Shown: piece by piece, positions 1-64,000 of the stretch
How the letters are laid out: the number at the start of each line of letters is the position of its first letter
Numbering within the stretch: position 1 is the stretch's first letter
DNA from: Roseofilum halophilum BLCC-M91
GTDB lineage: Bacteria > Cyanobacteriota > Cyanobacteriia > Cyanobacteriales > Desertifilaceae
Assembly: GCF_030068445.1 (NCBI RefSeq)
Contig: NZ_JAQPOK010000148.1
Span: forward strand, 1-64,000
Reading direction: 5' to 3'
DNA: 64,000 nt
Made by a program: the position numbers and the translations under genes
The notes under the pieces: model-generated
Seen by the model: only the letters and a program-made list of their open reading frames with translations
The model's database searches: none
Told to the model about the DNA's origin: nothing

Positions 1-57
1 AGAATAAACTTAGTTTAGCGCACTTAACGCTAAATTGACAACGGAAAGAAATTAACA

Positions 58-140
58 TCACGGCGGTTAAAACCGCTCGTGTCGCATTTCATCCCCCACT
101 TAAAAGATGGAGGCTTTCATGCTCCCGCTATTTTCCCGTA
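58..140. mobile_element. possible IS200/IS605-type right-end remnant
   Basis: The stretch between the window start and murA has no gene. It contains the pattern GTCGCATTTCATCCC, an imperfect hairpin, then GGCTTTCATGCTCCCGC. This resembles, from memory, the sequence at the right end of cyanobacterial IS200/IS605 (tnpB) elements. No transposase reading frame is present in the window, so this would be a remnant or the edge of an element lying to the left. It could equally be an unrelated dispersed repeat. Confidence 0.3.
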
Positions 141-200
141 ATCTTGAAAATCAAGTTCAGCACCCTTCAGGACTTATTTCTATCAACCGATCGAAGAGGA

Positions 201-1535
201 TTAACTGACTTTTTCTTGTCGCGTTAAGCGGGCCCCTAGATGTTGCAACTTGACTTCAAGCTGTTCATAGCCCCGGTCTAGATGTTGTAAATCCTGGATG
301 ATGGTGGTTCCTTCGGCAGCTAATCCGGCGAGGACTAAAGCGGCAGAAGCTCGTAAATCTGTCGCTAAAACGGGCGCACCGGATAAAAGGGGCACACCTT
401 TGACAATGGCAATATTACCCTTAACGCGGATATTAGCTCCCATGCGTTGCAATTCCGCCACATGGCGCAGGCGATTTTCAAACACGGTTTCGGTAACCAT
501 GCTGTTGCCTTCAGCTAGGGTAAGCAAAGCCATAAACTGGGCTTGCATATCCGTGGGAAAACCAGGATAGGGAAGGGTTTCGATATCTGTGGCTACAATG
601 CGCTCTGCGGGAAGAAGGCGTAATTGTCGCTCTCCCTCTTTAATCACTTTTGCCCCCGTTTCTTCTAACTTGGCGATCAAGGGAATCAGGTGAGAAGCAA
701 TGACGTTATTGAGCAGCAGTTCAGATTGGGTAATAGCAGCCGCGACTAGGAACGTTCCCGCTTCAATGCGATCGGGAATCACTTCATAATCGGTACTATG
801 GAGTTGGGAAACCCCTTCAATCCAAATGGTTTTTGTGCCAGCTCCCTTAATTCGAGCGCCCATGGAGCGGCAGAAGTTGGCTAAATCGATCACTTCTGGT
901 TCCTGGGCCGCATTTTCAATGCAGGTTTCTCCCTCAGCTAAGGTCGCCGCCATCATCAGGGTTTCCGTAGCTCCCACACTGGGATAATCCAGATAGATTT
1001 TAGCGCCCTTCAGTTTACCCTGGGGAGCATAGGCATTAACGACTCCATGTTCAATTTGCACATGGGCCCCCATGGCTTGCAGTCCCCGCACATGCAGATC
1101 CACCGGCCGAGCGCCGATGGCACAACCCCCCGGTAAGGGCACTTGGGCCGTACCCAAACGGGCGAGCAAGGGGCCGATAATAAAGAAACTAGCCCGCAGT
1201 TGGCTGACGACTTCATAGGGGGCTTGACCTTGAGTGATGTGGGTGGCATCCAATTCTAGGGTGCTACCATGACGCTGGAGCTGAATGCCCAAGGATTCTA
1301 GAATCTGCCCCATACGATTGACATCGACCAGGTTCGGCACATTGCGTAATCGGCAAGTTTGGGAGCAAAGCACCACCCCAGCCATAATTGCTAAGGCAGA
1401 ATTTTTGGCCCCACTGATTTGCACTTGCCCACTTAAGCGAGATCTGCCTTCAATCCGAAGCATAGAAGGGGTTTGAGTTGCTTCCGTAGCGGGAGCATTG
1501 GTTGAAATTACGGTATTAATAGCCCTATCCTCCAA
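201..1535 (-). CDS. murA: UDP-N-acetylglucosamine 1-carboxyvinyltransferase MurA
   Basis: First committed step of peptidoglycan synthesis in the cytoplasm: transfers enolpyruvate from PEP to UDP-GlcNAc. The 444-residue protein has the usual length plus an N-terminal tail of about 24 residues. The N-terminal SGAKNSAL motif (residues 41-48) contains the family's conserved Lys, and the PEP-binding loop [10 protein letters not shown] has the catalytic Cys at residue 138, which is the fosfomycin target. The EPSP-synthase-like two-domain fold is evident from the repeated GA/AT-rich motifs. Downstream on the same strand there is no further gene within the window, and the upstream neighbour is a DedA gene 88 bp away, also on the minus strand. 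A shorter start at the Met at residue 25 (MLRIEG) is possible, because homologues often begin near there. Confidence 0.95.
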
Positions 1536-1623
1536 AAATTAAGTAATTCTTACCATCTATGGCAAATTTGGTTTTGATTGTACCGGAAAGTTTTCCAGGA
1601 TGCTAATCGAATCTCCGGATCGC

Positions 1624-2244
1624 TTAGGAGTTTTGGGAAGCGCGAGATTCTAACCAGAGGGGAACAATGATCCAGACGATCAGGAGGACGAGGGCGAGGA
1701 TAGCAAATTGGCCCACCCAAGCGATCAGTTGTTCTAGGGCAATGACGCGGCCGACAAAAAACGCGAGGCTAACCATGACAGTTGCCCAAAGGCTGGCTCC
1801 GGCGACATTACAGAGGAGAAATTTAGGATAAGGCATTTCCACGATCCCGGCGATCGGGCCGGCAAAGATCCGCAGCAGGGCGATGAAGCGACCGAGAAAG
1901 ACGGCCCGAGCGGCATTTTTTTGAAATTGGGTTTTGGCGTTTTCTAGTTGAGATTCAGCCACCCGAAAGAATTGACCCACTTTCAGCAGTAGGGGCCATC
2001 CTCCGGTTCTACCGATCCAATAGCCACAACTATCGCCTATCACGGCTCCGGCGATCGCACTGGTGAGGACTCGCCAATAGACCATTTCGCCACTACCGGC
2101 TAGAAACCCTCCAACTAGGGTAATGGTTTCACCGGGTAGGGGCAGGCCCGTGTTTTCAAGCATAATGCCCAGGAAGATAGTCCAGTATCCGTATTGACTG
2201 GCGAGGGCTTGGATGGTATCAACTGAGAAAAATTCTAAGGACAT
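1624..2244 (-). CDS. DedA family (SNARE-associated) membrane protein
   Basis: Integral inner-membrane protein of the DedA/VTT family, proposed to act as a lipid scramblase or proton-linked transporter that supports envelope homeostasis. The frame is open further upstream (to 2334), but the extra 30 residues are basic and unlike the family. Homologues start near MSLEFFS, so the start at 2244 (206 residues) is preferred. Typical signatures are GLPLPGETITLVGGFLAG, GDSCGYWIGR and FLGRFIALLRIFAGPIAG, the last carrying the family's conserved Phe-x-x-Arg motif. Four to five hydrophobic segments are visible. The gene lies between murA and a divergently transcribed STAS gene. Confidence 0.9.
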   Translation of the reverse strand: MSLEFFSVDTIQALASQYGYWTIFLGIMLENTGLPLPGETITLVGGFLAGSGEMVYWRVLTSAIAGAVIGDSCGYWIGRTGGWPLLLKVGQFFRVAESQLENAKTQFQKNAARAVFLGRFIALLRIFAGPIAGIVEMPYPKFLLCNVAGASLWATVMVSLAFFVGRVIALEQLIAWVGQFAILALVLLIVWIIVPLWLESRASQNS

Positions 2245-2582
2245 GCAAACCAGGTAGGGGAGAAGGAGACGTATGGATGACGCTTCTAGAGTGAGCTTTC
2301 TTTTGATCTTGGCGTGGAATTTGGGTACTGTCAATCGCTAGTGGGGATCGGAGGCTTCGGGAAAGTTTGCCCCCCCAAGTGAAGTTCCCAGAAAGTGTGA
2401 TTTTTGGGGCTGACAATTCTCAATTTTCACGCTTATATTAATAAAGTCTAAAGAAGCGATCGAAGAGAGTAAGATTGCTTACGCTAGAGTTCGGTCACTC
2501 AGTTTCCGGACTCTTTTGGCTTTAGATCTTGGATGGGTCAACGATTTTTACCTCTTAGGGACTTAACAAAAGGATAACCACA

Positions 2583-2927
2583 ATGACGACAAGTAGAGTA
2601 ATGGGTCAATTTACGGTTCTTCACCCTCAAGGGCGTTTTGATAACCAGGGGGGCGAACAGATTTCTCGGCAGATTGAGGATATGGCTTCTCAATGTTCCG
2701 TCCTTTGTCTAGATTTGGCTGGGGTGGATTTTATGGATAGTGCGGGTTTGGGTAAGTTAGTCTCTGGACTCAAAACCGCTCGCCAGCAGGATTGCCGTCT
2801 GGTTTTGTGTCATATTCCGGGGCAGGTGAAACTCATTTTGGATATTGCCAAACTAGAGGCCGTGTTTGAGGTTTATTCTTCCTACGAAGAGGTGTTAGAG
2901 GAGTTAACCGGATTGAATGCCGCTTGA
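2583..2927 (+). CDS. STAS-domain anti-sigma factor antagonist
   Basis: Single STAS domain protein (114 residues) of the SpoIIAA/RsbV type, which normally binds and releases a partner-switching kinase or phosphatase. The segment DFMDSAGLGKLVSGL (about residues 50-64) contains the conserved Asp-Ser-x-Gly with the Ser that is phosphorylated in active family members, so the switch site is intact. No anti-sigma kinase is adjacent, so its partner must be encoded elsewhere. The coding end overlaps by 24 bp the 3' end of the convergent gene on the other strand. Confidence 0.9.
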   Translation: MTTSRVMGQFTVLHPQGRFDNQGGEQISRQIEDMASQCSVLCLDLAGVDFMDSAGLGKLVSGLKTARQQDCRLVLCHIPGQVKLILDIAKLEAVFEVYSSYEEVLEELTGLNAA

Positions 2928-3554
2928 AGAAGGCGATCGGATTTGTAGGTCGATTAGGGGGGTTCCGATTTGGCAATACCAGTAACTGGTGAGGAGATCG
3001 GGTTCCTGAAGCCCTAAACTCCCTAAGACTGGGGTATCGGGAAAGGGAATGAGGCGATCGAAGCAAGGATCGGATATCCCCCCAAACTGAAGTAGATAAA
3101 CTCCAGGAATAGCTTCAATATGGCGCAGGAGCTGATAACCCAGTTGGTAGAGGGTTTGACGGGTTTTATCGTCTAAATGTAGGGGTTGATGATAGCTGGA
3201 GTTCCTGTTTTCGATGGCTTCACCATAGAGGGGGCCTTTGGCTGTGAGAACCAGGGGTAACCAATGGTTTCCTGTACCCGTCTTATAGCCCCAATTTGTC
3301 ACGGTTTGCCGTAGGATGTCTAGCGATCGGCAATACTGGTAAACTTTTTGACCTAAAAAGGGAAGCCAATCGGGAATATTTAGAGTTAGGGGACACCACA
3401 TCACCCCCTCTAAAGGGTTGAGGCTCTCCAGGGATTGAATGCTAATTTCAACTTTGGGTGAAATTTCCTGGATAGTTCGTTTTAATTTTATTGCTAGTGG
3501 AGCCGAGCGATCGCTATCTGACTCGACAACGATCTCGACAGTAGAAGGGGACAT
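2904..3554 (-). CDS. conserved cyanobacterial hypothetical protein
   Basis: A soluble protein of about 216 residues without a motif that I recognise. It has no signal peptide or membrane segment. It contains a Trp/Pro-rich central part (WCPLTLNIPDWLPFLG) and ends with the segment SYWYCQIGTPLIDLQI. The frame extends six codons upstream to a GTG inside a dispersed TTACCCATTACC repeat, so the ATG at 3554 (MSPSTVE) is the better start. It follows the coiled-coil gene after 14 bp on the same strand, which suggests co-transcription. Its 3' end overlaps the convergent STAS gene by 24 bp. Confidence 0.75.
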   Translation of the reverse strand: MSPSTVEIVVESDSDRSAPLAIKLKRTIQEISPKVEISIQSLESLNPLEGVMWCPLTLNIPDWLPFLGQKVYQYCRSLDILRQTVTNWGYKTGTGNHWLPLVLTAKGPLYGEAIENRNSSYHQPLHLDDKTRQTLYQLGYQLLRHIEAIPGVYLLQFGGISDPCFDRLIPFPDTPVLGSLGLQEPDLLTSYWYCQIGTPLIDLQIRSPSSSGIQSG

Positions 3555-3568
3555 AATCCTATTACCTA

Positions 3569-4123
3569 TCACCCATTACCGTGGGAAGCGCTATAAGTTT
3601 GGCCAGAGGTGATGGGAAAATTGGGTAAATCGATGCGGGACGGGTTGCGAGTTCTCATGGCTAACCGATAGCTGACGCTTTGCAGTTCGGCGTGCAGTTG
3701 CCGGTTTTCCCGTTGCAGCATAGCCACTTTTTCCCGGATGGGTTCCATGCGTTCGGCGAATTTTTGCCGATAGAGATGGGGAAGTTCTTGTACGACTTGT
3801 TCGAGCATTCCGGAGCGATCGCTTAATTCTTGCACGGACTGACGCAGTTGATAGATTTCGCTATCGCGCTCTTGTATTTGTTCTTGATAAAACTGTACCT
3901 GCTCCTCCACCCTTTGTAACTGCTCTTGGAGCGATCGCAAATTTTCCGTTTGCTCTGCTAACCCAGTTTCTGCTGGAATAAAGGAAGCATTCCCTTTGAC
4001 TAAGCGAAAAAGTTCTTGAGATAACTGTTGTACCAATTGGTCTCTTAAAGTTAGCTCTTCCCGCAAGCGCGTCATTTCCGCTTGAAATTCCTGAAGGGTT
4101 TCCGAGTCAGAAGGATGGGTCAT
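3569..4123 (-). CDS. coiled-coil hypothetical protein
   Basis: Protein of 184 residues that is almost entirely heptad-rich between residues 8 and 155 (runs of L/E/Q such as LQEQLQRVEEQVQFYQEQIQ), so it should form a long coiled coil. There is no signal peptide, catalytic motif or membrane helix. The last few codons lie in a TTACCCATTACC dispersed repeat and may be a recent replacement of the original C-terminus. It is probably in an operon with the downstream hypothetical gene and lies 71 bp downstream of nblS on the same strand. Function is unknown; a scaffold or cell-architecture role is only a guess. Confidence 0.75.
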   Translation of the reverse strand: MTHPSDSETLQEFQAEMTRLREELTLRDQLVQQLSQELFRLVKGNASFIPAETGLAEQTENLRSLQEQLQRVEEQVQFYQEQIQERDSEIYQLRQSVQELSDRSGMLEQVVQELPHLYRQKFAERMEPIREKVAMLQRENRQLHAELQSVSYRLAMRTRNPSRIDLPNFPITSGQTYSASHGNG

Positions 4124-4160
4124 GTTTGGGTCTCCTTTGGGTAATTAGGGAATCGGGAAT

Positions 4161-4182
4161 GCCCTTCGACTCCGCTCAGGGC
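4161..4182. repeat. dispersed CTTCGACTCCGCTCAGGG palindrome
   Basis: Intergenic imperfect palindrome with GCCCT/AGGGC arms around a TCGACTCCGCTC centre. The same repeat family appears twice inside the alpha-2-macroglobulin gene near 58.8 and 60.0 kb. Confidence 0.75.
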
Positions 4183-4194
4183 AAGGGGCATGGG

Positions 4195-6285
4195 TTATTT
4201 TTTGAGGGGAGATCCTCCATACACCGGTTCTAAGGAACTGAGCGATTCAGAATCTAGTGCTTCCTCATACAACGCCAGATCGAACCAAAAGGTTGTCCCC
4301 ACTCCCACTTCACTGACCAATTGTACACGACTATTATGTTTCTCAATAATATTGCGGACAATGGATAATCCGAGGCCAGTTCCTTCTAAGGTATGCACCC
4401 GATTCTCGACGCGATAGAAGCGGTCAAAAATGGCGGCTTGATCTTCGGCATCAATGCCGATTCCGGTATCGGCTATTTCAATACGCACGACTTTATTTTT
4501 GCCTTGGGGACAATAGGCACGAATCATGACTTTACCTTCGGATTCAGTGAATTTGAGGGAATTACCCACTAAGTTCGTTAACACTTGCAACAGGAGATCG
4601 TAATGGCCGAAAATTTTCGGTAAGTCGGTTTCGATCTCTTGGAGCAGTTCAATTCCTTTATCTTTGGCGTTGAGTTGATAGGTGCGGAGGGTTTGTTCGA
4701 TCAACTGTCCCACATAGACGGCATCGAAGTGATAGGTGCGACTCGATTCTAGGCGAGATAAATCCAATACATCATTAACTAAGCGAGTGAGGCGATCGGT
4801 TTCATGATTAGCGGTTTCCAGAAAATCTCGGCGCTCCACGTCACTGAGTTCTTCCCCATATTCATAGAGGGTTTCTATAAATCCTTTAATATTAAATAAA
4901 GGGGTTCTCAGTTCATGGGAGACATTACTAATAAATTGGCTTTTCGCTTCATTAAGTTCCACTTCGCGGGTAATATCTTGAACCGTCATGGCAATGCCTT
5001 TCAAATTACCAATATTACGAGCATCTACACTCGGTTTAATGTTATGCTCATAGAGAACGCATTCTTTGGCTAAGGGGCGTTCGGGGACGACACAAGTATC
5101 ATTTTCATCATGTAAACAGTCTTGACATAAAGATTCTTCGCCCGTGGCTCGATGGGATAGCACCGTAGTTAATAAAATCCTCACGGTGCGCTTAACCGGT
5201 TCGGTTAAGGTGATGCGAAATTCATGGACTGAAGTTCCATCAGCTAGGGAAAATTTACCCTGGATAATTTCATAAAGGGGGCGGGTTAATTTTACTTGTA
5301 TGGGGGGCGGAACATAGCGTAAAACATTTTTACCAACGATGGGTTGTCCTTCCCAATCAAACATGCGACGGGCATTGGGATTAACTAAGATAATATTGAG
5401 ATCGGTATCTAATAAAATGGCTCCATCGGCAATGGTGGAAACCAAGGTTTCTAACTTGGCTTTTTCGGCGGTTAATTCTTCAATATTTTGTTCTTCGTAG
5501 CTCTCTAGCCGTTCAGCCATATCATTAAAGCTACAAATCAGTTCCCCCAATTCTCCCCCCAAGGGTAAGTTAATGCGCTGATTGAAATTACCGGCGGCGA
5601 TACTTTTCACTCCGGTTAAGAGTTCTTTAATGGGTTGGGTAATGGCGAGAGCATTAAAGACTCCACCTAAGATGACCATCGACCAAATGGAGACAAAAAC
5701 GGCTAAGGTAACATCGCGGGTAAGATTTGAGGAGGTGACGACGGTAGGATTCGGATTAATTCCGATCGCCAATACCCCTAGATATTGGTTTTCGTGCATC
5801 AGGGGAACGAAGACATCCGTGACTTCCCCATCGGGAGTTTGATGTTGGCGCACCAGGGGAATTTGGGAGGAAGTCATGTAATTTTCCGGTAGCTGAATGC
5901 GCCGTTCGATACTCAGGGACGTTTGTACTTCTGAGTCCCAGAAGGGGAGGCCAAAAAAGAGTCTACCGTCTTCGTCTGCGTAGAGCAGATAGCGAATATT
6001 GGAGGTGCTGTTATAGAAGCGCTGGGAAAACCGGGCCACTTCTGTGAGGTTATTTTCGGCCACGAGGGGAGCTACGTTCGAGGCCAGCAAAAGTCCCAGG
6101 TCTTGGCCAAAGCGGGTATCATGGAGACGAGCATCGAGTTGAATGGTGTTGACGGCCCAGAAAGTCAGACTGCTCATGATCAGCGATACCGCTAGGGTAG
6201 CGGCTGCCATGAGTCGGGTTTGCAGAGTGAATTCTGACCACCAATGGGCGATCGCTCCTTTAAAATTTTTCAGTAAAGCCACCAT
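4195..6285 (-). CDS. nblS: NblS/Hik33 (DspA) sensor histidine kinase
   Basis: Membrane sensor kinase that in cyanobacteria controls high-light, nutrient and cold-stress genes, working with RpaB-type regulators. Domain order in the 696 residues: cytosolic tip; TM1 (about 26-48); an extracytoplasmic sensor domain (about 50-190) starting with DARLHDTRFGQDL; TM2 (about 195-215); HAMP (about 216-270); PAS (about 280-430) with a Cys-rich insertion CQDCLHDENDTCVVP; HisKA with the phospho-acceptor in FISNVSHELRTPLFNIKG; and HATPase with N, G1 and G2 boxes (NLVGNSLKFT, DTGIGI, GTGLGLS). The length and the Cys-rich PAS insert fit NblS rather than a generic kinase. It stands alone, 61 bp downstream of purD. 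Confidence 0.92.
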   Translation of the reverse strand: MVALLKNFKGAIAHWWSEFTLQTRLMAAATLAVSLIMSSLTFWAVNTIQLDARLHDTRFGQDLGLLLASNVAPLVAENNLTEVARFSQRFYNSTSNIRYLLYADEDGRLFFGLPFWDSEVQTSLSIERRIQLPENYMTSSQIPLVRQHQTPDGEVTDVFVPLMHENQYLGVLAIGINPNPTVVTSSNLTRDVTLAVFVSIWSMVILGGVFNALAITQPIKELLTGVKSIAAGNFNQRINLPLGGELGELICSFNDMAERLESYEEQNIEELTAEKAKLETLVSTIADGAILLDTDLNIILVNPNARRMFDWEGQPIVGKNVLRYVPPPIQVKLTRPLYEIIQGKFSLADGTSVHEFRITLTEPVKRTVRILLTTVLSHRATGEESLCQDCLHDENDTCVVPERPLAKECVLYEHNIKPSVDARNIGNLKGIAMTVQDITREVELNEAKSQFISNVSHELRTPLFNIKGFIETLYEYGEELSDVERRDFLETANHETDRLTRLVNDVLDLSRLESSRTYHFDAVYVGQLIEQTLRTYQLNAKDKGIELLQEIETDLPKIFGHYDLLLQVLTNLVGNSLKFTESEGKVMIRAYCPQGKNKVVRIEIADTGIGIDAEDQAAIFDRFYRVENRVHTLEGTGLGLSIVRNIIEKHNSRVQLVSEVGVGTTFWFDLALYEEALDSESLSSLEPVYGGSPLKK

Positions 6286-6346
6286 AATATCGATACATTG
6301 AGCTGAAGACCTACAGTTATTTTTTGGGGATTGTTTCTATTATGGG

Positions 6347-7663
6347 TTATGGGCTATTTTTTTGCCGCACGCGATAGCCGATATCTCGACGGTAGTATAA
6401 CCCCTGAAAGTAAATCGAGGCGATCGCCTGATATGCTTTTTCAAAGGCCAGATCGTGGGTTTCTCCCACCGCAGTCACTCCTAAGACGCGGCCACCACTG
6501 GTCACGGGCCGATTATCCTTTAAGGTGGTTCCCGCTTCAAAGACGATCGCCCCTTGAGCTTCGGCTACTTCTATTCCAGTAATGGCAAAGCCTTTTTCAA
6601 AGCTGCCTGGATATCCATCAGAGGCAGCCACCACACAGGCACACGCTCCCGGTTTCCAGGTAATCTCTTGCTGGGCTAATTGGCCTTGTGCGGTTGCTAA
6701 GAGCAGGGTTTCTAGGGGCGTATCTAACAAGGGTAGAATGGCTTGAATTTCTGGATCGCCAAATCGACAGTTAAATTCGATCACTTTGGGATCGCCTTCT
6801 GGGGTAATCATGAGTCCAGCATACAATACACCCCGGTAAGAAATCCCCCGTTTTTTTAAGGTTTCCATGGTGGGGATCAGAATTTCTTGGTTAATGCGAT
6901 CGCGTAAGCGATGGGTCGCATTATCGCTTAATTCTGGGGTCACGAGGGGGGCAGGAGCATAGGCTCCCATGCCGCCGGTATTGGGCCCGGTATCCCCTTC
7001 TCCAATGCGTTTATGGTCTTGGGCGCTAATGAGGGGACGGATGGTTTCGCCGTCAGTGAGCGCGAGAATTGAGACTTCTTGACCGGTGAGATACTCTTCA
7101 ATCACCACTTTTTGGCCGGCTACACCAAATTTCCCCGCAAAGGCTGCCGATATTGCCCCTTCAGCCTCTTCTAAGGTCATGGCGACGGTGACCCCTTTAC
7201 CAGAGGCGAGACCATCGGCTTTAATCACAATGGGCGCTCCCTGGCTCTGGAGATAGGCGCGGGCAGAAGTTGCATCGGTAAACACGGCGGAAGCTGCCGT
7301 GGGAATGGAGGCCTCGCTCATTAGGGCTTTGGCCCAGGCTTTACTCGATTCAATTTGTGCCCCCGCTTGGGTGGGCCCAAATACGGTTAAGTTATGGTTT
7401 TGTAGCGCATCAGTGATACCGAGAGCCAGGGGCGCTTCTGGGCCGACAACAATGAGGTCAATGGCGTGGGTTTTAGCATAATTGGCGATCGCCTCAAACT
7501 GGTCTACTTGGTCGATCTTCAGGGGCACATTTTCACAACGTTTTAACCGTGCTGTTCCCCCATTACCAGGGATACAGACCACATGCTGCACTTGGGGAGA
7601 TTGCAGGAGGGTTTTGGCGATCGCATGTTCTCGCCCTCCACTACCAATGACAATAATTTTCAC
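6347..7663 (-). CDS. purD: phosphoribosylamine-glycine ligase PurD
   Basis: Second step of de novo purine synthesis: joins glycine to phosphoribosylamine using ATP to give GAR. At 438 residues it is the normal length. It begins with MKIIVIGSGGREHAIA, the family N-terminus, and has the ATP-grasp motifs IKADGLASGKGV (about 147-158), QDHKRIGEGDTGPNTGGMGAY (about 218-238) and VIEFNCRFGDPE (about 287-298). The C-terminal domain is complete. It is likely co-directional with nblS, 61 bp downstream. Confidence 0.96.
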   Translation of the reverse strand: MKIIVIGSGGREHAIAKTLLQSPQVQHVVCIPGNGGTARLKRCENVPLKIDQVDQFEAIANYAKTHAIDLIVVGPEAPLALGITDALQNHNLTVFGPTQAGAQIESSKAWAKALMSEASIPTAASAVFTDATSARAYLQSQGAPIVIKADGLASGKGVTVAMTLEEAEGAISAAFAGKFGVAGQKVVIEEYLTGQEVSILALTDGETIRPLISAQDHKRIGEGDTGPNTGGMGAYAPAPLVTPELSDNATHRLRDRINQEILIPTMETLKKRGISYRGVLYAGLMITPEGDPKVIEFNCRFGDPEIQAILPLLDTPLETLLLATAQGQLAQQEITWKPGACACVVAASDGYPGSFEKGFAITGIEVAEAQGAIVFEAGTTLKDNRPVTSGGRVLGVTAVGETHDLAFEKAYQAIASIYFQGLYYRRDIGYRVRQKNSP

Positions 7664-8021
7664 GTTCTGTTATTCAATCACACTCACCTATTTCATTTTA
7701 ATCGGTAATGGGTAATTGGTTAATTGCCTATAACCCTCTCAAACCATCGTAGTGGATTGTTTCATCTAATTTGATGCATTAGATTTCGTTTGTAGTGAGG
7801 GCTTTAGCCCTCTGAACATTTTATATCAAATCCATTTATTTACACTACAGATCGCAATCACTGTAGGGTGGGCAGGAGAAGTGGGCTATGGATTCACCTT
7901 AGACAACTCTATCCCTGCCCACCCTACCCGATACTCAACTTCTTTAAGGTTTGAAGATCTGCTTCAAACTCCGCTCGATCGTAATTTAGATAAACCCCTT
8001 CCCAAAGACCAATTCTTGAAT
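7664..8021. other. 358-bp intergenic stretch with dispersed repeats
   Basis: No open frame with family resemblance is present. The upstream edge of purD contains a GGTAATTGGTTAATTG run of the kind found in many gaps of this window. Near 7790 there is a TAGTGAGGGCTTTAGCCCTC hairpin, also typical of cyanobacterial dispersed repeats. The right half holds the long inverted repeat annotated separately. Confidence 0.6.
7863..7927. repeat. inverted repeat GTAGGGTGGGCAGG
   Basis: Two exact 14-base arms, GTAGGGTGGGCAGG at 7863-7876 and its reverse complement at 7914-7927, enclose 37 bp. A related shorter copy lies near 25.27 kb. This is a dispersed cyanobacterial repeat rather than a classical terminator, because no T-run follows. 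Confidence 0.8.
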
Positions 8022-8678
8022 CTATTTTACTTGTAGATTGTTAAGGATGACATTAGCGCGGGGAGCAAATCCATCGCCCATATCCCCAGGAAAAACAACG
8101 GTAACGCGGAAAACCTGTCCTTCAGATTCACCTAAATGCACCGAACCTAAAAGATTTTTTTCATAATTAAAAAAGTTCATGTTCTTTGTCTCCCAAGGAT
8201 AGGAAAGTGAGCCGTTAGAGGGTTGTTGTTGCCACTCATTGCTTGCAAACACTCCCCAATCTCCAGTGACTCCCGCTTCTAACTCCTCTAAGGTGGTGTT
8301 TGCGGAGGGAACAAATACATGCACTCTAGCTCGTAAGGGTTCGTCTGTGGGGAGAGCAGATACAGATAGACCTTGAAGAAGCTCAAAAGATACGCCGCAT
8401 CCCTCATGGCTACACGCACTCCTGACGCTTATATTTTCAGGATAATAGGTCACCACTCGAATATGGTCTTCCTGATAGAGCTTGAGGGTAATTTCTTGGG
8501 GTTCTCCCTCAACAGAGATGGTTTCTGTCTTACTTTCGGGTAAATTGCTGGCTAATTGAGCCTCAGTAGAACTGACCAAAATACTCTCTTGGTTGGGTTC
8601 TGAGGCTTCTGGGGCTGTACAGCCCATAATCAATATTAGGCCTACTAGCCACAGGCGATCGCTGGCAAATCTCATCAA
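8022..8678 (-). CDS. putative lipoprotein, unknown function
   Basis: Protein of 218 residues with a short basic N-terminus, a hydrophobic stretch and the lipobox LIMGC (Cys about residue 20), so it should be a lipid-anchored periplasmic or thylakoid-lumen protein. The mature part is beta-rich without a family that I recognise. Two cysteines sit in the segment CSHEGC (about residues 89-94) and might form a disulfide or bind a metal. It lies 72 bp downstream of the MOSC gene on the same strand. Two adjacent ATG codons make the start ambiguous by one residue. Confidence 0.75.
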   Translation of the reverse strand: MMRFASDRLWLVGLILIMGCTAPEASEPNQESILVSSTEAQLASNLPESKTETISVEGEPQEITLKLYQEDHIRVVTYYPENISVRSACSHEGCGVSFELLQGLSVSALPTDEPLRARVHVFVPSANTTLEELEAGVTGDWGVFASNEWQQQPSNGSLSYPWETKNMNFFNYEKNLLGSVHLGESEGQVFRVTVVFPGDMGDGFAPRANVILNNLQVK

Positions 8679-8750
8679 AATTTCTCCTTTTTTAACATTA
8701 TCTATCGTAACCGTGGTAGCTTAGGAAGCCTTGCTGGGTAATGGGCCTTG

Positions 8751-9569
8751 CTATCCTTTCAATTCCATGCCCACTTCGATCGCACCAAGGGTTTTGGGAA
8801 TGGCATTGCTGCCAAACATTAGGCCTCCGGGTTGGTTGCGAAACTGGGCCAGAGTTTTCAGGGGTTCCCGTTGGGGGTGGCGATCTCCAGTGGTTTGATC
8901 GGTGGTGGTGACGATGCAGCGATCGCAGGGTTTGACGATTGCCAATTGGACTGTCCCCAGGGTTAGGGTTGTCCAGTTGTCCTCAGCAAAGGCTTCGTCG
9001 GTATCGATGACAATGTTGGGACGGAAGCGGTTCATGGGAAACTGGGGCGGATCTTGGGGATAGGTTTGGCTTAGTCTGCGGTTCAGCTCTGCTAAGGATG
9101 CCGTATTGGTGACCAGTATCGGGTAGCCATCGGCAAAACTGACGGTATTGTTAGGGCTGAGGGCATATTGGGGATTGACGGGACGAGGATGGTGGGGAGA
9201 TTGATAGACGAGGCGACAGGGACGATCTAAGGCGAGAACCCTTTGAAACCATTGAGCGGCGGGGTCTCCCTGGTCGATGGCCATTGTCTGGGTGCGCCAG
9301 ACTTGAACGGGCTGTAGCTTGCCCTCTAAGGTGGGTTGGAACCGAAAAGGGTCAAATTTGTCATGTTCTAGGATCAGGGTCTCTGAGTCCCATTTTGCCC
9401 GTACTTGAGCCATTTGCGGATAGTCCCGTTGGGTCATGAATTGCCCTTGGGCATTGACGAGCATCATTTGGCGATCGCCCGCTAACCCGTTTGGGGTAAC
9501 TTGGGCACGGGAACAGGCGATCGCCCCACAAGATTTAACCGGGTAAATATAGAGTTGGGAAATGTGCAT
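8751..9569 (-). CDS. MOSC domain protein (molybdenum cofactor sulfurase-like)
   Basis: The 272-residue protein has an N-terminal MOSC beta-barrel domain (MHISQLYIYPVKSCGAI...GLAGDRQMMLV, residues 1-110) and a C-terminal MOSC domain (about 140-270). MOSC proteins bind molybdenum cofactor and handle sulfur or act as N-hydroxylated-base reductases such as mARC/YcbX. The conserved Cys of the MOSC domain is seen in KPCDRCIVTTTD (about 206-217), as in mARC/YcbX. No electron-transfer domain is fused, unlike YcbX with its ferredoxin tail. The substrate is unknown. Confidence 0.88.
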   Translation of the reverse strand: MHISQLYIYPVKSCGAIACSRAQVTPNGLAGDRQMMLVNAQGQFMTQRDYPQMAQVRAKWDSETLILEHDKFDPFRFQPTLEGKLQPVQVWRTQTMAIDQGDPAAQWFQRVLALDRPCRLVYQSPHHPRPVNPQYALSPNNTVSFADGYPILVTNTASLAELNRRLSQTYPQDPPQFPMNRFRPNIVIDTDEAFAEDNWTTLTLGTVQLAIVKPCDRCIVTTTDQTTGDRHPQREPLKTLAQFRNQPGGLMFGSNAIPKTLGAIEVGMELKG

Positions 9570-9621
9570 TATCGAGACCTTGGCTATTTCTAGCCATTAT
9601 CTCAGACTCGTTTCGGCTCAC

Positions 9622-10023
9622 CTACTTGACGGCAATTTGTAGGGCGGCTGGGGTTTCGGTTAGCATCGGTTCTAACTGTTGAATTAACAGTTTTTCCCAG
9701 TCGGGTAAGTTTTCTATAGATAATCCAGGTAGGGGATAAGCGGGAAGGGCAAATAGGGCTAAACTGACATTTAAGGATAACTGATGCAGAATTTTCACCA
9801 TGGGTAACTGCCGGTAATACTGCCAGGAGTCTCGTAAATTCTCTTGAGTGTGACCAATATGGAGTAAAATCCAGTTTTCACCATCCTGGCTTTCGGCGAC
9901 TAAAGCATATAAACCGGGGAACTCTGGTACTCTTTTCCCCATGTCTTCAGCATCACTGAACTGATACGTTACCCAGCCGGTTTGAATCCAGGTTGATAGG
10001 TCTTGAGTGGCGGTTGAGTCCAT
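9622..10023 (-). CDS. hypothetical protein with GIY-YIG-like N-terminal pattern
   Basis: Protein of 133 residues on the minus strand, 52 bp upstream of the MOSC gene. The segment PGLYALVAESQDGENW followed by LLHIGHTQENLRDSW resembles the GIY...YIG-T-nLr-R pattern of the GIY-YIG nuclease fold, with HIG in place of YIG. This is only pattern similarity by eye. The catalytic Arg and Glu positions cannot be confirmed without alignment, so a catalytic role should not be assumed. No signal peptide or membrane helix is present. Confidence 0.6.
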   Translation of the reverse strand: MDSTATQDLSTWIQTGWVTYQFSDAEDMGKRVPEFPGLYALVAESQDGENWILLHIGHTQENLRDSWQYYRQLPMVKILHQLSLNVSLALFALPAYPLPGLSIENLPDWEKLLIQQLEPMLTETPAALQIAVK

Positions 10024-10279
10024 AGAGTTTGCACCTTGGTGGCAATCATTTTCTGTCGTTTCCCTATACGGATTAACCCTTCTGAATCCGGAGTTTTTGA
10101 GCCAGGTCTTCCCATGGTATTTCTTTTGAAGATCGTGCCCTTGAAAGATCCTCCCATCTCCCTATGCCCCATTTCTCACAGGGATTGCATCGCTTACCAT
10201 CAGGGCATACTATTGATAATGAACAAGCTTTTGCAGACAAGAGCTTTTGCAGACAACAGTATAAGGGTGTCCTTTTGGA

Positions 10280-13200
10280 ATGATACCGCTACAATTGGGG
10301 CTGAAAAATTTTCTGAGTTATCAGGAAGCGAGCCTAAATTTTAGTCAAATCCATACCGCTTGCATTTCTGGGGTAAATGGGGCGGGAAAATCGTCTTTGC
10401 TGGAGGCGATCGCCTGGTGTCTGTGGGGAAAAAGTCGTGTCAATACGGAAGATGACTTGATCCACTACGGAGCGGCGGAGGTTCGGGTGATGTTTAGCCT
10501 CATTCAGCATCAGCAAACGTTCCGCATTATTCGTAGCCGTCAACGGGGACAAACGACGAGCTTAGAATTTCAGGTGCAAACGGAAAGCGGGTTTCGTGCT
10601 TTGACGAGTCGCAATATGCGCCAAACCCAACAGCTTATTATTGAGAGCCTGAAACTCGATTACCATACGTTTATTAATTCGGCCTATTTGCGCCAAGGGC
10701 GAGCGGATGAGTTTATGCTCAAAGGGGCGATGGAGCGGAAGCAAATTTTGGCGCGGTTGTTGAATTTGGAGCAATACGATCGCCTGAGCGATCGCGCGAA
10801 GGAAATTGCCCTTGAGCATAAGACGACGGTGGGAGTGTTGCAACCGCAACTTGAGGCGATTGAAAGCCAGCTTACCACAGAAGAGGCGATCGCCCAGGAA
10901 CTGCAAGAGATCGAGCAACATCTGCACCAACTCCAAGAGACACAAGCGAGAGCGAAACAACAATTGGGCAGTTGGCAAACGCTCCAGCACCAACAACAAA
11001 CCCTGAATCAACAACGCCAGTGGCATCAAAGTCAACAGGAAACCCTCGATGGCGATCGCCAACGCTTGCACCAGGAGCGAGACAGCGCTAATGCCCAAAA
11101 GGAGCAACTCGAAAGCCTGTTAGCTCAAGAGAGTGCCATTACCACGGCTTACCAAAATTTCCAGAACTTACAAGCCAAAGAAGCCCAACTTGCGGCCCAA
11201 TTTAGCACCTATCAAACCACCCAAGACCAGCTCAACCATCTGCGTCAAACACAAAACGAGCAGCACCGCGCTCTAGAGGATCAACTGCGTCTGACTCAAG
11301 TTCAGCTTGAGCATCTGCACGCCCAGGAGCAAGAAGTGCAAGCGATACTCGATCGCCAGCCGGAAATTGAAGCAGCTCAAGTTAAACTCCAACAAGCTCG
11401 CGATCGCCTCAATTCCCTCGATCAGCTTCAATTACAAGTCTCTCCCCTGCTCCACCATCGCCAAAATCTGCAAAGTCAAATCGATCGAGCGACGGCTCGG
11501 TGTCGAGCTAAACTCGAAGAGTTACAAGCCACTTGGCAACAACTGCAAACCGAACAAGCAGAAACACCGTTATTAGAACAAGCTGCCGAAGATTTAGCCG
11601 GACAAATTGCCCAATTAGAGAAAAAACGCATTTATCAACAGCGTGTCCTAGAAAAAGGGCAAGAACGGCGCAATATGATGGAACGCTTGCAAGCGCAACA
11701 GCGCAACTACGAAAGCCAACTGGATGCCATTAGTCAAAAACTACAATTGCTCAAACAGCGATCTAGCCCAGAAAAGGGTGACGAGCAAATTTATCCACCT
11801 TGTCCATTATGCGATCGGCCCCTAGATGAACACCACTGGCACTTAGTGCAAGAAAAACACACTTCTGAACAACAACAAATTCTCAATCAAATCTGGGTCA
11901 TTCGCGAACAGCTTGCCACCTCTGAACTAGAAATTAAAGTGTTTCGTCAAGAATACCGGGATTTAGACCGCGAACTTGCTGGGCTGAGTCCCGCCCTAGA
12001 AAAGCGAGGACAACTCAAAGCTGTCTTAGATGTTACGGGGCAAAAATTGGCACGTCTGCAACAGTTGCAAACGGAGATTATGGAGTTAGAAGAGGCTTTG
12101 CAAACCGGCAGCTATGCCCAAGATCTCTATACTGAACTCCAGACGATGGATCGGCGTTTGCAAAAACTCAACTATGATGAAAAAGATCATGTTCTTGCCA
12201 GAGGTCAAGTGGAAAAATGGCGTTGGGTGGATATTAAACGCGGGGAAATTAAATCGGCTCTCAAACAGCAACGGAAACTGCAACAAGAACGTCCAGAATT
12301 AGAAGCGCAATACCAACAACTGAGCCGCCGTTTAGAGAAATTACAAACCACGTCTACCCTACAGCGCCAAATTGAAACCTTAGAGTGTCAATTAGCGGAA
12401 ATGGACTACGATCCAGAGAGCCATCAAACGCTGTTGAATCGCTTGAGGGAGTCGCAAAGTGCCCAATTTCGCTATCAACAATTGGAACAAGCTCAACAAC
12501 AATATCCCCAAGTTTGCCAGACTTGTCTAGAGTTAGACCGTCGCTTAGAGGATCATCAACAACGGGCCCAGGAATTAGAAGAAAGTTTAGCCAAATTGAA
12601 TCAAGTTCTGCTGCAAAATCCCGATGCTACGCCTCAAGTGAAGGCCTTAGAGCGACAACTTCAGGATGGGCAACGGCAGCGAGAAGAGTTGCTCTCTCGT
12701 CAAGGCAGATTGCAACAGCAGCACCAACATTTGAAAAGTCTTAATCAGCAGTATCAAACGATTAAGCAACAATTGGAGAGCGCCCAGAAAAACTATCGCA
12801 TTTACACGGAATTAACCACTGCATTTGGTAGAAAAGGGATTCAATCTCTGATGATTGAGAACATTTTACCGGAGTTGGAAGCGCAAACCAATCGGGTCTT
12901 GGCGCGGTTGAGTTCTCATCAATTGCATGTGCAGTTTATCACGCAAAAAACTCAGAAAACGAAGAAAGATAAATGGGTGGAAACTTTAGATATTTTAATT
13001 GCCGATTCCCAGGGGACTCGCCCCTATGAAACCTATTCCGGTGGGGAAGCCTTTCGGGTGAACTTTGCTATCCGTTTAGCTTTAGCTAAACTTCTAGCGC
13101 AACAGTCGGGGACATCTTTACAAATGCTGATTATTGATGAAGGATTTGGTACACAAGACGAGGAAGGGTGCGATCGCCTGATCGCCGCTATAAATGCCAT

Positions 13201-13321
13201 TTCTCCTGAATTTGCCTGCATCCTCACGATTACCCACCTGAAATTCTTTAAGGAAGCGTTTCCGGTGCGGATTGAAGTCACCAAAACGGCTACAGGTTCC
13301 CAATTGTCTGTCATGAACTAA
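10280..13321 (+). CDS. sbcC: SbcC-type ATPase of the SbcCD (Mre11-Rad50-like) nuclease
   Basis: Rad50-like ATPase that works with the SbcD nuclease on DNA ends and hairpins. The 1013 residues show an ABC head split by coiled coils: Walker A GVNGAGKSS (31-39), a long Gln-rich coiled coil (about 170-500), a zinc hook CPLC at 508-511, a returning coiled coil (about 515-830), the ABC signature YSGGE (about 918), and a Walker B/D-loop in LIIDEGFGTQDEEG (about 950). No sbcD gene is adjacent, so the nuclease subunit must be elsewhere. The start ATG gives the standard N-terminus MIPLQLGLKNFLSY. Confidence 0.93.
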   Translation: MIPLQLGLKNFLSYQEASLNFSQIHTACISGVNGAGKSSLLEAIAWCLWGKSRVNTEDDLIHYGAAEVRVMFSLIQHQQTFRIIRSRQRGQTTSLEFQVQTESGFRALTSRNMRQTQQLIIESLKLDYHTFINSAYLRQGRADEFMLKGAMERKQILARLLNLEQYDRLSDRAKEIALEHKTTVGVLQPQLEAIESQLTTEEAIAQELQEIEQHLHQLQETQARAKQQLGSWQTLQHQQQTLNQQRQWHQSQQETLDGDRQRLHQERDSANAQKEQLESLLAQESAITTAYQNFQNLQAKEAQLAAQFSTYQTTQDQLNHLRQTQNEQHRALEDQLRLTQVQLEHLHAQEQEVQAILDRQPEIEAAQVKLQQARDRLNSLDQLQLQVSPLLHHRQNLQSQIDRATARCRAKLEELQATWQQLQTEQAETPLLEQAAEDLAGQIAQLEKKRIYQQRVLEKGQERRNMMERLQAQQRNYESQLDAISQKLQLLKQRSSPEKGDEQIYPPCPLCDRPLDEHHWHLVQEKHTSEQQQILNQIWVIREQLATSELEIKVFRQEYRDLDRELAGLSPALEKRGQLKAVLDVTGQKLARLQQLQTEIMELEEALQTGSYAQDLYTELQTMDRRLQKLNYDEKDHVLARGQVEKWRWVDIKRGEIKSALKQQRKLQQERPELEAQYQQLSRRLEKLQTTSTLQRQIETLECQLAEMDYDPESHQTLLNRLRESQSAQFRYQQLEQAQQQYPQVCQTCLELDRRLEDHQQRAQELEESLAKLNQVLLQNPDATPQVKALERQLQDGQRQREELLSRQGRLQQQHQHLKSLNQQYQTIKQQLESAQKNYRIYTELTTAFGRKGIQSLMIENILPELEAQTNRVLARLSSHQLHVQFITQKTQKTKKDKWVETLDILIADSQGTRPYETYSGGEAFRVNFAIRLALAKLLAQQSGTSLQMLIIDEGFGTQDEEGCDRLIAAINAISPEFACILTITHLKFFKEAFPVRIEVTKTATGSQLSVMN

Positions 13322-13346
13322 TGATGGACTAATATAGGCTTTTGTG

Positions 13347-13751
13347 CTATTCGATCGCCGTCGGCTTCTGAAAGCGGTGGTTAATTCCCGATTCGTTCAC
13401 TTGCTCTTGGGTGAAAAAATCGCTAGTGCTACCATCAGAGAGCCGAATTTTCATGCGAGGGGGGCGATCGCTGGTGGGAAGATACAATTCGGCATAGGCG
13501 CTACACTCCCCTATGAGGGAAGATCGATCTTCTGAAGCAAACTCAAAGTCCACTTCCTCAATCACTGTCATGGCGATCGGATCGTTGTACTCATTGTCGA
13601 TCCAAACCATCCGACCCACCTGCAATCTTGCATCACGGCTGTTACAATCACTGATTTCTAATTCACTCACGAGGGTGATAGGAATCAGATGCCGACCCTT
13701 ACAGGAGGCGATCGCCATTAAAAGCAATAGGGCTGCAATCCGCCAAAACAT
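13347..13751 (-). CDS. putative lipoprotein
   Basis: Protein of 134 residues with an N-terminal hydrophobic segment ending in the lipobox AIASC (Cys about residue 17), so it is probably a lipoprotein. The mature part has two further cysteines and a strongly beta-type pattern (LQVGRMVWIDNEYNDP). No family recognised. It is convergent with sbcC, 25 bp apart, and its upstream side faces the restriction-modification insertion. Confidence 0.65.
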   Translation of the reverse strand: MFWRIAALLLLMAIASCKGRHLIPITLVSELEISDCNSRDARLQVGRMVWIDNEYNDPIAMTVIEEVDFEFASEDRSSLIGECSAYAELYLPTSDRPPRMKIRLSDGSTSDFFTQEQVNESGINHRFQKPTAIE

Positions 13752-13878
13752 GGAGTTTTCCTTCAGTTGCTTCTCTTACACACACCCATATCCCTTTTCT
13801 GTCCAACTGGGAAATTCCTTAGAATTTCCATCGTTAAAGCCCGCGATGATCGCGAACGCTGCTATGGGGTACATTTTG

Positions 13879-13916
13879 ATTCTACGCCAGTTCACTGCCA
13901 ATTGTCCCAATCCTCA
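13879..13916. repeat. 38-bp direct repeat, left copy (flank of R-M cassette)
   Basis: Exact copy of 15725-15762, which is the last 8 codons plus 13 bp downstream of the FAD oxidoreductase gene. The two copies enclose the whole restriction-modification pair. The 18 bp before this copy (GCTATGGGGTACATTTTG) also resembles the sequence at 15589. Confidence 0.95.
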
Positions 13917-13949
13917 CTCCTATACTTTAATCAATTACCCGGACTTGAT

Positions 13950-14540
13950 ATGACTTCTCCTTATACAGATCTACCGGTTAACCAATGGCTCAATGTTACT
14001 CAAACTCTGGTGGATAATCACCCCCTCGATCGACAAGAGATAGTAGAGATAGTTTTGTCTTCTTGGCAATCCATATTTAATTCTAAGCTCGGAACTCAAG
14101 GCTTCCAAATTGGTAAAGATATTTTTCCTAAACCTCAAATTATGGGTTTCTTTTTGCATGAACTCATCCCCTTAGAACTGGAATCAAAGTATCCAGGAGT
14201 TTGGAAAGCAGATAAAACCGTTACTGATAAAGATATCGTTTACTTACCAGATAATTCATTTTCCATTGAACTTAAAACATCATCTAATCCTAGACATATT
14301 TATGGAAATAGAAGCTATGCACAAAAGACTCGAAAAAGGAAAAAAGTGAAGTCTGGATACTATCTGGCAGTCAATTTTGAGAAATTCTCTAGTGCTTCAA
14401 CACCGTCTATTCGTCTGATTCGATTTGGATGGCTTGATTCTAGCGATTGGATCGGTCAAAAAGCATCAACAGGTCAACAGTCACGCCTCTCAGCCGATGT
14501 AGAAACTTATAAACTTCTAGATCTTTATAAAAAGATCTAG
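13950..14540 (+). CDS. ScaI-family type II restriction endonuclease
   Basis: Likely type II restriction enzyme of the ScaI family, whose prototype cleaves AGTACT. The start at 13950 (MTSPYTDLP, 196 residues) is chosen because the open frame upstream is dispersed-repeat and duplicated flank sequence. A PD-(D/E)xK-type centre is visible as D95 followed by E107-L108-K109 in KDIVYLPDNSFSIELK. The mid-part MGFFLHELIPLELE and the C-terminal RLIRFGWLDSSDW are family-like. It converges on and overlaps by 4 bp the methyltransferase gene. The composition is richer in A/T than neighbouring core genes, consistent with transfer. Family assignment is from memory of RE_ScaI. Confidence 0.8.
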   Translation: MTSPYTDLPVNQWLNVTQTLVDNHPLDRQEIVEIVLSSWQSIFNSKLGTQGFQIGKDIFPKPQIMGFFLHELIPLELESKYPGVWKADKTVTDKDIVYLPDNSFSIELKTSSNPRHIYGNRSYAQKTRKRKKVKSGYYLAVNFEKFSSASTPSIRLIRFGWLDSSDWIGQKASTGQQSRLSADVETYKLLDLYKKI

Positions 14541-15568
14541 AATAAAGATTGTTGAATATAAGTAGAACTGTTTTTCTTTTCCTCTTGGAACTTTTGAAAT
14601 CTTGCCACTGCCATTTCACAATAGTCTGGTCTAATTTCAAATCCCAAAAATAATCTGCCCAAACCGATCGCTGCTATGCCAGTTGAACAGGAACCAGCAA
14701 ATGGATCTAGAATCAGTTCTGTTGGATTAGATGAGGCTTTAATCACTCTCTGAACCACTCCTAAAGGAAATTGCGCTGGATGTCCTGTCCTTTCTTTGGA
14801 AGATCGTTTTTTTCCTGTCGTCACTTTAGGAAAATCCCAAACATCAGAAGGGTTTTTTCCTAAAGGATTACAACGATATTTGCCATTTTTTTTCTGATTA
14901 GGATATTTGACATTTGGATCTCGTATCTCATCTAGGTTAAAAGTGTAGTCTTGATTATTTTTTACATAGAACATCCATTTTTCATTGCGTGGACTCAGAC
15001 GATACTTTGTTGAAACACCTGCCCCATATTTCCAAACCACTTCCTGTAATAAATAAAAAGGAGATTTATCCCATAAAAGATAAGGAATGGGGACACACAA
15101 CCCTTTATCCGGCACTTCTAGATAACCAACATTTAACCAAAATGAACCCTTGGGCGTAGTGACTTGGTAGATCTGATTCATCCATTTAGCACACCATGCA
15201 ATATATTCCTCTATTACCATGGGCTTTTCATATTCTTTGCCAATATTGTAGGGGGGTGATGTAACAGTTAAATCTATACAGAGATTGGAATGGGATAGTT
15301 TATTGAGCAAATCAATGAGATCGCCCTGATAGAGAATAAAGCCAGCATCAGCATAAAATGGCTGGCCTAAATGATCGATGAGTTGCTCTTTGACTGATTG
15401 AAATCGACAGATGAGCTGATGCTCTAGTTCTTCAGAAAAAGGCTGGAGTAATTGAGAAGGAGCAACTTGCGTAGATTGGTGGGAATCAATCCCTTCTGAG
15501 ATGTAAGTATTGTAGTTTTGGTTAGCAATTTTTCTAGAATCGTCTTCAGTTATGGGAACTTTTCGCAT
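14537..15568 (-). CDS. DNA methyltransferase, beta-class (N4-cytosine or N6-adenine)
   Basis: Modification enzyme that would protect host DNA from the convergent ScaI-like endonuclease. The 343 residues carry the catalytic motif TSPPY (103-107) before the AdoMet motif DPFAGS (288-293), which is the beta-class order. The SPPY form is most often seen in N4-cytosine enzymes, fitting the central ACT half-site of AGTACT. Around residues 110-230 there is the target-recognition region (YKYNPLGKNPSDVWDFP-type segment). The gene converges with the endonuclease and overlaps it by 4 bp, so the pair forms a compact cassette of about 1.6 kb. Confidence 0.9.
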   Translation of the reverse strand: MRKVPITEDDSRKIANQNYNTYISEGIDSHQSTQVAPSQLLQPFSEELEHQLICRFQSVKEQLIDHLGQPFYADAGFILYQGDLIDLLNKLSHSNLCIDLTVTSPPYNIGKEYEKPMVIEEYIAWCAKWMNQIYQVTTPKGSFWLNVGYLEVPDKGLCVPIPYLLWDKSPFYLLQEVVWKYGAGVSTKYRLSPRNEKWMFYVKNNQDYTFNLDEIRDPNVKYPNQKKNGKYRCNPLGKNPSDVWDFPKVTTGKKRSSKERTGHPAQFPLGVVQRVIKASSNPTELILDPFAGSCSTGIAAIGLGRLFLGFEIRPDYCEMAVARFQKFQEEKKNSSTYIQQSLF

Positions 15569-15682
15569 TTTTTACAGCAGTTTCCTTTGCTATGAGGTAC
15601 ATTATGACGGTTTTTAACGATAGCTAGAACAGCTCAGAGCTTCCACCAAGTCTGTTGTTTGCTCCCCCTATTCCCTATTCCC

Positions 15683-15699
15683 TAGCGCGAAGCGCTATA
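15683..15699. repeat. dispersed TAGCGCGAAGCGCTATA palindrome
   Basis: Short hairpin-forming repeat (AGCGC/GCGCT arms) in the gap between the methyltransferase and the FAD enzyme genes. Same sequence at 36790-36806, variants at 53686-53702 and 54259-54275, and an expanded form near 63.56 kb. Confidence 0.8.
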
Positions 15700-15724
15700 A
15701 TGCCAGATTTCTGGTCATAGGCGA

Positions 15725-15762
15725 ATTCTACGCCAGTTCACTGCCAATTGTCCCAATCCTCA
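15725..15762. repeat. 38-bp direct repeat, right copy
   Basis: Original copy: the final codons and immediate downstream bases of the FAD oxidoreductase gene. It matches 13879-13916 at all 38 positions. Confidence 0.95.
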
Positions 15763-17726
15763 TTGAGAATTGAGGTGTTGGGAAAGGCGATGGGATTGCC
15801 TTGATTAATTAACCGTTGTTGCAAGACTTCTAATTGCGGTTCCGGAGCCGGTAAATTATCGACTAATTCATAGGGCATAATCTCGTTTTCTAGGGCAAAA
15901 ACCACCGTATTTCCGGCTGCTGCACCGACTGACCATTCAAAGGAATGCACCCGATAAGCGGCGGCGGCAATATGGCTGGCGGCGATACTTTTTCCGGCAA
16001 TTAAAAAGTTATCCAGTTGTTGGGGAATCATCGCTCGCAAGGGAATTTGGAATGGATAAGCCCTGCCTGCGCCTCGGCGTTCTCCTTCGCGTTCTGTATT
16101 TCCGGGTTTTTCCGGAGGACTTTCGGTCATGCAGGGGTGAAAGTCGATCGCATAATGACCGATGCCGACAGCATCGGGAAAGATGGTGGAGCGGGTGCGC
16201 CGTTGGGGAGGGTTAGATAAGGAGTCAGACTGCAAGACTTCGATCGCCTCTAATCCGGCGATCGCCGCTCGAAAGGCTCGGTATTCCTCTGGCGGTAAGG
16301 CTTGCTGGTAATAGTCATCCGTATATCCCTGGCGCGAAATATCGATTTCCCAGATCGTAAAGCCATCCGGGTGGGCCCAACTGGGACGACCGATAATGCG
16401 TCGTCCTTCGCGCATATAGGGGTATTTGGAGAGTCCGTGAGCGGTTCCCATAGGCGAGTCTAACCCGGATAAAAAGCGATAATTGGGATGGGGTTCCTTA
16501 AATCCATCGCCCAATTGGGAATCCGTGGTTCCCGCCACTAACCAGTAATAAAATCCTAATGCATGTTCTTCCGCCTTGCGTAGGGCATCCACCCGCAAAC
16601 CTCCCATCCATCCCCCAGGCTGCAATTGACCGGTGGCTTGCAGTTGGTCGCGGGTGTAAATAAAGTTATCAACTGAAGTTCCCGGACGGTAATCATTGCC
16701 CCATGTCCAGTTTTGCATGGCGATATCTCCGGGGGTGGGTTCAGTAAAGCCAATACCGCCAAATCGGGTGCTTTCTCCCGTTTGCGGACTCCAGATCCGC
16801 CGATAGGTAAAGACTAAATCAAAGCTGGCTAGGCGCTCTAATTCGTAGCTATAGTAAGGGGCATATTGGGGGTAAAACTCCGGCATCTCCTGGGGTTGGG
16901 GTGAGTCCATGGCTTCCATGGCGAAGGTGTAGGTAAAGCCTTGGGTGCAGTAAGGATCGCCGGTTTCACTGGCTGAAGAGGGTTCTAGGGGCGATCGCCC
17001 ATCGATTCCCAGACGATGGGGAACGTTCGTCAGTCCAATTAATTCTCCGGTTTCCGTCGCATCGATGACATACCAGGGGGTTTCCTGGGGCGATGTAAAC
17101 TCGATAATGGTTTTGGTTAGATCCTCGGAGTCGTCGTAGGTGTAAGCATCTTCCAGGGTTTGAGACAAAAAGCGCGTATTCAGGGGAGGAGCATTAGGTG
17201 CAGCTTGGTGTTGAATGGCGATCGCCCCTTCAATCAGCGTGCGATCGCCATTATAATCCAGGTCTTTCACCACCGTATTCGGATACCAATGGAGCGTTCC
17301 CTTGCCCCGTTTAGCGGCAGTTTCGAGCATCTCCATCAGGATCAGATGGCCATCTTTGGGCAGAAAACAGGAGACACTCACCCAACACTCCCCCGGATTA
17401 AGCTTGCCATACGTCTGGAAGATGCGATCGCGCAACTCCAAATACCCACGAGAATAAAACAATTGCGCTCTCTGCGTCGTTCTCTCATCCAAAGCCGAAG
17501 TCCCCTGGGAAGAAATTTGACCCCCCACCCAGTCCGTCAACTCCGTCAGACAAACCGTTTTACCCCCCAGCAGCGCCTCATAAGCCGTTGCCGTTCCCGC
17601 CAGTCCACCCCCTACCACCAAGAGATCGCAGGAGACAGTCCGATCCGGTTCCGGAGTCGCCAGTGCCGCGCTCGACGACAATCCAGTAATCAGTAAAGTA
17701 GATAGTAATCCTAAGTATTTTTTCAT
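15738..17726 (-). CDS. secreted FAD-dependent oxidoreductase
   Basis: Protein of 662 residues with a Sec signal peptide (MKKYLGLLSTLLITGLSSSAALA, cleavage after about residue 23) and an FAD/Rossmann motif VVGGGLAGTATA (about 37-48), of the FAD-dependent oxidoreductase family PF12831. The GQISSQGTSALDE segment after the second strand is typical of the family. A second FAD contact motif, LIAGKSIAASHIAAAAYRVH, lies near residues 573-592. It is expected in the periplasm or thylakoid lumen. The reaction is unknown. Its last 8 codons are duplicated on the far side of the restriction-modification cassette. Confidence 0.85.
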   Translation of the reverse strand: MKKYLGLLSTLLITGLSSSAALATPEPDRTVSCDLLVVGGGLAGTATAYEALLGGKTVCLTELTDWVGGQISSQGTSALDERTTQRAQLFYSRGYLELRDRIFQTYGKLNPGECWVSVSCFLPKDGHLILMEMLETAAKRGKGTLHWYPNTVVKDLDYNGDRTLIEGAIAIQHQAAPNAPPLNTRFLSQTLEDAYTYDDSEDLTKTIIEFTSPQETPWYVIDATETGELIGLTNVPHRLGIDGRSPLEPSSASETGDPYCTQGFTYTFAMEAMDSPQPQEMPEFYPQYAPYYSYELERLASFDLVFTYRRIWSPQTGESTRFGGIGFTEPTPGDIAMQNWTWGNDYRPGTSVDNFIYTRDQLQATGQLQPGGWMGGLRVDALRKAEEHALGFYYWLVAGTTDSQLGDGFKEPHPNYRFLSGLDSPMGTAHGLSKYPYMREGRRIIGRPSWAHPDGFTIWEIDISRQGYTDDYYQQALPPEEYRAFRAAIAGLEAIEVLQSDSLSNPPQRRTRSTIFPDAVGIGHYAIDFHPCMTESPPEKPGNTEREGERRGAGRAYPFQIPLRAMIPQQLDNFLIAGKSIAASHIAAAAYRVHSFEWSVGAAAGNTVVFALENEIMPYELVDNLPAPEPQLEVLQQRLINQGNPIAFPNTSILNEDWDNWQ

Positions 17727-17777
17727 TTCCTTTTGAGGAGAACCAGATAATATCCCTCTTATCTCAATCAGGGTACA

Positions 17778-18491
17778 ATGTCAAAAAAATTGTCACTTAA
17801 TCCTATGACTTTCCTCATCGCCGATCCTCGCCAAAATGAACTGCCGTTACCCCTGTGGCAACCCTCTAGCTGGGAAAACTACGAGGTTTGGCGCGATCGC
17901 GACTGTCCCGAACGAATCAAGTTATACTACTACCAAAATCAACTCTTAGTCGAAATGGGTTCGGAAGGCATTAATCACTCTAATATTGGCGATTTATTTG
18001 CCATCCTCTTTTTTATCTGGTTCAGTCAAAAATCTTCCCAAATCTCCAATTCATTTGGAGGGTGTTTATTAGAAAAAAACAACCAAAGTTCGGCTGCGCC
18101 CGATCTAGTTCTCTATATTGGAGACAATTATCCCACCTGGAATCCTGGAGAAAAACGCTATATTGATTTAGATCGCTGGCGCGTCCCCGATCTCGTCGGT
18201 GAAATTTCCGATACCACCCTATCGAGCGATTTAGATCAGAAAAAACACTTGTATGCTTCTTTAGGTATCCCTGAATATTGGGTGATTGATGTCAGAGGAC
18301 GGCGAGTGTTGGCCTTCGAGCTACAAGAGAATAACCAATATAAAGAATGTACAACTTCTCAAGGTTTATCGGGTTTACCCATCGCACTTCTGGAACAAAC
18401 CCTTGTCCGTCTACAAGAAGCTAGTAATATCACCGTTGCCCATTGGTTTTCTGAGCAGATTAAATCTTTGGATATTGGCGAGCATGAATAA
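17778..18491 (+). CDS. Uma2 family (DUF820) putative endonuclease
   Basis: PD-(D/E)xK-fold protein of the Uma2 family, highly expanded in cyanobacteria and of unknown biological role. Characteristic features in the 237 residues: DRDCPERIKLYYYQNQLLVEM, SAAPDLVLYIG (catalytic Asp), VPDLVGEISDTTLSSDLDQKKHLYASLGIPEYWVIDV (catalytic Glu, Tyr-Trp-Val-Ile-Asp signature). A second possible start lies nine codons in (MTFLIADP). It is transcribed divergently from the FAD enzyme gene. Confidence 0.9.
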   Translation: MSKKLSLNPMTFLIADPRQNELPLPLWQPSSWENYEVWRDRDCPERIKLYYYQNQLLVEMGSEGINHSNIGDLFAILFFIWFSQKSSQISNSFGGCLLEKNNQSSAAPDLVLYIGDNYPTWNPGEKRYIDLDRWRVPDLVGEISDTTLSSDLDQKKHLYASLGIPEYWVIDVRGRRVLAFELQENNQYKECTTSQGLSGLPIALLEQTLVRLQEASNITVAHWFSEQIKSLDIGEHE

Positions 18492-18610
18492 AATACAGCA
18501 TTGGAATTGCTCTATTCTCCAGCTTGAAATTAGATACTTTAAGTTCCGGAAATTGAATTGTATCAACCACACTCCTAATACAGATTGTTTTAAGATTTTA
18601 TCGCTCAATC

Positions 18611-18647
18611 CCAAAAATCTCCCCCCCAAGAGTCTTGGAGGGAGATT
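18611..18647 (-). terminator. intrinsic terminator of the DUF4278 gene
   Basis: Read on the minus strand, AATCTCCCTCCAAGA pairs with a following TCTTGGGGGGGAGATT arm and is followed by TTTTT. It is 49-85 bp beyond the stop codon of the DUF4278 gene. Confidence 0.8.
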
Positions 18648-18695
18648 AAGACTAGATTATTTACCAACTAAGAAGCTCATCCTTGTACAGCGTTT

Positions 18696-19154
18696 CTAGC
18701 TGTAAGAACCGATATGATGCTCGTAGTTTACCCGGAATGTGGGTTGAATTTTGCCTTGAATGCGGCTCCAATATTTGCCAGCATCAGCAGTTAAACCGAC
18801 TTCTGTCGCTAAACGGCCGAGCATGGCTTGTTGACGGGTTTTGATGCTGCGATCGCGGGAAATCATTAACGCTCTGGCTTTTTCCGTTACCGATCCAGCC
18901 ACTGATGCTACAGCAGCAACCACTGGGGTAACTGGTGCAACCTCTGGAACCGCTTGGGGTGCTTCTGCTTCGCTGCCGACATGATAGCTCAGTCCGCGAT
19001 ATTTCAGATCTACATTGGTTTGCATCACGGGGGCTTTCTTGAGGTTGCGGAACCGCCATTCTAAACCGCGATAGGTTCCACCAACCTTTTCTTCTCCCAT
19101 TTCGACAACGGGAGGATTGTATTCGTAAGTAAGTCCGCGATAACGAAGTTCCAT
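18696..19154 (-). CDS. DUF4278 domain protein with YRGLxY repeats
   Basis: Cyanobacteria-specific protein of 152 residues carrying three copies of the short DUF4278 motif: LRYRGLTYEY at the N-terminus, YRGLEWRFR near residue 28 and LKYRGLSYHV near residue 49. The middle is Pro/Val/Ala-rich and the C-terminal part is helical (ALMISRDRSIKTRQQAMLGRLATEVG). No signal peptide. Function is unknown. It has its own promoter region upstream and an intrinsic terminator downstream, so it is probably a single-gene unit. Confidence 0.85.
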   Translation of the reverse strand: MELRYRGLTYEYNPPVVEMGEEKVGGTYRGLEWRFRNLKKAPVMQTNVDLKYRGLSYHVGSEAEAPQAVPEVAPVTPVVAAVASVAGSVTEKARALMISRDRSIKTRQQAMLGRLATEVGLTADAGKYWSRIQGKIQPTFRVNYEHHIGSYS

Positions 19155-19349
19155 AGCTTTCGCCTCCTAAGATAATCAAACTCGCTTTGTTTCATCGTTA
19201 ATAGAGGCGCGTTCCTTCAGGATTTCTCCTTACTTCCGTCTTACTCAACTCCACTGGAAGTGATTTCAGATGAACGATTTATCCTTATCTTTCTGTAGTG
19301 TACGATACGGTTTTGGCGATCGTCCAGTGATATCAACAAAACTTTACAT

Positions 19350-19901
19350 TTATCCAGTGAAGGCAAACTCAGCAAAGGACTGCCAGCGTTGACCGTTATG
19401 GTGCAGGAGCGTCAGACTAGGGGCTATAAAGGTTTCCTGGAAAGGACGATGCTCAAACTGTGGCCAGGCCTGACGGAAGTTTTTCGGTGTTAAGTCCCGA
19501 AAGGCAACGGTGACATGGGGTTGAAACGGTCGATGGTGGGGCTGCTCGATCCCTGGGAGGGTGGTTTGGATATGGCGGCGAAGGGCCGGTTGTAGGGCCA
19601 TCAGTTCAGGGGTTTTAACCACATGGACGTAAATGACTCTGGGAGGAAAGGCCGCGAACCCGTCGAGTTGGATGGGGATGGGGGAATGATATCCCACAAA
19701 CTCCGCTAAGGACTCTTCCACCTGTTGGATATTGCCGGGTTCCCACTCAAAGGGCGGTTGCAGGGTAATATGGGCAGGAGCATTAAATGCCTTACGACTC
19801 TGGTAGCGATCGCTAAACTCCTGCTTAATCTGCTCCACCTGCTCCTGAAGCCCAGAGGGAAGCACCAAGGCCACAAAAAAACGCTGTATCGTCCGATTCA
19901 T
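19350..19901 (-). CDS. thpR: RNA 2',3'-cyclic phosphodiesterase (2'-5' RNA ligase family)
   Basis: LigT/ThpR-type 2H phosphoesterase of 183 residues. The two catalytic H-x-T motifs are visible: HITL (about residue 44) and HVTV (about residue 128). It hydrolyses 2',3'-cyclic phosphate ends of RNA; a physiological substrate is not clear. The N-terminus RFFVALVLPSGLQEQV is standard for the family. It is divergent from the small YciI-like gene, 47 bp apart. Confidence 0.88.
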   Translation of the reverse strand: MNRTIQRFFVALVLPSGLQEQVEQIKQEFSDRYQSRKAFNAPAHITLQPPFEWEPGNIQQVEESLAEFVGYHSPIPIQLDGFAAFPPRVIYVHVVKTPELMALQPALRRHIQTTLPGIEQPHHRPFQPHVTVAFRDLTPKNFRQAWPQFEHRPFQETFIAPSLTLLHHNGQRWQSFAEFAFTG

Positions 19902-19948
19902 CGCTAAAATAAGAAAAGACTCATCTAACTCATAGCCGCTATTTCATT

Positions 19949-20215
19949 ATGCCTTGGTTTGCCAAAATCGAATCCGGAATTGTTGATAAAGCGACCTTCG
20001 ATCGGTACGTTCCTGCCCATAAAGCCTATGTTCAAAGCCTAGTGGATAAAGGGCATAAAGCACGGAGTGGGTATTGGTACAGGCGAGGCGGCGGCATGTT
20101 GATTTTTGAAGCCCCATCTTGGGAAGAAGCGGAGGCGATCGTTCAACAAGATCCCTTGATTATCAACCATTGTGTCACCTACGATCTCTATGAATGGTGT
20201 ATTGTCGTTGAATAA
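19949..20215 (+). CDS. YciI-like protein
   Basis: Small 88-residue ferredoxin-like alpha-beta protein of the YciI type. The pattern FDRYVPAHKAYVQSLVDKG and GGMLIFEAPSWEEAEAIVQQDPLI matches the family, including the His of the AH motif and the later Asp-Pro. These proteins are often dimeric and of unknown chemistry. The gene is followed after 23 bp by smpB, with which it may be co-transcribed. Confidence 0.82.
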   Translation: MPWFAKIESGIVDKATFDRYVPAHKAYVQSLVDKGHKARSGYWYRRGGGMLIFEAPSWEEAEAIVQQDPLIINHCVTYDLYEWCIVVE

Positions 20216-20238
20216 AGAGAAGAAATAGAGGAAAAACC

Positions 20239-20706
20239 ATGGCTAAAACCGGTAGCGGACATAAAATCTTAAGTGATAACCGGAAAGCGCGATATTTATA
20301 CGAAATCTTAGACACCTATGAAGCCGGGATTGAATTGCGGGGAACCGAAGTTAAATCAATTCGCGAAGGACGGGCTAATTTACGGGATGGCTATGTGTTG
20401 ATTCGCAACGAAGAAGCCGTCTTATTGAATGTGCATATTTCTCCCCATAAAACCACAGGAAATTACTTTAACCACGACCCCTTACGCACCCGCCGATTAT
20501 TGTTGCACAAAGAAGAAATCCGCAAACTCATCGGCAAAGTTGAACAAAAAGGCTTAACCTTAATTCCCCTTAAACTCTACTTAAAATCAGGATGGGTGAA
20601 AGTCGCCGTCGGTTTAGGTCGAGGGAAAAAACTCCATGACAAGCGTGAAGATATCAAACGCCGTGACGATCAACGGCAAATTCAACGAGCAATGAAAAAC
20701 TTTTAG
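20239..20706 (+). CDS. smpB: SsrA-binding protein SmpB
   Basis: tmRNA-binding protein of trans-translation that rescues stalled ribosomes. The 155 residues include DNRKARYLYEILDTYEAGIELRGTEVKSIREGRANL (conserved core), LTLIPLKLYLKSGWVKVAVGLGRGKKLHDKR and the basic C-terminal tail that enters the decoding site (KREDIKRRDDQRQIQRAMKNF). Start ATG with GAGGAAAAACC upstream. The ssrA RNA gene was not seen in the window. Confidence 0.96.
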   Translation: MAKTGSGHKILSDNRKARYLYEILDTYEAGIELRGTEVKSIREGRANLRDGYVLIRNEEAVLLNVHISPHKTTGNYFNHDPLRTRRLLLHKEEIRKLIGKVEQKGLTLIPLKLYLKSGWVKVAVGLGRGKKLHDKREDIKRRDDQRQIQRAMKNF

Positions 20707-20713
20707 TACATCC

Positions 20714-21253
20714 ATGACCATTGAAACCCATATTCCTTTATTAGAAGCCATTCTCGGAGAATGGAAATCTGTGATTGGCAGTCAATACGAACCCTATAAA
20801 AACCATGTCTATCGAGTGCTGAATTTCTGCTTTATTTTTCATCAATGTCAGGAGGACGATCGCGAAAAGTTAATTATTGCCGGTTGTTTTCACGATCTGG
20901 GCATTTGGCCCGATGATAGGGTGGACTATTTACCACCCTCGATTGAATTAGCCAAAACCTACCTCAAAAATCAAGGTAAGCAGTCATGGTCTACGGAAAT
21001 TGCTTTGATGATTGAGATGCACCACAAAATCACCTCGGTGCATAACTGCAAATACCCTTTAGTAGAAGTCTTTAGAAAAGGAGATTGGGTAGATGTGTCG
21101 AAGGGGTGGAGATCCTTTGGATTACACCGAATTTATATTAAGGAAGTCTTGAAAACTTTTCCAAATTTGGGATTTCATGATAACTTGCTGCGCTTAACTC
21201 AAGAAGAACTTAAAAAGCATCCCCTTAACCCCTTACCGATGATCAAATGGTAG
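20714..21253 (+). CDS. HD domain phosphohydrolase
   Basis: Protein of 179 residues with an HD-superfamily metal site: H31 region (YKNHVYRVLNF), the HD pair in AGCFHDLGIW (about residues 57-66), and a later conserved H in MIEMHHKI. It starts 7 bp after smpB on the same strand and is followed 6 bp later by a permease gene. Substrate unknown; HD proteins hydrolyse nucleotides or nucleotide-like compounds. Confidence 0.82.
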   Translation: MTIETHIPLLEAILGEWKSVIGSQYEPYKNHVYRVLNFCFIFHQCQEDDREKLIIAGCFHDLGIWPDDRVDYLPPSIELAKTYLKNQGKQSWSTEIALMIEMHHKITSVHNCKYPLVEVFRKGDWVDVSKGWRSFGLHRIYIKEVLKTFPNLGFHDNLLRLTQEELKKHPLNPLPMIKW

Positions 21254-21259
21254 GAACAG

Positions 21260-22063
21260 ATGTCCACTAGCTATATTTCCATTAGTGTGGGTCAATTGAT
21301 TGGTTCATCCCTGTTAATTCTGATTAATATGGGATTATCGGTTTATCTGCGCTTAGGATTAGAGAAAACTTTGGCGATCGCCACGATTCGCATGGTCGTG
21401 CAATTATTGTTAATCGGATATGTCCTCAATTGGCTGTTTTCCTTATCCAATCCGATCGCCATTTTAGTGCTGGCACTCCTGATGGCCAGTATCGCTGGCA
21501 TGTCTGGCGTGAACCGAACTTCAAGGCGCTTTGTGGGCATCTATTGGCGCTCCTTTGTCTCGATTTTGGTGGCTGCGTTCTTCATTACCCAATTCTCGAT
21601 CCTGGCTGTTATTCAAGTAGAACCCTGGTATAATCCCCAGTATTTAATCCCCCTACTGGGTATGATTCTAGGAAATGCCTTAAATGGAGTTTCCCTAGGC
21701 TTAGAGCAGTTTATGGAGAGTTTAGTCACCAATCAGGGCAAAATTGAAACCCTCCTGAGCTTAGGAGCAACCCGATGGGAAGCCACCCATGCCGAAGTCA
21801 AACAAGCGGTTAGGCGCGGCATGGTTCCTATGATTAACTCGATGATGGTGATGGGGGTGGTCAGTTTACCAGGGATGATGACCGGTCAAATTTTGGCCGG
21901 AGCAAGTCCCCTGGATGCGGTGCGCTATCAAATTATCATCGCTTTTGCGATCGCCTCTGGAACCGCCCTAGGAACCCTCGGTGTTGTCCTGCTCGCTTGG
22001 CAAGCTCTGCTCAGTCCCTCCCATCAGCTCAGACTCAGTAAATTAACGAAAATCAAACCCTAA
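21260..22063 (+). CDS. FetB-like ABC transporter permease (UPF0014)
   Basis: Seven-helix permease of the UPF0014 family, whose E. coli member FetB works with FetA in metal (iron) export. Family signatures in the 267 residues are ATIRMVVQLLLIGYVLNWLF, LGMILGNALNGVSLGLEQFMESL, LSLGATRWEA (loop contacting the ATPase), and MVPMINSMMVMGVVSLPGMMTGQILAGASPLDAVRYQI. No ATP-binding subunit gene is adjacent, so the partner must be encoded elsewhere. It overlaps no other gene and lies 6 bp after the HD gene. Confidence 0.88.
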   Translation: MSTSYISISVGQLIGSSLLILINMGLSVYLRLGLEKTLAIATIRMVVQLLLIGYVLNWLFSLSNPIAILVLALLMASIAGMSGVNRTSRRFVGIYWRSFVSILVAAFFITQFSILAVIQVEPWYNPQYLIPLLGMILGNALNGVSLGLEQFMESLVTNQGKIETLLSLGATRWEATHAEVKQAVRRGMVPMINSMMVMGVVSLPGMMTGQILAGASPLDAVRYQIIIAFAIASGTALGTLGVVLLAWQALLSPSHQLRLSKLTKIKP

Positions 22064-22107
22064 ATCACCCTGCTTAAACAACGGTTTACCCATTACCCAT
22101 TAAAGCC

Positions 22108-22746
22108 ATGACTCAAAACCGCGAACCCTTGGAAAGTCTTGTTCTTTACCACCTCTTCAAGTGGTCTGTGGTCAGTCCCATGCTGCATGTGTATTTTCAA
22201 GGTCGGATTTACGGCGCTGAAAATGTTCCCCAAGAGGGGCCCTTAGTGGTCGTCAGTAACCATGCCAGCCATTTCGATCCCCCCATTGTCTCCAACTGCG
22301 TGCGGCGACCAGTTGCTTTTATGGCCAAGGAAGAATTATTTAAGGTTCCGGTATTAAAACAGGCCATTTCCCTATACGGGGCCTATCCCGTCGAACGAGC
22401 ATCTGCCGATCGCAGCGCCATTCGTAATGCCTTATCCGCTCTAAAGGAAGGATGGGCAACGGGATTATTTTTACAAGGGACTCGCACCAAAGACGGCCGC
22501 ATTACTTCGCCCAAATTAGGTGCAGCCATGATTGCGGCTAAAGCACAGGCTCCTTTATTACCCGTGAGCTTATGGGGTACGGAAAAAATATTGGTTAAAG
22601 AGACTCCGATTCCCCGTGCTGTCCCGGTCACGGTTCGCATTGGCTCCTTAATCGATCCGCCGAAAACCACTAAACGGGATGAGTTAGAGCGGGTTACTGA
22701 AGTCTGTCGGGATGCCATCCATGCACTGCATGACTTAGGGCGGTAA
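22108..22746 (+). CDS. plsC: 1-acylglycerol-3-phosphate acyltransferase PlsC-like
   Basis: Phospholipid synthesis enzyme that acylates lysophosphatidate at the membrane. The 212 residues include the HX4D motif NHASHFD (about 50-56), the acceptor-binding block RNALSALKEGWATGLFLQGTRTKDG (with an unusual QGTR in place of the usual EGTR) and the later PVSLWGTEKI. The QGTR substitution could affect acceptor binding, but FLQGTR-like variants may be common in cyanobacteria. Ends 38 bp before the DUF2288 start codon. Confidence 0.88.
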   Translation: MTQNREPLESLVLYHLFKWSVVSPMLHVYFQGRIYGAENVPQEGPLVVVSNHASHFDPPIVSNCVRRPVAFMAKEELFKVPVLKQAISLYGAYPVERASADRSAIRNALSALKEGWATGLFLQGTRTKDGRITSPKLGAAMIAAKAQAPLLPVSLWGTEKILVKETPIPRAVPVTVRIGSLIDPPKTTKRDELERVTEVCRDAIHALHDLGR

Positions 22747-22784
22747 AATAGGCAGGTGCAGAATTACAGTTGATAACTTTAAAC

Positions 22785-23072
22785 ATGGAAGATATTCGGG
22801 AGCGCCTCACGCAAGAAGTCGATCGGGCACAATGGCAGTGGCTCAAACCCCATATTGCTAGGGATAATGTGGTCGTGGTGAATGAAGGATTAAATTTAGT
22901 CGATGTGGGAGTGGCGATCGCTACTGATGAAGTGACCTCCGTACAACACTGGATCGGCGAACAACTGATTACTAAACCCACTCTGGAACAATTAAACCAT
23001 TGGGAGCGTACCGCAGATCAACAGTTTGAGGCTCTCATTGTCCAACCCTATGTTCTGGTGCAAGAAGCCTAA
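22785..23072 (+). CDS. DUF2288 family protein
   Basis: Small 95-residue protein, cyanobacterial and proteobacterial DUF2288 family, function unknown. ATG at 22785 (MEDIRERLTQEVDRAQWQWLKPH) is preferred over an upstream TTG at 22770. The segment WLKPHIARDNVVVVNEGLNLVDVGVAIATDE is the diagnostic core. No signal peptide. It probably follows plsC in one transcript. Confidence 0.85.
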   Translation: MEDIRERLTQEVDRAQWQWLKPHIARDNVVVVNEGLNLVDVGVAIATDEVTSVQHWIGEQLITKPTLEQLNHWERTADQQFEALIVQPYVLVQEA

Positions 23073-23125
23073 CTCTATAACAATTGGTAAAGTTTGTTCA
23101 AAAGGCCAGGGGCAGGAATTGAGGT

Positions 23126-23962
23126 ATGAAAATTGCAATTATTGGATGTGGCTATGTGGGAAGTGCCTGTAGTCGTTATTGGCTCGATCGCGGACATCAG
23201 GTGACGGTGACAACGACAACACCGGAACGGGTGCAGGATTTGCAGGCGATCGCCCATCAAGTTAGAGTTGTACAAGGAAGCGATCGCTCACAACTCCAGA
23301 GCATCATCCAAGACCAGGATGTTATTCTCCTCAGCGTAGGAGCAAAACGCACCCACCGCACCCCAGAGGGTTATCGAGATACTTATTTGGGAACGGCTCA
23401 AACCCTGGTTTCTGCCCTGGAAACTGCGCCCCAAGTGCGACAAATTATTTATACCAGTAGCTATCAAGTGTATGGCGATCGCCAGGGCAACAGCGCCGAT
23501 GAAACCACCCCAGTGGCTCCCGTTTCTGAGAACGGAGAAATTTTAGCCCAAACGGAGCGGGTGCTTCTGAGTGCCCAAACTCCAGATCGTCAGGTTTGTA
23601 TTTTGCGCTTGGGGGGAATTTACGGCCCCAATCGGGAATTGATTAAAATTTATCGCACCCTGGCAGGAACCGCACGGCCTGGAACTGGACAAGAAGCCAC
23701 CAATTGGATTCACCTAGAGGATATTGTGGGAGCGATCGCCCATAGTTGCGAGAAAACATTAGACGGCATCTATAATTTAGTCGATGATGCCCATTTAACC
23801 CGCCAAACCTTGCTCGATCGCCTATTGAGTTTACATCAATATCCTGCCGTCACCTGGGATGCCAGCTTACCCGACCCCAGACCCTACAATGTTTGGGTGT
23901 CGAACCAGAAAATCAAGGAGACAGGGTATCAGTTTCAGTATGGCGATCGCCAGTTAAATTAG
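23126..23962 (+). CDS. NAD(P)-dependent epimerase/dehydratase-like protein
   Basis: Extended SDR-type protein of 278 residues with the nucleotide-binding motif IIGCGYVGSACSRYW (residues 4-18), a Tyr-x3-Lys-like active-site region YTSSYQVYGDR, and GGIYGPNREL later. It resembles YeeZ-type SDR proteins. The substrate is not predictable. It is 18 bp upstream of an endonuclease/phosphatase gene on the same strand. Confidence 0.82.
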   Translation: MKIAIIGCGYVGSACSRYWLDRGHQVTVTTTTPERVQDLQAIAHQVRVVQGSDRSQLQSIIQDQDVILLSVGAKRTHRTPEGYRDTYLGTAQTLVSALETAPQVRQIIYTSSYQVYGDRQGNSADETTPVAPVSENGEILAQTERVLLSAQTPDRQVCILRLGGIYGPNRELIKIYRTLAGTARPGTGQEATNWIHLEDIVGAIAHSCEKTLDGIYNLVDDAHLTRQTLLDRLLSLHQYPAVTWDASLPDPRPYNVWVSNQKIKETGYQFQYGDRQLN

Positions 23963-23980
23963 TCCTCCAATGCTCCTGCC

Positions 23981-24763
23981 ATGAAACTTAAACTGATTAC
24001 CGCCAATCTTCGCTACGACAAACCCGATCCAGGAGATTCTAATTGGCAAGTAAGACGGGAAGCCATAGCCGGGTGGATCTCCCAAGAGCAACCCGACATT
24101 CTGGGAACCCAAGAATGTTTGGCCCATCAAATGCTCGACCTCCATCGTCGCTTACCCGAATATCAGAGTATTGGCAGCGATCGCCAGGGCAACGGGCGCG
24201 GAGAATATTGCGCCATCTTCTATCATTCTCAGCGTCTAAAGTGTCTCGAATCTGGAGAATTTTGGTTAAGCGAAACCCCAGAAATTCCCGGTAGCATCAC
24301 CCCAGAATGGGGCAATCATCAACCCCGGTTTGTCACTTGGGGCAAGTTCATCACCCCAGAAAACCAACCGATCGTCGTTTGGAATACGCACCTCGACTAT
24401 AACAGTGCCCTCGCCAGAGATTTGAGCGCCAAAGTTATTTTAAGTCAACTCAATCACTGGCCAGATCGACAATCCTATCGGTTTCTCATGGGCGATTTTA
24501 ATGCATCTCCCCAGACTCAACCCAGGCAAATTTTAGCCCAAGGAGCGATCGCCCATCGCCCTTGGTTTGATGCCCTAGCAGATATGCCCCCAGAAGAACA
24601 AAACAGCTATCATGAATTCACCGGTAAAGCTTGGGATGCCGTAGATACCGTTTACTATGATGCTCGCTGTTCTCTCTTATCCGCTAGAGTCGAGCGATCG
24701 CCATGGGAAGGCATATTCATCTCCGATCACTTTCCCGTTATGGCACAAGTGTTACTCAAATAA
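23981..24763 (+). CDS. endonuclease/exonuclease/phosphatase family protein
   Basis: EEP-fold metal hydrolase of 260 residues. Metal and catalytic motifs visible: TANLRYD (N-terminal Asn), ILGTQECLAHQ (Glu), IVVWNTHLDYN (His/Asp), RFLMGDFNASPQT (GDFN) and SDHFPVMAQV (terminal SDH). The domain could cut nucleic acid, phospholipid or inositol phosphate. No signal peptide. It is the second gene of a probable pair with the preceding dehydrogenase-like gene. Confidence 0.88.
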   Translation: MKLKLITANLRYDKPDPGDSNWQVRREAIAGWISQEQPDILGTQECLAHQMLDLHRRLPEYQSIGSDRQGNGRGEYCAIFYHSQRLKCLESGEFWLSETPEIPGSITPEWGNHQPRFVTWGKFITPENQPIVVWNTHLDYNSALARDLSAKVILSQLNHWPDRQSYRFLMGDFNASPQTQPRQILAQGAIAHRPWFDALADMPPEEQNSYHEFTGKAWDAVDTVYYDARCSLLSARVERSPWEGIFISDHFPVMAQVLLK

Positions 24764-24859
24764 CAGTACATTGCAGTAAAATGGGGCATCATCCATAATA
24801 ACCCCTAGGGTCTGACCCTAATCTGAATGGATGTAAACCTATTTAACTGTTTTAATATC

Positions 24860-25252
24860 ATGAAATTTTCCTACTTCGTCGGTGGTGTCATGGGTTTGGC
24901 GATCGCCAGCACCGCCTTATTCGGTGCTTCCGCTCAAGGCTGCTTTCTGAACAAGTCTTTTGGTGAAGGAACTACTGAAAATCAGCCTCCCGATACCCCT
25001 ATCAGTCAAGTGGCTCATCCCCATACCCATAATGGAGCCAACCCTCTGGCTGTCGTAGCAGGTTTAGCCGGTATTGGCGGACTCGGTGCTGCTGGAATGA
25101 TGCTCAAAAACCAAGCTGCTGCCCAAGTCAATGCTGAAGTTTCTGAAACCCCAGAACTCAACTATGAAGTAGAAACCGTCGTTACTGATGTAACCGTTGA
25201 AGCCCATACGGATCGGGAAGGGAGCGATCGCACCCTAACCTCCGTCGGCTAA
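24860..25252 (+). CDS. secreted hypothetical protein with Ala/Gly hydrophobic segment
   Basis: About 130 residues with a signal peptide (MKFSYFVGGVMGLAIASTALFGASA). An alternative ATG at 24827 adds 11 residues that weaken the signal, so the internal start is preferred. The middle contains a His-rich stretch (AHPHTHNG) followed by a second hydrophobic Gly/Ala-rich segment (AVVAGLAGIGGLGAAGMML) and an acidic tail. No family recognised. A downstream inverted repeat may aid transcript termination. Confidence 0.6.
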   Translation: MKFSYFVGGVMGLAIASTALFGASAQGCFLNKSFGEGTTENQPPDTPISQVAHPHTHNGANPLAVVAGLAGIGGLGAAGMMLKNQAAAQVNAEVSETPELNYEVETVVTDVTVEAHTDREGSDRTLTSVG

Positions 25253-25261
25253 TCTTTCAGG

Positions 25262-25289
25262 AGTAGGGTGGGCAATGACCTACCCTACT
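25262..25289. repeat. AGTAGGGT inverted repeat, dispersed element
   Basis: AGTAGGGT and its reverse complement ACCCTACT enclose 12 bp just after the stop of the secreted hypothetical gene. Related to the larger copy near 7.87 kb. It is followed by an AT-rich tract of tandem TAATTAT units (25301-25327). Confidence 0.8.
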
Positions 25290-25328
25290 TGATAATGGAT
25301 TAATTATTAATTATTAATTATTAATATT

Positions 25329-26156
25329 TTGACTTCTCACCTCATTTCCCCACGTCAAACCCTCAATCAATGGTTAGGCATTGAAACTCTACTAGGGAAA
25401 ATCTTCAATCTCAGCATTATCACCCTCGTCCTGATCTCTGCTGCCATTTTCGTCATTCAAACCTACGATCTTCCCCCCAATATCTATCAAAATTTAGATC
25501 TAGCCAATACCTGGATTCTAATCATCTTTATTTTAGAATATCTACTGCGCCTCTGGTGTGCCGAACAGAAACTAGAGTATTTCTTAAGTGTCTATTCCCT
25601 CATCGATCTATTCATCTTCATCCCCTTCATTTTCGGGTTATTTAGTATTAAAATAGGATTCTCAGAAAACCTGATTTGGTTTCGGATCTTTCATCTCCTG
25701 CGCTATCTGCGGGACAAAACATTCTTGGGCATTATCAACTCAGAAAATGACCTCATTGTTACCCGTATCTGTTTTACCCTCTTTTCCATTATCTTTGTCT
25801 ATTCAGGCTTGATTTATCAGATTGAACACGCCATCAATCCCCAAGCCTTTCGCCACTTCTTTGACGCTCTTTACTTCTGCATTGTCACCATGACAACCGT
25901 CGGATTTGGGGATATTATTCCCCTTTCCGAAGCCGGACGTTGGATCACCTTAGCCATGATTTTAACAGGAATTGCCTTAATTCCTTGGCAAGTCGGCGAT
26001 TTAGTCAAACACTTTGTTCAAAACTCTCAAAAAGTGCGGATGGAATGTCGAGACTGCGGTTTATTGTTCCACGATCCCGACGCGAAATTTTGTAAATATT
26101 GTGGCTGTAGTTTAAGTGAGAAGATAGAAAACTCCAAAAGAGTTGCTCAGGGATAG
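25329..26156 (+). CDS. voltage-gated-type potassium channel with C-terminal zinc ribbon
   Basis: Six-helix ion channel of 275 residues. The pore has the selectivity filter TVGFGD (in FCIVTMTTVGFGDIIPLSEAG, about residues 189-209), so K+ is the likely ion. The voltage-sensor part is shortened and the S4 region (FRIFHLLRYLRDK) has only a few basic residues. After TM6 comes a Cys4 zinc ribbon: CRDC...CKYC. In this frame no ATG lies near the N-terminus, and the best start is TTG at 25329, in a region of TAATTAT tandem repeats without a clear ribosome site. Confidence 0.85.
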   Translation: MTSHLISPRQTLNQWLGIETLLGKIFNLSIITLVLISAAIFVIQTYDLPPNIYQNLDLANTWILIIFILEYLLRLWCAEQKLEYFLSVYSLIDLFIFIPFIFGLFSIKIGFSENLIWFRIFHLLRYLRDKTFLGIINSENDLIVTRICFTLFSIIFVYSGLIYQIEHAINPQAFRHFFDALYFCIVTMTTVGFGDIIPLSEAGRWITLAMILTGIALIPWQVGDLVKHFVQNSQKVRMECRDCGLLFHDPDAKFCKYCGCSLSEKIENSKRVAQG

Positions 26157-26166
26157 TCCTTCAACC

Positions 26167-26532
26167 TCAACTCTCCCGTGTCTCTAAACCGACTTCGCGC
26201 CGAAATCGGAGCAACTCCAAAGAGCGATCGCCATAAACCCCCTCAATTTGCTCCTCACAGCACTCTATCGCAAAATCATTCAACTCATCCGGTTCAATAC
26301 CAAACATCCGTTCATAGACATCCGCTTGCACTCGACAGAATTGGGGACGGTCTAGATAAATGGTACATTCTTTGCTTAAATGGTCAAAGTGGATGCACCA
26401 GCCATCAGCCCCCACCAAACTGTAGTAGAGTTCTAACTCACTAGGGGATAGGTATTGGTCGAGATCCGGTCGTTCATCTGGATCGAGATGGCAGCACGCA
26501 CCACAGTGTTTAATACAACGCCAAGTTGCCAT
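26167..26532 (-). CDS. YkgJ family cysteine-cluster protein
   Basis: Protein of 121 residues with the YkgJ (CxxCxxxC) pattern. Cysteines occur in WRCIKHCGACCHLD (four), GWCIHF, KECTIY, PQFCRVQ and IECCEEQ. These likely bind zinc or an Fe-S cluster; role unknown. It converges with the potassium channel gene, 10 bp apart. Confidence 0.88.
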   Translation of the reverse strand: MATWRCIKHCGACCHLDPDERPDLDQYLSPSELELYYSLVGADGWCIHFDHLSKECTIYLDRPQFCRVQADVYERMFGIEPDELNDFAIECCEEQIEGVYGDRSLELLRFRREVGLETRES

Positions 26533-26686
26533 AAAGCTACTCCGTAAGCTGGATTGGGGAATTGGGCTACACTTTATTGAGTTTTGTTAACTTCCTTAAA
26601 GCCTGGGGTCGATCCCCATGTAAAATCAGAAGTTGCATTCTATTTATTAAATTGCATCAACTCCTAGGGTTGAGTGTGGAGGAGAC

Positions 26687-26818
26687 ATGGATTTTATCAC
26701 AAATTTGTTCACAGGCATCGATTGGATACTCATAGCCCAACTACTAATGCTAACATTAGTAGTGGTAGCTGGCCCAGCCGTTATCTTTGTTCTATTTTTG
26801 CGAGGTGGCGACCTCTAG
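26687..26818 (+). CDS. psb30: photosystem II subunit Psb30 (Ycf12)
   Basis: A 43-residue single-span membrane protein (MDFITNLFTGIDWILIAQLL then VVVAGPAVIFVLFLRGGDL) that matches Psb30/Ycf12, a small stabilising subunit of photosystem II. Diagnostic points are IAQL, AGPAVIF and the C-terminal RGG-D-L. It is preceded by the ribosome site GGAGGAG 5 bp from the ATG and followed 24 bp later by an intrinsic terminator, so it is a single-gene unit. Confidence 0.88.
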   Translation: MDFITNLFTGIDWILIAQLLMLTLVVVAGPAVIFVLFLRGGDL

Positions 26819-26842
26819 TTTATCGTTCACTCCTTACGCACG

Positions 26843-26869
26843 AAAGCCCGATATAGTCGGGCTTTTTTT
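26843..26869 (+). terminator. intrinsic terminator of psb30
   Basis: Stem AGCCCGA/TCGGGCT with loop TATAG followed by seven Ts. Confidence 0.9.
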
Positions 26870-26945
26870 CATTAAAGGGAGGGACGGCTCGAAACTGTCC
26901 GATCTCAAACCCTTAAAATAATCTTTGAGTCTATAGATACTGATT

Positions 26946-27251
26946 ATGGCTAAACTCACCATTCGTACTCTACATAAAACCCTGGCTCCCATTGTTCTCC
27001 TGCCCTTATTTACCACAGTCTTTACAGGGGTTTCCTATCGGTTAGCCAAAGATTGGTTTGGATTAACCCGCGATCAAGTCCATATCCTCATGGTGATTCA
27101 TGAGGGAGAGTATTTAGGGAAAACATTTGAATCTTTTTATGTTTTACTCAATGGCTTGGGTTTGCTGTGGATGTTGATTACAGGGTTAACGATGTTAATT
27201 AACCATTGGCGCAAACAGTGGCGCATGAGAGCCAAAAGCCTTGAGAGTTGA
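26946..27251 (+). CDS. small PepSY-type membrane protein
   Basis: Protein of 101 residues with two membrane segments: residues about 13-31 (TLAPIVLLPLFTTVFTGVSYR) and about 69-86 (VLLNGLGLLWMLITGLTML). HKTLAPIVLLPLF followed by VHEGEYLG-type region is typical of small PepSY_TM proteins. Ends in a basic cytosolic tail. No partner gene; role unknown. Confidence 0.75.
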   Translation: MAKLTIRTLHKTLAPIVLLPLFTTVFTGVSYRLAKDWFGLTRDQVHILMVIHEGEYLGKTFESFYVLLNGLGLLWMLITGLTMLINHWRKQWRMRAKSLES

Positions 27252-27270
27252 TTGTCAATGTTGTCCAACC

Positions 27271-27828
27271 TTAACGACGTTTCAAGCGGGCAAACCAGCC
27301 GGAAAAATTTTTCGGTATGCTATAACGCTGTAAATCGGCTGTGGTAATTTGCTCAATAGTGGTCAGGGCATCTGGATTTACCGACCCCACAGTTCTTAAG
27401 ACCAACTCTCGCTGACGGGCTGGGATAATACAAAATACAATCCGCACTTCTCCCTTATCTCCCTGGGCATTGAGAACCGTCGCTTGTAGCCCTAACTGGT
27501 GTAATGCATCCGCCACAGGAGGCGAATCCGTGGGAGCAATCACCCGTAAAAGATTTTCACCCAGAGCTAACCATTGCTCAATGGTGGAACCCACAAATGT
27601 GCCCATAGCATAGCCACCCGCAAAGGCTACAAACTGACTCGGATTCTGGAGACTCGTCAGCACTTTGGCCGTGGCAATCAACCAGAGGATAGATTCGAGA
27701 AAACTCAAGGCAGCCGCAAGCAAACGATATCCTCGAACCAGCATACTAATTCTGAGAGTTCCTAGGGTAACATCCCCTAATCGCATGGTAAAGATGAATA
27801 GGATTTCTGGCCAATTTTCAAGCAACAT
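27271..27828 (-). CDS. UPF0316 (DUF5698/DUF2179) membrane protein
   Basis: Protein of 185 residues with three N-terminal membrane segments (residues about 5-85; ILFIFTMRLGDVTLGTLRISMLVRGYR) and a C-terminal soluble domain of the DUF2179 kind (about 95-170). Function unknown; such domains resemble regulatory ligand-binding modules. Strand opposite to the small PepSY protein, which ends 19 bp away. Confidence 0.85.
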   Translation of the reverse strand: MLLENWPEILFIFTMRLGDVTLGTLRISMLVRGYRLLAAALSFLESILWLIATAKVLTSLQNPSQFVAFAGGYAMGTFVGSTIEQWLALGENLLRVIAPTDSPPVADALHQLGLQATVLNAQGDKGEVRIVFCIIPARQRELVLRTVGSVNPDALTTIEQITTADLQRYSIPKNFSGWFARLKRR

Positions 27829-28042
27829 AAATTAGGTCTTCCGTTAAGACTCGATGAAGAAATTGGGAGTTGAGGGTTGTCCCCACGCCACCTAACTCTC
27901 AAGTGTCTATTTTCCACGGTCGATTCTCAACTGTCTACTCTCTCGTGTAACCGATGGGAGCGTTCAACGGGAAAGATTCGGCTAACGATCCCCCATTGCT
28001 ATACACTGTGGAATTGGAGAACATCATAAACAGATGGAATAA

Positions 28043-28237
28043 ATGGATATTGGTCAGAAGGTAAAAGTAAAGGGTTTAATCGATCGCATCCCTGCTAATC
28101 TGGTAGACAAAATCAAGCAGAACCCTGTAGGGACAATCACCGGCTATAAAATGGTCGATGGGTCGGGTGTCGGTTTTGTGGTTGACTTTGGTCAATTTTC
28201 CACCTGGTTCTTTGAAGAAGAGCTAGTGGCAGTTTAA
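28043..28237 (+). CDS. petP: cytochrome b6f subunit PetP
   Basis: Small 64-residue cyanobacterial subunit of the cytochrome b6f complex, SH3-like, important for linear electron transport. The pattern MDIGQKVKV at the start and VGTITGYKMVDGSGVGFVV, then TWFFEEEL, is diagnostic (DUF2862). ATG at 28043 follows a GAT-rich leader; the region just upstream has a TATACACT box that could serve as a promoter. Confidence 0.85.
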   Translation: MDIGQKVKVKGLIDRIPANLVDKIKQNPVGTITGYKMVDGSGVGFVVDFGQFSTWFFEEELVAV

Positions 28238-28258
28238 GACGACTCCATCGAGAATCCA

Positions 28259-28289
28259 CAGTGACCATTGGCTTGGCCGTTGGTCACTG
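28259..28289. promoter_or_regulatory. inverted repeat after petP
   Basis: CAGTGACCA and its reverse complement TGGTCACTG surround 13 bp, 21 bp after the petP stop and 60 bp before the Get3d start. No T-run follows, so it may act as an mRNA end stabiliser or a weak terminator. Confidence 0.55.
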
Positions 28290-28349
28290 GGAACCGGTGA
28301 AAAGGCTAAACTGGGACAACAGCGTGATTGTGAAGGGTTAATAACAGAC

Positions 28350-29516
28350 ATGGCTCTGATTTTGACATTTTTGGGTAAGGGTGGCACAGGTAAAACAACC
28401 CTGGCCATTGCTACAGCTAAACAAATGGCCAGTGCGGGCAAACGGGTGCTGTTGGCCCTGTCTGAACCGCCTGCGGTGATTGGATTAATGTTGGGCCAAG
28501 TGGAGGGGACTCCTGGGGCCATTGAAACGAATTTGGAGGCGGTGAACCTCCGGAGTGCTGCTTTATTAGAGCGCAGTTGGGAAGATGTGAAGCAACTGGA
28601 AGCGCGGTATTTACAGAAGCCGTTTTTTAAGGAAGTGTTTGGTCAAGAGTTGGGCGTATTGCCGGGGATGGATGGGGCGTTGGCTCTGTATGCTCTGCGG
28701 GAGTATGACCAAAGCGGTAAGTATGATGTGATTGTTTATGATGGAGACGGCGATCGCCAAACCCTGCGAATGTTAGGAACCCCGGAAATTATGAGCTGGT
28801 ATATCCGTCGGTTCCGGGATGTGATCGTCAAATCTGATGTAGGCCAAGCCCTATCACCGTTTTTAGGGCCCATTAGTAGCGCCATTTTGAATGTAGACCT
28901 GTCTCAGGATAATTTTGCCGCTCCCACTCAAGAAGCCAATTCAACCCTGGATGAAGGCAAGGCCGCAGTGAACAATCCCGATCGGGTGGCGGCCTATTTG
29001 GTGACCACAGGGGATAAAACTGCCCTGGCTAAAGCCATGTATTTGTGGGGGAGTGCCCAGCAAGTGGGATTAACCGTGGGGGGCGTGATTTTGAATAAGT
29101 CTGTCCTTCAGGACACGGAGGCAGCACAGGCGGCCAATAGCTTTGAAGAATTGTATGATGCCTTCGATCATGAGGCGATCGATGTCAGCACTGCCACCGC
29201 TCAATTTGAGCCTTTGACGGTCAATATTGTCCCCTTTGACCGGAGTAAAACTTGGCAAGTGTTGCAAAATGCCCTACCGGATTTTACCCAGGCCAGCCGG
29301 GCCCCGAAACCGATTACGGTTGATGTGGCTCAAAAGACCGTGAGCTTGTTTTTACCCGGATTTGATAAGAAACAGGTTAAACTCACCCAATATGGGCCAG
29401 AAATTACCATAGAAGCAGGCGACCAACGACGCAATATCTTATTGCCTCCTCCCTTAAGCGGTCAACCGGTTAAAGGAGCTAAGTTCCAGGATCGGTATTT
29501 AAGGATTTCGTTTTAG
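28350..29516 (+). CDS. Get3d-type ArsA/Get3 ATPase with alpha-crystallin-like C-terminus
   Basis: P-loop ATPase of the ArsA/Get3 family, 388 residues. The deviant Walker A loop GKGGTGKTT is at residues 9-17. The Get3 inserted helical region follows, and the final about 70 residues (VDVAQKTVSLFLPGFDKKQVKL... onward) form a beta-rich segment resembling an alpha-crystallin (Hsp20-like) fold. This combination matches the Get3d group described in photosynthetic organisms, distinct from tail-anchor Get3. It lies immediately upstream of chlG (42 bp), as if working with chlorophyll enzymes or thylakoid membrane proteins. Substrate not established. Confidence 0.85.
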   Translation: MALILTFLGKGGTGKTTLAIATAKQMASAGKRVLLALSEPPAVIGLMLGQVEGTPGAIETNLEAVNLRSAALLERSWEDVKQLEARYLQKPFFKEVFGQELGVLPGMDGALALYALREYDQSGKYDVIVYDGDGDRQTLRMLGTPEIMSWYIRRFRDVIVKSDVGQALSPFLGPISSAILNVDLSQDNFAAPTQEANSTLDEGKAAVNNPDRVAAYLVTTGDKTALAKAMYLWGSAQQVGLTVGGVILNKSVLQDTEAAQAANSFEELYDAFDHEAIDVSTATAQFEPLTVNIVPFDRSKTWQVLQNALPDFTQASRAPKPITVDVAQKTVSLFLPGFDKKQVKLTQYGPEITIEAGDQRRNILLPPPLSGQPVKGAKFQDRYLRISF

Positions 29517-29558
29517 TGATTACTATGGAAAATTTAGGACAGTAGGATATTCAGATCT

Positions 29559-30563
29559 ATGAGTAACGACGATACCGCAGCCAATTCTACTTCATCCCGA
29601 CGACGGCGACGGGGGAGCAGCGCCCAAACCCGACAAATGTTGGGAATGAAGGGTGCAGAGACGAAAGAAACGAATATTTGGAAGATTCGCCTTCAGTTGA
29701 TGAAACCTATTACCTGGATTCCTCTGATTTGGGGGGTGTTGTGTGGGGCGGTTTCTTCTGGAGGGTTTACCTGGAGTGTGGAGAATGTGTTGATGGCGGC
29801 GGCTTGTATGCTGCTGTCGGGGCCATTGATGGTGGGGTATACCCAAACCATGAATGATTATTACGATGCGGAAATTGATGCTATTAATGAACCCTATCGA
29901 CCGATTCCTTCTGGAGCCATTTCTACAGACCAGGTAGAGGCTCAGATTTGGATTTTATTATTGTCTGGGGTGTTCTTAGCCTATGGCTTAGATATTTGGG
30001 CGGGCCATGAGGTGAAGGTAATCACTATGATTGCTGTGTTTGGGAGCTATATTTCTTATATCTATTCTGCTCCCCCCCTGAAACTTAAGCAAAATGGTTG
30101 GCTCGGTAATTATGCCCTCGGTGCAAGTTATATCGCTTTTCCCTGGTGGGCTGGTCATGCTCTGTTTGGGCAAATGAACTGGACGATCGCCATTTTGACC
30201 CTATTTTACAGCCTTTCGGGATTGGGGATTGCGATCGTTAACGACTTTAAGAGCGTAGAAGGGGATACCAAACTGGGCTTAAAATCCCTCCCCGTCATGT
30301 TCGGCATCGGCACAGCAGCCTGGATTTGCGTGTTAATGATTGATGTCTTCCAAGCCGGAGTTGCTGCTTATCTCATTAGCATTCACGAAAATTTCTATGC
30401 TACTATCCTGCTGCTGTTTGTGATTCCCCAAATCACGTTTCAAGATATGTATTTCCTGCGAAATCCCCTAGAAAATGATGTCAAATACCAAGCCAGCGCC
30501 CAACCCTTCCTGGTTCTGGGAATGCTCGTGACTGCCATGGCTTTAGGTCACGCAGGCGTTTAA
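29559..30563 (+). CDS. chlG: chlorophyll synthase ChlG
   Basis: Membrane UbiA-family prenyltransferase that esterifies chlorophyllide with phytyl or geranylgeranyl diphosphate. The 334 residues have eight to nine membrane helices. First Asp-rich motif is in NDYYDAEIDAINEPYRPIPSGAIS (about 107-130) and the second in GLGIAIVNDFKSVEGDTKLGLKSLPV (about 224-249). The basic Ser/Arg-rich N-terminal tail (STSSRRRRRGSSA) is typical of the cyanobacterial enzyme. It may share a transcript with the upstream Get3d gene. Confidence 0.96.
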   Translation: MSNDDTAANSTSSRRRRRGSSAQTRQMLGMKGAETKETNIWKIRLQLMKPITWIPLIWGVLCGAVSSGGFTWSVENVLMAAACMLLSGPLMVGYTQTMNDYYDAEIDAINEPYRPIPSGAISTDQVEAQIWILLLSGVFLAYGLDIWAGHEVKVITMIAVFGSYISYIYSAPPLKLKQNGWLGNYALGASYIAFPWWAGHALFGQMNWTIAILTLFYSLSGLGIAIVNDFKSVEGDTKLGLKSLPVMFGIGTAAWICVLMIDVFQAGVAAYLISIHENFYATILLLFVIPQITFQDMYFLRNPLENDVKYQASAQPFLVLGMLVTAMALGHAGV

Positions 30564-30599
30564 ATCAACGACCCCATCCTAGGGTGGGGTTGTTGATTT
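30562..30599 (+). terminator. strong hairpin at the chlG end
   Basis: AAATCAAC pairs with GTTGATTT and ACCCCATCC with GGGTGGGGT (one G-T wobble), starting at the stop codon. It lacks a long T-run, but the hairpin is long and stable. Confidence 0.75.
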
Positions 30600-30855
30600 A
30601 CAAAAATAGTTGTTAGTCTACAAGATTTGGGTATAACCCGCCCGTACAGATCAAAACATGCCTTGTCTCTAGCCCGATCGCGATCTGTCCCAAAGGCATT
30701 ATTGCTATTGATTATTAGGCATTTCTTTACAACAGGGCATGATGCAAGTAGATTTAAACGAAATTCAAGCCATCCAATCAATAAAACATTAAAAACTGCG
30801 TCTGTTTTTTCACATACCGTACCTCATATTTCATGGTGTATAATAAACGATTTAG

Positions 30856-32343
30856 ATGGTAAACGGTATAAACATACGGAACATGACTGCCTCTCTTTTT
30901 TCTCCCAGTCTAGCTTATATGGCCCATGGTCACTGTTACCTATGGCAAACCCCCCTAGTCAGCCTTCATGTTACCAGTGATACTCTTATTGCTTTAGCCT
31001 ACTTTTCTATTCCTGGGATTCTCGTTTACTCCGTATGGAAACGTCAAGATGTTCCTTTTCTGAATATCTTTATTTTGTTTGGAGCATTTATTATTCTCTG
31101 TGGAATCGGTCACCTCTTTGATGTGTGGACATTGTGGTATCCCAACTACTGGATCTCTGGAATTGAGCGAGCTTTCACAGCCTTGATTTCCTGCTATACT
31201 GCGGCAGCTATGGTTACCCTAATTCCACAATTTTTATCTCTCAAAACTCCGGAAGAACTAGCCTCAATCAATTATCAATTGCAAGAAGAAATAAAGCGTC
31301 GTCAAGAAACAGAACAAGAGCTGATAATTGCCAATCAGACTTTAGAGCAACGAGTCAAAGAACGTACCCAAGAACTGAACACTATTAATCAGAATTTAGA
31401 AGATCAAATCCAAGCTCGCATAGAAATAGAATCTGCCTTGCGGGAGTCCGAGACAAAAGAACGAGAAAAAGCAGAATCCTTAACTCAAACCTTACAGCAA
31501 TTACAAAAGACCCAATCCCAACTGGTTCAATCCGAAAAAATGGCAGCTTTAGGGAAAATGGTTGGGGGTATTGCCCACGAGATTAATAACCCGATTACGT
31601 TTATTTATAGTAATATTGAGTGTAGCCGCGAATACGCCCAGCATTTGCTCAATTTAATTCAGCTCTACCAATTATATTACCCAAAACCGGTTCCGGTCAT
31701 TGTCGATCAAATCGAATCTCTAGATTTAGAGTTTATTGAAGAGGACTTTGTGCAGTTACTAGACTCGATGAAAAAGGGAGCCGATCGAATTAAAAAGATT
31801 GTGTTATCTTTGCGTAATTTTTCTCGTCTGGATGAACAAGGTAGGAAATTAATTGATTTAAATTCATCTATAAAAAACACCCTAAATTTACTCTCTAGCT
31901 CTTTATTTCCATTACTCGCTAGGGGAGAAATTGAAGTTGTGCAAACATTGAATGAAATCCCTAATATTGAGTGCTACCCAGCCCAAATTAATCAAGCGAT
32001 TTTGAATATTGTCGAAAATGCGATTGATGCGGTGGAAGAAAAATCAAAATCTGTGTCGGATTTTATCGGGAAAATTGAAATAGAAACTACCTGGGATTCA
32101 AATCGTACAGTATCTATTTTGATCCAAGATAATGCTTTAGGTATTCCCGATCGGATCAAGGCTAAAATTTTCGATCCTTTTTTCAGCACTAAATCTATTG
32201 GTAAAGGAACAGGATTAGGTTTGACGACTGCTTATCAAATTATTGTTGAAGAGCATCACGGAAAATTGGAGTGTACATCCCATCCAGGAACGGGCACTTG
32301 TTTTAAGATCGATTTGCCGTGTTCTTTAACCCATGACTGTTGA
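30856..32343 (+). CDS. ethylene-receptor-like sensor histidine kinase
   Basis: Membrane kinase of 495 residues (a start at 30883, MTASLFSP, is also plausible). The N-terminal three-helix domain (about 38-130) matches the plant ETR1 ethylene-binding domain: D42, Y49, P53, C82 and H86 have exactly the spacing of ETR1 D25, Y32, P36, C65 and H69, and C82/H86 are the Cu(I) ligands. A coiled coil (about 135-225) leads straight to HisKA with His241 in GGIAHEINNPITF, and HATPase (N box ENAIDAVEE, G1 DNALGIP, G2 GTGLGL). Unlike Synechocystis Etr1, no PAS or phytochrome module is present. It ends 10 bp before the mutL 3' end on the other strand. No response regulator is adjacent. Confidence 0.9.
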   Translation: MVNGINIRNMTASLFSPSLAYMAHGHCYLWQTPLVSLHVTSDTLIALAYFSIPGILVYSVWKRQDVPFLNIFILFGAFIILCGIGHLFDVWTLWYPNYWISGIERAFTALISCYTAAAMVTLIPQFLSLKTPEELASINYQLQEEIKRRQETEQELIIANQTLEQRVKERTQELNTINQNLEDQIQARIEIESALRESETKEREKAESLTQTLQQLQKTQSQLVQSEKMAALGKMVGGIAHEINNPITFIYSNIECSREYAQHLLNLIQLYQLYYPKPVPVIVDQIESLDLEFIEEDFVQLLDSMKKGADRIKKIVLSLRNFSRLDEQGRKLIDLNSSIKNTLNLLSSSLFPLLARGEIEVVQTLNEIPNIECYPAQINQAILNIVENAIDAVEEKSKSVSDFIGKIEIETTWDSNRTVSILIQDNALGIPDRIKAKIFDPFFSTKSIGKGTGLGLTTAYQIIVEEHHGKLECTSHPGTGTCFKIDLPCSLTHDC

Positions 32344-32353
32344 GAATCAATTT

Positions 32354-34048
32354 CTAACGCTCTTGAATGCCGTGACTTTTGCCAATTACCCAATGGCGGC
32401 GGAAAAATCGGGCTAGGGAGGTTTCTTCTAGAGAGAGGTATATGGGGCGACCATGGGGGCAGGTGTGGGGGTTGCGGGTTCTTTGCCACTGGTCGAGGAT
32501 ATCTTGCATTTCGGGTATGCTCAGGGGTGTACCGTTGCGGATGGCGCTGCGGCAAGCGGTGGCAACTTGAGCGGTTTCTAGGTCTCCTCCGGCGGCGAGT
32601 TCTCGCAGAGCTTCGGCGCAGTCGTCTCGTTGTTGGAGCAGTTGGGGAGCGTTGCGGATGGCGTGGAGTCCTTCGCCAAAGGGGTCTATGTCTAAACCGA
32701 TACGGATGAGTTGTTCGACTTGTTTGGGGGTGAGGTGGTTGAGGATGATGGGGGGGTCGAGGGGAATGAGTTGCCAGCGATCGCACAATTGTTCGTATAA
32801 AATTCGCTCATGAGCGATGTGTTGCTCGACTAACCAGAGTCCCCCTGGATGCTCGGCGACGATGTAAGTTTGGCGAATTTGAGCCACTGCTTTGAGTTCT
32901 AAGGGGGTGGGGGCGTTGGTTTTGGGGGCGACTTGATAGGAACCGGACTTTTCGGAGGCTTTGAGCAGTTGGCCGACTCGCTCTTGGTGGACGGCTTGGG
33001 GTAGGGTGATATCACTGAGTTTTAGGGCATCAGAGATGGCTTGTTGTACGGCTTCTTGGAGCGGTTTGAGGGGATGTAAATAGATTTGAGATTTGGCGGG
33101 ATGACGGTTCCAGTCGATGCGATCGCAGGATAGGTGCAAATGGAGAAAGCAGACGGGGTAACGTTTGTTGGGGACGGTGCGACTCATGGCGGCGATCGCC
33201 GTATTTTCCAGTTCGGGACATTGCACTAAACGCCCATTAACGGCAATTTTAACCCAATCGGGTTTACCGCGATGGCAGCGATCGGGTAAGCCTAAGACTA
33301 ATTCTAAGTTATCTAATTCTGGATTAAGTGCCTCTTGCTCTAGGGCAACGTCCCGAAAACACAGATCGCTCACCTGTACATCCCGCAATAGTTGGGGCAG
33401 AATCGATTGGGCATTTTTCCCCGGACTAATGGTAAACCAGGGGCGAGAATCTTGGCTGACTTTCCAGGCAATGTTGGGATGACAGAGGGCAATATTTTGA
33501 ATCAGGGTTTGAATGGCTCGCAGTTGTTGGGGAGGAGAGGGAAACCCTTGGCGACGCAATGACCAAGTTTCAAACAGATGGGAAACTTCTACAATTGTAC
33601 CCGGAGCGATCGCCACCGCATCAATCATATCCGGTTCTCCCAAGGCATTATACTGAACTCGCCATCCTTCCCCCTCACTGCCTCGACTCCAGATTTCCAG
33701 TTGAGAAAGTTGGGCTAAACTATGGAGGGCTTCACCACGAAAACCTAAACTGGTAATGCGATCGAGATCGGTAATCGTATGAATTTTACTGGTCGTATGC
33801 GATCGCGCCGCCTGAATCAAATCTTCTCGATTCATACCCTCACCATTATCCGCCACTCTCACGCGCCAGTTTTGCGGCCAAATTTCAATTTCCAGCCGCG
33901 TCGCACCCGCATCGAGGGCATTTTCCACCAATTCTCGAACCACGGCGGCGATCGAGTCAATCACCTCACCCGCAGCGATCCGATGCACCACATCTGGCGG
34001 TAAAGATTGGATGGTAGAGACAGGAGAATCGATAATGGATCGGGGAAT
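32354..34048 (-). CDS. mutL: DNA mismatch repair protein MutL, probable ATT start
   Basis: GHKL ATPase coordinator of mismatch repair. IAAGEVID...ELVENALDAGATRLEIE, ADNGEGM, LGFRGEAL and the TTS/HTTSKI loop are all intact; the C-terminal dimer domain is present with CPHGRP near the end. The usual N-terminal part (here TIQSLPPDVVHRIAAGEV) has no ATG, GTG or TTG before the first possible GTG at 33991, which would delete IQSLPPD, a part of the ATP fold. In-frame ATT at 34048 follows AGGGAAG by 8 bases and directly follows an in-frame TAG, giving 564 residues (I-P-R-S-I-I-D-S). The 5' end is duplicated exactly near 38.1 kb. Confidence 0.88.
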   Translation of the reverse strand: MPRSIIDSPVSTIQSLPPDVVHRIAAGEVIDSIAAVVRELVENALDAGATRLEIEIWPQNWRVRVADNGEGMNREDLIQAARSHTTSKIHTITDLDRITSLGFRGEALHSLAQLSQLEIWSRGSEGEGWRVQYNALGEPDMIDAVAIAPGTIVEVSHLFETWSLRRQGFPSPPQQLRAIQTLIQNIALCHPNIAWKVSQDSRPWFTISPGKNAQSILPQLLRDVQVSDLCFRDVALEQEALNPELDNLELVLGLPDRCHRGKPDWVKIAVNGRLVQCPELENTAIAAMSRTVPNKRYPVCFLHLHLSCDRIDWNRHPAKSQIYLHPLKPLQEAVQQAISDALKLSDITLPQAVHQERVGQLLKASEKSGSYQVAPKTNAPTPLELKAVAQIRQTYIVAEHPGGLWLVEQHIAHERILYEQLCDRWQLIPLDPPIILNHLTPKQVEQLIRIGLDIDPFGEGLHAIRNAPQLLQQRDDCAEALRELAAGGDLETAQVATACRSAIRNGTPLSIPEMQDILDQWQRTRNPHTCPHGRPIYLSLEETSLARFFRRHWVIGKSHGIQER

Positions 34049-34081
34049 CTAAACAGCTTCCCTATTTTCGCATATGGCGCT
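34002..34081. repeat. 80-bp direct repeat, mutL copy
   Basis: Identical over 80 bp to 38068-38147. Covers the mutL leader and first 15-16 codons. Forms the left edge of the accessory island. Confidence 0.97.
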
Positions 34082-34124
34082 ACGGGCTGGAATCGGGGGG
34101 GGAGGCGATCACGAAATTTTGACG

Positions 34125-35180
34125 CTATACAGTTTTACAGTATTCTTTAAAAATTCTCTTGATTTGCCTTGGACAATGCTCCCATTCTTCTATATCCTTT
34201 AAAACTTCGTCTCTAAAGAGACAGAAAGTTTCAATATGTGTTGCTTCCAAAAATCGCATGATATCAAGAACTGTTATGTACCAGAGTATAGTTAACGAAG
34301 TTGCGTCACGACCTTCTACAAGAAATTGGCTAGATAAATCAATAAAATTATCTATATTAGAATCCAAGAAATAATGTTTGATTTGACACCATTGATATAG
34401 TCGTTCACTCTCATATTCACATACTAAAAGTCTCCATGATTGAAATTGATTAAAAAGGGTCTTGGCATTTTTTAGTTTCTGTCCTGCCAGCAGTAAGCCT
34501 ACTTCGCCAATAATCTCACAAAGCCATGCATGAATAAACTCTGGATATTGACTAACAAGTTTACTAGAATTCCACTGCCCGATAATTGGCAGTGTTTGCC
34601 TGTTTCCTGTCAGGTACTCAACCACAGCATTTGCCAGATTAATCGCGTCTTCTTGACGATAGCGACTATAAAGACGGATAAAATTATGAACAAGTTGAAT
34701 CCGATGAAGATGAAGTACAGAGTATTCACACTCTTGCTCTAGTATGTTGTCGATTTTTAGCGCTAATAGTAACCTTTTTGCCGATCTATCCCAACGCTCA
34801 CACTTACAATCAACGTAGGCAGCAGCCGTCTCGAAAAAAGACCGACACAGCAGTAATGTCTCATCATTCACTGAAGCTTCCTGAAGCTGCCTAGCCGTCA
34901 TATTCATATACGCGACAGATTCATCTAAAAATCCCCGTCGAGCAAACACCAGACCACGAAAAGATTGATTGCTAATTAACTTGATAAAATCCTGCTCTGG
35001 AATAGATAATCTAGACTGTAACTTTTTCTGTAGATATTCATCAAATAGTGTACCTGAAGCCACAGAAGATGGAATGATTTTTCTATCTTTTCCCATTCGA
35101 TATCTTAGTAATAATTCAGAGATCTCTTCTATACAAAAATCAGTTTGTTGATTAACTTTTACCAAAAGATTACCCCTCAA
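34125..35180 (-). CDS. unknown helical protein in radical-SAM peptide cluster
   Basis: A protein of about 351 residues, predicted almost wholly alpha-helical, possibly a TPR-like solenoid, with many Cys (about 15) but no CxxC metal pattern. No signal peptide or membrane span. The first codon at 35180 is TTG; a second TTG five codons later (35165) is preceded by GAGGGG at the right distance and may be the real start. It lies 105 bp downstream of the radical-SAM gene in the same direction and is likely in one operon with it. The A/T-rich composition differs from mutL. I do not recognise the family; a peptide-binding, transport or regulatory partner is possible. Confidence 0.6.
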   Translation of the reverse strand: MRGNLLVKVNQQTDFCIEEISELLLRYRMGKDRKIIPSSVASGTLFDEYLQKKLQSRLSIPEQDFIKLISNQSFRGLVFARRGFLDESVAYMNMTARQLQEASVNDETLLLCRSFFETAAAYVDCKCERWDRSAKRLLLALKIDNILEQECEYSVLHLHRIQLVHNFIRLYSRYRQEDAINLANAVVEYLTGNRQTLPIIGQWNSSKLVSQYPEFIHAWLCEIIGEVGLLLAGQKLKNAKTLFNQFQSWRLLVCEYESERLYQWCQIKHYFLDSNIDNFIDLSSQFLVEGRDATSLTILWYITVLDIMRFLEATHIETFCLFRDEVLKDIEEWEHCPRQIKRIFKEYCKTV

Positions 35181-35285
35181 GTTGATCGGCTAAAATCATC
35201 CAAGATTTTCATTTCTCAACTTACTTTATGAAAGTAATTACTGATTAAGTTGGTTTCTACAAAATCAAAGCCAACCTATAATTGA

Positions 35286-36704
35286 TTAGATCTTAGTAGT
35301 TGGTGGATAGTTGCTTTCCGGTGCTTTATTCTTCTCCAAGGAAACTTCACAAAGAGTCAACGTGGAAAGTAGATATTTGAGAATCAAGCGCTCTTTAATG
35401 TTGTACTTAGCGGGGGGACATGGTTTGATTCTTTCTAACCACTGTTTAGGACAAGAGCCTCCACAAGTGGGCAACATGTTACAAGAATGACAAGGATACT
35501 CACCTTTTTCAACCCTGTCATAAAAACTAGAGAGTAACTCTCGTTGTTTTGGATCTTCTCCTCGATGTAAATCTCCGATTGCATAGATATTGCGTTTTTC
35601 ATGGGAAGCAGTTTCAACTTCATAGGTTGGAACGTAACTCACTTCGGTACAGTTGAAAAGGTTTCCATAAGCATCTACAAGTACTGAATCCGGCTGTACT
35701 GCCATACAGACTAATTCATTTCGCTGAGGAATTAAACCCACATTGAAACCCAGTTTGACCATCTCTGCAAACCATGCAATCTGCCACGCAGCAAACTCTT
35801 CTGGATCGGGTGCTATGTCATCGACATCATTCCCCCATGGATGTACCGGTGCCACATAAAATGTTTCTATTCGCTGATGAATACCTTCTTTGACCAAGAG
35901 ATGTAGAAGTGGTACAACTCCATCTCGATTCCGGCGATCTACATTGCATCTTATTCCTATCTTGAGATTGAGATTGTCATGGCGTACCACAGATGAAATA
36001 TTATTAAATATTGTCCAGAATGTGGGCGAACCTTTTTTGGAATACCGTCGAGCATCATGGTAAATGTCCGTTCCATCCAGAGTTACTTCAACATACTTAA
36101 CGTTATATTCTCGTGATAGTTCCTCCGCCACATCCACTGTCAAACGCAAACCATTAGTCACCAATTTTGCATAATAGTTACATCCAAATTCTTGGGCTAG
36201 TTTCTTAAATTTAGGACTAAGGCTGTGGATAAGAGGGAGGCCTAATAGAGGTTCGCCTCCAAACCAGGAAACTTCAAGAGAGCTGTAACACCCATTGGAA
36301 AGCTTCTGTCGCGCCAACTCCAGAAATCGTTCTGAGTTAGCAAGACTTAGCCCTTGCGGTGTATGTTGTTGACCGCAATAACCGCAACCAAGTTGGCAGG
36401 CAGCACTTGGTTGTACTACAAGATACAGGGTATTGTAGTTAGTAATAGCGGCTCTGTTTTGAGCTAAAATTTCGGCTAGTTCGTCTTGTTCGCTAGAGAC
36501 CAAAATTTCGGCTTTTATGAGATCATTAATCATCTGACTAGACAATTGAGAGAATTTACCCTCAGCAATAGCCTTCCAAGTTTCTGCGTCACAGATCCAA
36601 GTTTTGTTTGTTCGGGTACTCAAGATAATTTGCTTGAGAGATAACTGTTGGCGCTCTGTAAAAGGCTCTGTCACAACTAGGTATCGTGAAACTTTCAAAT
36701 CCAT
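35286..36704 (-). CDS. radical SAM/SPASM peptide maturase
   Basis: Enzyme of 472 residues predicted to modify a ribosomal peptide by radical chemistry. An N-terminal domain (1-90, possibly peptide-binding) is followed by the radical-SAM barrel with C103, C107 and C110 (CQLGCGYC) that hold the catalytic 4Fe-4S cluster. WFGGEPLLG and VEVTLDGTD are typical barrel motifs. A SPASM domain with auxiliary clusters is shown by C405, C408, C414 and C418 plus C429. The gene lies 140 bp downstream of a 74-residue peptide gene, the likely substrate. Similar proteins make thioether or carbon-carbon crosslinks, but the reaction here cannot be stated. Confidence 0.9.
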   Translation of the reverse strand: MDLKVSRYLVVTEPFTERQQLSLKQIILSTRTNKTWICDAETWKAIAEGKFSQLSSQMINDLIKAEILVSSEQDELAEILAQNRAAITNYNTLYLVVQPSAACQLGCGYCGQQHTPQGLSLANSERFLELARQKLSNGCYSSLEVSWFGGEPLLGLPLIHSLSPKFKKLAQEFGCNYYAKLVTNGLRLTVDVAEELSREYNVKYVEVTLDGTDIYHDARRYSKKGSPTFWTIFNNISSVVRHDNLNLKIGIRCNVDRRNRDGVVPLLHLLVKEGIHQRIETFYVAPVHPWGNDVDDIAPDPEEFAAWQIAWFAEMVKLGFNVGLIPQRNELVCMAVQPDSVLVDAYGNLFNCTEVSYVPTYEVETASHEKRNIYAIGDLHRGEDPKQRELLSSFYDRVEKGEYPCHSCNMLPTCGGSCPKQWLERIKPCPPAKYNIKERLILKYLLSTLTLCEVSLEKNKAPESNYPPTTKI

Positions 36705-36709
36705 AACAT

Positions 36710-36729
36710 CTCTCTTCTATGGAGTACAG
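36710..36729. repeat. 20-bp dispersed repeat CTCTCTTCTATGGAGTACAG
   Basis: Identical to 39096-39115; both copies lie just upstream of a minus-strand gene start (the radical-SAM gene and the membrane protein gene at 38508-39053). Similarity continues imperfectly for about 15 bp. Confidence 0.85.
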
Positions 36730-36789
36730 TTTAAAGCATTAGAAACTAAGCAATACAAGCTATTGCTTATTGCTAGAGTGCCTATTGCC

Positions 36790-36806
36790 TAGCGCGAAGC
36801 GCTATA
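36790..36806. repeat. dispersed TAGCGCGAAGCGCTATA palindrome
   Basis: Exact match to 15683-15699, located between the peptide gene and the radical-SAM gene. Confidence 0.8.
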
Positions 36807-36844
36807 CATTTCTGACTTCTGACTTTTAAACAAATCAAAAGCTG

Positions 36845-37069
36845 CTATTTACAACTAGTATCACAAGCAATATTAATACGCCTACTCGATCCAATATCAT
36901 CAACAAAAAGAGGCATTAAACTCCCTTCTTGAACTGTTGAAAATTCTTCAGTTGGCGATTGTGGTCGATCTAGAAATTCGAGGTTTAGATTTAAGTCGTG
37001 GGATAATTTTAGAGTGAATGATTGTACATTGTCGCTGTCTGGGACTTGAGTATCGTTTGTTTGAGTCAT
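36845..37069 (-). CDS. candidate RiPP precursor peptide (74 residues)
   Basis: Small acidic peptide with an N-terminal leader-like part (residues 1-50, containing FTLKLSHDLNLNLEFLDRP) and a C-terminal part ending GSSRRINIACDTSCK, with two Cys three residues apart near the end. Such a layout (unstructured leader, short reactive core, adjacent radical-SAM/SPASM gene) is typical of RiPP precursors. I do not recognise the class. Position directly upstream of the maturase, same strand, is the main support. The core may be the last 15-24 residues. Confidence 0.7.
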   Translation of the reverse strand: MTQTNDTQVPDSDNVQSFTLKLSHDLNLNLEFLDRPQSPTEEFSTVQEGSLMPLFVDDIGSSRRINIACDTSCK

Positions 37070-37102
37070 AAGTTTTTGTCCTCAAATGGAATATTTTATT
37101 GA

Positions 37103-37237
37103 CTAGGGCGTGTTATCAATCAAATTGCTTGACACTTGACAGAAGTAGATGGATAAGATGTAAGGGATTCTGGCAAGAACAATCAGGTGCTATCCACCTT
37201 GCTGCTGCTGTCATATGGCTTATTGATGATAGGCCCT
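37103..37237. mobile_element. MITE-like element, 135 bp
   Basis: Terminal inverted repeats: CTAGGGCGTGTTATCAATCA at the left and its imperfect complement at the right (CTAGGGCCTATCATCAATAA when read on the minus strand; 4 to 5 mismatches in 20). The ends are CTAG, which suits an IS5-type 4-bp target duplication, or a TA duplication of IS630-type elements. No transposase frame inside. Lies between the peptide gene and the DUF433 gene. Confidence 0.65.
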
Positions 37238-37260
37238 AGTATAAACGAAACAAACCTTCC

Positions 37261-37602
37261 ATGACTACCCAACTTGAATTCAAACTCTCTGCTCCACCCT
37301 TTCATTGGGATGAAGCCGGAGGTATCCGTATTGGGCAAACCCGCGTTACCCTCGATACTCTCCTCGCCGCCTATCATCAGGGTTCAACCCCCGAAGAAAT
37401 CGCCATTCAGTTCCCCGTTCTCCGTCTAGAAGACATCTACAGCACCATTGCCTACTATCTCAACCACCGACAAGAATGCGATCTTTATTTAGAGCAACGC
37501 CAGCAACAAGCCGAACAGATCAGACAACAACTCACTCAAACCCACAATTTAGCTAATTTGAGGGAGCGACTACTTGCCCGTTCTCAGACAAAAGGAAACT
37601 AA
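37261..37602 (+). CDS. DUF433 antitoxin-like protein
   Basis: Protein of 113 residues with the DUF433 winged-helix-like fold: IRIGQTRVTLDTLLAAYHQGSTPEEIAIQFPVLRLEDIYSTIAYYLNH. A DNA-binding antitoxin role is assumed from the family and its pairing with the next gene. Its stop codon overlaps the start region of the PIN-like toxin gene. It begins 24 bp after the MITE-like element. Confidence 0.88.
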   Translation: MTTQLEFKLSAPPFHWDEAGGIRIGQTRVTLDTLLAAYHQGSTPEEIAIQFPVLRLEDIYSTIAYYLNHRQECDLYLEQRQQQAEQIRQQLTQTHNLANLRERLLARSQTKGN

Positions 37603-37603
37603 T

Positions 37604-37954
37604 GTGCGCCTACTTACCGATGAAAATTTTAACGGAGCCATATTACGAGGTTTGATCAGACGTTTACCTGAATTAGATATTGTTCGAGTCCAAGATGTCG
37701 GACTGATGAACGCTGACGATCCAGATATTCTAGAATGGGCAGCCAATGAGGGACGAATTTTGCTCACTCATGATGTCGCGACTATCACCATGTACGCTTA
37801 TGAACGAGTCAATCAAGGACTACCCATGATTGGAGTCGTTGAGGTGATAGCCACAGCACCCATAGGCAGAATCATCAATGATTTAGAACTGTTTATTCTT
37901 TGTAGTCAACCCGAAGACTATGAAAATCAAGTTCTGTTTATTCCTTTCCCTTAA
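37604..37954 (+). CDS. DUF5615 PIN-like toxin
   Basis: Protein of 117 residues with PIN-like (Mut7-C/DUF5615) features: LLTDENF at the N-terminus (catalytic Asp and Glu), DADDPDILEWAANEGRILLTHD-like block (NADDPDILEWA... LTHD) and the later VIATAPIGRIINDLELF. Start is GTG at 37604, overlapping the DUF433 stop codon by one base spacing (TAATGTG), because MRLLTDENF is the family N-terminus. The pair forms a type II-like toxin-antitoxin unit; the nuclease role is by family analogy. Confidence 0.85.
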   Translation: MRLLTDENFNGAILRGLIRRLPELDIVRVQDVGLMNADDPDILEWAANEGRILLTHDVATITMYAYERVNQGLPMIGVVEVIATAPIGRIINDLELFILCSQPEDYENQVLFIPFP

Positions 37955-38054
37955 TTTTCTAGAGTTGGAGGGCGGGTTTACGCAAGCGGACATGAATAGA
38001 TAAGCTATCGGTTGGTATTCTAGATTAATGGACACACTTGTAAATTCATTCCTA

Positions 38055-38147
38055 ATTTCCAGTTGAGAAAGATTGGATGGTAGAGACAGGAGAATCGATA
38101 ATGGATCGGGGAATCTAAACAGCTTCCCTATTTTCGCATATGGCGCT
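38055..38147 (-). pseudogene. mutL 5'-end remnant (internally deleted duplicate)
   Basis: The 80 bp at 38068-38147 equal mutL 34002-34081. The 17 bp at 38055-38071 equal the internal mutL segment 33693-33709, so this copy looks like a mutL 5' end with about 290 bp lost between two AAAG microhomologies. No coding function. It forms the right edge of the accessory island. Confidence 0.85.
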
Positions 38148-38151
38148 TCGT

Positions 38152-38511
38152 TTACGGCTTTTCATTGCTTCCCATCACCCAACCATAGCTTACTAGGGCC
38201 ACGATTATACTGCCGACATACACCACCCCGACAAAAATTGGGATTTGACTAATCAGGGTATATTCTTTCAACCAAATAAACGCCACCAAATAACCAGGCA
38301 GAACATTAAATCCCCAGAAGAGAGAGACTAGAAAGATGGCGGCAAAACTTTCTTCTGGATTCAAATGAGAGAGGGCCTTTTGACCAAAACAAAACCGGAG
38401 AAAGGGTTGTGAGAGCCATATGATAAAATAACCGGGGAGTCCTGCAAACCAAATCCCCAGAATGGCGATCGCAACGGTAATTAACATGGATAAAATGAGA
38501 TCCGCGATCAT
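38152..38511 (-). CDS. small membrane protein, unknown
   Basis: Protein of 119 residues with three predicted membrane helices (about 5-35, 55-80, 92-113). It starts at 38511, where it overlaps the stop of the preceding gene by 4 bp (ATGA), so the two are translationally coupled. No family recognised. Being next to the Rieske and cytochrome genes it could belong to the same redox unit, but no haem or metal ligand pattern is visible. Confidence 0.65.
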   Translation of the reverse strand: MIADLILSMLITVAIAILGIWFAGLPGYFIIWLSQPFLRFCFGQKALSHLNPEESFAAIFLVSLFWGFNVLPGYLVAFIWLKEYTLISQIPIFVGVVYVGSIIVALVSYGWVMGSNEKP

Positions 38512-39053
38512 GGGCCAATCCCGTCGTTATCCTCTTCTGAACTGGGCAGTTTTCCAGAGGTCTGAGAATTTTGCCCTAAACTTGATATGAGTTTCTCAAC
38601 GGTTTCTACTTTCAGAGGTTCTGTGGTGTCTTGTTCTCTGAATTGATTTTGGCTCAATTGCATTCCTAATGCCAGAATTAATCGCTCTCTACTGGTTAAT
38701 TGCTCGACTCCCATAGCTTTTGTTTCTAGAAACCCTAATACTCGTTCGAGTTCGGCTTGTTCTTCTGGTGTTAATTGGCGATTTTCTTGATGATTTTCTT
38801 GAGAAATTTTAGAGGTGGATAACCCGGCTAAAAATCCTCCTAAAACTATGCCTACCCATGCTCCTGTTGTACTTCCTTGTAACCAAGCACTGGGGCCGAC
38901 CCAGAGTTGGCAGACATTGTTAAACCCCCAAGAATAGTCTTGGCACGCTTGCATTTTAGATTGAAGTTGAAAATTGCCACCGACAGCAAAACCGAAGCCA
39001 CTGGAAGCTAGGGCGACTAGGGTACAGATTAAAATGCGCTGGCTCTGAGTCAA
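38508..39053 (-). CDS. membrane protein with acidic cytosolic tail, unknown
   Basis: Protein of 181 residues with two N-terminal hydrophobic segments (about 9-27 and 63-79), two cysteines between them (QACQDYSWGFNNVCQ) on the extracytoplasmic side, and a hydrophilic helical C-terminal tail (85-181). No family recognised. It precedes and overlaps the small membrane protein gene. A TATAAT box lies upstream near 39083-39091 on the minus strand. Confidence 0.62.
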   Translation of the reverse strand: MTQSQRILICTLVALASSGFGFAVGGNFQLQSKMQACQDYSWGFNNVCQLWVGPSAWLQGSTTGAWVGIVLGGFLAGLSTSKISQENHQENRQLTPEEQAELERVLGFLETKAMGVEQLTSRERLILALGMQLSQNQFREQDTTEPLKVETVEKLISSLGQNSQTSGKLPSSEEDNDGIGP

Positions 39054-39095
39054 TTGAGTTCAATTCAAATGAGAACGTTAAAATAATTATACGCT

Positions 39096-39115
39096 CTCTC
39101 TTCTATGGAGTACAG
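39096..39115. repeat. 20-bp dispersed repeat, second copy
   Basis: Same 20 bp as 36710-36729. Confidence 0.85.
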
Positions 39116-39131
39116 CTTGAAGCCTTATAAC

Positions 39132-39590
39132 TTACTGGGCTTTGACTAAAATTAAGTCTCCTTCTTGTTTGACTTCAAAGTAAGGTAAGGGTTTTTCCGC
39201 AGGAGGGGATAGAACTGCGCCATCTAAGCCAAATTGGGAACCGTGACAGGGACATTGAAATCGGTTTTCATCGGCGGACAGTTCGACGGTGCAACCTTGA
39301 TGGGTACACATGGGATTGAGGGCGACTATGGCTTGGGTGTCGGGATGGCGGAAAATAAGGACGGATTTGGGAGCGTTGCGTCGGTCTAGGATGGTTCCTT
39401 GGGCTTCGAGTTGGGGGATTGTACCGAGGGCTTGAAATCCGTCTTCGCCCATGGAGGTATCAATATCAGGGCTGTTATTGCTGGAGGGAGTTGGCGGCGT
39501 TTCTCCAGAGTCGCAAGCGGAGAGGGTGGGGGGGAGGAGGCTCGCGAGTGCGCTTAGGGTCATCCAACGGATAAAGTAACGACGTTCCAT
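39132..39590 (-). CDS. Rieske 2Fe-2S protein with Tat/lipoprotein signal
   Basis: Protein of 152 residues with a C-terminal Rieske domain: CTHQGC (ligands Cys and His) and CPCHGSQF, the typical 2Fe-2S binding pair with the disulfide Cys. The N-terminus has RRYFIRW (twin-arginine-like), then a hydrophobic region ending LSAC, so it is probably exported folded and lipid-anchored. It is not PetC-like in length or anchor. It lies 18 bp after the long CcsA gene and is likely an electron carrier of the multihaem locus. Confidence 0.88.
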   Translation of the reverse strand: MERRYFIRWMTLSALASLLPPTLSACDSGETPPTPSSNNSPDIDTSMGEDGFQALGTIPQLEAQGTILDRRNAPKSVLIFRHPDTQAIVALNPMCTHQGCTVELSADENRFQCPCHGSQFGLDGAVLSPPAEKPLPYFEVKQEGDLILVKAQ

Positions 39591-39608
39591 AGTAGGTGGG
39601 GTTGAGTT

Positions 39609-41318
39609 TTAGGATAGGGCTGGAGATTGGGATTGGTTTTTGAGGGTTTGTTGACGCAGAAATACGACCAATACGAATAGGAGATCTAGGGCGATTAAGC
39701 TACCGATCGTCTGTTCTGAACCTCCGGTACTGAAGCCGTAGCTGTGTAATCCGGTTCCGAGGACGAAGTTTACGCCATACCAGGCCATGAGGATAGCATT
39801 GAAGCTGATAACACTGGCGATCGCCATGCCAAAGTTGCCGAGCCAACCGGCTAATCGACCGTGTAGGGGCACAATGTAGCACATTAGGGCGATTAATGCC
39901 CAGGTTTCTTTGGGGTCCCATCCCCAAAATCGTCCCCAGGAAAAGTGGGCCCAAATGCCACCGAGGATTATCCCGGTGGTAAGGAAAAGTACGCCGACTT
40001 GGAGGATGGAATAGTTCCAGCGCGAGAGGCGGTTAATCCAATCTTTTGCTGTGGGCTTGAAAAGGTAGGCTCCTAGGAGGAGATGACCGAAGCCAAAGGC
40101 AAGGGCAAAACTGGCGTAACCGAGGGTGATGGTGGGCACATGGACACTGAGCCAAAAGTTATCGCGGAGAACGGGAACGAGGGGTTTAATGCTGGGATCG
40201 AGGACGGCCGGGAGGCGATCGCCCAAGAGCAAACACAAGACAGATAAGGGGGCAGCAGCCAACAGGTAATATTTAGCACGATGTAGGAATTCAAAGGTAA
40301 CGGCGATCGCCGCTATACCCAAACTCACCCAAATCACCGATTCATACATATTCGTCACTGGGGGTCGTCCTGCAATTTGCATCCGCTCCCAAAACCCATA
40401 TCCATGCACCGCTAATCCACTACAAAATAACCCTAATGCTACCCAATAGGCTTGTAACTTTTCCCATCCCAGGGTAACTAACATCACCAGAAATCCTAAA
40501 GCATACAAAATCCAGGCTTTAGTAAACAGATGAAGTCCATAAAAACGGACTTCTCGCGTTAATTTTTCTCCAGAAGGATAGACTTGAGGACTTAAAGCGA
40601 CCAGTTGTTTTTTTAGCACTAAAACTTGAGACTTTAAGTCTGAATTCACCCCAAGTTGCACCGCTTTTTTAAGTTCGTCATAGGTGGTTTGCAGGGTTTC
40701 AACTTGTCCCGGTGCATAATATTCAGAAGCCTGAGCTATTCCCAACCATTTCCCCTTCGGATCGCTCGGATGGGGAATAATCGGTAACTCGGTACTGCTC
40801 ACCGTCTCTAACATTAAGGCTAAACGGTTTTCTAGGGTTAGCGCTTCCCGTTGGTCTCGTGTTAAATCGAGATCTTTGGCTCGATCTTCATGGGCTTGCA
40901 AAACCAAGGAACCCAAGGGAGAAGACACCAGTTCTACAAAGGAAAAATATTTCTGTTCTGGGTTTAGTCCCAGTGCAGTTTTTAAGGGACGGTAACTCAA
41001 GAGAATAAAGGGTTCGTCATTCCAGTCTTGGTTATTAAATAATAGGGAAAGATAGGTATTAAGATAATCTAGCTTTTTTCCGCTTAAGGGTTGATAGTCC
41101 AAACGGCCATGAATTTGAGTCACCGTTTCTCTGGCAACCGTATCTAGGGGCTTTTTGCGTCCATCAAGTTGTACAGCTAGGGTTTTGAGGGCATCATAAG
41201 GGGTTTCCGGATTAGAAATTGTGCCTTTCCATGCGGGGAAGAAGCATAGGATCAGTCCTAATGTTAAGGCGATGAGAAATTTGATCGGATTGCTCATGGG
41301 TAAGGGATTAAAAAACAT
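39609..41318 (-). CDS. cytochrome c synthase CcsA/ResC, long form
   Basis: Membrane haem-handling protein of System II cytochrome c maturation, 569 residues. The WWD haem-presenting motif is GRFWGWDPKETWALI (about 464-478), and there are about nine membrane helices in the C-terminal half, as well as the conserved His residues in LSVHVPTI and PLHGR. The N-terminal half (about 25-250) is an added extracytoplasmic domain of about 230 residues, absent from the usual CcsA (about 320-350 residues) of cyanobacteria and more like the long type tied to multihaem nitrite-reductase (NrfI-like) systems. Together with the ResB gene it would attach haem in this locus. An inner start at residue 8 is possible. 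Confidence 0.85.
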   Translation of the reverse strand: MFFNPLPMSNPIKFLIALTLGLILCFFPAWKGTISNPETPYDALKTLAVQLDGRKKPLDTVARETVTQIHGRLDYQPLSGKKLDYLNTYLSLLFNNQDWNDEPFILLSYRPLKTALGLNPEQKYFSFVELVSSPLGSLVLQAHEDRAKDLDLTRDQREALTLENRLALMLETVSSTELPIIPHPSDPKGKWLGIAQASEYYAPGQVETLQTTYDELKKAVQLGVNSDLKSQVLVLKKQLVALSPQVYPSGEKLTREVRFYGLHLFTKAWILYALGFLVMLVTLGWEKLQAYWVALGLFCSGLAVHGYGFWERMQIAGRPPVTNMYESVIWVSLGIAAIAVTFEFLHRAKYYLLAAAPLSVLCLLLGDRLPAVLDPSIKPLVPVLRDNFWLSVHVPTITLGYASFALAFGFGHLLLGAYLFKPTAKDWINRLSRWNYSILQVGVLFLTTGIILGGIWAHFSWGRFWGWDPKETWALIALMCYIVPLHGRLAGWLGNFGMAIASVISFNAILMAWYGVNFVLGTGLHSYGFSTGGSEQTIGSLIALDLLFVLVVFLRQQTLKNQSQSPALS

Positions 41319-41357
41319 GGATTCGATAGTAAAATTTTAGGTTTATAGCCGAAAGGA

Positions 41358-41696
41358 TTAACTCTTCTCTGCCAACAGAGGTTTGATTTTTTCGATCAGA
41401 TCGGGAATATCCGTTTGGGTAACTTCCCAAATAATATCAATATCTACTTGTCGATAATCATGGACTAACTTATCCCTCATTCCTGCGATTTGCTTCCATG
41501 GGATAGTGGAATTTTGAGTCCGGAATTCTGGTGAGAGCTTTTTCGTTGCTTCTCCGATAATTGAAAGAGCATAGAGTATAGCCAACTGAGTCTTATCATC
41601 TTCTGCAAAACTAGATTCATCCAGGGGTGCAACAAATTAGATAATCTGATTTGCAAAGCGATAAATATCATGAAGATATGAGCGATCGCGCTCCAT
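41358..41696 (-). pseudogene. HepT-like toxin gene interrupted by in-frame TAA
   Basis: The frame starting at the ATG 41696 reads MERDRSYLHDIYRFANQII, then TAA at 41637-41639, then continues in the same frame with the HepT core. The catalytic Rx4HxY motif (RDKLVHDY) is intact downstream. The reading frame 41358-41585 starting after the stop has 75 residues and would lack the N-terminal helices. Thus a nonsense mutation probably inactivated a minimal-nucleotidyltransferase/HepT toxin, unless translation restarts. Start overlaps the mntA end by 29 bp, as usual for such pairs. Confidence 0.85.
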
Positions 41697-42036
41697 ATAA
41701 CACCTGATAATTCTCTAAAATAGCACGACGACGAATGGGGTTATAATCTTTTTCAACAGCAGACTTTTGTACCAGATCGACTTTGCGGTGAAGTAGGTAT
41801 TCTAGGGCTTGTTCCATCCCAATAAACTGTAAAAGGCTAACTTTAGCCTCTGGTGCAAAGGTAACTAGCATATCAACATCACTATTGGGTTGAAAATCAT
41901 CCCGCAAAATCGATCCAAATAAAGCTAATTCAATCATCTGGTTGTTGTGGCAAAACTCTAGGAGTTGATCTGGAGTGATGCCCAGTCTTTGGTACAGTAG
42001 ATCGGTGTTTATCATACAAGCTAAGGTGAGAGTCAA
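41668..42036 (-). CDS. MntA-type antitoxin (minimal nucleotidyltransferase)
   Basis: Nucleotidyltransferase-fold antitoxin of HepT, which adds AMP to the toxin. The catalytic motif GSILRDDFQPNSDVDMLV (GSxxRxDxxxxSDxD pattern) is intact near residue 40. The protein has 122 residues; a start at residue 8 (MINTDLLY, 42015) is preferred by homologues. It sits between the two cytochrome c synthesis genes, which suggests an insertion into an older unit. Confidence 0.88.
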   Translation of the reverse strand: MTLTLACMINTDLLYQRLGITPDQLLEFCHNNQMIELALFGSILRDDFQPNSDVDMLVTFAPEAKVSLLQFIGMEQALEYLLHRKVDLVQKSAVEKDYNPIRRRAILENYQVLYGARSLISS

Positions 42037-42083
42037 TCGGGTAACAGTACAAGGACGACAGGAGTAGAGCCAAGAAAAACGCC

Positions 42084-43499
42084 CTAATTTTCTACTAAAT
42101 TAACTGCTGGTGACGGGTAATGACTGATGGCTTTCTGAATCGTCCTACCGTAAAACATTGTACCAATACCGACAACGACGAGGACGGAACCTGTCCAGGT
42201 GAGTAGGGTTATCCACAGGGGTTCGCGTTTCACTTGTAGGGTAGATTGGCGTAAATCTCCGGGATTCCAGGAAGCTTGGGCGATTTTCCAGCCCTGATAC
42301 CAGGTGGGGTGGTTCATCCAAACCGTGCGATCGCTGCTAATATGCTGATGATAGTCTTGAATTTGGATTTTGCTCGTCCACATGGCGACACTATCGGAAC
42401 CTTCATTGCGCTCTACGATAAAGTCTTGCAAAGCAACTTGAAAGGGAAGGGAAAAGAGTTTAGGGGTAAAAGCTGCCAGAATTTCCCCCTCTGGTGCGGG
42501 GATAGGGGTAGGTTCTCCCCAAGGGAGCCATTGTTGAGTTCCCGTTTCTGTTTCGACGAGGATAGCGGGACTCCCTTGCACGGTGCGATCGCCAACTGGT
42601 ACAATTTTACGGTCTATCTGAGCAGGGCTGAGTTGCTCTTCTAGGGTAAGTTCAAAGTCTGCCCAACCCAGTTTAACCGGTTGATTTACCTCTAGGATAC
42701 CGGATTGGAAGCCTTGAGAGGAATGGGTTGCATAATAGAGTTTACCCGATGAAGTGGCGATCGCCTGAAAATAATTCCCCTCTGAACTATCCGCCAGTTC
42801 TTCAAGTTTCCCCTGCGCTACCTCCTCACTCTCTACCGCACTCAACACCAATTCAGCCAGCCCCAAACTTACCCTACGATAAGATAACGGTGCAAACGCT
42901 AACCATTGTTCTAAATCCTGTCCCATCCGCTCACTCGTTAAGTGCAACTTCAGAGCCACATTACTCCTATTCCCTCCCTCTTTAAAATTTACCACTTTTA
43001 CCGTATTTTCCGCATAACCTAACAGAGAAAGCCCCAACACCGAAGAAGGCGAAATCGAACCATTTGGACGGATAAAAATATCCCTTTCTGCCGTTTCACC
43101 TTCAGGAGTCATCACTTCCAATAAATCGCCCTCAATGCGAATCTGATTATTCGCCCCTCGATCCTCCCGTAACGGTAACATTCCCTCCAAGCTCAAATGA
43201 ATCACTCCCGCCGATCCCATAATAATTAAAACCAATCCAATATGAGTTAAGGCAAACCCTACTTTACGAGAGCCTCGCCAAGGATAGCGGGTGAATGCCG
43301 AAATCGATAAATTAACCGCCAGCAGGAACATCAGCATCCCAAACCAGGGACTCTTATAAATCAAATGTTGAACTACAGTTGAGCCAACTTGAGCTTCATA
43401 AATTGTCGCTCCGATTAAAATCCCAGCAATACTCGCTAGAAGAGGAATTGCAAACTGGATTGAGCCGAAAAACCGGATCAAAGGAGTATTCATCTTCAC
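42084..43499 (-). CDS. ResB/Ccs1 cytochrome c biogenesis protein
   Basis: ResB-like component of System II haem-attachment, 471 residues. Three N-terminal membrane helices (about 10-35, 60-80, 88-112), a large extracytoplasmic domain (about 115-435) and a C-terminal helix (about 440-460). PWRGSRKVGFALTHIGLVLIIMGS is family-typical, with the His thought to bind haem. It lies upstream of the MntA/HepT pair and the long CcsA gene, the expected operon order for ResB then ResC. Confidence 0.85.
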   Translation of the reverse strand: MKMNTPLIRFFGSIQFAIPLLASIAGILIGATIYEAQVGSTVVQHLIYKSPWFGMLMFLLAVNLSISAFTRYPWRGSRKVGFALTHIGLVLIIMGSAGVIHLSLEGMLPLREDRGANNQIRIEGDLLEVMTPEGETAERDIFIRPNGSISPSSVLGLSLLGYAENTVKVVNFKEGGNRSNVALKLHLTSERMGQDLEQWLAFAPLSYRRVSLGLAELVLSAVESEEVAQGKLEELADSSEGNYFQAIATSSGKLYYATHSSQGFQSGILEVNQPVKLGWADFELTLEEQLSPAQIDRKIVPVGDRTVQGSPAILVETETGTQQWLPWGEPTPIPAPEGEILAAFTPKLFSLPFQVALQDFIVERNEGSDSVAMWTSKIQIQDYHQHISSDRTVWMNHPTWYQGWKIAQASWNPGDLRQSTLQVKREPLWITLLTWTGSVLVVVGIGTMFYGRTIQKAISHYPSPAVNLVEN

Positions 43500-43647
43500 C
43501 GTTTATAAGGATAATCAAATTATTTTTCTATTCTCTACCTTAGTTGATTGAGAATATTCTGTTGTATTCAGGATGACAAAAGTAGCGCAAAAGGGCAATT
43601 AAGCGATAAACTAGAACTTAAAGTTTTTTCACATATCACCTTGATTT

Positions 43648-44574
43648 ATGACCTTATTCACAGCCGAAGAAGTTTTAAACAAACTCCAGGAAGGAGAATC
43701 TTTTGTAGGAGCTGAATTAAGCCGGATTAATTTAGAAGATTGTATTCTCGATGATGGTAATTTTACTCAAGCTTATCTGCGTGGCGCAAACCTATCTAGG
43801 GCCTTTTGTCAAGGGACAAATTTTTTCCAAGCCAACTTGATGTTAGCCAATTTAACGGAAACTAATTTAGTTTGCGCTAACTTATCCCATGCTGAACTCA
43901 ATAGAGCTTGTTTACAGAGAGCCAATTGTCGATCGCTGCAAGCAAGTTACACGAAACTCTACGGAGCATCCTTAGATCTCCTGAATGGTATTGATGCTAA
44001 TTTTTCTAAATCAGATATGAGAGAAATCAAAGCACAAAAAGCTAATTTCAGTCGCGCCAATTTAAATCAGGTTAATCTCACTTCTGCTCAATTAATCAAA
44101 TGTGATTTTACAGAAACCAGTTTGCGATCCGCTATTTTAGAACAGGCAGATTTAAGCAGCAGTATATTGATCAAAACTGACTTAGAAAAATCAAACTTAC
44201 ATCGGTATATTTGCTTAAACAGTCACTGGAAAAACTGTAATTTAGTCTCTGCTAATTTATCTGAAAGCGATATTCGCTCTAGTCAAATACAAGATACAGA
44301 AATCCTAGGTGCAAACTGTATAAATGCATCTTTTACTGATAGTGTATTAGAACATTGTTCATTTTTATCTGCTGATTTAAATTTCGCTTTATTCGATCGA
44401 GTAAAGTTAGTAGAAATCAGCTTCCAGGATGCCAATTTAGAACAAACAATTTGGAAAAATGTGGAGTTTATTAACTGTGAAGTCATGGGAGCCATGTTTA
44501 CGGATGCCCAAGGATTGACTGACGCTCAAAAAAATTGGTTAAAAAATAATGGTGCATTAAATGTTCCCCGTTAA
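43648..44574 (+). CDS. pentapeptide-repeat protein
   Basis: Protein of 308 residues with tandem A(D/N)LxX-type pentapeptides (e.g. ANLSRA, ANLTET, ADLSSS, ANLEQT) from about residue 35 to 290, forming a right-handed beta-helix. No signal peptide or membrane anchor. Function unknown. It is on the plus strand between the ResB gene and the cytochrome operon, which run on the other strand, so it probably interrupts what was a continuous redox unit. Confidence 0.9.
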   Translation: MTLFTAEEVLNKLQEGESFVGAELSRINLEDCILDDGNFTQAYLRGANLSRAFCQGTNFFQANLMLANLTETNLVCANLSHAELNRACLQRANCRSLQASYTKLYGASLDLLNGIDANFSKSDMREIKAQKANFSRANLNQVNLTSAQLIKCDFTETSLRSAILEQADLSSSILIKTDLEKSNLHRYICLNSHWKNCNLVSANLSESDIRSSQIQDTEILGANCINASFTDSVLEHCSFLSADLNFALFDRVKLVEISFQDANLEQTIWKNVEFINCEVMGAMFTDAQGLTDAQKNWLKNNGALNVPR

Positions 44575-44710
44575 GGAAAGATTTGATATCAAATCCGCTT
44601 TCTCATGTCTGTAAAGCAGAAACACCATAATCAAAAATCTAGGGAGCGAGACGCTACCACTCCAGTAATATCAACCGATTCAAAATGTTTTTGGATGGCG
44701 ATTGTCAGCA

Positions 44711-45313
44711 TTACTGATAATAGTAGGCAATGATAATATGGAAGATCAACATCACTAAAAACATGCTGACTAAAATAAGATGAGTCGTCAGCCAAATTCC
44801 TCTGAGGTTACGAATTAAAACCCCTTTAGAAATGGCTGAATTAGCAGTAGCAGGGAATAAACTGAATCGGAAATAGCGCTGGGAAGATTCTACAATTCCA
44901 GTCTCAGCAACGACTCCGACTAAAGCGGATAAGGTAACCAGGAAAAAAATCCATAGAAAAATGGCATTAAAATTAAGACCTCGCACGCCTATAGTATGGA
45001 TGAGTGTACTGCCAACTAAGGCGATTCCTAGAAAAATATGTAGGCTTCTCCAAAGCTGAATACTTCCCGGAACTTTGATTTTGATTTTCCAACTTCTTCC
45101 CCGTTTGCGAAAGGTCAAGATCATTTCTAGAATTACAAATATCAGGGATAAATATCCAGTAATTTGCTTATAAAGATCGCTTTGAAAGGTTAAATAGAGA
45201 TCGAAATCATTTAAGCGTAGGGCAGGGATATAGTTAGGGCTGAAAACAAAAGGGGTGAGCAAAACAGCACAAACTACGGTTAAGAGAATGAGGGTAGAAA
45301 ACTTGGGTTTCAT
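44711..45313 (-). CDS. membrane diheme cytochrome b-like protein
   Basis: About 200 residues with five membrane helices. Helix 3 has H92 and H106 and helix 5 has H178 and H192, each pair separated by 13 residues (HX13H), the spacing used by diheme cytochrome b (bc1/b6 and related quinol oxidases) to bind two b-haems. The frame runs upstream to 45343, but that part is a dispersed repeat, so MKPKFSTLIL at 45313 is chosen. It is the last gene of the multihaem operon and the best candidate for quinone contact. The family was not identified. Confidence 0.75.
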   Translation of the reverse strand: MKPKFSTLILLTVVCAVLLTPFVFSPNYIPALRLNDFDLYLTFQSDLYKQITGYLSLIFVILEMILTFRKRGRSWKIKIKVPGSIQLWRSLHIFLGIALVGSTLIHTIGVRGLNFNAIFLWIFFLVTLSALVGVVAETGIVESSQRYFRFSLFPATANSAISKGVLIRNLRGIWLTTHLILVSMFLVMLIFHIIIAYYYQ

Positions 45314-45427
45314 GGTATACGGTAGGCAATAGGCAAAAGGCAAGAACTTGTAATATTAATTAAAAATTAAGGGAGAGAATACCGAATGTGGATTCCTCCC
45401 CGAATCAAACCTAAAAGAAGAAATAGA

Positions 45428-46084
45428 TTAAGTTCCTTCTAGGGGTAAGTTAATTACGACACCCCCCATAACATCTCCCAATTCAAAGATTTTATCGGGA
45501 TAGCGTTCTTTATGGATGGGATGGCTATTGTGACAGGTAACACAAGCTTCGGCGATCGCCTTATCGGGATAAATAGCAGAGTAATATTCTTGACCAGCAA
45601 TTTCCCGATAATCTTTATAGGGTTCCCCCGTATCAATAACAGTTTGCATCCCCACTTCTTCAAACTCTCCCCTGGGGGCTTGTGCATCATTAATATTCCA
45701 AGGTGAAATTAAGCCATACGTGAATGTACCTTGTTCAGAAGCCAGTTCTGCACCTAAACGGAACATTTGCGCGGGGAGCGGAATACCATTGGCATCTTGC
45801 CAAGCTTCCGTTGCTTCTGCGGGAACGACTCCATTAGGTTTCTCTTGTCCTTCTAATGTTTTCAGCCGGTTAACCACATGCTTGGTATAGGCAGTACGAT
45901 CGGATTCAGCGACGGCATGGATATAATCAACCACCAGAGCAGGATCGATGCCACTGGTTTGAGTCGAGCTACTGGTGTTTCCACCAGCACAAGAAACAGC
46001 AGTCAGACAAATGGCTGTCGCTAAAACAAATAGACTAATGGTTTTCAGTTTCAGTGAACGTATCCAGGTTTTAAGGATAGGCAT
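45428..46084 (-). CDS. Tll0287-like (DUF3365) c-type haem lipoprotein
   Basis: Protein of 218 residues with a lipobox (LTAVSC, Cys32) and one CxxCH haem site, C181-H185 (CVTCH). The segment VDYIHAVAESDRTAYTKHVVNRL is typical of DUF3365. Family member Tll0287 has a PAS-like fold with one c-haem; its role as sensor or electron carrier is not settled. It follows the hexaheme gene by 30 bp on the same strand. Confidence 0.88.
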   Translation of the reverse strand: MPILKTWIRSLKLKTISLFVLATAICLTAVSCAGGNTSSSTQTSGIDPALVVDYIHAVAESDRTAYTKHVVNRLKTLEGQEKPNGVVPAEATEAWQDANGIPLPAQMFRLGAELASEQGTFTYGLISPWNINDAQAPRGEFEEVGMQTVIDTGEPYKDYREIAGQEYYSAIYPDKAIAEACVTCHNSHPIHKERYPDKIFELGDVMGGVVINLPLEGT

Positions 46085-46114
46085 AGTCAGTTTTCCATTG
46101 GGTGAACAAGTCTT

Positions 46115-46900
46115 TTATTCAGAGTCTGAAGCGGTTCGCTTTGCTTCTAGCGTTCTCACTAACTTCAGAGTTTCTAAATCTTGTTGAGGGGAATGATGAA
46201 AGTTACCCTCAATTAACCCATCATCAAAGATGCTGTTGTAGGAATATTCCAAACCGTGGCAATTCATGCAAACATCTTTCACCATGCGATCGCGCGGGAG
46301 CAGGTTGTAAGTGTTATTGTGATTAACAAACACAGAATTGGTATTTTCGTTGCGTGTGCGGGGTAAATGGCAGGTTGCACAAGTCACCAGATCGGGACTG
46401 GGGCGAGGCAGTCTTACGGATGCAGCAAATAAAGAACCATGTTTTGAATCCCCATAATTGAGAGAATGGGCATCATTATGGCATTGCAAACAAGAGTCCA
46501 CCGAAGCCTTAAAGGTGTCGGGTTGATGGACATCATGGCAGGTATTGCACCCCATCACCTGTTCCCTAGCCGAAGCTTTCATTGGTAAATGTGCCATCTT
46601 TGGAGTTAAGGGAGAAAGTCCTTCAGCAGTACGAATGCCATGTTTACCGAGCAGAAACGTATCAACCTGTTGCTGATGGCAACTTTGACAACTTTCTTGG
46701 TTCGGACGAACCACAAGGGCTTTGTTTTCTCCCACTTGGTGACAGGTGGAACAGTTCACATCTGCGAGAGCGTGAACGCTATTTTCCCATTGCTGAGTAA
46801 TTTCTGTTACTCGTTCTGAGGAGACCGGGGAGGCGATCGCCCCATGACTCCAGAGCATCAGAACCAGCCACAAGAGCGCGACCATAACCTTCTTAATCAT
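46115..46900 (-). CDS. hexaheme HAO-like cytochrome c
   Basis: Exported protein of 261 residues with a Sec signal (cleavage after AIAS, about residue 24) and six CxxCH motifs at 50-54, 71-75, 118-122, 137-141, 174-178 and 211-215. Spacing and surrounding residues (SVHALADVNCSTCH, CQSCHQQQV-F, CNTCHDVH, CLQCHNDAH-SKHG, TCATCH, VCMNCH) match by eye haems 2, 3, 5, 6, 7 and 8 of hydroxylamine oxidoreductase. Equivalents of haem 1 and of the catalytic haem 4 (P460) seem to be missing. So it is probably an electron-transfer protein or has another site. It overlaps the pentaheme gene by 4 bp. Confidence 0.85.
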   Translation of the reverse strand: MIKKVMVALLWLVLMLWSHGAIASPVSSERVTEITQQWENSVHALADVNCSTCHQVGENKALVVRPNQESCQSCHQQQVDTFLLGKHGIRTAEGLSPLTPKMAHLPMKASAREQVMGCNTCHDVHQPDTFKASVDSCLQCHNDAHSLNYGDSKHGSLFAASVRLPRPSPDLVTCATCHLPRTRNENTNSVFVNHNNTYNLLPRDRMVKDVCMNCHGLEYSYNSIFDDGLIEGNFHHSPQQDLETLKLVRTLEAKRTASDSE

Positions 46901-47544
46901 GCTCCACCCTCCAGAAACTCTTCACCCAAATCGGGTTGAGGAGGTTCATTCTGAGTCAGCGTGACCTCTAAATTAGGCAGTTCTGGCTTCGGTAACAAGA
47001 TGGGCTGATTCAAGTTTTCCCGCAAAAAACCCGTCGAAATTGACCGATGATCGTGGAAATTATGACATCCTGCTGTCCAACACCCATCCGGCTCAAACCC
47101 TTGATGACTAGGAATATCCCCGGCAATCACTCCTTCATGACAAGCCATACATAAATCGGGTTTCAGGTGAACCCCCCGACCAAACATATGCACATGCTCT
47201 GCATGACATGCCGTACAGGTTAGAACATCTAAGTTCTCTAAATATTCTGCCCAACGGGGATCGCGAAACTTTTTCGGGCCGTGAGCATCACTAACTAGCT
47301 CCGCTTCATGACAACGCATACAGGTTTCATTACTGACCGGCTTAAATCCTTCATGACAGGAGCTACAGGAGGCTTCAATCAAGGTGTGGCCGTCTGATGT
47401 GACTCCTGGAAGAAAGATTTGACGTTGATCTAAGGCAAACGCAGCAATTCCCCAAACCAGCAGCAAAACCACCACTGCTACGATCGCACTCTTGACTTGA
47501 AAAAGATTTTTTAGGAAAGGAAATCGCTGCAAATTGCTGGTCAT
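46897..47544 (-). CDS. membrane-anchored pentaheme cytochrome c
   Basis: Protein of 215 residues with one N-terminal membrane anchor (about 18-38) and haem sites CxxCH at 60-64, 75-79, 110-114 and 132-136, plus CX4CH at 155-161 (CWTAGCH), a form also used in cytochromes c3. Mature part faces the periplasm or lumen. Acidic, Pro-rich C-terminal tail. Lies 3 bp downstream of the globin gene and overlaps the hexaheme gene, so the two cytochromes are likely partners. Confidence 0.87.
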   Translation of the reverse strand: MTSNLQRFPFLKNLFQVKSAIVAVVVLLLVWGIAAFALDQRQIFLPGVTSDGHTLIEASCSSCHEGFKPVSNETCMRCHEAELVSDAHGPKKFRDPRWAEYLENLDVLTCTACHAEHVHMFGRGVHLKPDLCMACHEGVIAGDIPSHQGFEPDGCWTAGCHNFHDHRSISTGFLRENLNQPILLPKPELPNLEVTLTQNEPPQPDLGEEFLEGGA

Positions 47545-47547
47545 GAC

Positions 47548-47979
47548 TTAAGAAAGTTGGGTTTCTGCTTTGTCGTATTCAGCTCCTTCTAGCATCAGAT
47601 TCGTAATCGCTTGATAGGCCTCAATCCAAGCTTGTTTAACTTCAGGAGTCCAGCGATCCCCCAAGTATTGTTCAAAGGTTTTTAACAGCGCTCCACCAAC
47701 TAGGGGATAATGGGCAGGAAGGGCCCCATACTTAACATGACGTGCCCCTAAGCCTTTGAGTGCATCACTTAAGGCTTCTGGCTTCCGTAAATTTTCGACG
47801 GTAAAGACCAAGGATTGCAAAAGCATTTGCTTTTGTTTCTTCATATCCGTATGTTCAAACAGGGGCTTTGCTTCCGGATTATCCGTAAACAAATTGTTAT
47901 AAAAGCTTTCTGCAAATTCATTGGCTTCTGGCTTGACTTTTTCAAAGCTTTCTTCCAGGAGTTCGACTTTTAGTGACAT
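47548..47979 (-). CDS. single-domain globin
   Basis: Protein of 143 residues of the flavohaemoglobin-like single-domain globin type. The proximal His is in ARHVKYG (about 79-85) and a Tyr in helix B (FYNNLF) and Gln at the distal position (KKQKQML) fit an O2/NO-binding site. No reductase domain is fused. It is first in the multihaem operon, preceded by AAGGAG and an inverted repeat. Possible roles are NO detoxification or sensing; no proof here. Confidence 0.92.
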   Translation of the reverse strand: MSLKVELLEESFEKVKPEANEFAESFYNNLFTDNPEAKPLFEHTDMKKQKQMLLQSLVFTVENLRKPEALSDALKGLGARHVKYGALPAHYPLVGGALLKTFEQYLGDRWTPEVKQAWIEAYQAITNLMLEGAEYDKAETQLS

Positions 47980-48001
47980 TTTTGGTGTTCTCCTTATACA
48001 G

Positions 48002-48040
48002 TCTCGGTCATAGAAAATCTGATTTTTTTCTTGTCCGAGA
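48002..48040 (-). promoter_or_regulatory. 39-nt inverted repeat upstream of the globin operon
   Basis: On the minus strand TCTCGGACAAGAAAA pairs with TTTTCTATGACCGAGA, with one mismatch and one bulge, around a loop of about 8 bases. It ends about 22 bases before the globin ATG, just before the ribosome site AAGGAG. Could be an operator or an mRNA hairpin controlling translation. Confidence 0.6.
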
Positions 48041-48208
48041 TATAACTTCTATATATCCAGATAGTTCAAGGATCTTCTGTAATATCAACTACGAAAAAAC
48101 TTAGATATTCAAGCAAATACATAAATGATATGCAAAAAAAGCATAACTAGAGGCTTGCTCCCTAGGTTTTTAATTTCGGACTTGATATTACTGATGAAAA
48201 ATGATGGA

Positions 48209-48889
48209 TTAAGCGTCAGCATAAACCTCTTGCAGGGCCTCTTGTGCTTCTTGGCGCAACCCACGGGCAATGCGGAAGAGTTCTAGTCCGGTATGTAAAT
48301 AATGTTCGTCATAGTTGTAGGGAAACCAGGAGAATTCATCTAGGCCATCACTGACTTGATTAAGACAATAGTAGAGATGGGCGGCAATACTGGCAACGGG
48401 TCCGGGATTGGGAAGGGAGCGAAACCGCACTTGGGCTTCATCTAATAAGGAGCGACAATTGTCTAAATAGAGTTGAAAATTTTCGAGCAATCGATCGTCA
48501 AACGGATCGGCGGCCAGCTCATCAATTTCTGCTTCAATGGAGTTCAGAATTTCAAGTAAGGAAAGATTGACGGGATGATAGACTCTCGCCAGCCATTGTT
48601 GCCAATGTCGATCGGGATCTAAGGGTTGTTGAGAGGAACGGGTGGGGGGTTTGGGGGATGTTGGCCGATCGCCCCTTGGCATGTAGGGAAAGTTTTGGCG
48701 ATCGTATACTCGGCGACGATGGGGATCGCTGAGGGTTTCATAGGCCAGATTAATTTCCACCATCCGGTCAGCATTACCCACTGCTTGATTGAGATCCGGA
48801 TGATGGCGTTTCACCAAACGGCGATAGGCTTGACGAACTTCCTGCGCCGTCGCCGTTGGCTCAATTTCTAGGGTTTGATAGTAACTCAC
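48209..48889 (-). CDS. DnaJ-domain protein
   Basis: Co-chaperone-like protein. J domain at the N-terminus: YYQTLEIEPTATAQEVRQAYRRLVKRHHPDLNQ, with the HPD motif intact, to about residue 65. A linker and a helical C-terminal domain (about 90-226) follow, without Gly/Phe or zinc-finger regions. The frame can start at ATG 48934, but that part is a dispersed repeat, so GTG at 48889 (VSYYQTLEI, 226 residues) is preferred. Lies 49 bp downstream of cysK. Confidence 0.85.
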   Translation of the reverse strand: MSYYQTLEIEPTATAQEVRQAYRRLVKRHHPDLNQAVGNADRMVEINLAYETLSDPHRRRVYDRQNFPYMPRGDRPTSPKPPTRSSQQPLDPDRHWQQWLARVYHPVNLSLLEILNSIEAEIDELAADPFDDRLLENFQLYLDNCRSLLDEAQVRFRSLPNPGPVASIAAHLYYCLNQVSDGLDEFSWFPYNYDEHYLHTGLELFRIARGLRQEAQEALQEVYADA

Positions 48890-48938
48890 GTCTTTTAGTA
48901 ATGGGTAATTGGCCTTATCCCCCCTATCCCCCATCTCC

Positions 48939-49877
48939 CTATTCCGGGTCTTGAAATAAAGGCGTACTCAGATAGCGCTCGCCAAAACTCGGTTGAATCA
49001 CCACAATTAATTTACCGTCATTTTCTGGGCGCTTGCCGACTTGGATGGCGGCGCAAACCGCAGCACCACTGGAAATCCCAGAGAGTAAGCCTTCTTCCTT
49101 AGCTAAACGCCGACCATAGGCGATCGCCTCCTCATCAGAAACGGTCACTACTTCATCAATCAAATCTACCTTCAAAACCTCTGGCACAAAGCCGGCCCCA
49201 ATCCCCTGAATTTTATGGGGCCCCGGTTGCCCACCGGATAATACAGGAGAAGTGACCGGTTCCACGGCGATCGCCTTAACTTTCTCGCTTCTCTTCTTCA
49301 GCACCTCGGCAACCCCAGTAATTGTGCCCCCAGTGCCCACACCCGAAACAATCATATCCACCTGGCCATCCGTATCTGCCCAAATCTCCTCAGCCGTCGT
49401 TTTGCGGTGAATCTGGGGATTGGCTTGATTTTGAAACTGCTGCAACATATAAGCATTAGGCATTTCTTCGGCCACTTCCATCGCTCGGCGAATACATCCC
49501 CCCATCCCTTCCGAACCCGGAGTCAGAATTAATTCAGCGCCATAAGCCTTGAGCATCGCTCGCCGTTCTGCACTCATGGTTTCTGGCATTAACAAAATTA
49601 ACCGATAGCCTCGCGCAGCCGCTACCATGGCCAAGGCTATGCCCGTATTACCAGAAGTCGGTTCCACCAATACGGTCTTGTCTGGAGAAATCAACCCCTC
49701 TTTTTCTGCTACATCAATCATGTTTACCCCAATCCGGTCTTTAACTGAGGAAGCTGGGTTCATACTTTCGAGTTTAACCACAATTTTAGCGACACAGCCC
49801 TCTGCTTGAGGAATACGGTTGAGTTGAACTAAGGGAGTATTTCCCACTAGCTTGGTAATATCTTGTGCAATTTTCAT
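48939..49877 (-). CDS. cysK: cysteine synthase A
   Basis: PLP enzyme forming L-cysteine from O-acetylserine and sulfide. 312 residues. PLP Lys is in SSVKDRIG (about 43-50), the phosphate loop in SGNTGIALA and [13 protein letters not shown], and the C-terminal [12 protein letters not shown] is conserved. Substrate-binding PTSGNTG is intact. Isolated gene with own upstream region of 165 bp. Confidence 0.95.
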
Positions 49878-50042
49878 GTTGAACGGGTGAAACGATTAGC
49901 TAGAGAACTGTTGCCCATTGTCCCAGAGCCTTTGGACAACCGGCAAGTAACAAGTAATAAGCAAATTGAAACACTCTATTGTCTCACGGCTATTTCAATA
50001 GACTATATTCATATGATTTCCCAGAACTTGAGGCTGGGAGTC

Positions 50043-50870
50043 TCACAAGAGGAATTGCAGCAACATGGGAGCGAGTTGATTAACGATACTCAGAAACCCT
50101 CCCCGTCGTTTGCCTCTTTTGCTTTCCTCGATCGCCTTTTCTGTCACTTCAATAAATTCTTGGGAGGTTTGGTAGCCTTGCTCATTGCCCTGGGTTTCAA
50201 AAATAGCACTCGCTACTGTCCAATCGGCGATCGCCCCACTGCCATCTCCGAGTTGCAGGCGACTCACACCACGTCCCAAATAAGCGGGGGCAAAATTGGG
50301 ATCGATCTGTAGGGCTAAACTATGCTTTTCCAGCGCTCCTCGATGGTTTCCAGAACGAGCATCCACAAACGCTAACCGATAATAATCCTCTGGAGTCAAA
50401 ATCCCACCCGGAAAGTCAATCACCCCATTGAGAATAGCCGTATTAATGATGGCCCCTTCAATTTGGGCATTTGCCATATACGCGCCACTCAAATTTGCCC
50501 CAGCCAAATTGGCCCCCGTGAGGTCAGCATAGGATAAATCTGCCCCAATTAAATTGGCTCCAGCTAAATTAGCTCCAGCTAAATTGGCCCGTCGCAGATC
50601 TGCTTTATATAACAGCGCCCCCGTCAGATCTGCGCCACTTAAATTCGCGCCACTTAAATCGGCATTATCCAAATTGGCAAAACTCAAATCCGCTTCCGTT
50701 AAGTCGGCATTTTCTAACTCAGCCATACTTAACCCTGACTCGCTCAGGTTGCACATGGGACATTCTTTAGAAGAGAGCAGTTGTCTAAGATGCTCTAAAT
50801 CTTCTGCGACCGCAGGAGCCGCTAAACTGAGACCGAGAAGGACGAAAGCGGTGGAGATTGCTTTATTCAT
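50043..50870 (-). CDS. secreted pentapeptide-repeat plus TPR protein
   Basis: Start at 50870 (MNKAISTAFVLLGLSLAAPAVAEDL) gives a good signal peptide; the frame can begin at 50891. About 10 to 12 pentapeptide repeats (A-D/N-L) lie between residues 50 and 140, followed by a short TPR-like region (AFVDARSGNHRGALEKHSLALQIDPNFAPAYLGRGVSRLQLGD). Two cysteines before the repeats (SSKECPMCNLS). Expected in the periplasm or lumen. Function unknown. Confidence 0.85.
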   Translation of the reverse strand: MNKAISTAFVLLGLSLAAPAVAEDLEHLRQLLSSKECPMCNLSESGLSMAELENADLTEADLSFANLDNADLSGANLSGADLTGALLYKADLRRANLAGANLAGANLIGADLSYADLTGANLAGANLSGAYMANAQIEGAIINTAILNGVIDFPGGILTPEDYYRLAFVDARSGNHRGALEKHSLALQIDPNFAPAYLGRGVSRLQLGDGSGAIADWTVASAIFETQGNEQGYQTSQEFIEVTEKAIEESKRGKRRGGFLSIVNQLAPMLLQFLL

Positions 50871-50988
50871 AAACCCAAGTGCCATAGCCATCTGTTCTAT
50901 CTTAAGGGCAGATGGGGAGATGGGGTAGGGGAATGGGGGAATGGGGAGATTACCCTTCTGCCCATTACCCTTCTACCCTTCTGCCCAT

Positions 50989-52821
50989 TTAGAGTTTCGC
51001 GCCACATTCGGGGCAAAACTTGTTACTGGTGACGTTTTTGGCTCCACAACTGGTGCAATAGAGCAAATCTAAAGACGGTTCTTTATTCACGGTGGGCAAG
51101 CCAATCATTTGGGCATTGCTCTTACCAGGGGCCACCATGGGATAACAGTTTTCGTTGCGGGTGACATGGGCATCCAGAATCACAGGCCCTTCATGGGCAA
51201 GCATTTCGGCGATCGCCCCTTCCAGTTGATCTCGACTATCGATTTTCATGCCTTTAATGCCATAAGCATCAGCCAATTTGACAAAATCAGGCATTCCCAT
51301 TTCCATATTCGAGGCAGAATAGCGCTCACCATAGAACGTTTCTTGCCACTGGCGTACCATACCTTGCCAACCATTATTGATGATCACCACTTTCACATTA
51401 ATGCCATATTGGGCGATCGTTCCCAGTTCCTGGATATTCATCTGGATACTGGCATCTCCAGCAATACAAATCACCTGTTCATCGGACAAAGCCACCTTAA
51501 CGCCCATGGCTGCGGGGACACCAAAACCCATGGTTCCTAAGCCACCACTAGAAATCCATTGGCGAGGCCCATTTTCCAGGAATTGCGCTCCCCACATCTG
51601 GTGCTGACCCACATCAGTGGTATAGAAAGCATTAGGGGCTTGTTGGCCAACGGCATAGATCACCTCTTGAGGAGAGAGATGCCCTTCTGGGCGAGGAATA
51701 ACCAAGGGATAGTCGGTGCGCCAACGATTAATACGCTCTAACCACAGGGTCGTTTTCGTGAGTTGACCGGACAAGCCCATTTGATGACACCGGGCGAGCA
51801 GATCGATCAACACTTGGCGCACATCTCCAACGATGGGCACATCCGGGGTGCGGTTTTTCCCTACTTCTGCCGGGTCAATATCAATATGGATCACTTGAGC
51901 GCGGGAGGCAAACTCATCGAGTTTTCCGGTTACCCGGTCATCAAAGCGGGCCCCAACAGCGATTAACAGGTCACATTCACTGACAGCAAAGTTAGCATAG
52001 GCTGTACCATGCATTCCTAACATGCCCACGGATAGGGGATGTTTTTCATCAAAGGCCCCTTTGGCCATGAACGTCGTCGTGAGGGGAATTTGGAACAGTT
52101 CCGCCAGTTCCTTAAGTTCCGCATGGGCCCCAGAGGCGATCGCCCCACCCCCAACATAGAGTAGGGGTCGTTCAGCATTTTGCATTAAGGCGATCGCCTG
52201 ATTAATCTGCCGAGGATTTCCCTTAATCGTGGGCCGATACCCCGGTAACTTAATCGTTCCCGGTTCCACCGGCACATAATCACACTCTTCTATACCCACA
52301 TCCTTGGGCACATCAATCAGAACCGGCCCCGGCCGTCCCGTACTCGCAATATGGAACGCTTCGGCAACGATCCGAGCCATATCTTGGGCCCGACGCACCA
52401 CATAGGAATGTTTCACCACGGGCAATGTAATGCCGTAAATATCCGTTTCTTGGAATGCATCTGTACCAATCGCTGCCCTAGTCACCTGTCCAGTAATGAC
52501 GACCATAGGAATCGAGTCCATTTGAGCCGTAGCGATACCCGTGACTAAATTAGTGGCTCCAGGGCCAGACGTGCCAAAGCACACGCCCACTTTACCCGTT
52601 GCACGAGCATAAGCATCTGCCGCATGGGAAGCCCCTTGTTCGTGTCTTACCAAGAAATGTTTGATTTCTCCGTTGGCTTCACAGCGATACAATTCATCAT
52701 AAATCGGGAGAATAGCTCCCCCTGGATAACCAAAAATATGCTTGACTCCGTGCCGTTTTAAGCTATCTATCAGAGCATATGCTCCAGTTCTTCGAGTCGC
52801 CATTACTGTAGTGGCCTGCAT
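50989..52821 (-). CDS. ilvB: acetolactate synthase large subunit with C-terminal zinc ribbon
   Basis: ThDP enzyme of branched-chain amino acid synthesis. 610 residues: N-terminal pyrimidine domain ([14 protein letters not shown]), FAD-binding middle and the C-terminal ThDP motif [29 protein letters not shown]. The catalytic Glu ([18 protein letters not shown]) is present. Unusually the last 22 residues form a Cys4 zinc ribbon, C589-x2-C592...C603-x2-C606, not part of the enzyme in standard organisms. A later start, at residue 7 (MATRRTGAY), is possible. The regulatory subunit gene is not in the window. Confidence 0.94.
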
Positions 52822-53152
52822 AGGTCGTTCTCCTTCAGCTTGCTTACCTTGCTAATCGTCTCTGAATTGTATCGCTTCTATTTTGAAATAATCCACACAA
52901 TTTAAGGACTATTTTAGAGTCTTGTTAATTCTTAAAACTTTCAACCCTACCAGCTCGTCACCGGTCATGGGTAATGGGTATGGGTAATGTCTTGTCTAGA
53001 TAGGGTTTGAGTTAGATCGGGGGGTGCTGAGGCGTTCTCTATCAGGATTTTATGACTCAATGGGGATCGGGAGCAGTGCTGATTTGTCTCGATCGCGCTC
53101 TGGTAAGAATAAAGGCCTAGAGGGGAATTCTCCCCTCATGTAGTACAACCCT
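52822..53152. other. 331-bp intergenic stretch upstream of ilvB
   Basis: Contains repeats of GGTAATGGGTAT-type dispersed sequence (about 52971-53000) and the hairpin GAGGGGA/TCCCCTC near 53120-53137, which may end DUF2996 or a short transcript. No convincing gene. A 22-codon frame around 53052 has no support. Confidence 0.5.
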
Positions 53153-53572
53153 CTAATTGAGCGTGAGCCACTTTTGTCCATTCAAACGAGTGACGACCCC
53201 AAAGACCAACAAACCGAGATTGATTTTCCGCTCGTCGATCAAGAAGGGTTCTAGGGTACTGGGTTTAGCTCCCTTGTGGGAATAGGAAAACGCCCGTTGT
53301 CCTTTAATGTCTTCTTTGAAAAAGTAAACATTAAATTGGTGTTGGCCGTTTTTCCAGGTTCCCACCACCTGCCAACAGGGGGGTTCTTTTTCCATACCCT
53401 GGACAGCGATCGCCGCTTGGGTAAAGTCGAGCTTCAGGTCACTAATGCCCTGTTTTTCTAAGCCCTCTTGCAGAGCAGGAAGATAATCCTGTTGAATAAA
53501 TTCGGCAAAGGGCTTGTCTTCCGGAGCGGGTGGCTTTTCTTTCTTTGAGGCTGTGCTTTTTTCGTCTGCCAT
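53153..53572 (-). CDS. DUF2996 family protein
   Basis: Cyanobacteria-type protein of 139 residues. Charged low-complexity N-terminus (DEKSTASKKEKPPAPEDKP) and a soluble domain with WQVVGTWKNGQHQFNVYFFKEDIKGQRAFSYS, then LEPFLIDERKINLGLLVFGVVTRLNGQ. Reported roles in this family are tied to photosystem assembly but not certain here. No signal peptide. Confidence 0.82.
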   Translation of the reverse strand: MADEKSTASKKEKPPAPEDKPFAEFIQQDYLPALQEGLEKQGISDLKLDFTQAAIAVQGMEKEPPCWQVVGTWKNGQHQFNVYFFKEDIKGQRAFSYSHKGAKPSTLEPFLIDERKINLGLLVFGVVTRLNGQKWLTLN

Positions 53573-53685
53573 AGTCTGGGTGTTAAGAAAATGTACTGTC
53601 TTTCCTCATGATAGGGGGGAATGGGGGAATGGGGGAATGGGGAGATGGGGAGACAGCCCATTACTTATTACCCATTACCCTTCTG

Positions 53686-53702
53686 CCGCGCGAAGCACTA
53701 TA
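53686..53702. repeat. dispersed CCGCGCGAAGCACTATA element
   Basis: Variant of the GCGCGAAGCGC repeat. It overlaps the stop codon of the HD hydrolase gene. An inverted copy lies at 54259-54275 beyond the gene start. Confidence 0.75.
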
Positions 53703-54255
53703 GGTTTTCCATCTCAGTGACGACTTGGGCGAGTTCTTGCACTAGGGGAGTGTTTTCAGCTTGTTGGAAAGCTTGAACTAGAGCTAGATAGTACCATAGG
53801 GTTCCAGCTTTTCCGCCTTTAAATCTGTCCCAGATCCTTTCTCCAACTTGGCGATAGTCTTTAATGATGGAGCGAGCGTTATAGAGTTTATCGGCAGCAG
53901 AGACGAGGCGAACCGAGGGAGACGCTTGGGGAAGATGAGTTAGATAGGCTTGTTTGCGTTCTCGCCAAGGGGGTTTAGGGGTAGTGTAAGCGTCAGTGCA
54001 TCCTTCGACTATAGCCGTTACCGTATCTCCAAATTGTTCTCGAATGCGATCGCGGGTGGCTTCTCCGCCTTGGTCTTCGATGGCATCATGTAAAAGGGCG
54101 GCGATCGCCTCATCTTCAGTTGCACCGTATTCTAGGGCAATACTGGCAACACCCAACAGATGGGCGATATAGGGCACTCCTGAACCTTTACGGATTTGGG
54201 TTTGGTGCAGTTGGTGTGCCCAAATCAGGGCGTTTTCAAAGCGTTCAGAAAGCAT
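53698..54255 (-). CDS. HD domain phosphohydrolase (SpoT/Mesh1-like)
   Basis: Protein of 185 residues with the metal site HD in AALLHDAIED (about residues 51-60), the His in YIAHLLGVA and the later Asp in SAADKLYNAR. It resembles the hydrolase domain of SpoT/RelA or Mesh1, which hydrolyses (p)ppGpp or NADPH, without the synthetase. Dispersed inverted repeats flank it on both sides, and the stop codon lies within one of them. Confidence 0.87.
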   Translation of the reverse strand: MLSERFENALIWAHQLHQTQIRKGSGVPYIAHLLGVASIALEYGATEDEAIAALLHDAIEDQGGEATRDRIREQFGDTVTAIVEGCTDAYTTPKPPWRERKQAYLTHLPQASPSVRLVSAADKLYNARSIIKDYRQVGERIWDRFKGGKAGTLWYYLALVQAFQQAENTPLVQELAQVVTEMENL

Positions 54256-54258
54256 AGT

Positions 54259-54275
54259 TATAGCGCTTCGCGCGG
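54259..54275. repeat. dispersed repeat, inverted copy
   Basis: TATAGCGCTTCGCGCGG, the reverse complement of CCGCGCGAAGCGCTATA, just upstream of the HD gene start. Confidence 0.75.
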
Positions 54276-54345
54276 TAATAGGTAATTGGTAATTGGTAAT
54301 TGGTAGTCAGGCCGATAGTGTGAATGACCTCAGAGGCAGCATCAG

Positions 54346-56955
54346 CTATGCTTGTCCCTTACGAGTCATCCCAATTCCAGACAGATAAAGATCGGGAACT
54401 TTATAGCGCTCTACTTCCTTGGCAGTTCCTTCATAAATCGACAGTAAACCCACTTCTATCGCCAAGCTCAACTCATCTTCCAACCCAGTGATGTCAGTCG
54501 CTTTAAACGGAGAATATCCAATATCTCTGAGGCGAGATTCTAATGCTTTAAGTTCCTCAAATTCTTCATTAATTAAAGCATCTAAGGCTTGTTCTGAGAC
54601 TTTTTCTAGAGAAGAACTTAAAGCACGGGGACGAATAATCGTCTTCTCATAGGGATTCTGCTTCTGTTCTGTCTGTTCCCAGTTTCTAGCTTCTGCAAAA
54701 AGTTGCAAAAGAGCGCGAGGACTATGATTATCACTCCCATCAGCTAGACGTTTCCAAACCCAATTGCGAGTAAAGGCAGATTTACCCCCTCTCATTCGTT
54801 CTCCCACGAGCAGATTCCAGATTGCAAAGACTTGTAATTCACTTAAATGATCGTAACTGTTCAAAATCCTACCTTGATCGGCTGATTCTACCACTTGTTT
54901 AAAACTTTGAGATTTCAAAGCTTGTTTAACCAAAACCTTAAAGAACGTTGCCTTATCTTTCCAGACTAAAGTCACTGAACGCCCGTAAAAATGACTTTTA
55001 TTATCAAATTTCAGAGTTCTCCAGATATCTTCTCGCAACAAAATTTTAAATCTTAAAAATTTCAGACTATCTCCAATACCCGTTACTAAAGAAAATAGGC
55101 CTTCAATTGCTTTAGTCCGTCTATCTCGATCTTGCGGAGTATTCCCAAAACCGGTGTCCAATCCATCAATCAGCAGGAATAGAGGCGATTGTGCCGCACG
55201 ATCGAAGCGGGTTAACCAATCTCTAGATAATAACCCAATTTGAGAATTTTTTAGAAGATTTCTAAACCAGCCAACCACTTCTAATTCACTCGTTGGCTTA
55301 CTTCCTAAAATCTCTGATAAAGACCTATCTGGTTTGGGGGGATCTCCATTCCAGGAACTCCAGCAAGCTAAACAAATTTGTAGTAACCAAAAATCTCTCC
55401 AGCTTTTTCCGCTACTCTCCAATAGTTCATTTATAGCTTGAAACTCTACCGAACTGATTATCCAAGGACGATTGCCTTTAAGAGGACTGGGAGATAAAAC
55501 AACAATAGAATTAACATTGGGGTCTTCTAGTAAACGTCTAAAAATCGCTGTTTTACCGGTTCCTTTTCGACCGATAATTAATGGAATGTTTTGTTTAAGT
55601 GACTTATTCACCAAATCAGTTTGTACAAAAGTTTCGAGGAAATCATCTTGGTATTCTGCCGTTCCTCCTGAGAATCGCAATTCCTGCAAGATTTGCTCTT
55701 TACTACTTGACAAACTACTCGGAATATCCTCTTCACTAGCTGTAGGTAAAAAGCGCTCTAACCATTCAGCGATCGCCTCAAAATCACGCCATGAATCGTG
55801 ATTAGACATAATTTTGTCTGAAGTGGCGATCGCTTCACGATAAGGAATAAAGTGGGTGATGTCAGAGGCTTTAATCAAGTCTGTTTTCGATCGCTTTTCC
55901 AGTAAAAGAGATAGCCATTCTTCAATCCAATCAATAGCTCGATGTTGATATCTCTCTACTACTTCTGGTGCTTGACTCGCAGGTATGGGAGAAACCAGAA
56001 ATCGGGGTTCTGGTGTTAAAGATAATTTTGTCCGTCTTGTCTTTGCTGACAATAACGCCCGAACGAGTTCACCTGTCCCTCGTCGAGTTTGAGCGTGAGG
56101 GAAAAATACAATAATAGCTAGGTCAGCTAAATCAAATAGCAGAGGAGCATTGAGGGGGGTAATACCTGTCCTAGCATCGAGTAAAATCACATCGGGTTTA
56201 AAGGTTAGATTCTGGCTTAAACTCTGGATCAATTGCCGTAATGGGTTCTGGTCTTCACGATACCATGCACCTGGATCAATAAAGTTGAGCAAACGAGCAT
56301 AATTCGCATTGGGTAATCCTGCTGGCAGACAATAAATTTCCTCTGTTTCTGACACTCTAATAATATGATTTTGGATGTTAGGATTTTCCCCTCGATCCAA
56401 ACTCAATAAAATAGAGACTAAGCCCTGTCCATCCCTAATTTCATCTTCTTTTCCCCATAGAGCGGCTAATCCTGGTGCTTCTAAATCCAGATCCACACAG
56501 AGTACAGTTCTGCCTCGACTAGCCAGAATTTGAGCAGTATAAGCCAAGGCTGTCGATCGCCCCACGCCACCTCTGAGAGAATAGAATGTGGTTACAATGG
56601 GGAGTTCGAGGTCATCATCAAGATCTGATGGAAATACGATCGCTTCAGGATCGGGAGATTTGGCTAAGGCTTCCGGCCACAGGGGTAAGTCTTCTAAGGT
56701 AGAGTCTAGAGGGAGAGAACCGGCCCATTCTTGCTCTTCAGGAGTGAGCAAATCCCACCACTGAAGAGTCAAGTCTTCCAGTCCTTTTAAGGCTAGATGC
56801 TTGCGTTCTGCGGGTGATTTTCCCTGAAATCCTGGAGAAATGAGAGCAATACGCCAACCCATAAAGCGATCGGGTTGAACTCGCAAGTCTTGAACCTCTA
56901 AAGTAGCCGATGACATATTATCAAGAATATGTTGTTTAATATCTTGGTGATTCAT
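54346..56955 (-). CDS. KGGVGR-type ParA/MinD ATPase fused to Sll1717-type P-loop ATPase
   Basis: Protein of 869 residues. An N-terminal part (about 1-100, with a weak BolA-like pattern FQGKSPAERKHLAL) is followed by a MinD/ParA-type ATPase: deviant Walker A LRGGVGRSTAL at 127-137, CVDLDLEAPG at 153-162 and the switch LLDARTGI at 258-265. The second ATPase begins about 435, with Walker A GRKGTGKTA at 462-470 and Walker B FLLIDGLD at 593-600. The HEPN gene upstream overlaps by 4 bp. Two ATPase modules plus HEPN suggest a conflict or defence role, but no toxic effector motif is obvious. Confidence 0.8.
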   Translation of the reverse strand: MNHQDIKQHILDNMSSATLEVQDLRVQPDRFMGWRIALISPGFQGKSPAERKHLALKGLEDLTLQWWDLLTPEEQEWAGSLPLDSTLEDLPLWPEALAKSPDPEAIVFPSDLDDDLELPIVTTFYSLRGGVGRSTALAYTAQILASRGRTVLCVDLDLEAPGLAALWGKEDEIRDGQGLVSILLSLDRGENPNIQNHIIRVSETEEIYCLPAGLPNANYARLLNFIDPGAWYREDQNPLRQLIQSLSQNLTFKPDVILLDARTGITPLNAPLLFDLADLAIIVFFPHAQTRRGTGELVRALLSAKTRRTKLSLTPEPRFLVSPIPASQAPEVVERYQHRAIDWIEEWLSLLLEKRSKTDLIKASDITHFIPYREAIATSDKIMSNHDSWRDFEAIAEWLERFLPTASEEDIPSSLSSSKEQILQELRFSGGTAEYQDDFLETFVQTDLVNKSLKQNIPLIIGRKGTGKTAIFRRLLEDPNVNSIVVLSPSPLKGNRPWIISSVEFQAINELLESSGKSWRDFWLLQICLACWSSWNGDPPKPDRSLSEILGSKPTSELEVVGWFRNLLKNSQIGLLSRDWLTRFDRAAQSPLFLLIDGLDTGFGNTPQDRDRRTKAIEGLFSLVTGIGDSLKFLRFKILLREDIWRTLKFDNKSHFYGRSVTLVWKDKATFFKVLVKQALKSQSFKQVVESADQGRILNSYDHLSELQVFAIWNLLVGERMRGGKSAFTRNWVWKRLADGSDNHSPRALLQLFAEARNWEQTEQKQNPYEKTIIRPRALSSSLEKVSEQALDALINEEFEELKALESRLRDIGYSPFKATDITGLEDELSLAIEVGLLSIYEGTAKEVERYKVPDLYLSGIGMTRKGQA

Positions 56956-57374
56956 CGACCTTTCCTCCTAGATTGACGACGAAGTTGCTGCTGTATCCAT
57001 CCGGTTAATTGTTTGGCTCCATCTAGCAATTCTGCAATAGAGACACTATTATCCCAACTGAGTTGATACCGTAAGGATGTATCCCAGGATTCGATAAAGA
57101 ATGCTTTTGCTCCTTTAGAGTCGTGCAAATCTGAGAGGCGAAATTTTGCAGCTTCCCATAAACCCCGGAGGTTATGTCCTTCATTACCATGCTTGGGAAA
57201 TCCCACATTGCGATCGCGCAGTAATGCTTTTAGGCTACATTCTATCGCATATCCAGCCATATAAACACAGCCGATAGAGGTAGCTCTAGCTTTGTAAATC
57301 GCGTCTGCATCATTGGCTCGCTCCTTGGCAAGATATAGCCAATCCTGGGATTGATTGGGATTTTGAGAAGCCAT
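56952..57374 (-). CDS. HEPN domain protein
   Basis: Protein of 140 residues with the HEPN pattern: four-helix bundle starting DWLYLAKERANDADAIYKA, then GYAIECSLKALLRDRN (typical of this family) and WDTSLRYQLSW near the C-terminus. The RNase motif Rx4-6H of toxic HEPN proteins is not seen; the residue after RYQLS is Trp. So it may be an adaptor rather than a nuclease. First gene of a two-gene unit, overlapping the ATPase gene. Confidence 0.85.
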   Translation of the reverse strand: MASQNPNQSQDWLYLAKERANDADAIYKARATSIGCVYMAGYAIECSLKALLRDRNVGFPKHGNEGHNLRGLWEAAKFRLSDLHDSKGAKAFFIESWDTSLRYQLSWDNSVSIAELLDGAKQLTGWIQQQLRRQSRRKGR

Positions 57375-57429
57375 AGTCGTTAGATCGAGTGTTTTTTAGG
57401 TATACCCTGGACAGGAGATGACATACCCC

Positions 57430-60400
57430 CTAATTATCCACCAATAACGTAGACGAAGCATTGCGGCCAAACTCTTCGGGAGCATATTGTAAGTGCGCCT
57501 CTGCACCCGGCCAGAGATAGGAACCCGGTGTAACCGATCGCGCCAAATAATGCACTTCATAGATCCCAGGGGTGAGGCGATCGCCATAAGCCACCACTCG
57601 GTCTTTATACACCTGTTGGTAGTCGATTTGCCAGCTATCTCTATCGGCTTGTACCGCTTGATTGGCGGTCTCAAACTGGGTATTCACCGCCTCCAAACCA
57701 GCCGGGAGCGGGTCAGTAATCACCACATGATCCACGGGATGATCCGTGATAATCTCTAAGCCCACGTCAAACACTTGACCCGTTTGCACCTCAAAGGGTT
57801 GGTCTAGATCGTAGAGTCCCGTGGTTCGCAACACCTCCTCCTCATTCGCTCGGCGCACCTGACGCACCACCCGCAAACCATTTAAGCGTCCCGGTTGATT
57901 GCCAGTTAAGCGATAGCCATAGGAGACGAGATAATGCAGGTTTCCTGAGCCAGATTTCTGTAACACCAGCTCACTATTTCCCTTGGGTAACTGAGCCATG
58001 GGGACGCTTAAACTCCAAGTCGAATTCTCATAACCCTGAAACTGGGTGTTGCCCAAACTTTGACCCGCAAACGTCACCCCGACACCAAAATTAGGCGGCG
58101 TGCTTTCCGTTTGTGCATAGGCAACCAAAGCATCAAGCGCTTGGGCATTATTATAGGTACTGCCCCAAGTGCCATTACGACGCAAGGAGAGCAAACTGGT
58201 TAACAACCGCCCGGTTTCTGCGGGGGAAGCATCTTGGGCAATGAACAGGCGCAGTGCTTCCGCTTGTGCCGTGGTTGCTGAGGACAACCATTGATAGCGT
58301 TGGGGTAGATTAATCGTTGCCCTGCGTCCCGTCTGATAAATGGACTCGCGAATTTCATTCAACAGGCTTTGGCTTTCCTGTTTCCATTCTGGGAAATTGG
58401 CCAAATAGCGAGCTAACTTAATTTGAGTTACGGGATCGAATTCACTACGGACGCTGTAGATATCCGAGAGAAACTCATTTCGCACATCGCCCCACGCAGC
58501 CAAGGCGATGAGGGTTTCTAGGCGCAGGGTACTCTTACAAAGGGCAGAGGTACAGAAATCCTCGTTTTCGGGGTCGGCTAAGAGGTCTCGGAGATAGGAT
58601 TTGAGCTGGTCAACTTGGATACCTTCGGGGGCAAAGCCAGCATTGGAGGCTTTGGCGATCGCCTCTGCCACATAGGGCGTAAGATAAGGATTAGACCGGC
58701 GCACGCCTGGATAGCTACTAAATCCGCCATCTTCTCGTTGCAGGCTAGAGAGTTGATTTAGTGCTTCACTGGTTTTAGCAGGGAGATTGACACCTCGACT
58801 TCGCTCGGTGACCGCTCCGCTCCCTTCGACTCCGCTACCTTCGACTCCGCTCAGGGAGCTTCTGTATTGGCTTTCCAGGGTTTGCAAACTCGCCGCAATC
58901 AACAGTTGACTCGCCATCGGTTCGGCAAAAGGTAGGGGATTGTCGGCAAACACCTGTTGAGCGGGGGCGAGAATTTGAGGCATCAGGGTGCTGGCAAGGT
59001 TAATGTCTAACCCACCGGTATCGGTGGCGGTATCGGGGGCAACATTCACTGGCAGGGTGACGGTGTTGGTGCTGGTTCCCGACTCAACCACCCGCTCCGT
59101 CACCTCTAGGGGTTTAATCTCTAAGGGCACTTCAAAAGCATCCACGGGCTGGCCGTTGAAATTAGTTGCAAAGGTGACCGTCGCTGTGCCCGGTTCCGTA
59201 GGGGCGGGTTTCAAACCCGCCCCTACCGCTAGGGGGAATCTCTCGCCCATGGTTCCCTGACTGGCTTTCACCTGTCTGGAGTCCATACTGTTGTTGGTGG
59301 ACTCGAAGGTTAACCCACCGCTCACCGTTCCAGTGATGTCTAAGTTACCGGTAGCTTCCGTGGTATTGGTGATGGAGAGACCAGCATTGAGGCGATCGCC
59401 CGGTCGCACAAATTGCGGTAAAATCGGATTCGTGAGGATCGGCTGACTGGTAATAAACGTAGCTTCCCCATTGCCGAAGCGCAGATTACTATCTTTGGCC
59501 ACCACCATCACCCGCCAGGTGGTCAGGTCATCGGGTAGAGTAAAGGTGACACTGCCTTGTCCCTGGCTATTGGTGAGGACAGAACCATTGTAATAGGCCA
59601 GGGGTTGGAAGTCGCGACGGGTGCGGGTGTCGGCTGCTCCGGCTGAAAACCCGCCGCCATACCCCCAACCTTTGGCAAGGGGAGAGGCTTGGGGTTGCAA
59701 GACAACATCGGGACGGTTATCGCTAAACCGGGTAGAAATGGGTTGCTCGGCGTATACGGTGTCCAGGAGGTTGGGGGCGCGATAGCCCGTCAGTTGTAAG
59801 ATGGCTTCATTGACTACCATCACCGTCAGTTCTCCGGCTACCGGCGAGCCAGTGTTATCCCTCAGTTGCAGTTGCAGGGTTTGGGATTCTCCCGGTTGCA
59901 GTTGGGCGTTGGATGGGGTAGCTTCAACGGATAAGAGGCGATCGCTCAAATCAATCTTAAAGGGTGCAAACCCGACTTTAACCAAGTTATCTAAGTCCCC
60001 TTCTAGTCCGCTCCCTTCGACTTCGCTCCCTTCGACTTCGCTCCCTTCGACTTCGCTCCCTTCGACTTCGCTCCCTTCGACTTCGCTCAGGGAGCGTCCC
60101 TGACGCACCAGAACCGCCTCGAATGCGGCATTTGGTAGCATCTCTGGCGTGACTTCAAACTGCACTTGGGGGGCCCCGCCTTGCACCAGTTGCAAGGCTT
60201 GGAAGATGGGTTTATCGCGGATAATGGCAAAGTAGAGTTGCCCTTGTTCGTAGGGAGACTGAATCAGCGCGGTTGCCGTATCTCCGGGTTTATAGGTCTC
60301 TTTGTCCAGTTTTATTTCTAGCTTATCTTCATCTCCTCTACCCCAACGCACCCCACTGCCTCCGGTTGCCCAGATTTGCAAGTCGGTAGGGGCGGCACTA

Positions 60401-63360
60401 TTTTGACTGCCTGCAAAGTTAGCACGGATGCGATAGGAGCCGGAGTCTGGGGGCGTGAGTTCAGCCGTGGTGGGAGTTTGAGCGGAGCGGACGGTGGTTT
60501 CGCCTACCGTTTCATACTCCACTTGGGTGCGATCGCTCCGTCCCCCTTCCACCACGCGAGTTACGCTAGAATAGGTCATTTTCTGCAATTCCAGTCTCAC
60601 CCGCTCTCCCGCTTTGGCATTCCCCTGTGCATCGGTAACCACCACTTCCACGGGGAACGCTTGCCCCGCATCAGCCACAAAGTTACTCTTTAAACCAATG
60701 ATATTGGCACTCGGCAACACCGTCAGGGTTTGCGAGTCACTCACCGACAAATTCGAGACATCAGAAACCGACACATCCACCTGATAGGTCATAGGATAGG
60801 GCAGATCTGCATCTAGGTTAAATCTTTGTGTGCCTGCCCCAGAATCATCCAGGGTTTGCCGAGTTTGCAATACTTCCGTTTCCACCACCGGCGCTTCTTC
60901 CGGCCAAAACCACTGCGGGCCGAAACGATACTCCTGCCATTGTTGGGGCGTAAACTGGGTTTGCCGACGAGTGACATAATATTCGGCTCTACCTCCAATG
61001 ACAGGAGCGCCAAATAAATAATTACTCTCTGTTGTCGCTGTAATAGCATCTCCCGGTTGTGCCACCTCTTGATTTAAGCCGACTTCCACCTTAAAGTTAG
61101 GCGGATTAAATTCAGCCACCTGGAAGTTACCAGTTAACGTAATTCCAGAACCTTGAGCGCGAATCACATATTCTCCGACTTCCTGACTATCTTCTAAGGG
61201 AAACTCGACCGAAAACGTGCCAAATTGATTGGTTTTATAACTTCCCAAGTCCGTTTCATTGCCTTGGGGGTCTTGAATTTCCACCCGATAATTGGCTCGC
61301 GCGTCGGTTTTCAGGTCTCCTTGTTCCAGATAGTAGGCAACACCGGTAAACGTGGCTGTTTCTCCCGGTTGATAGAGCTGGCGATCGGAAAATATTGTAC
61401 CCCTAGAAACCGGTTTTGTGTCTTCCCAATCGGCATAAATGCCATAACCATAAGCGCCACTATAGGACTCAGTGCGGGTAAATGCCCAATCATCACCTTC
61501 TCTGGCAATAACGAGCAATTCTGGAGCTTCAGAAAACCGACTTCCTCCCATACAAGTTCGCAAGTTTTGGGCCGTTAATTGTAGTAATCCTAAATCATCG
61601 GTTTGTCCCGTGGCACAAGCTCTGGGTTTGGGTCTCGATTTTTCTCCCAATTTTGATTGATAAATCTCCACCGTAGCACCGGCAACGGCTTGCCCATTAT
61701 CCAGGTGATTGACTCGCACTAAACCCGACTCTGGAAACCATTGGGCAAATACCCCCAGATTCGTCAGTTCGACTAATCCGTAATAGGTGGGGGTATTCCA
61801 TTGCTGCTCCCCATTTTCTTCATAGGAGTTGGTTCTGGCTTTCACTCCATAGGCGAGTAGTCCTGATTCGCCCCCTAATTCTGATTTTAAGTTGACTGCA
61901 TTAATAACGGTTTGGTTTTGTTGCCCGGAAACTTGATAGGATTGCCATTGATTTTGTGAAGGTAAGATATCGTTGCCATTTCCTTGGGGATAGGCAGAAT
62001 CGACATAGACTAAATCTGTCGGTTCTAGGCGACGAAATGCGGCTTGATATTCTCTATCGGGGAGGTTAACGCTGGAAATGTCAAGCTGTAAATCTTCTGT
62101 GTTGGGTAATATATTTAATCCACTTTGCACCCAGAGATCTGCTGCCACATTACCGGTATTGTACTGTAGGGTGACTGGATTATCGAGGGTTTGACCAAAT
62201 CGATCCTCTAACTCAGTCCCAATCGTAATCGTATAATTTGTATCGGGTTCTAGGGCCCAAGGGTTAAGCTGAATCAGGTTGGGTTCATAGGTGAATCGCA
62301 CCAGGGGAGGGGCGTTTGGTGGAGGAGGGGGATTAATGGTAATGCTATTAACGGCAGATTCGGCGACAATGGGATTATTAAATCTCAGTTGCGGGCTACC
62401 TTTAATAAAGCGCCCATAGGCTCCTCCGGGGCCCGGTTCGCCGGTGGTTTCGAGTTCGTCAAAGTTGAGGGCGTTGTAGGTTTTAAATTGACTGGAAAAG
62501 GGGATTTCGCTGGCTAAGTTGCCGTTAGCGGGTTCTAATCCGGCGGAGATTTCTAGGCTGTAGGGGGTGTTTTTTTCGAGGGCTTTTTGGGGGGTAATCG
62601 TGTAATCGTACTGTTGTTGGGAGGGATCGAATGCGGTTTGGGGAGTATTACGATCGCTATTTTCATCTAAGGCAATGTTTAGGGGAATATCGCGATCGCT
62701 CCCCGCAGACACTAACCGGGTATGTTCGGCTAAGGATCTCAGGTCTAAGGCAACGTTAGAGGTAAACTTTAATTCGGGATTGATGTCTACGGGTTCCGGG
62801 TTTCCTTCCCGATCCACATTCGTCCCCGGAAGATTAGACAGTTGAATGGGAGGGGTGTTAAATGTCCAGGCAAAATCCCGGTCTAATTGATGATTATTCA
62901 GGTCTTGTAAGCCTTGTTTGAGCGTCACTTGTACCCTGGTGGCTAAGGGAAGGGCGCGATCGGCTTGAAATCCTACCATGCGCGGGGTTAAAAAGCGAAA
63001 CGTTCCCGGTATTCTGGGGGTAATTTCAAATTTGTTGAGCAGATCTCGCTGTTGGGGAGAGTCGAGACTTTCTAGGGGAATGAGAGGATCGGTAAAGATA
63101 ACATTAATTTGATTCAGGGGTTTGGCTTCTTCTGTGGGGTTAATGTTCTCGATCCAAGCGGGAGGAGTGGCTAAGGGAAGGGGAGAGACGCTAGGAAGGG
63201 GTTGATTTCCCGATCGCATCCCAGCGAATCTACATCCCGTCAATGTCAGCACAAAGAGCAAGATCAACACGAATACTTTATGCTTACGGTAATACTGGCC
63301 AATCCCACGACGCAATTGGCGCAGTTGTCTCATTCCGAGTATGGAGCGACGACGAGCCAT
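57430..63360 (-). CDS. bacterial alpha-2-macroglobulin family lipoprotein
   Basis: Very long protein (1976 residues) of the bacterial alpha-2-macroglobulin family, periplasmic and lipid-anchored: cytosolic basic start, hydrophobic segment and lipobox LTGC (Cys43). MG-type beta domains fill residues 60-1230, with a central bait-like region, a helical alpha/alpha-6 domain near 1530-1800 and a beta C-terminal domain. The thioester motif CLEQ of the trapping type is absent, so it resembles the thioester-less (YfaS-like) group. Three dispersed repeats have been absorbed in frame (SEVEG units, SGVEG units and VGAGLKPAPT). Start at 63360 (MARRR) has GGGAAGAGAG upstream; the alternative GTG is at 63375. 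Confidence 0.9.
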   Translation of the reverse strand: MARRRSILGMRQLRQLRRGIGQYYRKHKVFVLILLFVLTLTGCRFAGMRSGNQPLPSVSPLPLATPPAWIENINPTEEAKPLNQINVIFTDPLIPLESLDSPQQRDLLNKFEITPRIPGTFRFLTPRMVGFQADRALPLATRVQVTLKQGLQDLNNHQLDRDFAWTFNTPPIQLSNLPGTNVDREGNPEPVDINPELKFTSNVALDLRSLAEHTRLVSAGSDRDIPLNIALDENSDRNTPQTAFDPSQQQYDYTITPQKALEKNTPYSLEISAGLEPANGNLASEIPFSSQFKTYNALNFDELETTGEPGPGGAYGRFIKGSPQLRFNNPIVAESAVNSITINPPPPPNAPPLVRFTYEPNLIQLNPWALEPDTNYTITIGTELEDRFGQTLDNPVTLQYNTGNVAADLWVQSGLNILPNTEDLQLDISSVNLPDREYQAAFRRLEPTDLVYVDSAYPQGNGNDILPSQNQWQSYQVSGQQNQTVINAVNLKSELGGESGLLAYGVKARTNSYEENGEQQWNTPTYYGLVELTNLGVFAQWFPESGLVRVNHLDNGQAVAGATVEIYQSKLGEKSRPKPRACATGQTDDLGLLQLTAQNLRTCMGGSRFSEAPELLVIAREGDDWAFTRTESYSGAYGYGIYADWEDTKPVSRGTIFSDRQLYQPGETATFTGVAYYLEQGDLKTDARANYRVEIQDPQGNETDLGSYKTNQFGTFSVEFPLEDSQEVGEYVIRAQGSGITLTGNFQVAEFNPPNFKVEVGLNQEVAQPGDAITATTESNYLFGAPVIGGRAEYYVTRRQTQFTPQQWQEYRFGPQWFWPEEAPVVETEVLQTRQTLDDSGAGTQRFNLDADLPYPMTYQVDVSVSDVSNLSVSDSQTLTVLPSANIIGLKSNFVADAGQAFPVEVVVTDAQGNAKAGERVRLELQKMTYSSVTRVVEGGRSDRTQVEYETVGETTVRSAQTPTTAELTPPDSGSYRIRANFAGSQNSAAPTDLQIWATGGSGVRWGRGDEDKLEIKLDKETYKPGDTATALIQSPYEQGQLYFAIIRDKPIFQALQLVQGGAPQVQFEVTPEMLPNAAFEAVLVRQGRSLSEVEGSEVEGSEVEGSEVEGSEVEGSGLEGDLDNLVKVGFAPFKIDLSDRLLSVEATPSNAQLQPGESQTLQLQLRDNTGSPVAGELTVMVVNEAILQLTGYRAPNLLDTVYAEQPISTRFSDNRPDVVLQPQASPLAKGWGYGGGFSAGAADTRTRRDFQPLAYYNGSVLTNSQGQGSVTFTLPDDLTTWRVMVVAKDSNLRFGNGEATFITSQPILTNPILPQFVRPGDRLNAGLSITNTTEATGNLDITGTVSGGLTFESTNNSMDSRQVKASQGTMGERFPLAVGAGLKPAPTEPGTATVTFATNFNGQPVDAFEVPLEIKPLEVTERVVESGTSTNTVTLPVNVAPDTATDTGGLDINLASTLMPQILAPAQQVFADNPLPFAEPMASQLLIAASLQTLESQYRSSLSGVEGSGVEGSGAVTERSRGVNLPAKTSEALNQLSSLQREDGGFSSYPGVRRSNPYLTPYVAEAIAKASNAGFAPEGIQVDQLKSYLRDLLADPENEDFCTSALCKSTLRLETLIALAAWGDVRNEFLSDIYSVRSEFDPVTQIKLARYLANFPEWKQESQSLLNEIRESIYQTGRRATINLPQRYQWLSSATTAQAEALRLFIAQDASPAETGRLLTSLLSLRRNGTWGSTYNNAQALDALVAYAQTESTPPNFGVGVTFAGQSLGNTQFQGYENSTWSLSVPMAQLPKGNSELVLQKSGSGNLHYLVSYGYRLTGNQPGRLNGLRVVRQVRRANEEEVLRTTGLYDLDQPFEVQTGQVFDVGLEIITDHPVDHVVITDPLPAGLEAVNTQFETANQAVQADRDSWQIDYQQVYKDRVVAYGDRLTPGIYEVHYLARSVTPGSYLWPGAEAHLQYAPEEFGRNASSTLLVDN
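58792..58858. repeat. in-gene dispersed repeat (SGVEG-encoding)
   Basis: Copies of TTCGACTCCGCT-type sequence with a neighbouring CTCGGTGACCG segment lie within the alpha-2-macroglobulin frame and add the segment SLSGVEGSGVEGSGAVTERS without breaking it. Confidence 0.85.
59198..59226. repeat. 29-bp palindrome inside the alpha-2-macroglobulin gene
   Basis: Exact 14-base arms GTAGGGGCGGGTTT and AAACCCGCCCCTAC around one central base. It encodes VGAGLKPAPT in frame and is a typical dispersed cyanobacterial palindrome. Confidence 0.95.
60013..60095. repeat. tandem 15-bp repeat inside the alpha-2-macroglobulin gene
   Basis: Five exact copies of CCCTTCGACTTCGCT in 75 bp, ending in the CTCAGGGAG of the canonical dispersed palindrome. 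The protein gains five SEVEG units. Confidence 0.97.
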
Positions 63361-63543
63361 TCTCTCTTCCCTCACTGAATCTGATCTTGTCTTACCTGAT
63401 AAAGGCAGGGTTTGGGAAGAGTTTGTAGATATACTTTACAATAGTGTTTACAAATACTCGAAAATGGCATCTTGCCCGCTTGTTCGATATCAAAGCTATA
63501 GCAAGGCGCGATCCCATTCTGAGACCTGACTACCAATTACCCA

Positions 63544-64000
63544 TTACCTCTTACCTATTACCGCGCGTTTCATGTCTGCGAAGCAGAAAGCGCTATAACC
63601 TTTCAAAACCTCACAAGTCGCCTGTCCAGTGCGACACCAGCTAAACTGTGCTGCTCTTTTCAGACTCCCTTGACTTATCTGTTCTCGTGCTTGCGGATCT
63701 TGAATCAGGGTTTCCATGGCGGCGGTAATTTCTGGCACTTTGTAGGGATCGACTAAGATAGCGGCATCGGCGGTAATTTCGGGAAGGGAGGAGCAGTGGG
63801 AGGTAATGACAGGAGTTCCGCAAGCCATGGCTTCGAGGACGGGCAAACCAAAGCCTTCCCAGAGACTGGGGAAAATGAGGGCGATCGCCTGATTCATCAG
63901 CACCGGTAACTCTTCTGAGGACACATAATCAATAAATTTGACTCGATCGCTTAATCCCAATTCGTTCATCTGAGCGATCAAACTGGGGGTATAGCGGCGA
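63544..64000 (-). CDS. glycosyltransferase (GT4/GT-B) C-terminal part, runs off window
   Basis: The frame stays open through the right end of the window, so the N-terminal part is missing. The visible 150 or so residues hold the donor-binding core of GT4 enzymes: FPSLWEGFGLPVLEAMACGTPVITSHCSSLPEI, with the Glu-x7-Glu pattern. The last 14 residues (SAFCFADMKRAVIGKR) come from a dispersed repeat that replaced the natural C-terminus. It would transfer a sugar from a nucleotide sugar, perhaps in surface polysaccharide synthesis. Confidence 0.88.
   Translation of the reverse strand, partial: RRYTPSLIAQMNELGLSDRVKFIDYVSSEELPVLMNQAIALIFPSLWEGFGLPVLEAMACGTPVITSHCSSLPEITADAAILVDPYKVPEITAAMETLIQDPQAREQISQGSLKRAAQFSWCRTGQATCEVLKGYSAFCFADMKRAVIGKR
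63559..63598. repeat. dispersed GCGCG...AAAGCGCTATA repeat, long form
   Basis: ACCGCGCGTTTCATGTC then TGCGAAGCAGAAAGCGCTATA, an expanded form of the GCGCGAAGCGC repeat. It overlaps the 3' end of the glycosyltransferase gene. A related ATGTCTGTAAAGCAGAAAC sequence occurs near 44.6 kb. Confidence 0.75.

Follow-up and report, generated by a model that had tools for sequence, protein, structure and literature searches.

The predicted hexahaem c-type cytochrome encoded in the window (the whole 64-kb stretch of DNA analysed here) belongs to a conserved cassette, in which genes for a globin, a probable pentahaem cytochrome, the hexahaem protein, a Tll0287-like protein and a cytochrome b follow each other in the same order across homologous loci of many cyanobacterial families, as read from the loci with enough flanking sequence (Table 1). 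We tentatively interpret the cassette as an NtcA-controlled haem relay that would lead from the periplasm to a cytosolic globin, with electrons moving inward, probably for the handling of NO, and the hexahaem protein is probably a non-catalytic carrier within it. The parts are of known kinds, and their combination is apparently undescribed: no description of the cassette was found in the literature searched, which, its coverage being partial, is weak evidence of absence.

Table 1. Features of the cassette and its surroundings, with positions in the window.
Feature	Position	Strand	Details
Rieske protein, twin-Arg lipoprotein-like N-terminus	39132..39590	-	PF00355, E 2e-13; in 14 of 27 neighbourhoods
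Long CcsA paralogue, 569 aa	39609..41318	-	PF01578, E 7e-30
Ccs1/ResB-like protein, cytochrome c maturation system II	42084..43499	-	PF05140, E 5e-13; conserved neighbour
Pentapeptide-repeat protein, 308 aa	43648..44574	+	full-length homologue of near-constant length at most loci compared
Membrane cytochrome b-like protein	44711..45343, start probably 45313	-	two HX13H pairs
Tll0287-like (haem-Cache) monohaem protein	45428..46084	-	PF11845, E 2e-15; lipobox Cys32
Predicted hexahaem c-type cytochrome, 261 aa	46115..46900	-	ATG start; six CxxCH and six invariant free His
Hexahaem CxxCH motif 6, residues 211-215	46256..46270	-	matches NrfA haem 5 / HAO haem 8
Hexahaem CxxCH motif 5, residues 174-178	46367..46381	-	matches NrfA haem 4 / HAO haem 7
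Hexahaem CxxCH motif 4, residues 137-141	46478..46492	-	HAO haem 6 position
Hexahaem CxxCH motif 3, residues 118-122	46535..46549	-	HAO haem 5 position
Hexahaem CxxCH motif 2, residues 71-75	46676..46690	-	HAO haem 3 position
Hexahaem CxxCH motif 1, residues 50-54	46739..46753	-	HAO haem 2 position
Membrane-anchored cytochrome, four CxxCH and one CX4CH	46897..47544	-	N-terminal hydrophobic anchor; overlaps hexahaem start by 4 bases
Single-domain globin, flavohaemoglobin/Vitreoscilla type	47548..47979	-	PF00042, E 1e-18
NtcA-type box GTAGTTGATATTAC	48079..48092	-	113 bp upstream of globin start

The N-terminus of the hexahaem protein was recognized by eye as a Sec-type signal peptide, which leaves about 238 mature residues and would place the protein in the periplasm (or lumen). 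All six CxxCH motifs named by the original prediction are present in the reading frame (at residues 50, 71, 118, 137, 174 and 211), and the region between residues 76 and 117 is indeed free of such a motif, with haems 1 and 4 of hydroxylamine oxidoreductase (HAO) missing. No other reading frame in the 64-kb window carries six CxxCH, and the adjacent pentahaem gene is the only further one with at least two. In an alignment of 40 homologues (56-91% identity) the six motifs are invariant, and six free histidines, H43, H87, H125, H145, H154 and H194, are invariant or nearly so; by DNA, the locus is closest to Roseofilum acuticapitatum and to a MAG related to it (88% protein identity), which assigns the window to a Roseofilum-like cyanobacterium. 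Since six haems need six distal ligands and exactly six invariant free histidines are available, an open site is not expected, and the protein looks like an all-bis-His, low-spin electron carrier. Two roles had been suggested for it originally, and the electron conduit is the better of them, while the new enzyme is disfavoured by the same six histidines. The AlphaFold2 model, generated from the 40-sequence alignment, was of low confidence (pLDDT 43, pTM 0.32).

We then turn to the kinship of the hexahaem family. Among PDB sequences the family profile matches 6h5l best (E 1e-8), an octahaem protein of the HAO-like kind from Kuenenia; the alignment puts motifs 1-4 at the positions of HAO haems 2, 3, 5 and 6 and leaves the haem-4 CxxCH in a gap. 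This latter motif is located 9-10 residues upstream of haem 5 in HAO and HAO-like sequences, and it is missing in all 40 hexahaem homologues. Motifs 5 and 6 match, when the family profile is compared with the PDB, the two final haems of NrfA and octahaem nitrite reductase (ONR), which we take from published superpositions to be HAO haems 7-8; the numbering proposed at the outset (haems 2, 3, 5, 6, 7 and 8) thus fits the alignments, through 6h5l for the first four motifs and NrfA/ONR for the last two. However, although the profile search returned an HAO-like protein as the best PDB match, DmsE/MtrA-type decahaem cytochromes match the family profile more strongly: hhalign against the family profile gave E 1e-14 for DmsE and 2.5e-10 for HAO, and TIGR03508 (DmsE/MtrA-type decahaem) matched at E 1e-12 to 1e-14, at 48 bits versus a curated cutoff of 192. 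In a shuffle control, where every CxxCH was kept and the remaining residues were shuffled, 6h5l reached a z of 7.3, the NrfA and ONR haem pairs 5.4 and 8.7, and the DmsE-type decahaem cytochromes 3.2-6.3, whereas two true HAO sequences, with 1.8 and 0.6, barely rose above the shuffles. Judged by sequence, the relationship to a broad multihaem superfamily appears genuine, and membership of the HAO family is not established. The multihaem family PF13447 yielded no match in the window's own genome, nor in the controls.

The order and spacing of four motifs are common to the hexahaem protein and to HAO and Kuenenia HAO-like proteins (1fgj, 4n4j, 6h5l), as are the contexts of haems 5 and 6 (CHxxH and YxxSKHG). 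On the other hand, HAO has eight CxxCH haems in 500-570 residues, while the hexahaem protein has six in each of the 40 homologues, without haem 1 and the catalytic haem 4, at less than half the length; a C-terminal helical domain of HAO-like length was not seen in it, and unlike in HAO there is a candidate invariant distal histidine for every haem. NrfA and ONR (2j7a, 3sxq) have the context of the last two haems in common with it, xCATCHxPR...PRDxM...CxNCH, but it lacks the CxxCK or other active-site haem of these enzymes, and a good alignment is limited to two of its six motifs. The strongest profile likeness is that to the DmsE/MtrA decahaem family (TIGR03508), along WxxSxH...CxxCH...CQSCH...F...H...CxxCHxxH; these proteins however possess ten haems and an MtrB/porin partner, against six haems and no MtrB/porin or decahaem partner in the cassette.

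The neighbouring genes encode further redox proteins. The CX4CH of the anchored cytochrome (CWTAGCH, residues 155-161, at 47062-47082) and its four CxxCH are invariant among the 27-38 homologues aligned, and the protein is probably a pentahaem cytochrome. The Tll0287-like protein, by its motif a predicted lipoprotein, has a conserved CxxCH at residues 181-185 and a conserved Cys32. PF11845 with a CxxCH is common to this protein and to Tll0287 and the haem-Cache group, but Tll0287 has His/Cys ligation, which is unlikely in the cassette protein because its conserved cysteines are limited to that of the lipobox and the CxxCH pair. According to a 2026 preprint (PMC12889525), stand-alone haem-Cache members are redox-like and poor NO binders, and NO is bound by those members in which the domain is joined to signalling parts. 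The cytochrome b-like protein displays four invariant histidines, H102/H116 and H188/H202, each pair in HX13H spacing. Such pairs are the classic arrangement for two b haems, one per membrane side, and by this spacing the protein fits a di-haem membrane cytochrome b. Its AlphaFold2 model is a helical bundle (pLDDT 85), for which Foldseek and VIA-align recovered cytochrome b561 at a Z of 8.2 and the cytochrome b of hydrogenase at 8.0, with unrelated bundles scoring higher; sequence matches to DUF4405 and b561-type proteins were weak.

The window globin matches the profile of NO-inducible flavohaemoproteins (E 1.8e-23), and its nearest solved relatives include the Methylacidiphilum and Vitreoscilla globins. 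When aligned to the Hell's Gate and Vitreoscilla globins, the cassette globins compared keep the distal Tyr B10 (SFY) and Gln E7 (xxQxxxLL) and the proximal His F8 (LGARH), residues that flavohaemoglobins use for NO dioxygenation, and on this basis the cassette globin is predicted to be of the NO-dioxygenase type. Vgb, Hell's Gate globin I and the globin domain of the Synechococcus NOS belong to the same sequence family and possess the same Tyr, Gln and His. Unlike Vgb-type single globins, however, the cassette globins of most loci consist of two tandem domains, or three in one locus (L063 10618-12165, 515 aa), followed by a C-terminal hydrophobic membrane tail, and it is because of these tails that a cytosolic placement is proposed. 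One locus (L062) has a single globin with a tail, and Roseofilum, Symploca and a few others have a single free domain; the window globin is accordingly without second domain or tail. The reductase domain that flavohaemoglobin carries is absent from the cassette globins. Halomicronema-like and related genomes encode an additional free globin beside cytochrome b (L042 12594-13124; L065 6331-6861), which is divergent, about 176 aa long and has LGAYH instead of LGARH.

The conserved surroundings of the hexahaem gene were absent from the original prediction. Among 390 sampled cyanobacterial genomes, 37 encode the hexahaem protein, two further weak, stop-containing matches having been left out, and the distribution is patchy: the window genome is alone in its own order in the sample, and Spirulina, Xenococcus and Prochloron are also positive. 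The pairwise distances of the hexahaem, pentahaem, Tll0287-like and cytochrome b proteins correlate (r 0.79-0.91), the pattern of a unit inherited together. In the window's own genome (4.85 Mb, 95% complete) no further paired CxxCH (30-60 bases apart) or c3-type profile matches were detected beyond the hexahaem and pentahaem genes, and an MtrCAB-type extracellular conduit is therefore unlikely within that search range.

Regulation appears to link the cassette to nitrogen. The NtcA consensus, GTAN8TAC (PMC3898017), is present within 400 bp upstream of the globin in 13 of the 26 orthologous loci, with 0.8 expected, half of the loci being without an exact copy within this distance. It ranked at the top of 512 triplet-palindrome/spacing controls, was recovered in about 11 of 15 groups when close relatives were counted once, and had a density of 0.50 per 400 bp upstream, compared with 0.15 in the remaining non-ORF parts of these loci; boxes of the FNR and CRP types stayed at background level in front of the cassette. 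Thus, the cassette is apparently switched on by nitrogen shortage via the predicted NtcA sites. NtcA controls many genes, nitrogen-fixation genes among them, and for this reason the box names no substrate. In the 390-genome sample the cassette showed no association with nifD (16 of 37 with nifD, odds ratio 1.6, p 0.20), and nifD had no match in the window's own, 95% complete genome, indicating that the carriers of the cassette are not united by nitrogen fixation.

In the relay that we propose, the outer side would be occupied by the haem lipoprotein (one haem), the hexahaem protein (six) and the anchored pentahaem protein (five), the membrane by the cytochrome b with two haems, and the cytosol by the globin, tail-anchored with two or three domains in most species. 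The pair of Ccs1 and long CcsA, usually with a thioredoxin, would attach the c haems of the cassette. Inward electron flow would then keep the globin haem ferrous, enabling the globin to convert NO and O2 into nitrate (or to reduce a nitrogen oxide), and the removal of NO would protect the cell and save nitrogen when NtcA signals shortage. Gene order, the inventory of ligands, co-occurrence, promoter boxes and the lack of further multihaem partners are observations, whereas we infer the haem content and topology of this relay as well as its substrate and the direction of the electrons, for which the anatomy of the cassette would suit an outward flow just as well. The inward direction is favoured because cassette globins without a reductase domain need a donor, which the cassette supplies, and a role in NO dioxygenation because NtcA control points to nitrogen. 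It seems rather unlikely that the cassette forms a new transmembrane haem circuit in the full sense, with at least 14 haems in series, its own attachment machinery and a membrane-tethered array of one to three globins, for conversion of NO to nitrate or O2 handling under the control of nitrogen. If the relay exists as proposed, it represents a cyanobacterial multihaem relay that is nitrogen-linked and without obvious extracellular respiration. It would also couple a bacterial single-domain globin, which needs a reductant, to a membrane cytochrome b and a multihaem wire.

Alternatively, electrons may travel outward, from a cytosolic reductant through the globin or cytochrome b (or from plastoquinol through cytochrome b) to the pentahaem and hexahaem proteins and on to a periplasmic acceptor, for instance Fe(III), nitrite, O2 or a further carrier. 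Many quinol-driven chains of periplasmic reductases are built from a membrane cytochrome b with an anchored and a soluble multihaem protein, and the strongest profile match of the hexahaem protein, to DmsE/MtrA-type decahaem cytochromes, is congruent with such an arrangement. Nevertheless, no terminal reductase, other multihaem protein or porin-cytochrome partner was found in the genome, and the constant globin would be left without a clear role, making the outward direction rather doubtful. Buffering or scavenging of O2 for microaerobic metabolism, for example dark nitrogen fixation, would give the globins a task, as membrane globins would bind or reduce O2 with electrons of the relay. Globins bind O2, nitrogen-fixation genes are also under NtcA control, and many of the hosts are cyanobacteria that form mats, but the lack of a nifD association and the unmatched nifD in the window's own genome render this quite unlikely.

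The remaining possibilities shift the function to single components. The Tll0287-like lipoprotein and the globins may sense redox state or NO, the multihaem proteins only poising them; some haem-Cache domains do bind NO, but the behaviour of the stand-alone members (PMC12889525) and the cassette's lack of any conserved gene for signalling output make a sensory function very unlikely. Finally, a hexahaem protein that itself oxidises or reduces some nitrogen compound, with a haem outside the CxxCH motifs or an unusual site as its active centre, would suit the HAO-like top match in the PDB and the NrfA/ONR-like C-terminal haem pair, and yet is highly improbable considering the missing haem-4 motif, the invariant candidate distal histidines and the short mature chain.

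As for the haem-attachment pair invoked in the inward relay, Ccs1 and the long CcsA occur in 22 of the 27 neighbourhoods compared. Their domains are as in the Ccs1/CcsA pair of system II, the difference being that in the cassette the long CcsA is an additional copy linked to a single multihaem set; an ordinary CcsA frame of 342 aa is located on a different contig of the window's genome. Of the 390 genomes, 36 carry the long CcsA, as detected by its N-terminal domain, and 34 of these also have the hexahaem protein, with three genomes having the hexahaem protein only, two the long CcsA only and 351 neither (Fisher p 5e-43, phylogeny ignored). In one of the two genomes with the long CcsA only (L079) the contig breaks off at the point where the cassette would be expected to start. 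In the other (L078, 8124-17371) the cassette has decayed: a stop splits the CcsA frame, the cytochrome b gene is truncated and directly adjoins a transposase, and the globin and all multihaem genes are gone. Such decay would be expected of a long CcsA that has no use once its clients are lost. Wolinella has dedicated Ccs paralogues for unusual haem motifs, and the invariant CX4CH of the pentahaem protein is a possible reason for the dedicated long CcsA here. If so, a second CcsA would be kept for one client set, possibly for this motif.

A thioredoxin is encoded near the cassette in 20 of 27 neighbourhoods compared. In both closest relatives a thioredoxin-like gene follows cytochrome b (L032 12180-12644; L033 5766-6209), whereas in the window it is missing and the flanks are closely joined (44574-44711), which marks a recent deletion in the window strain. 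Additionally, a ChaN-type haem-binding lipoprotein lies beside the cassette in eight of the 27 loci compared (for example L066 4759-5637).
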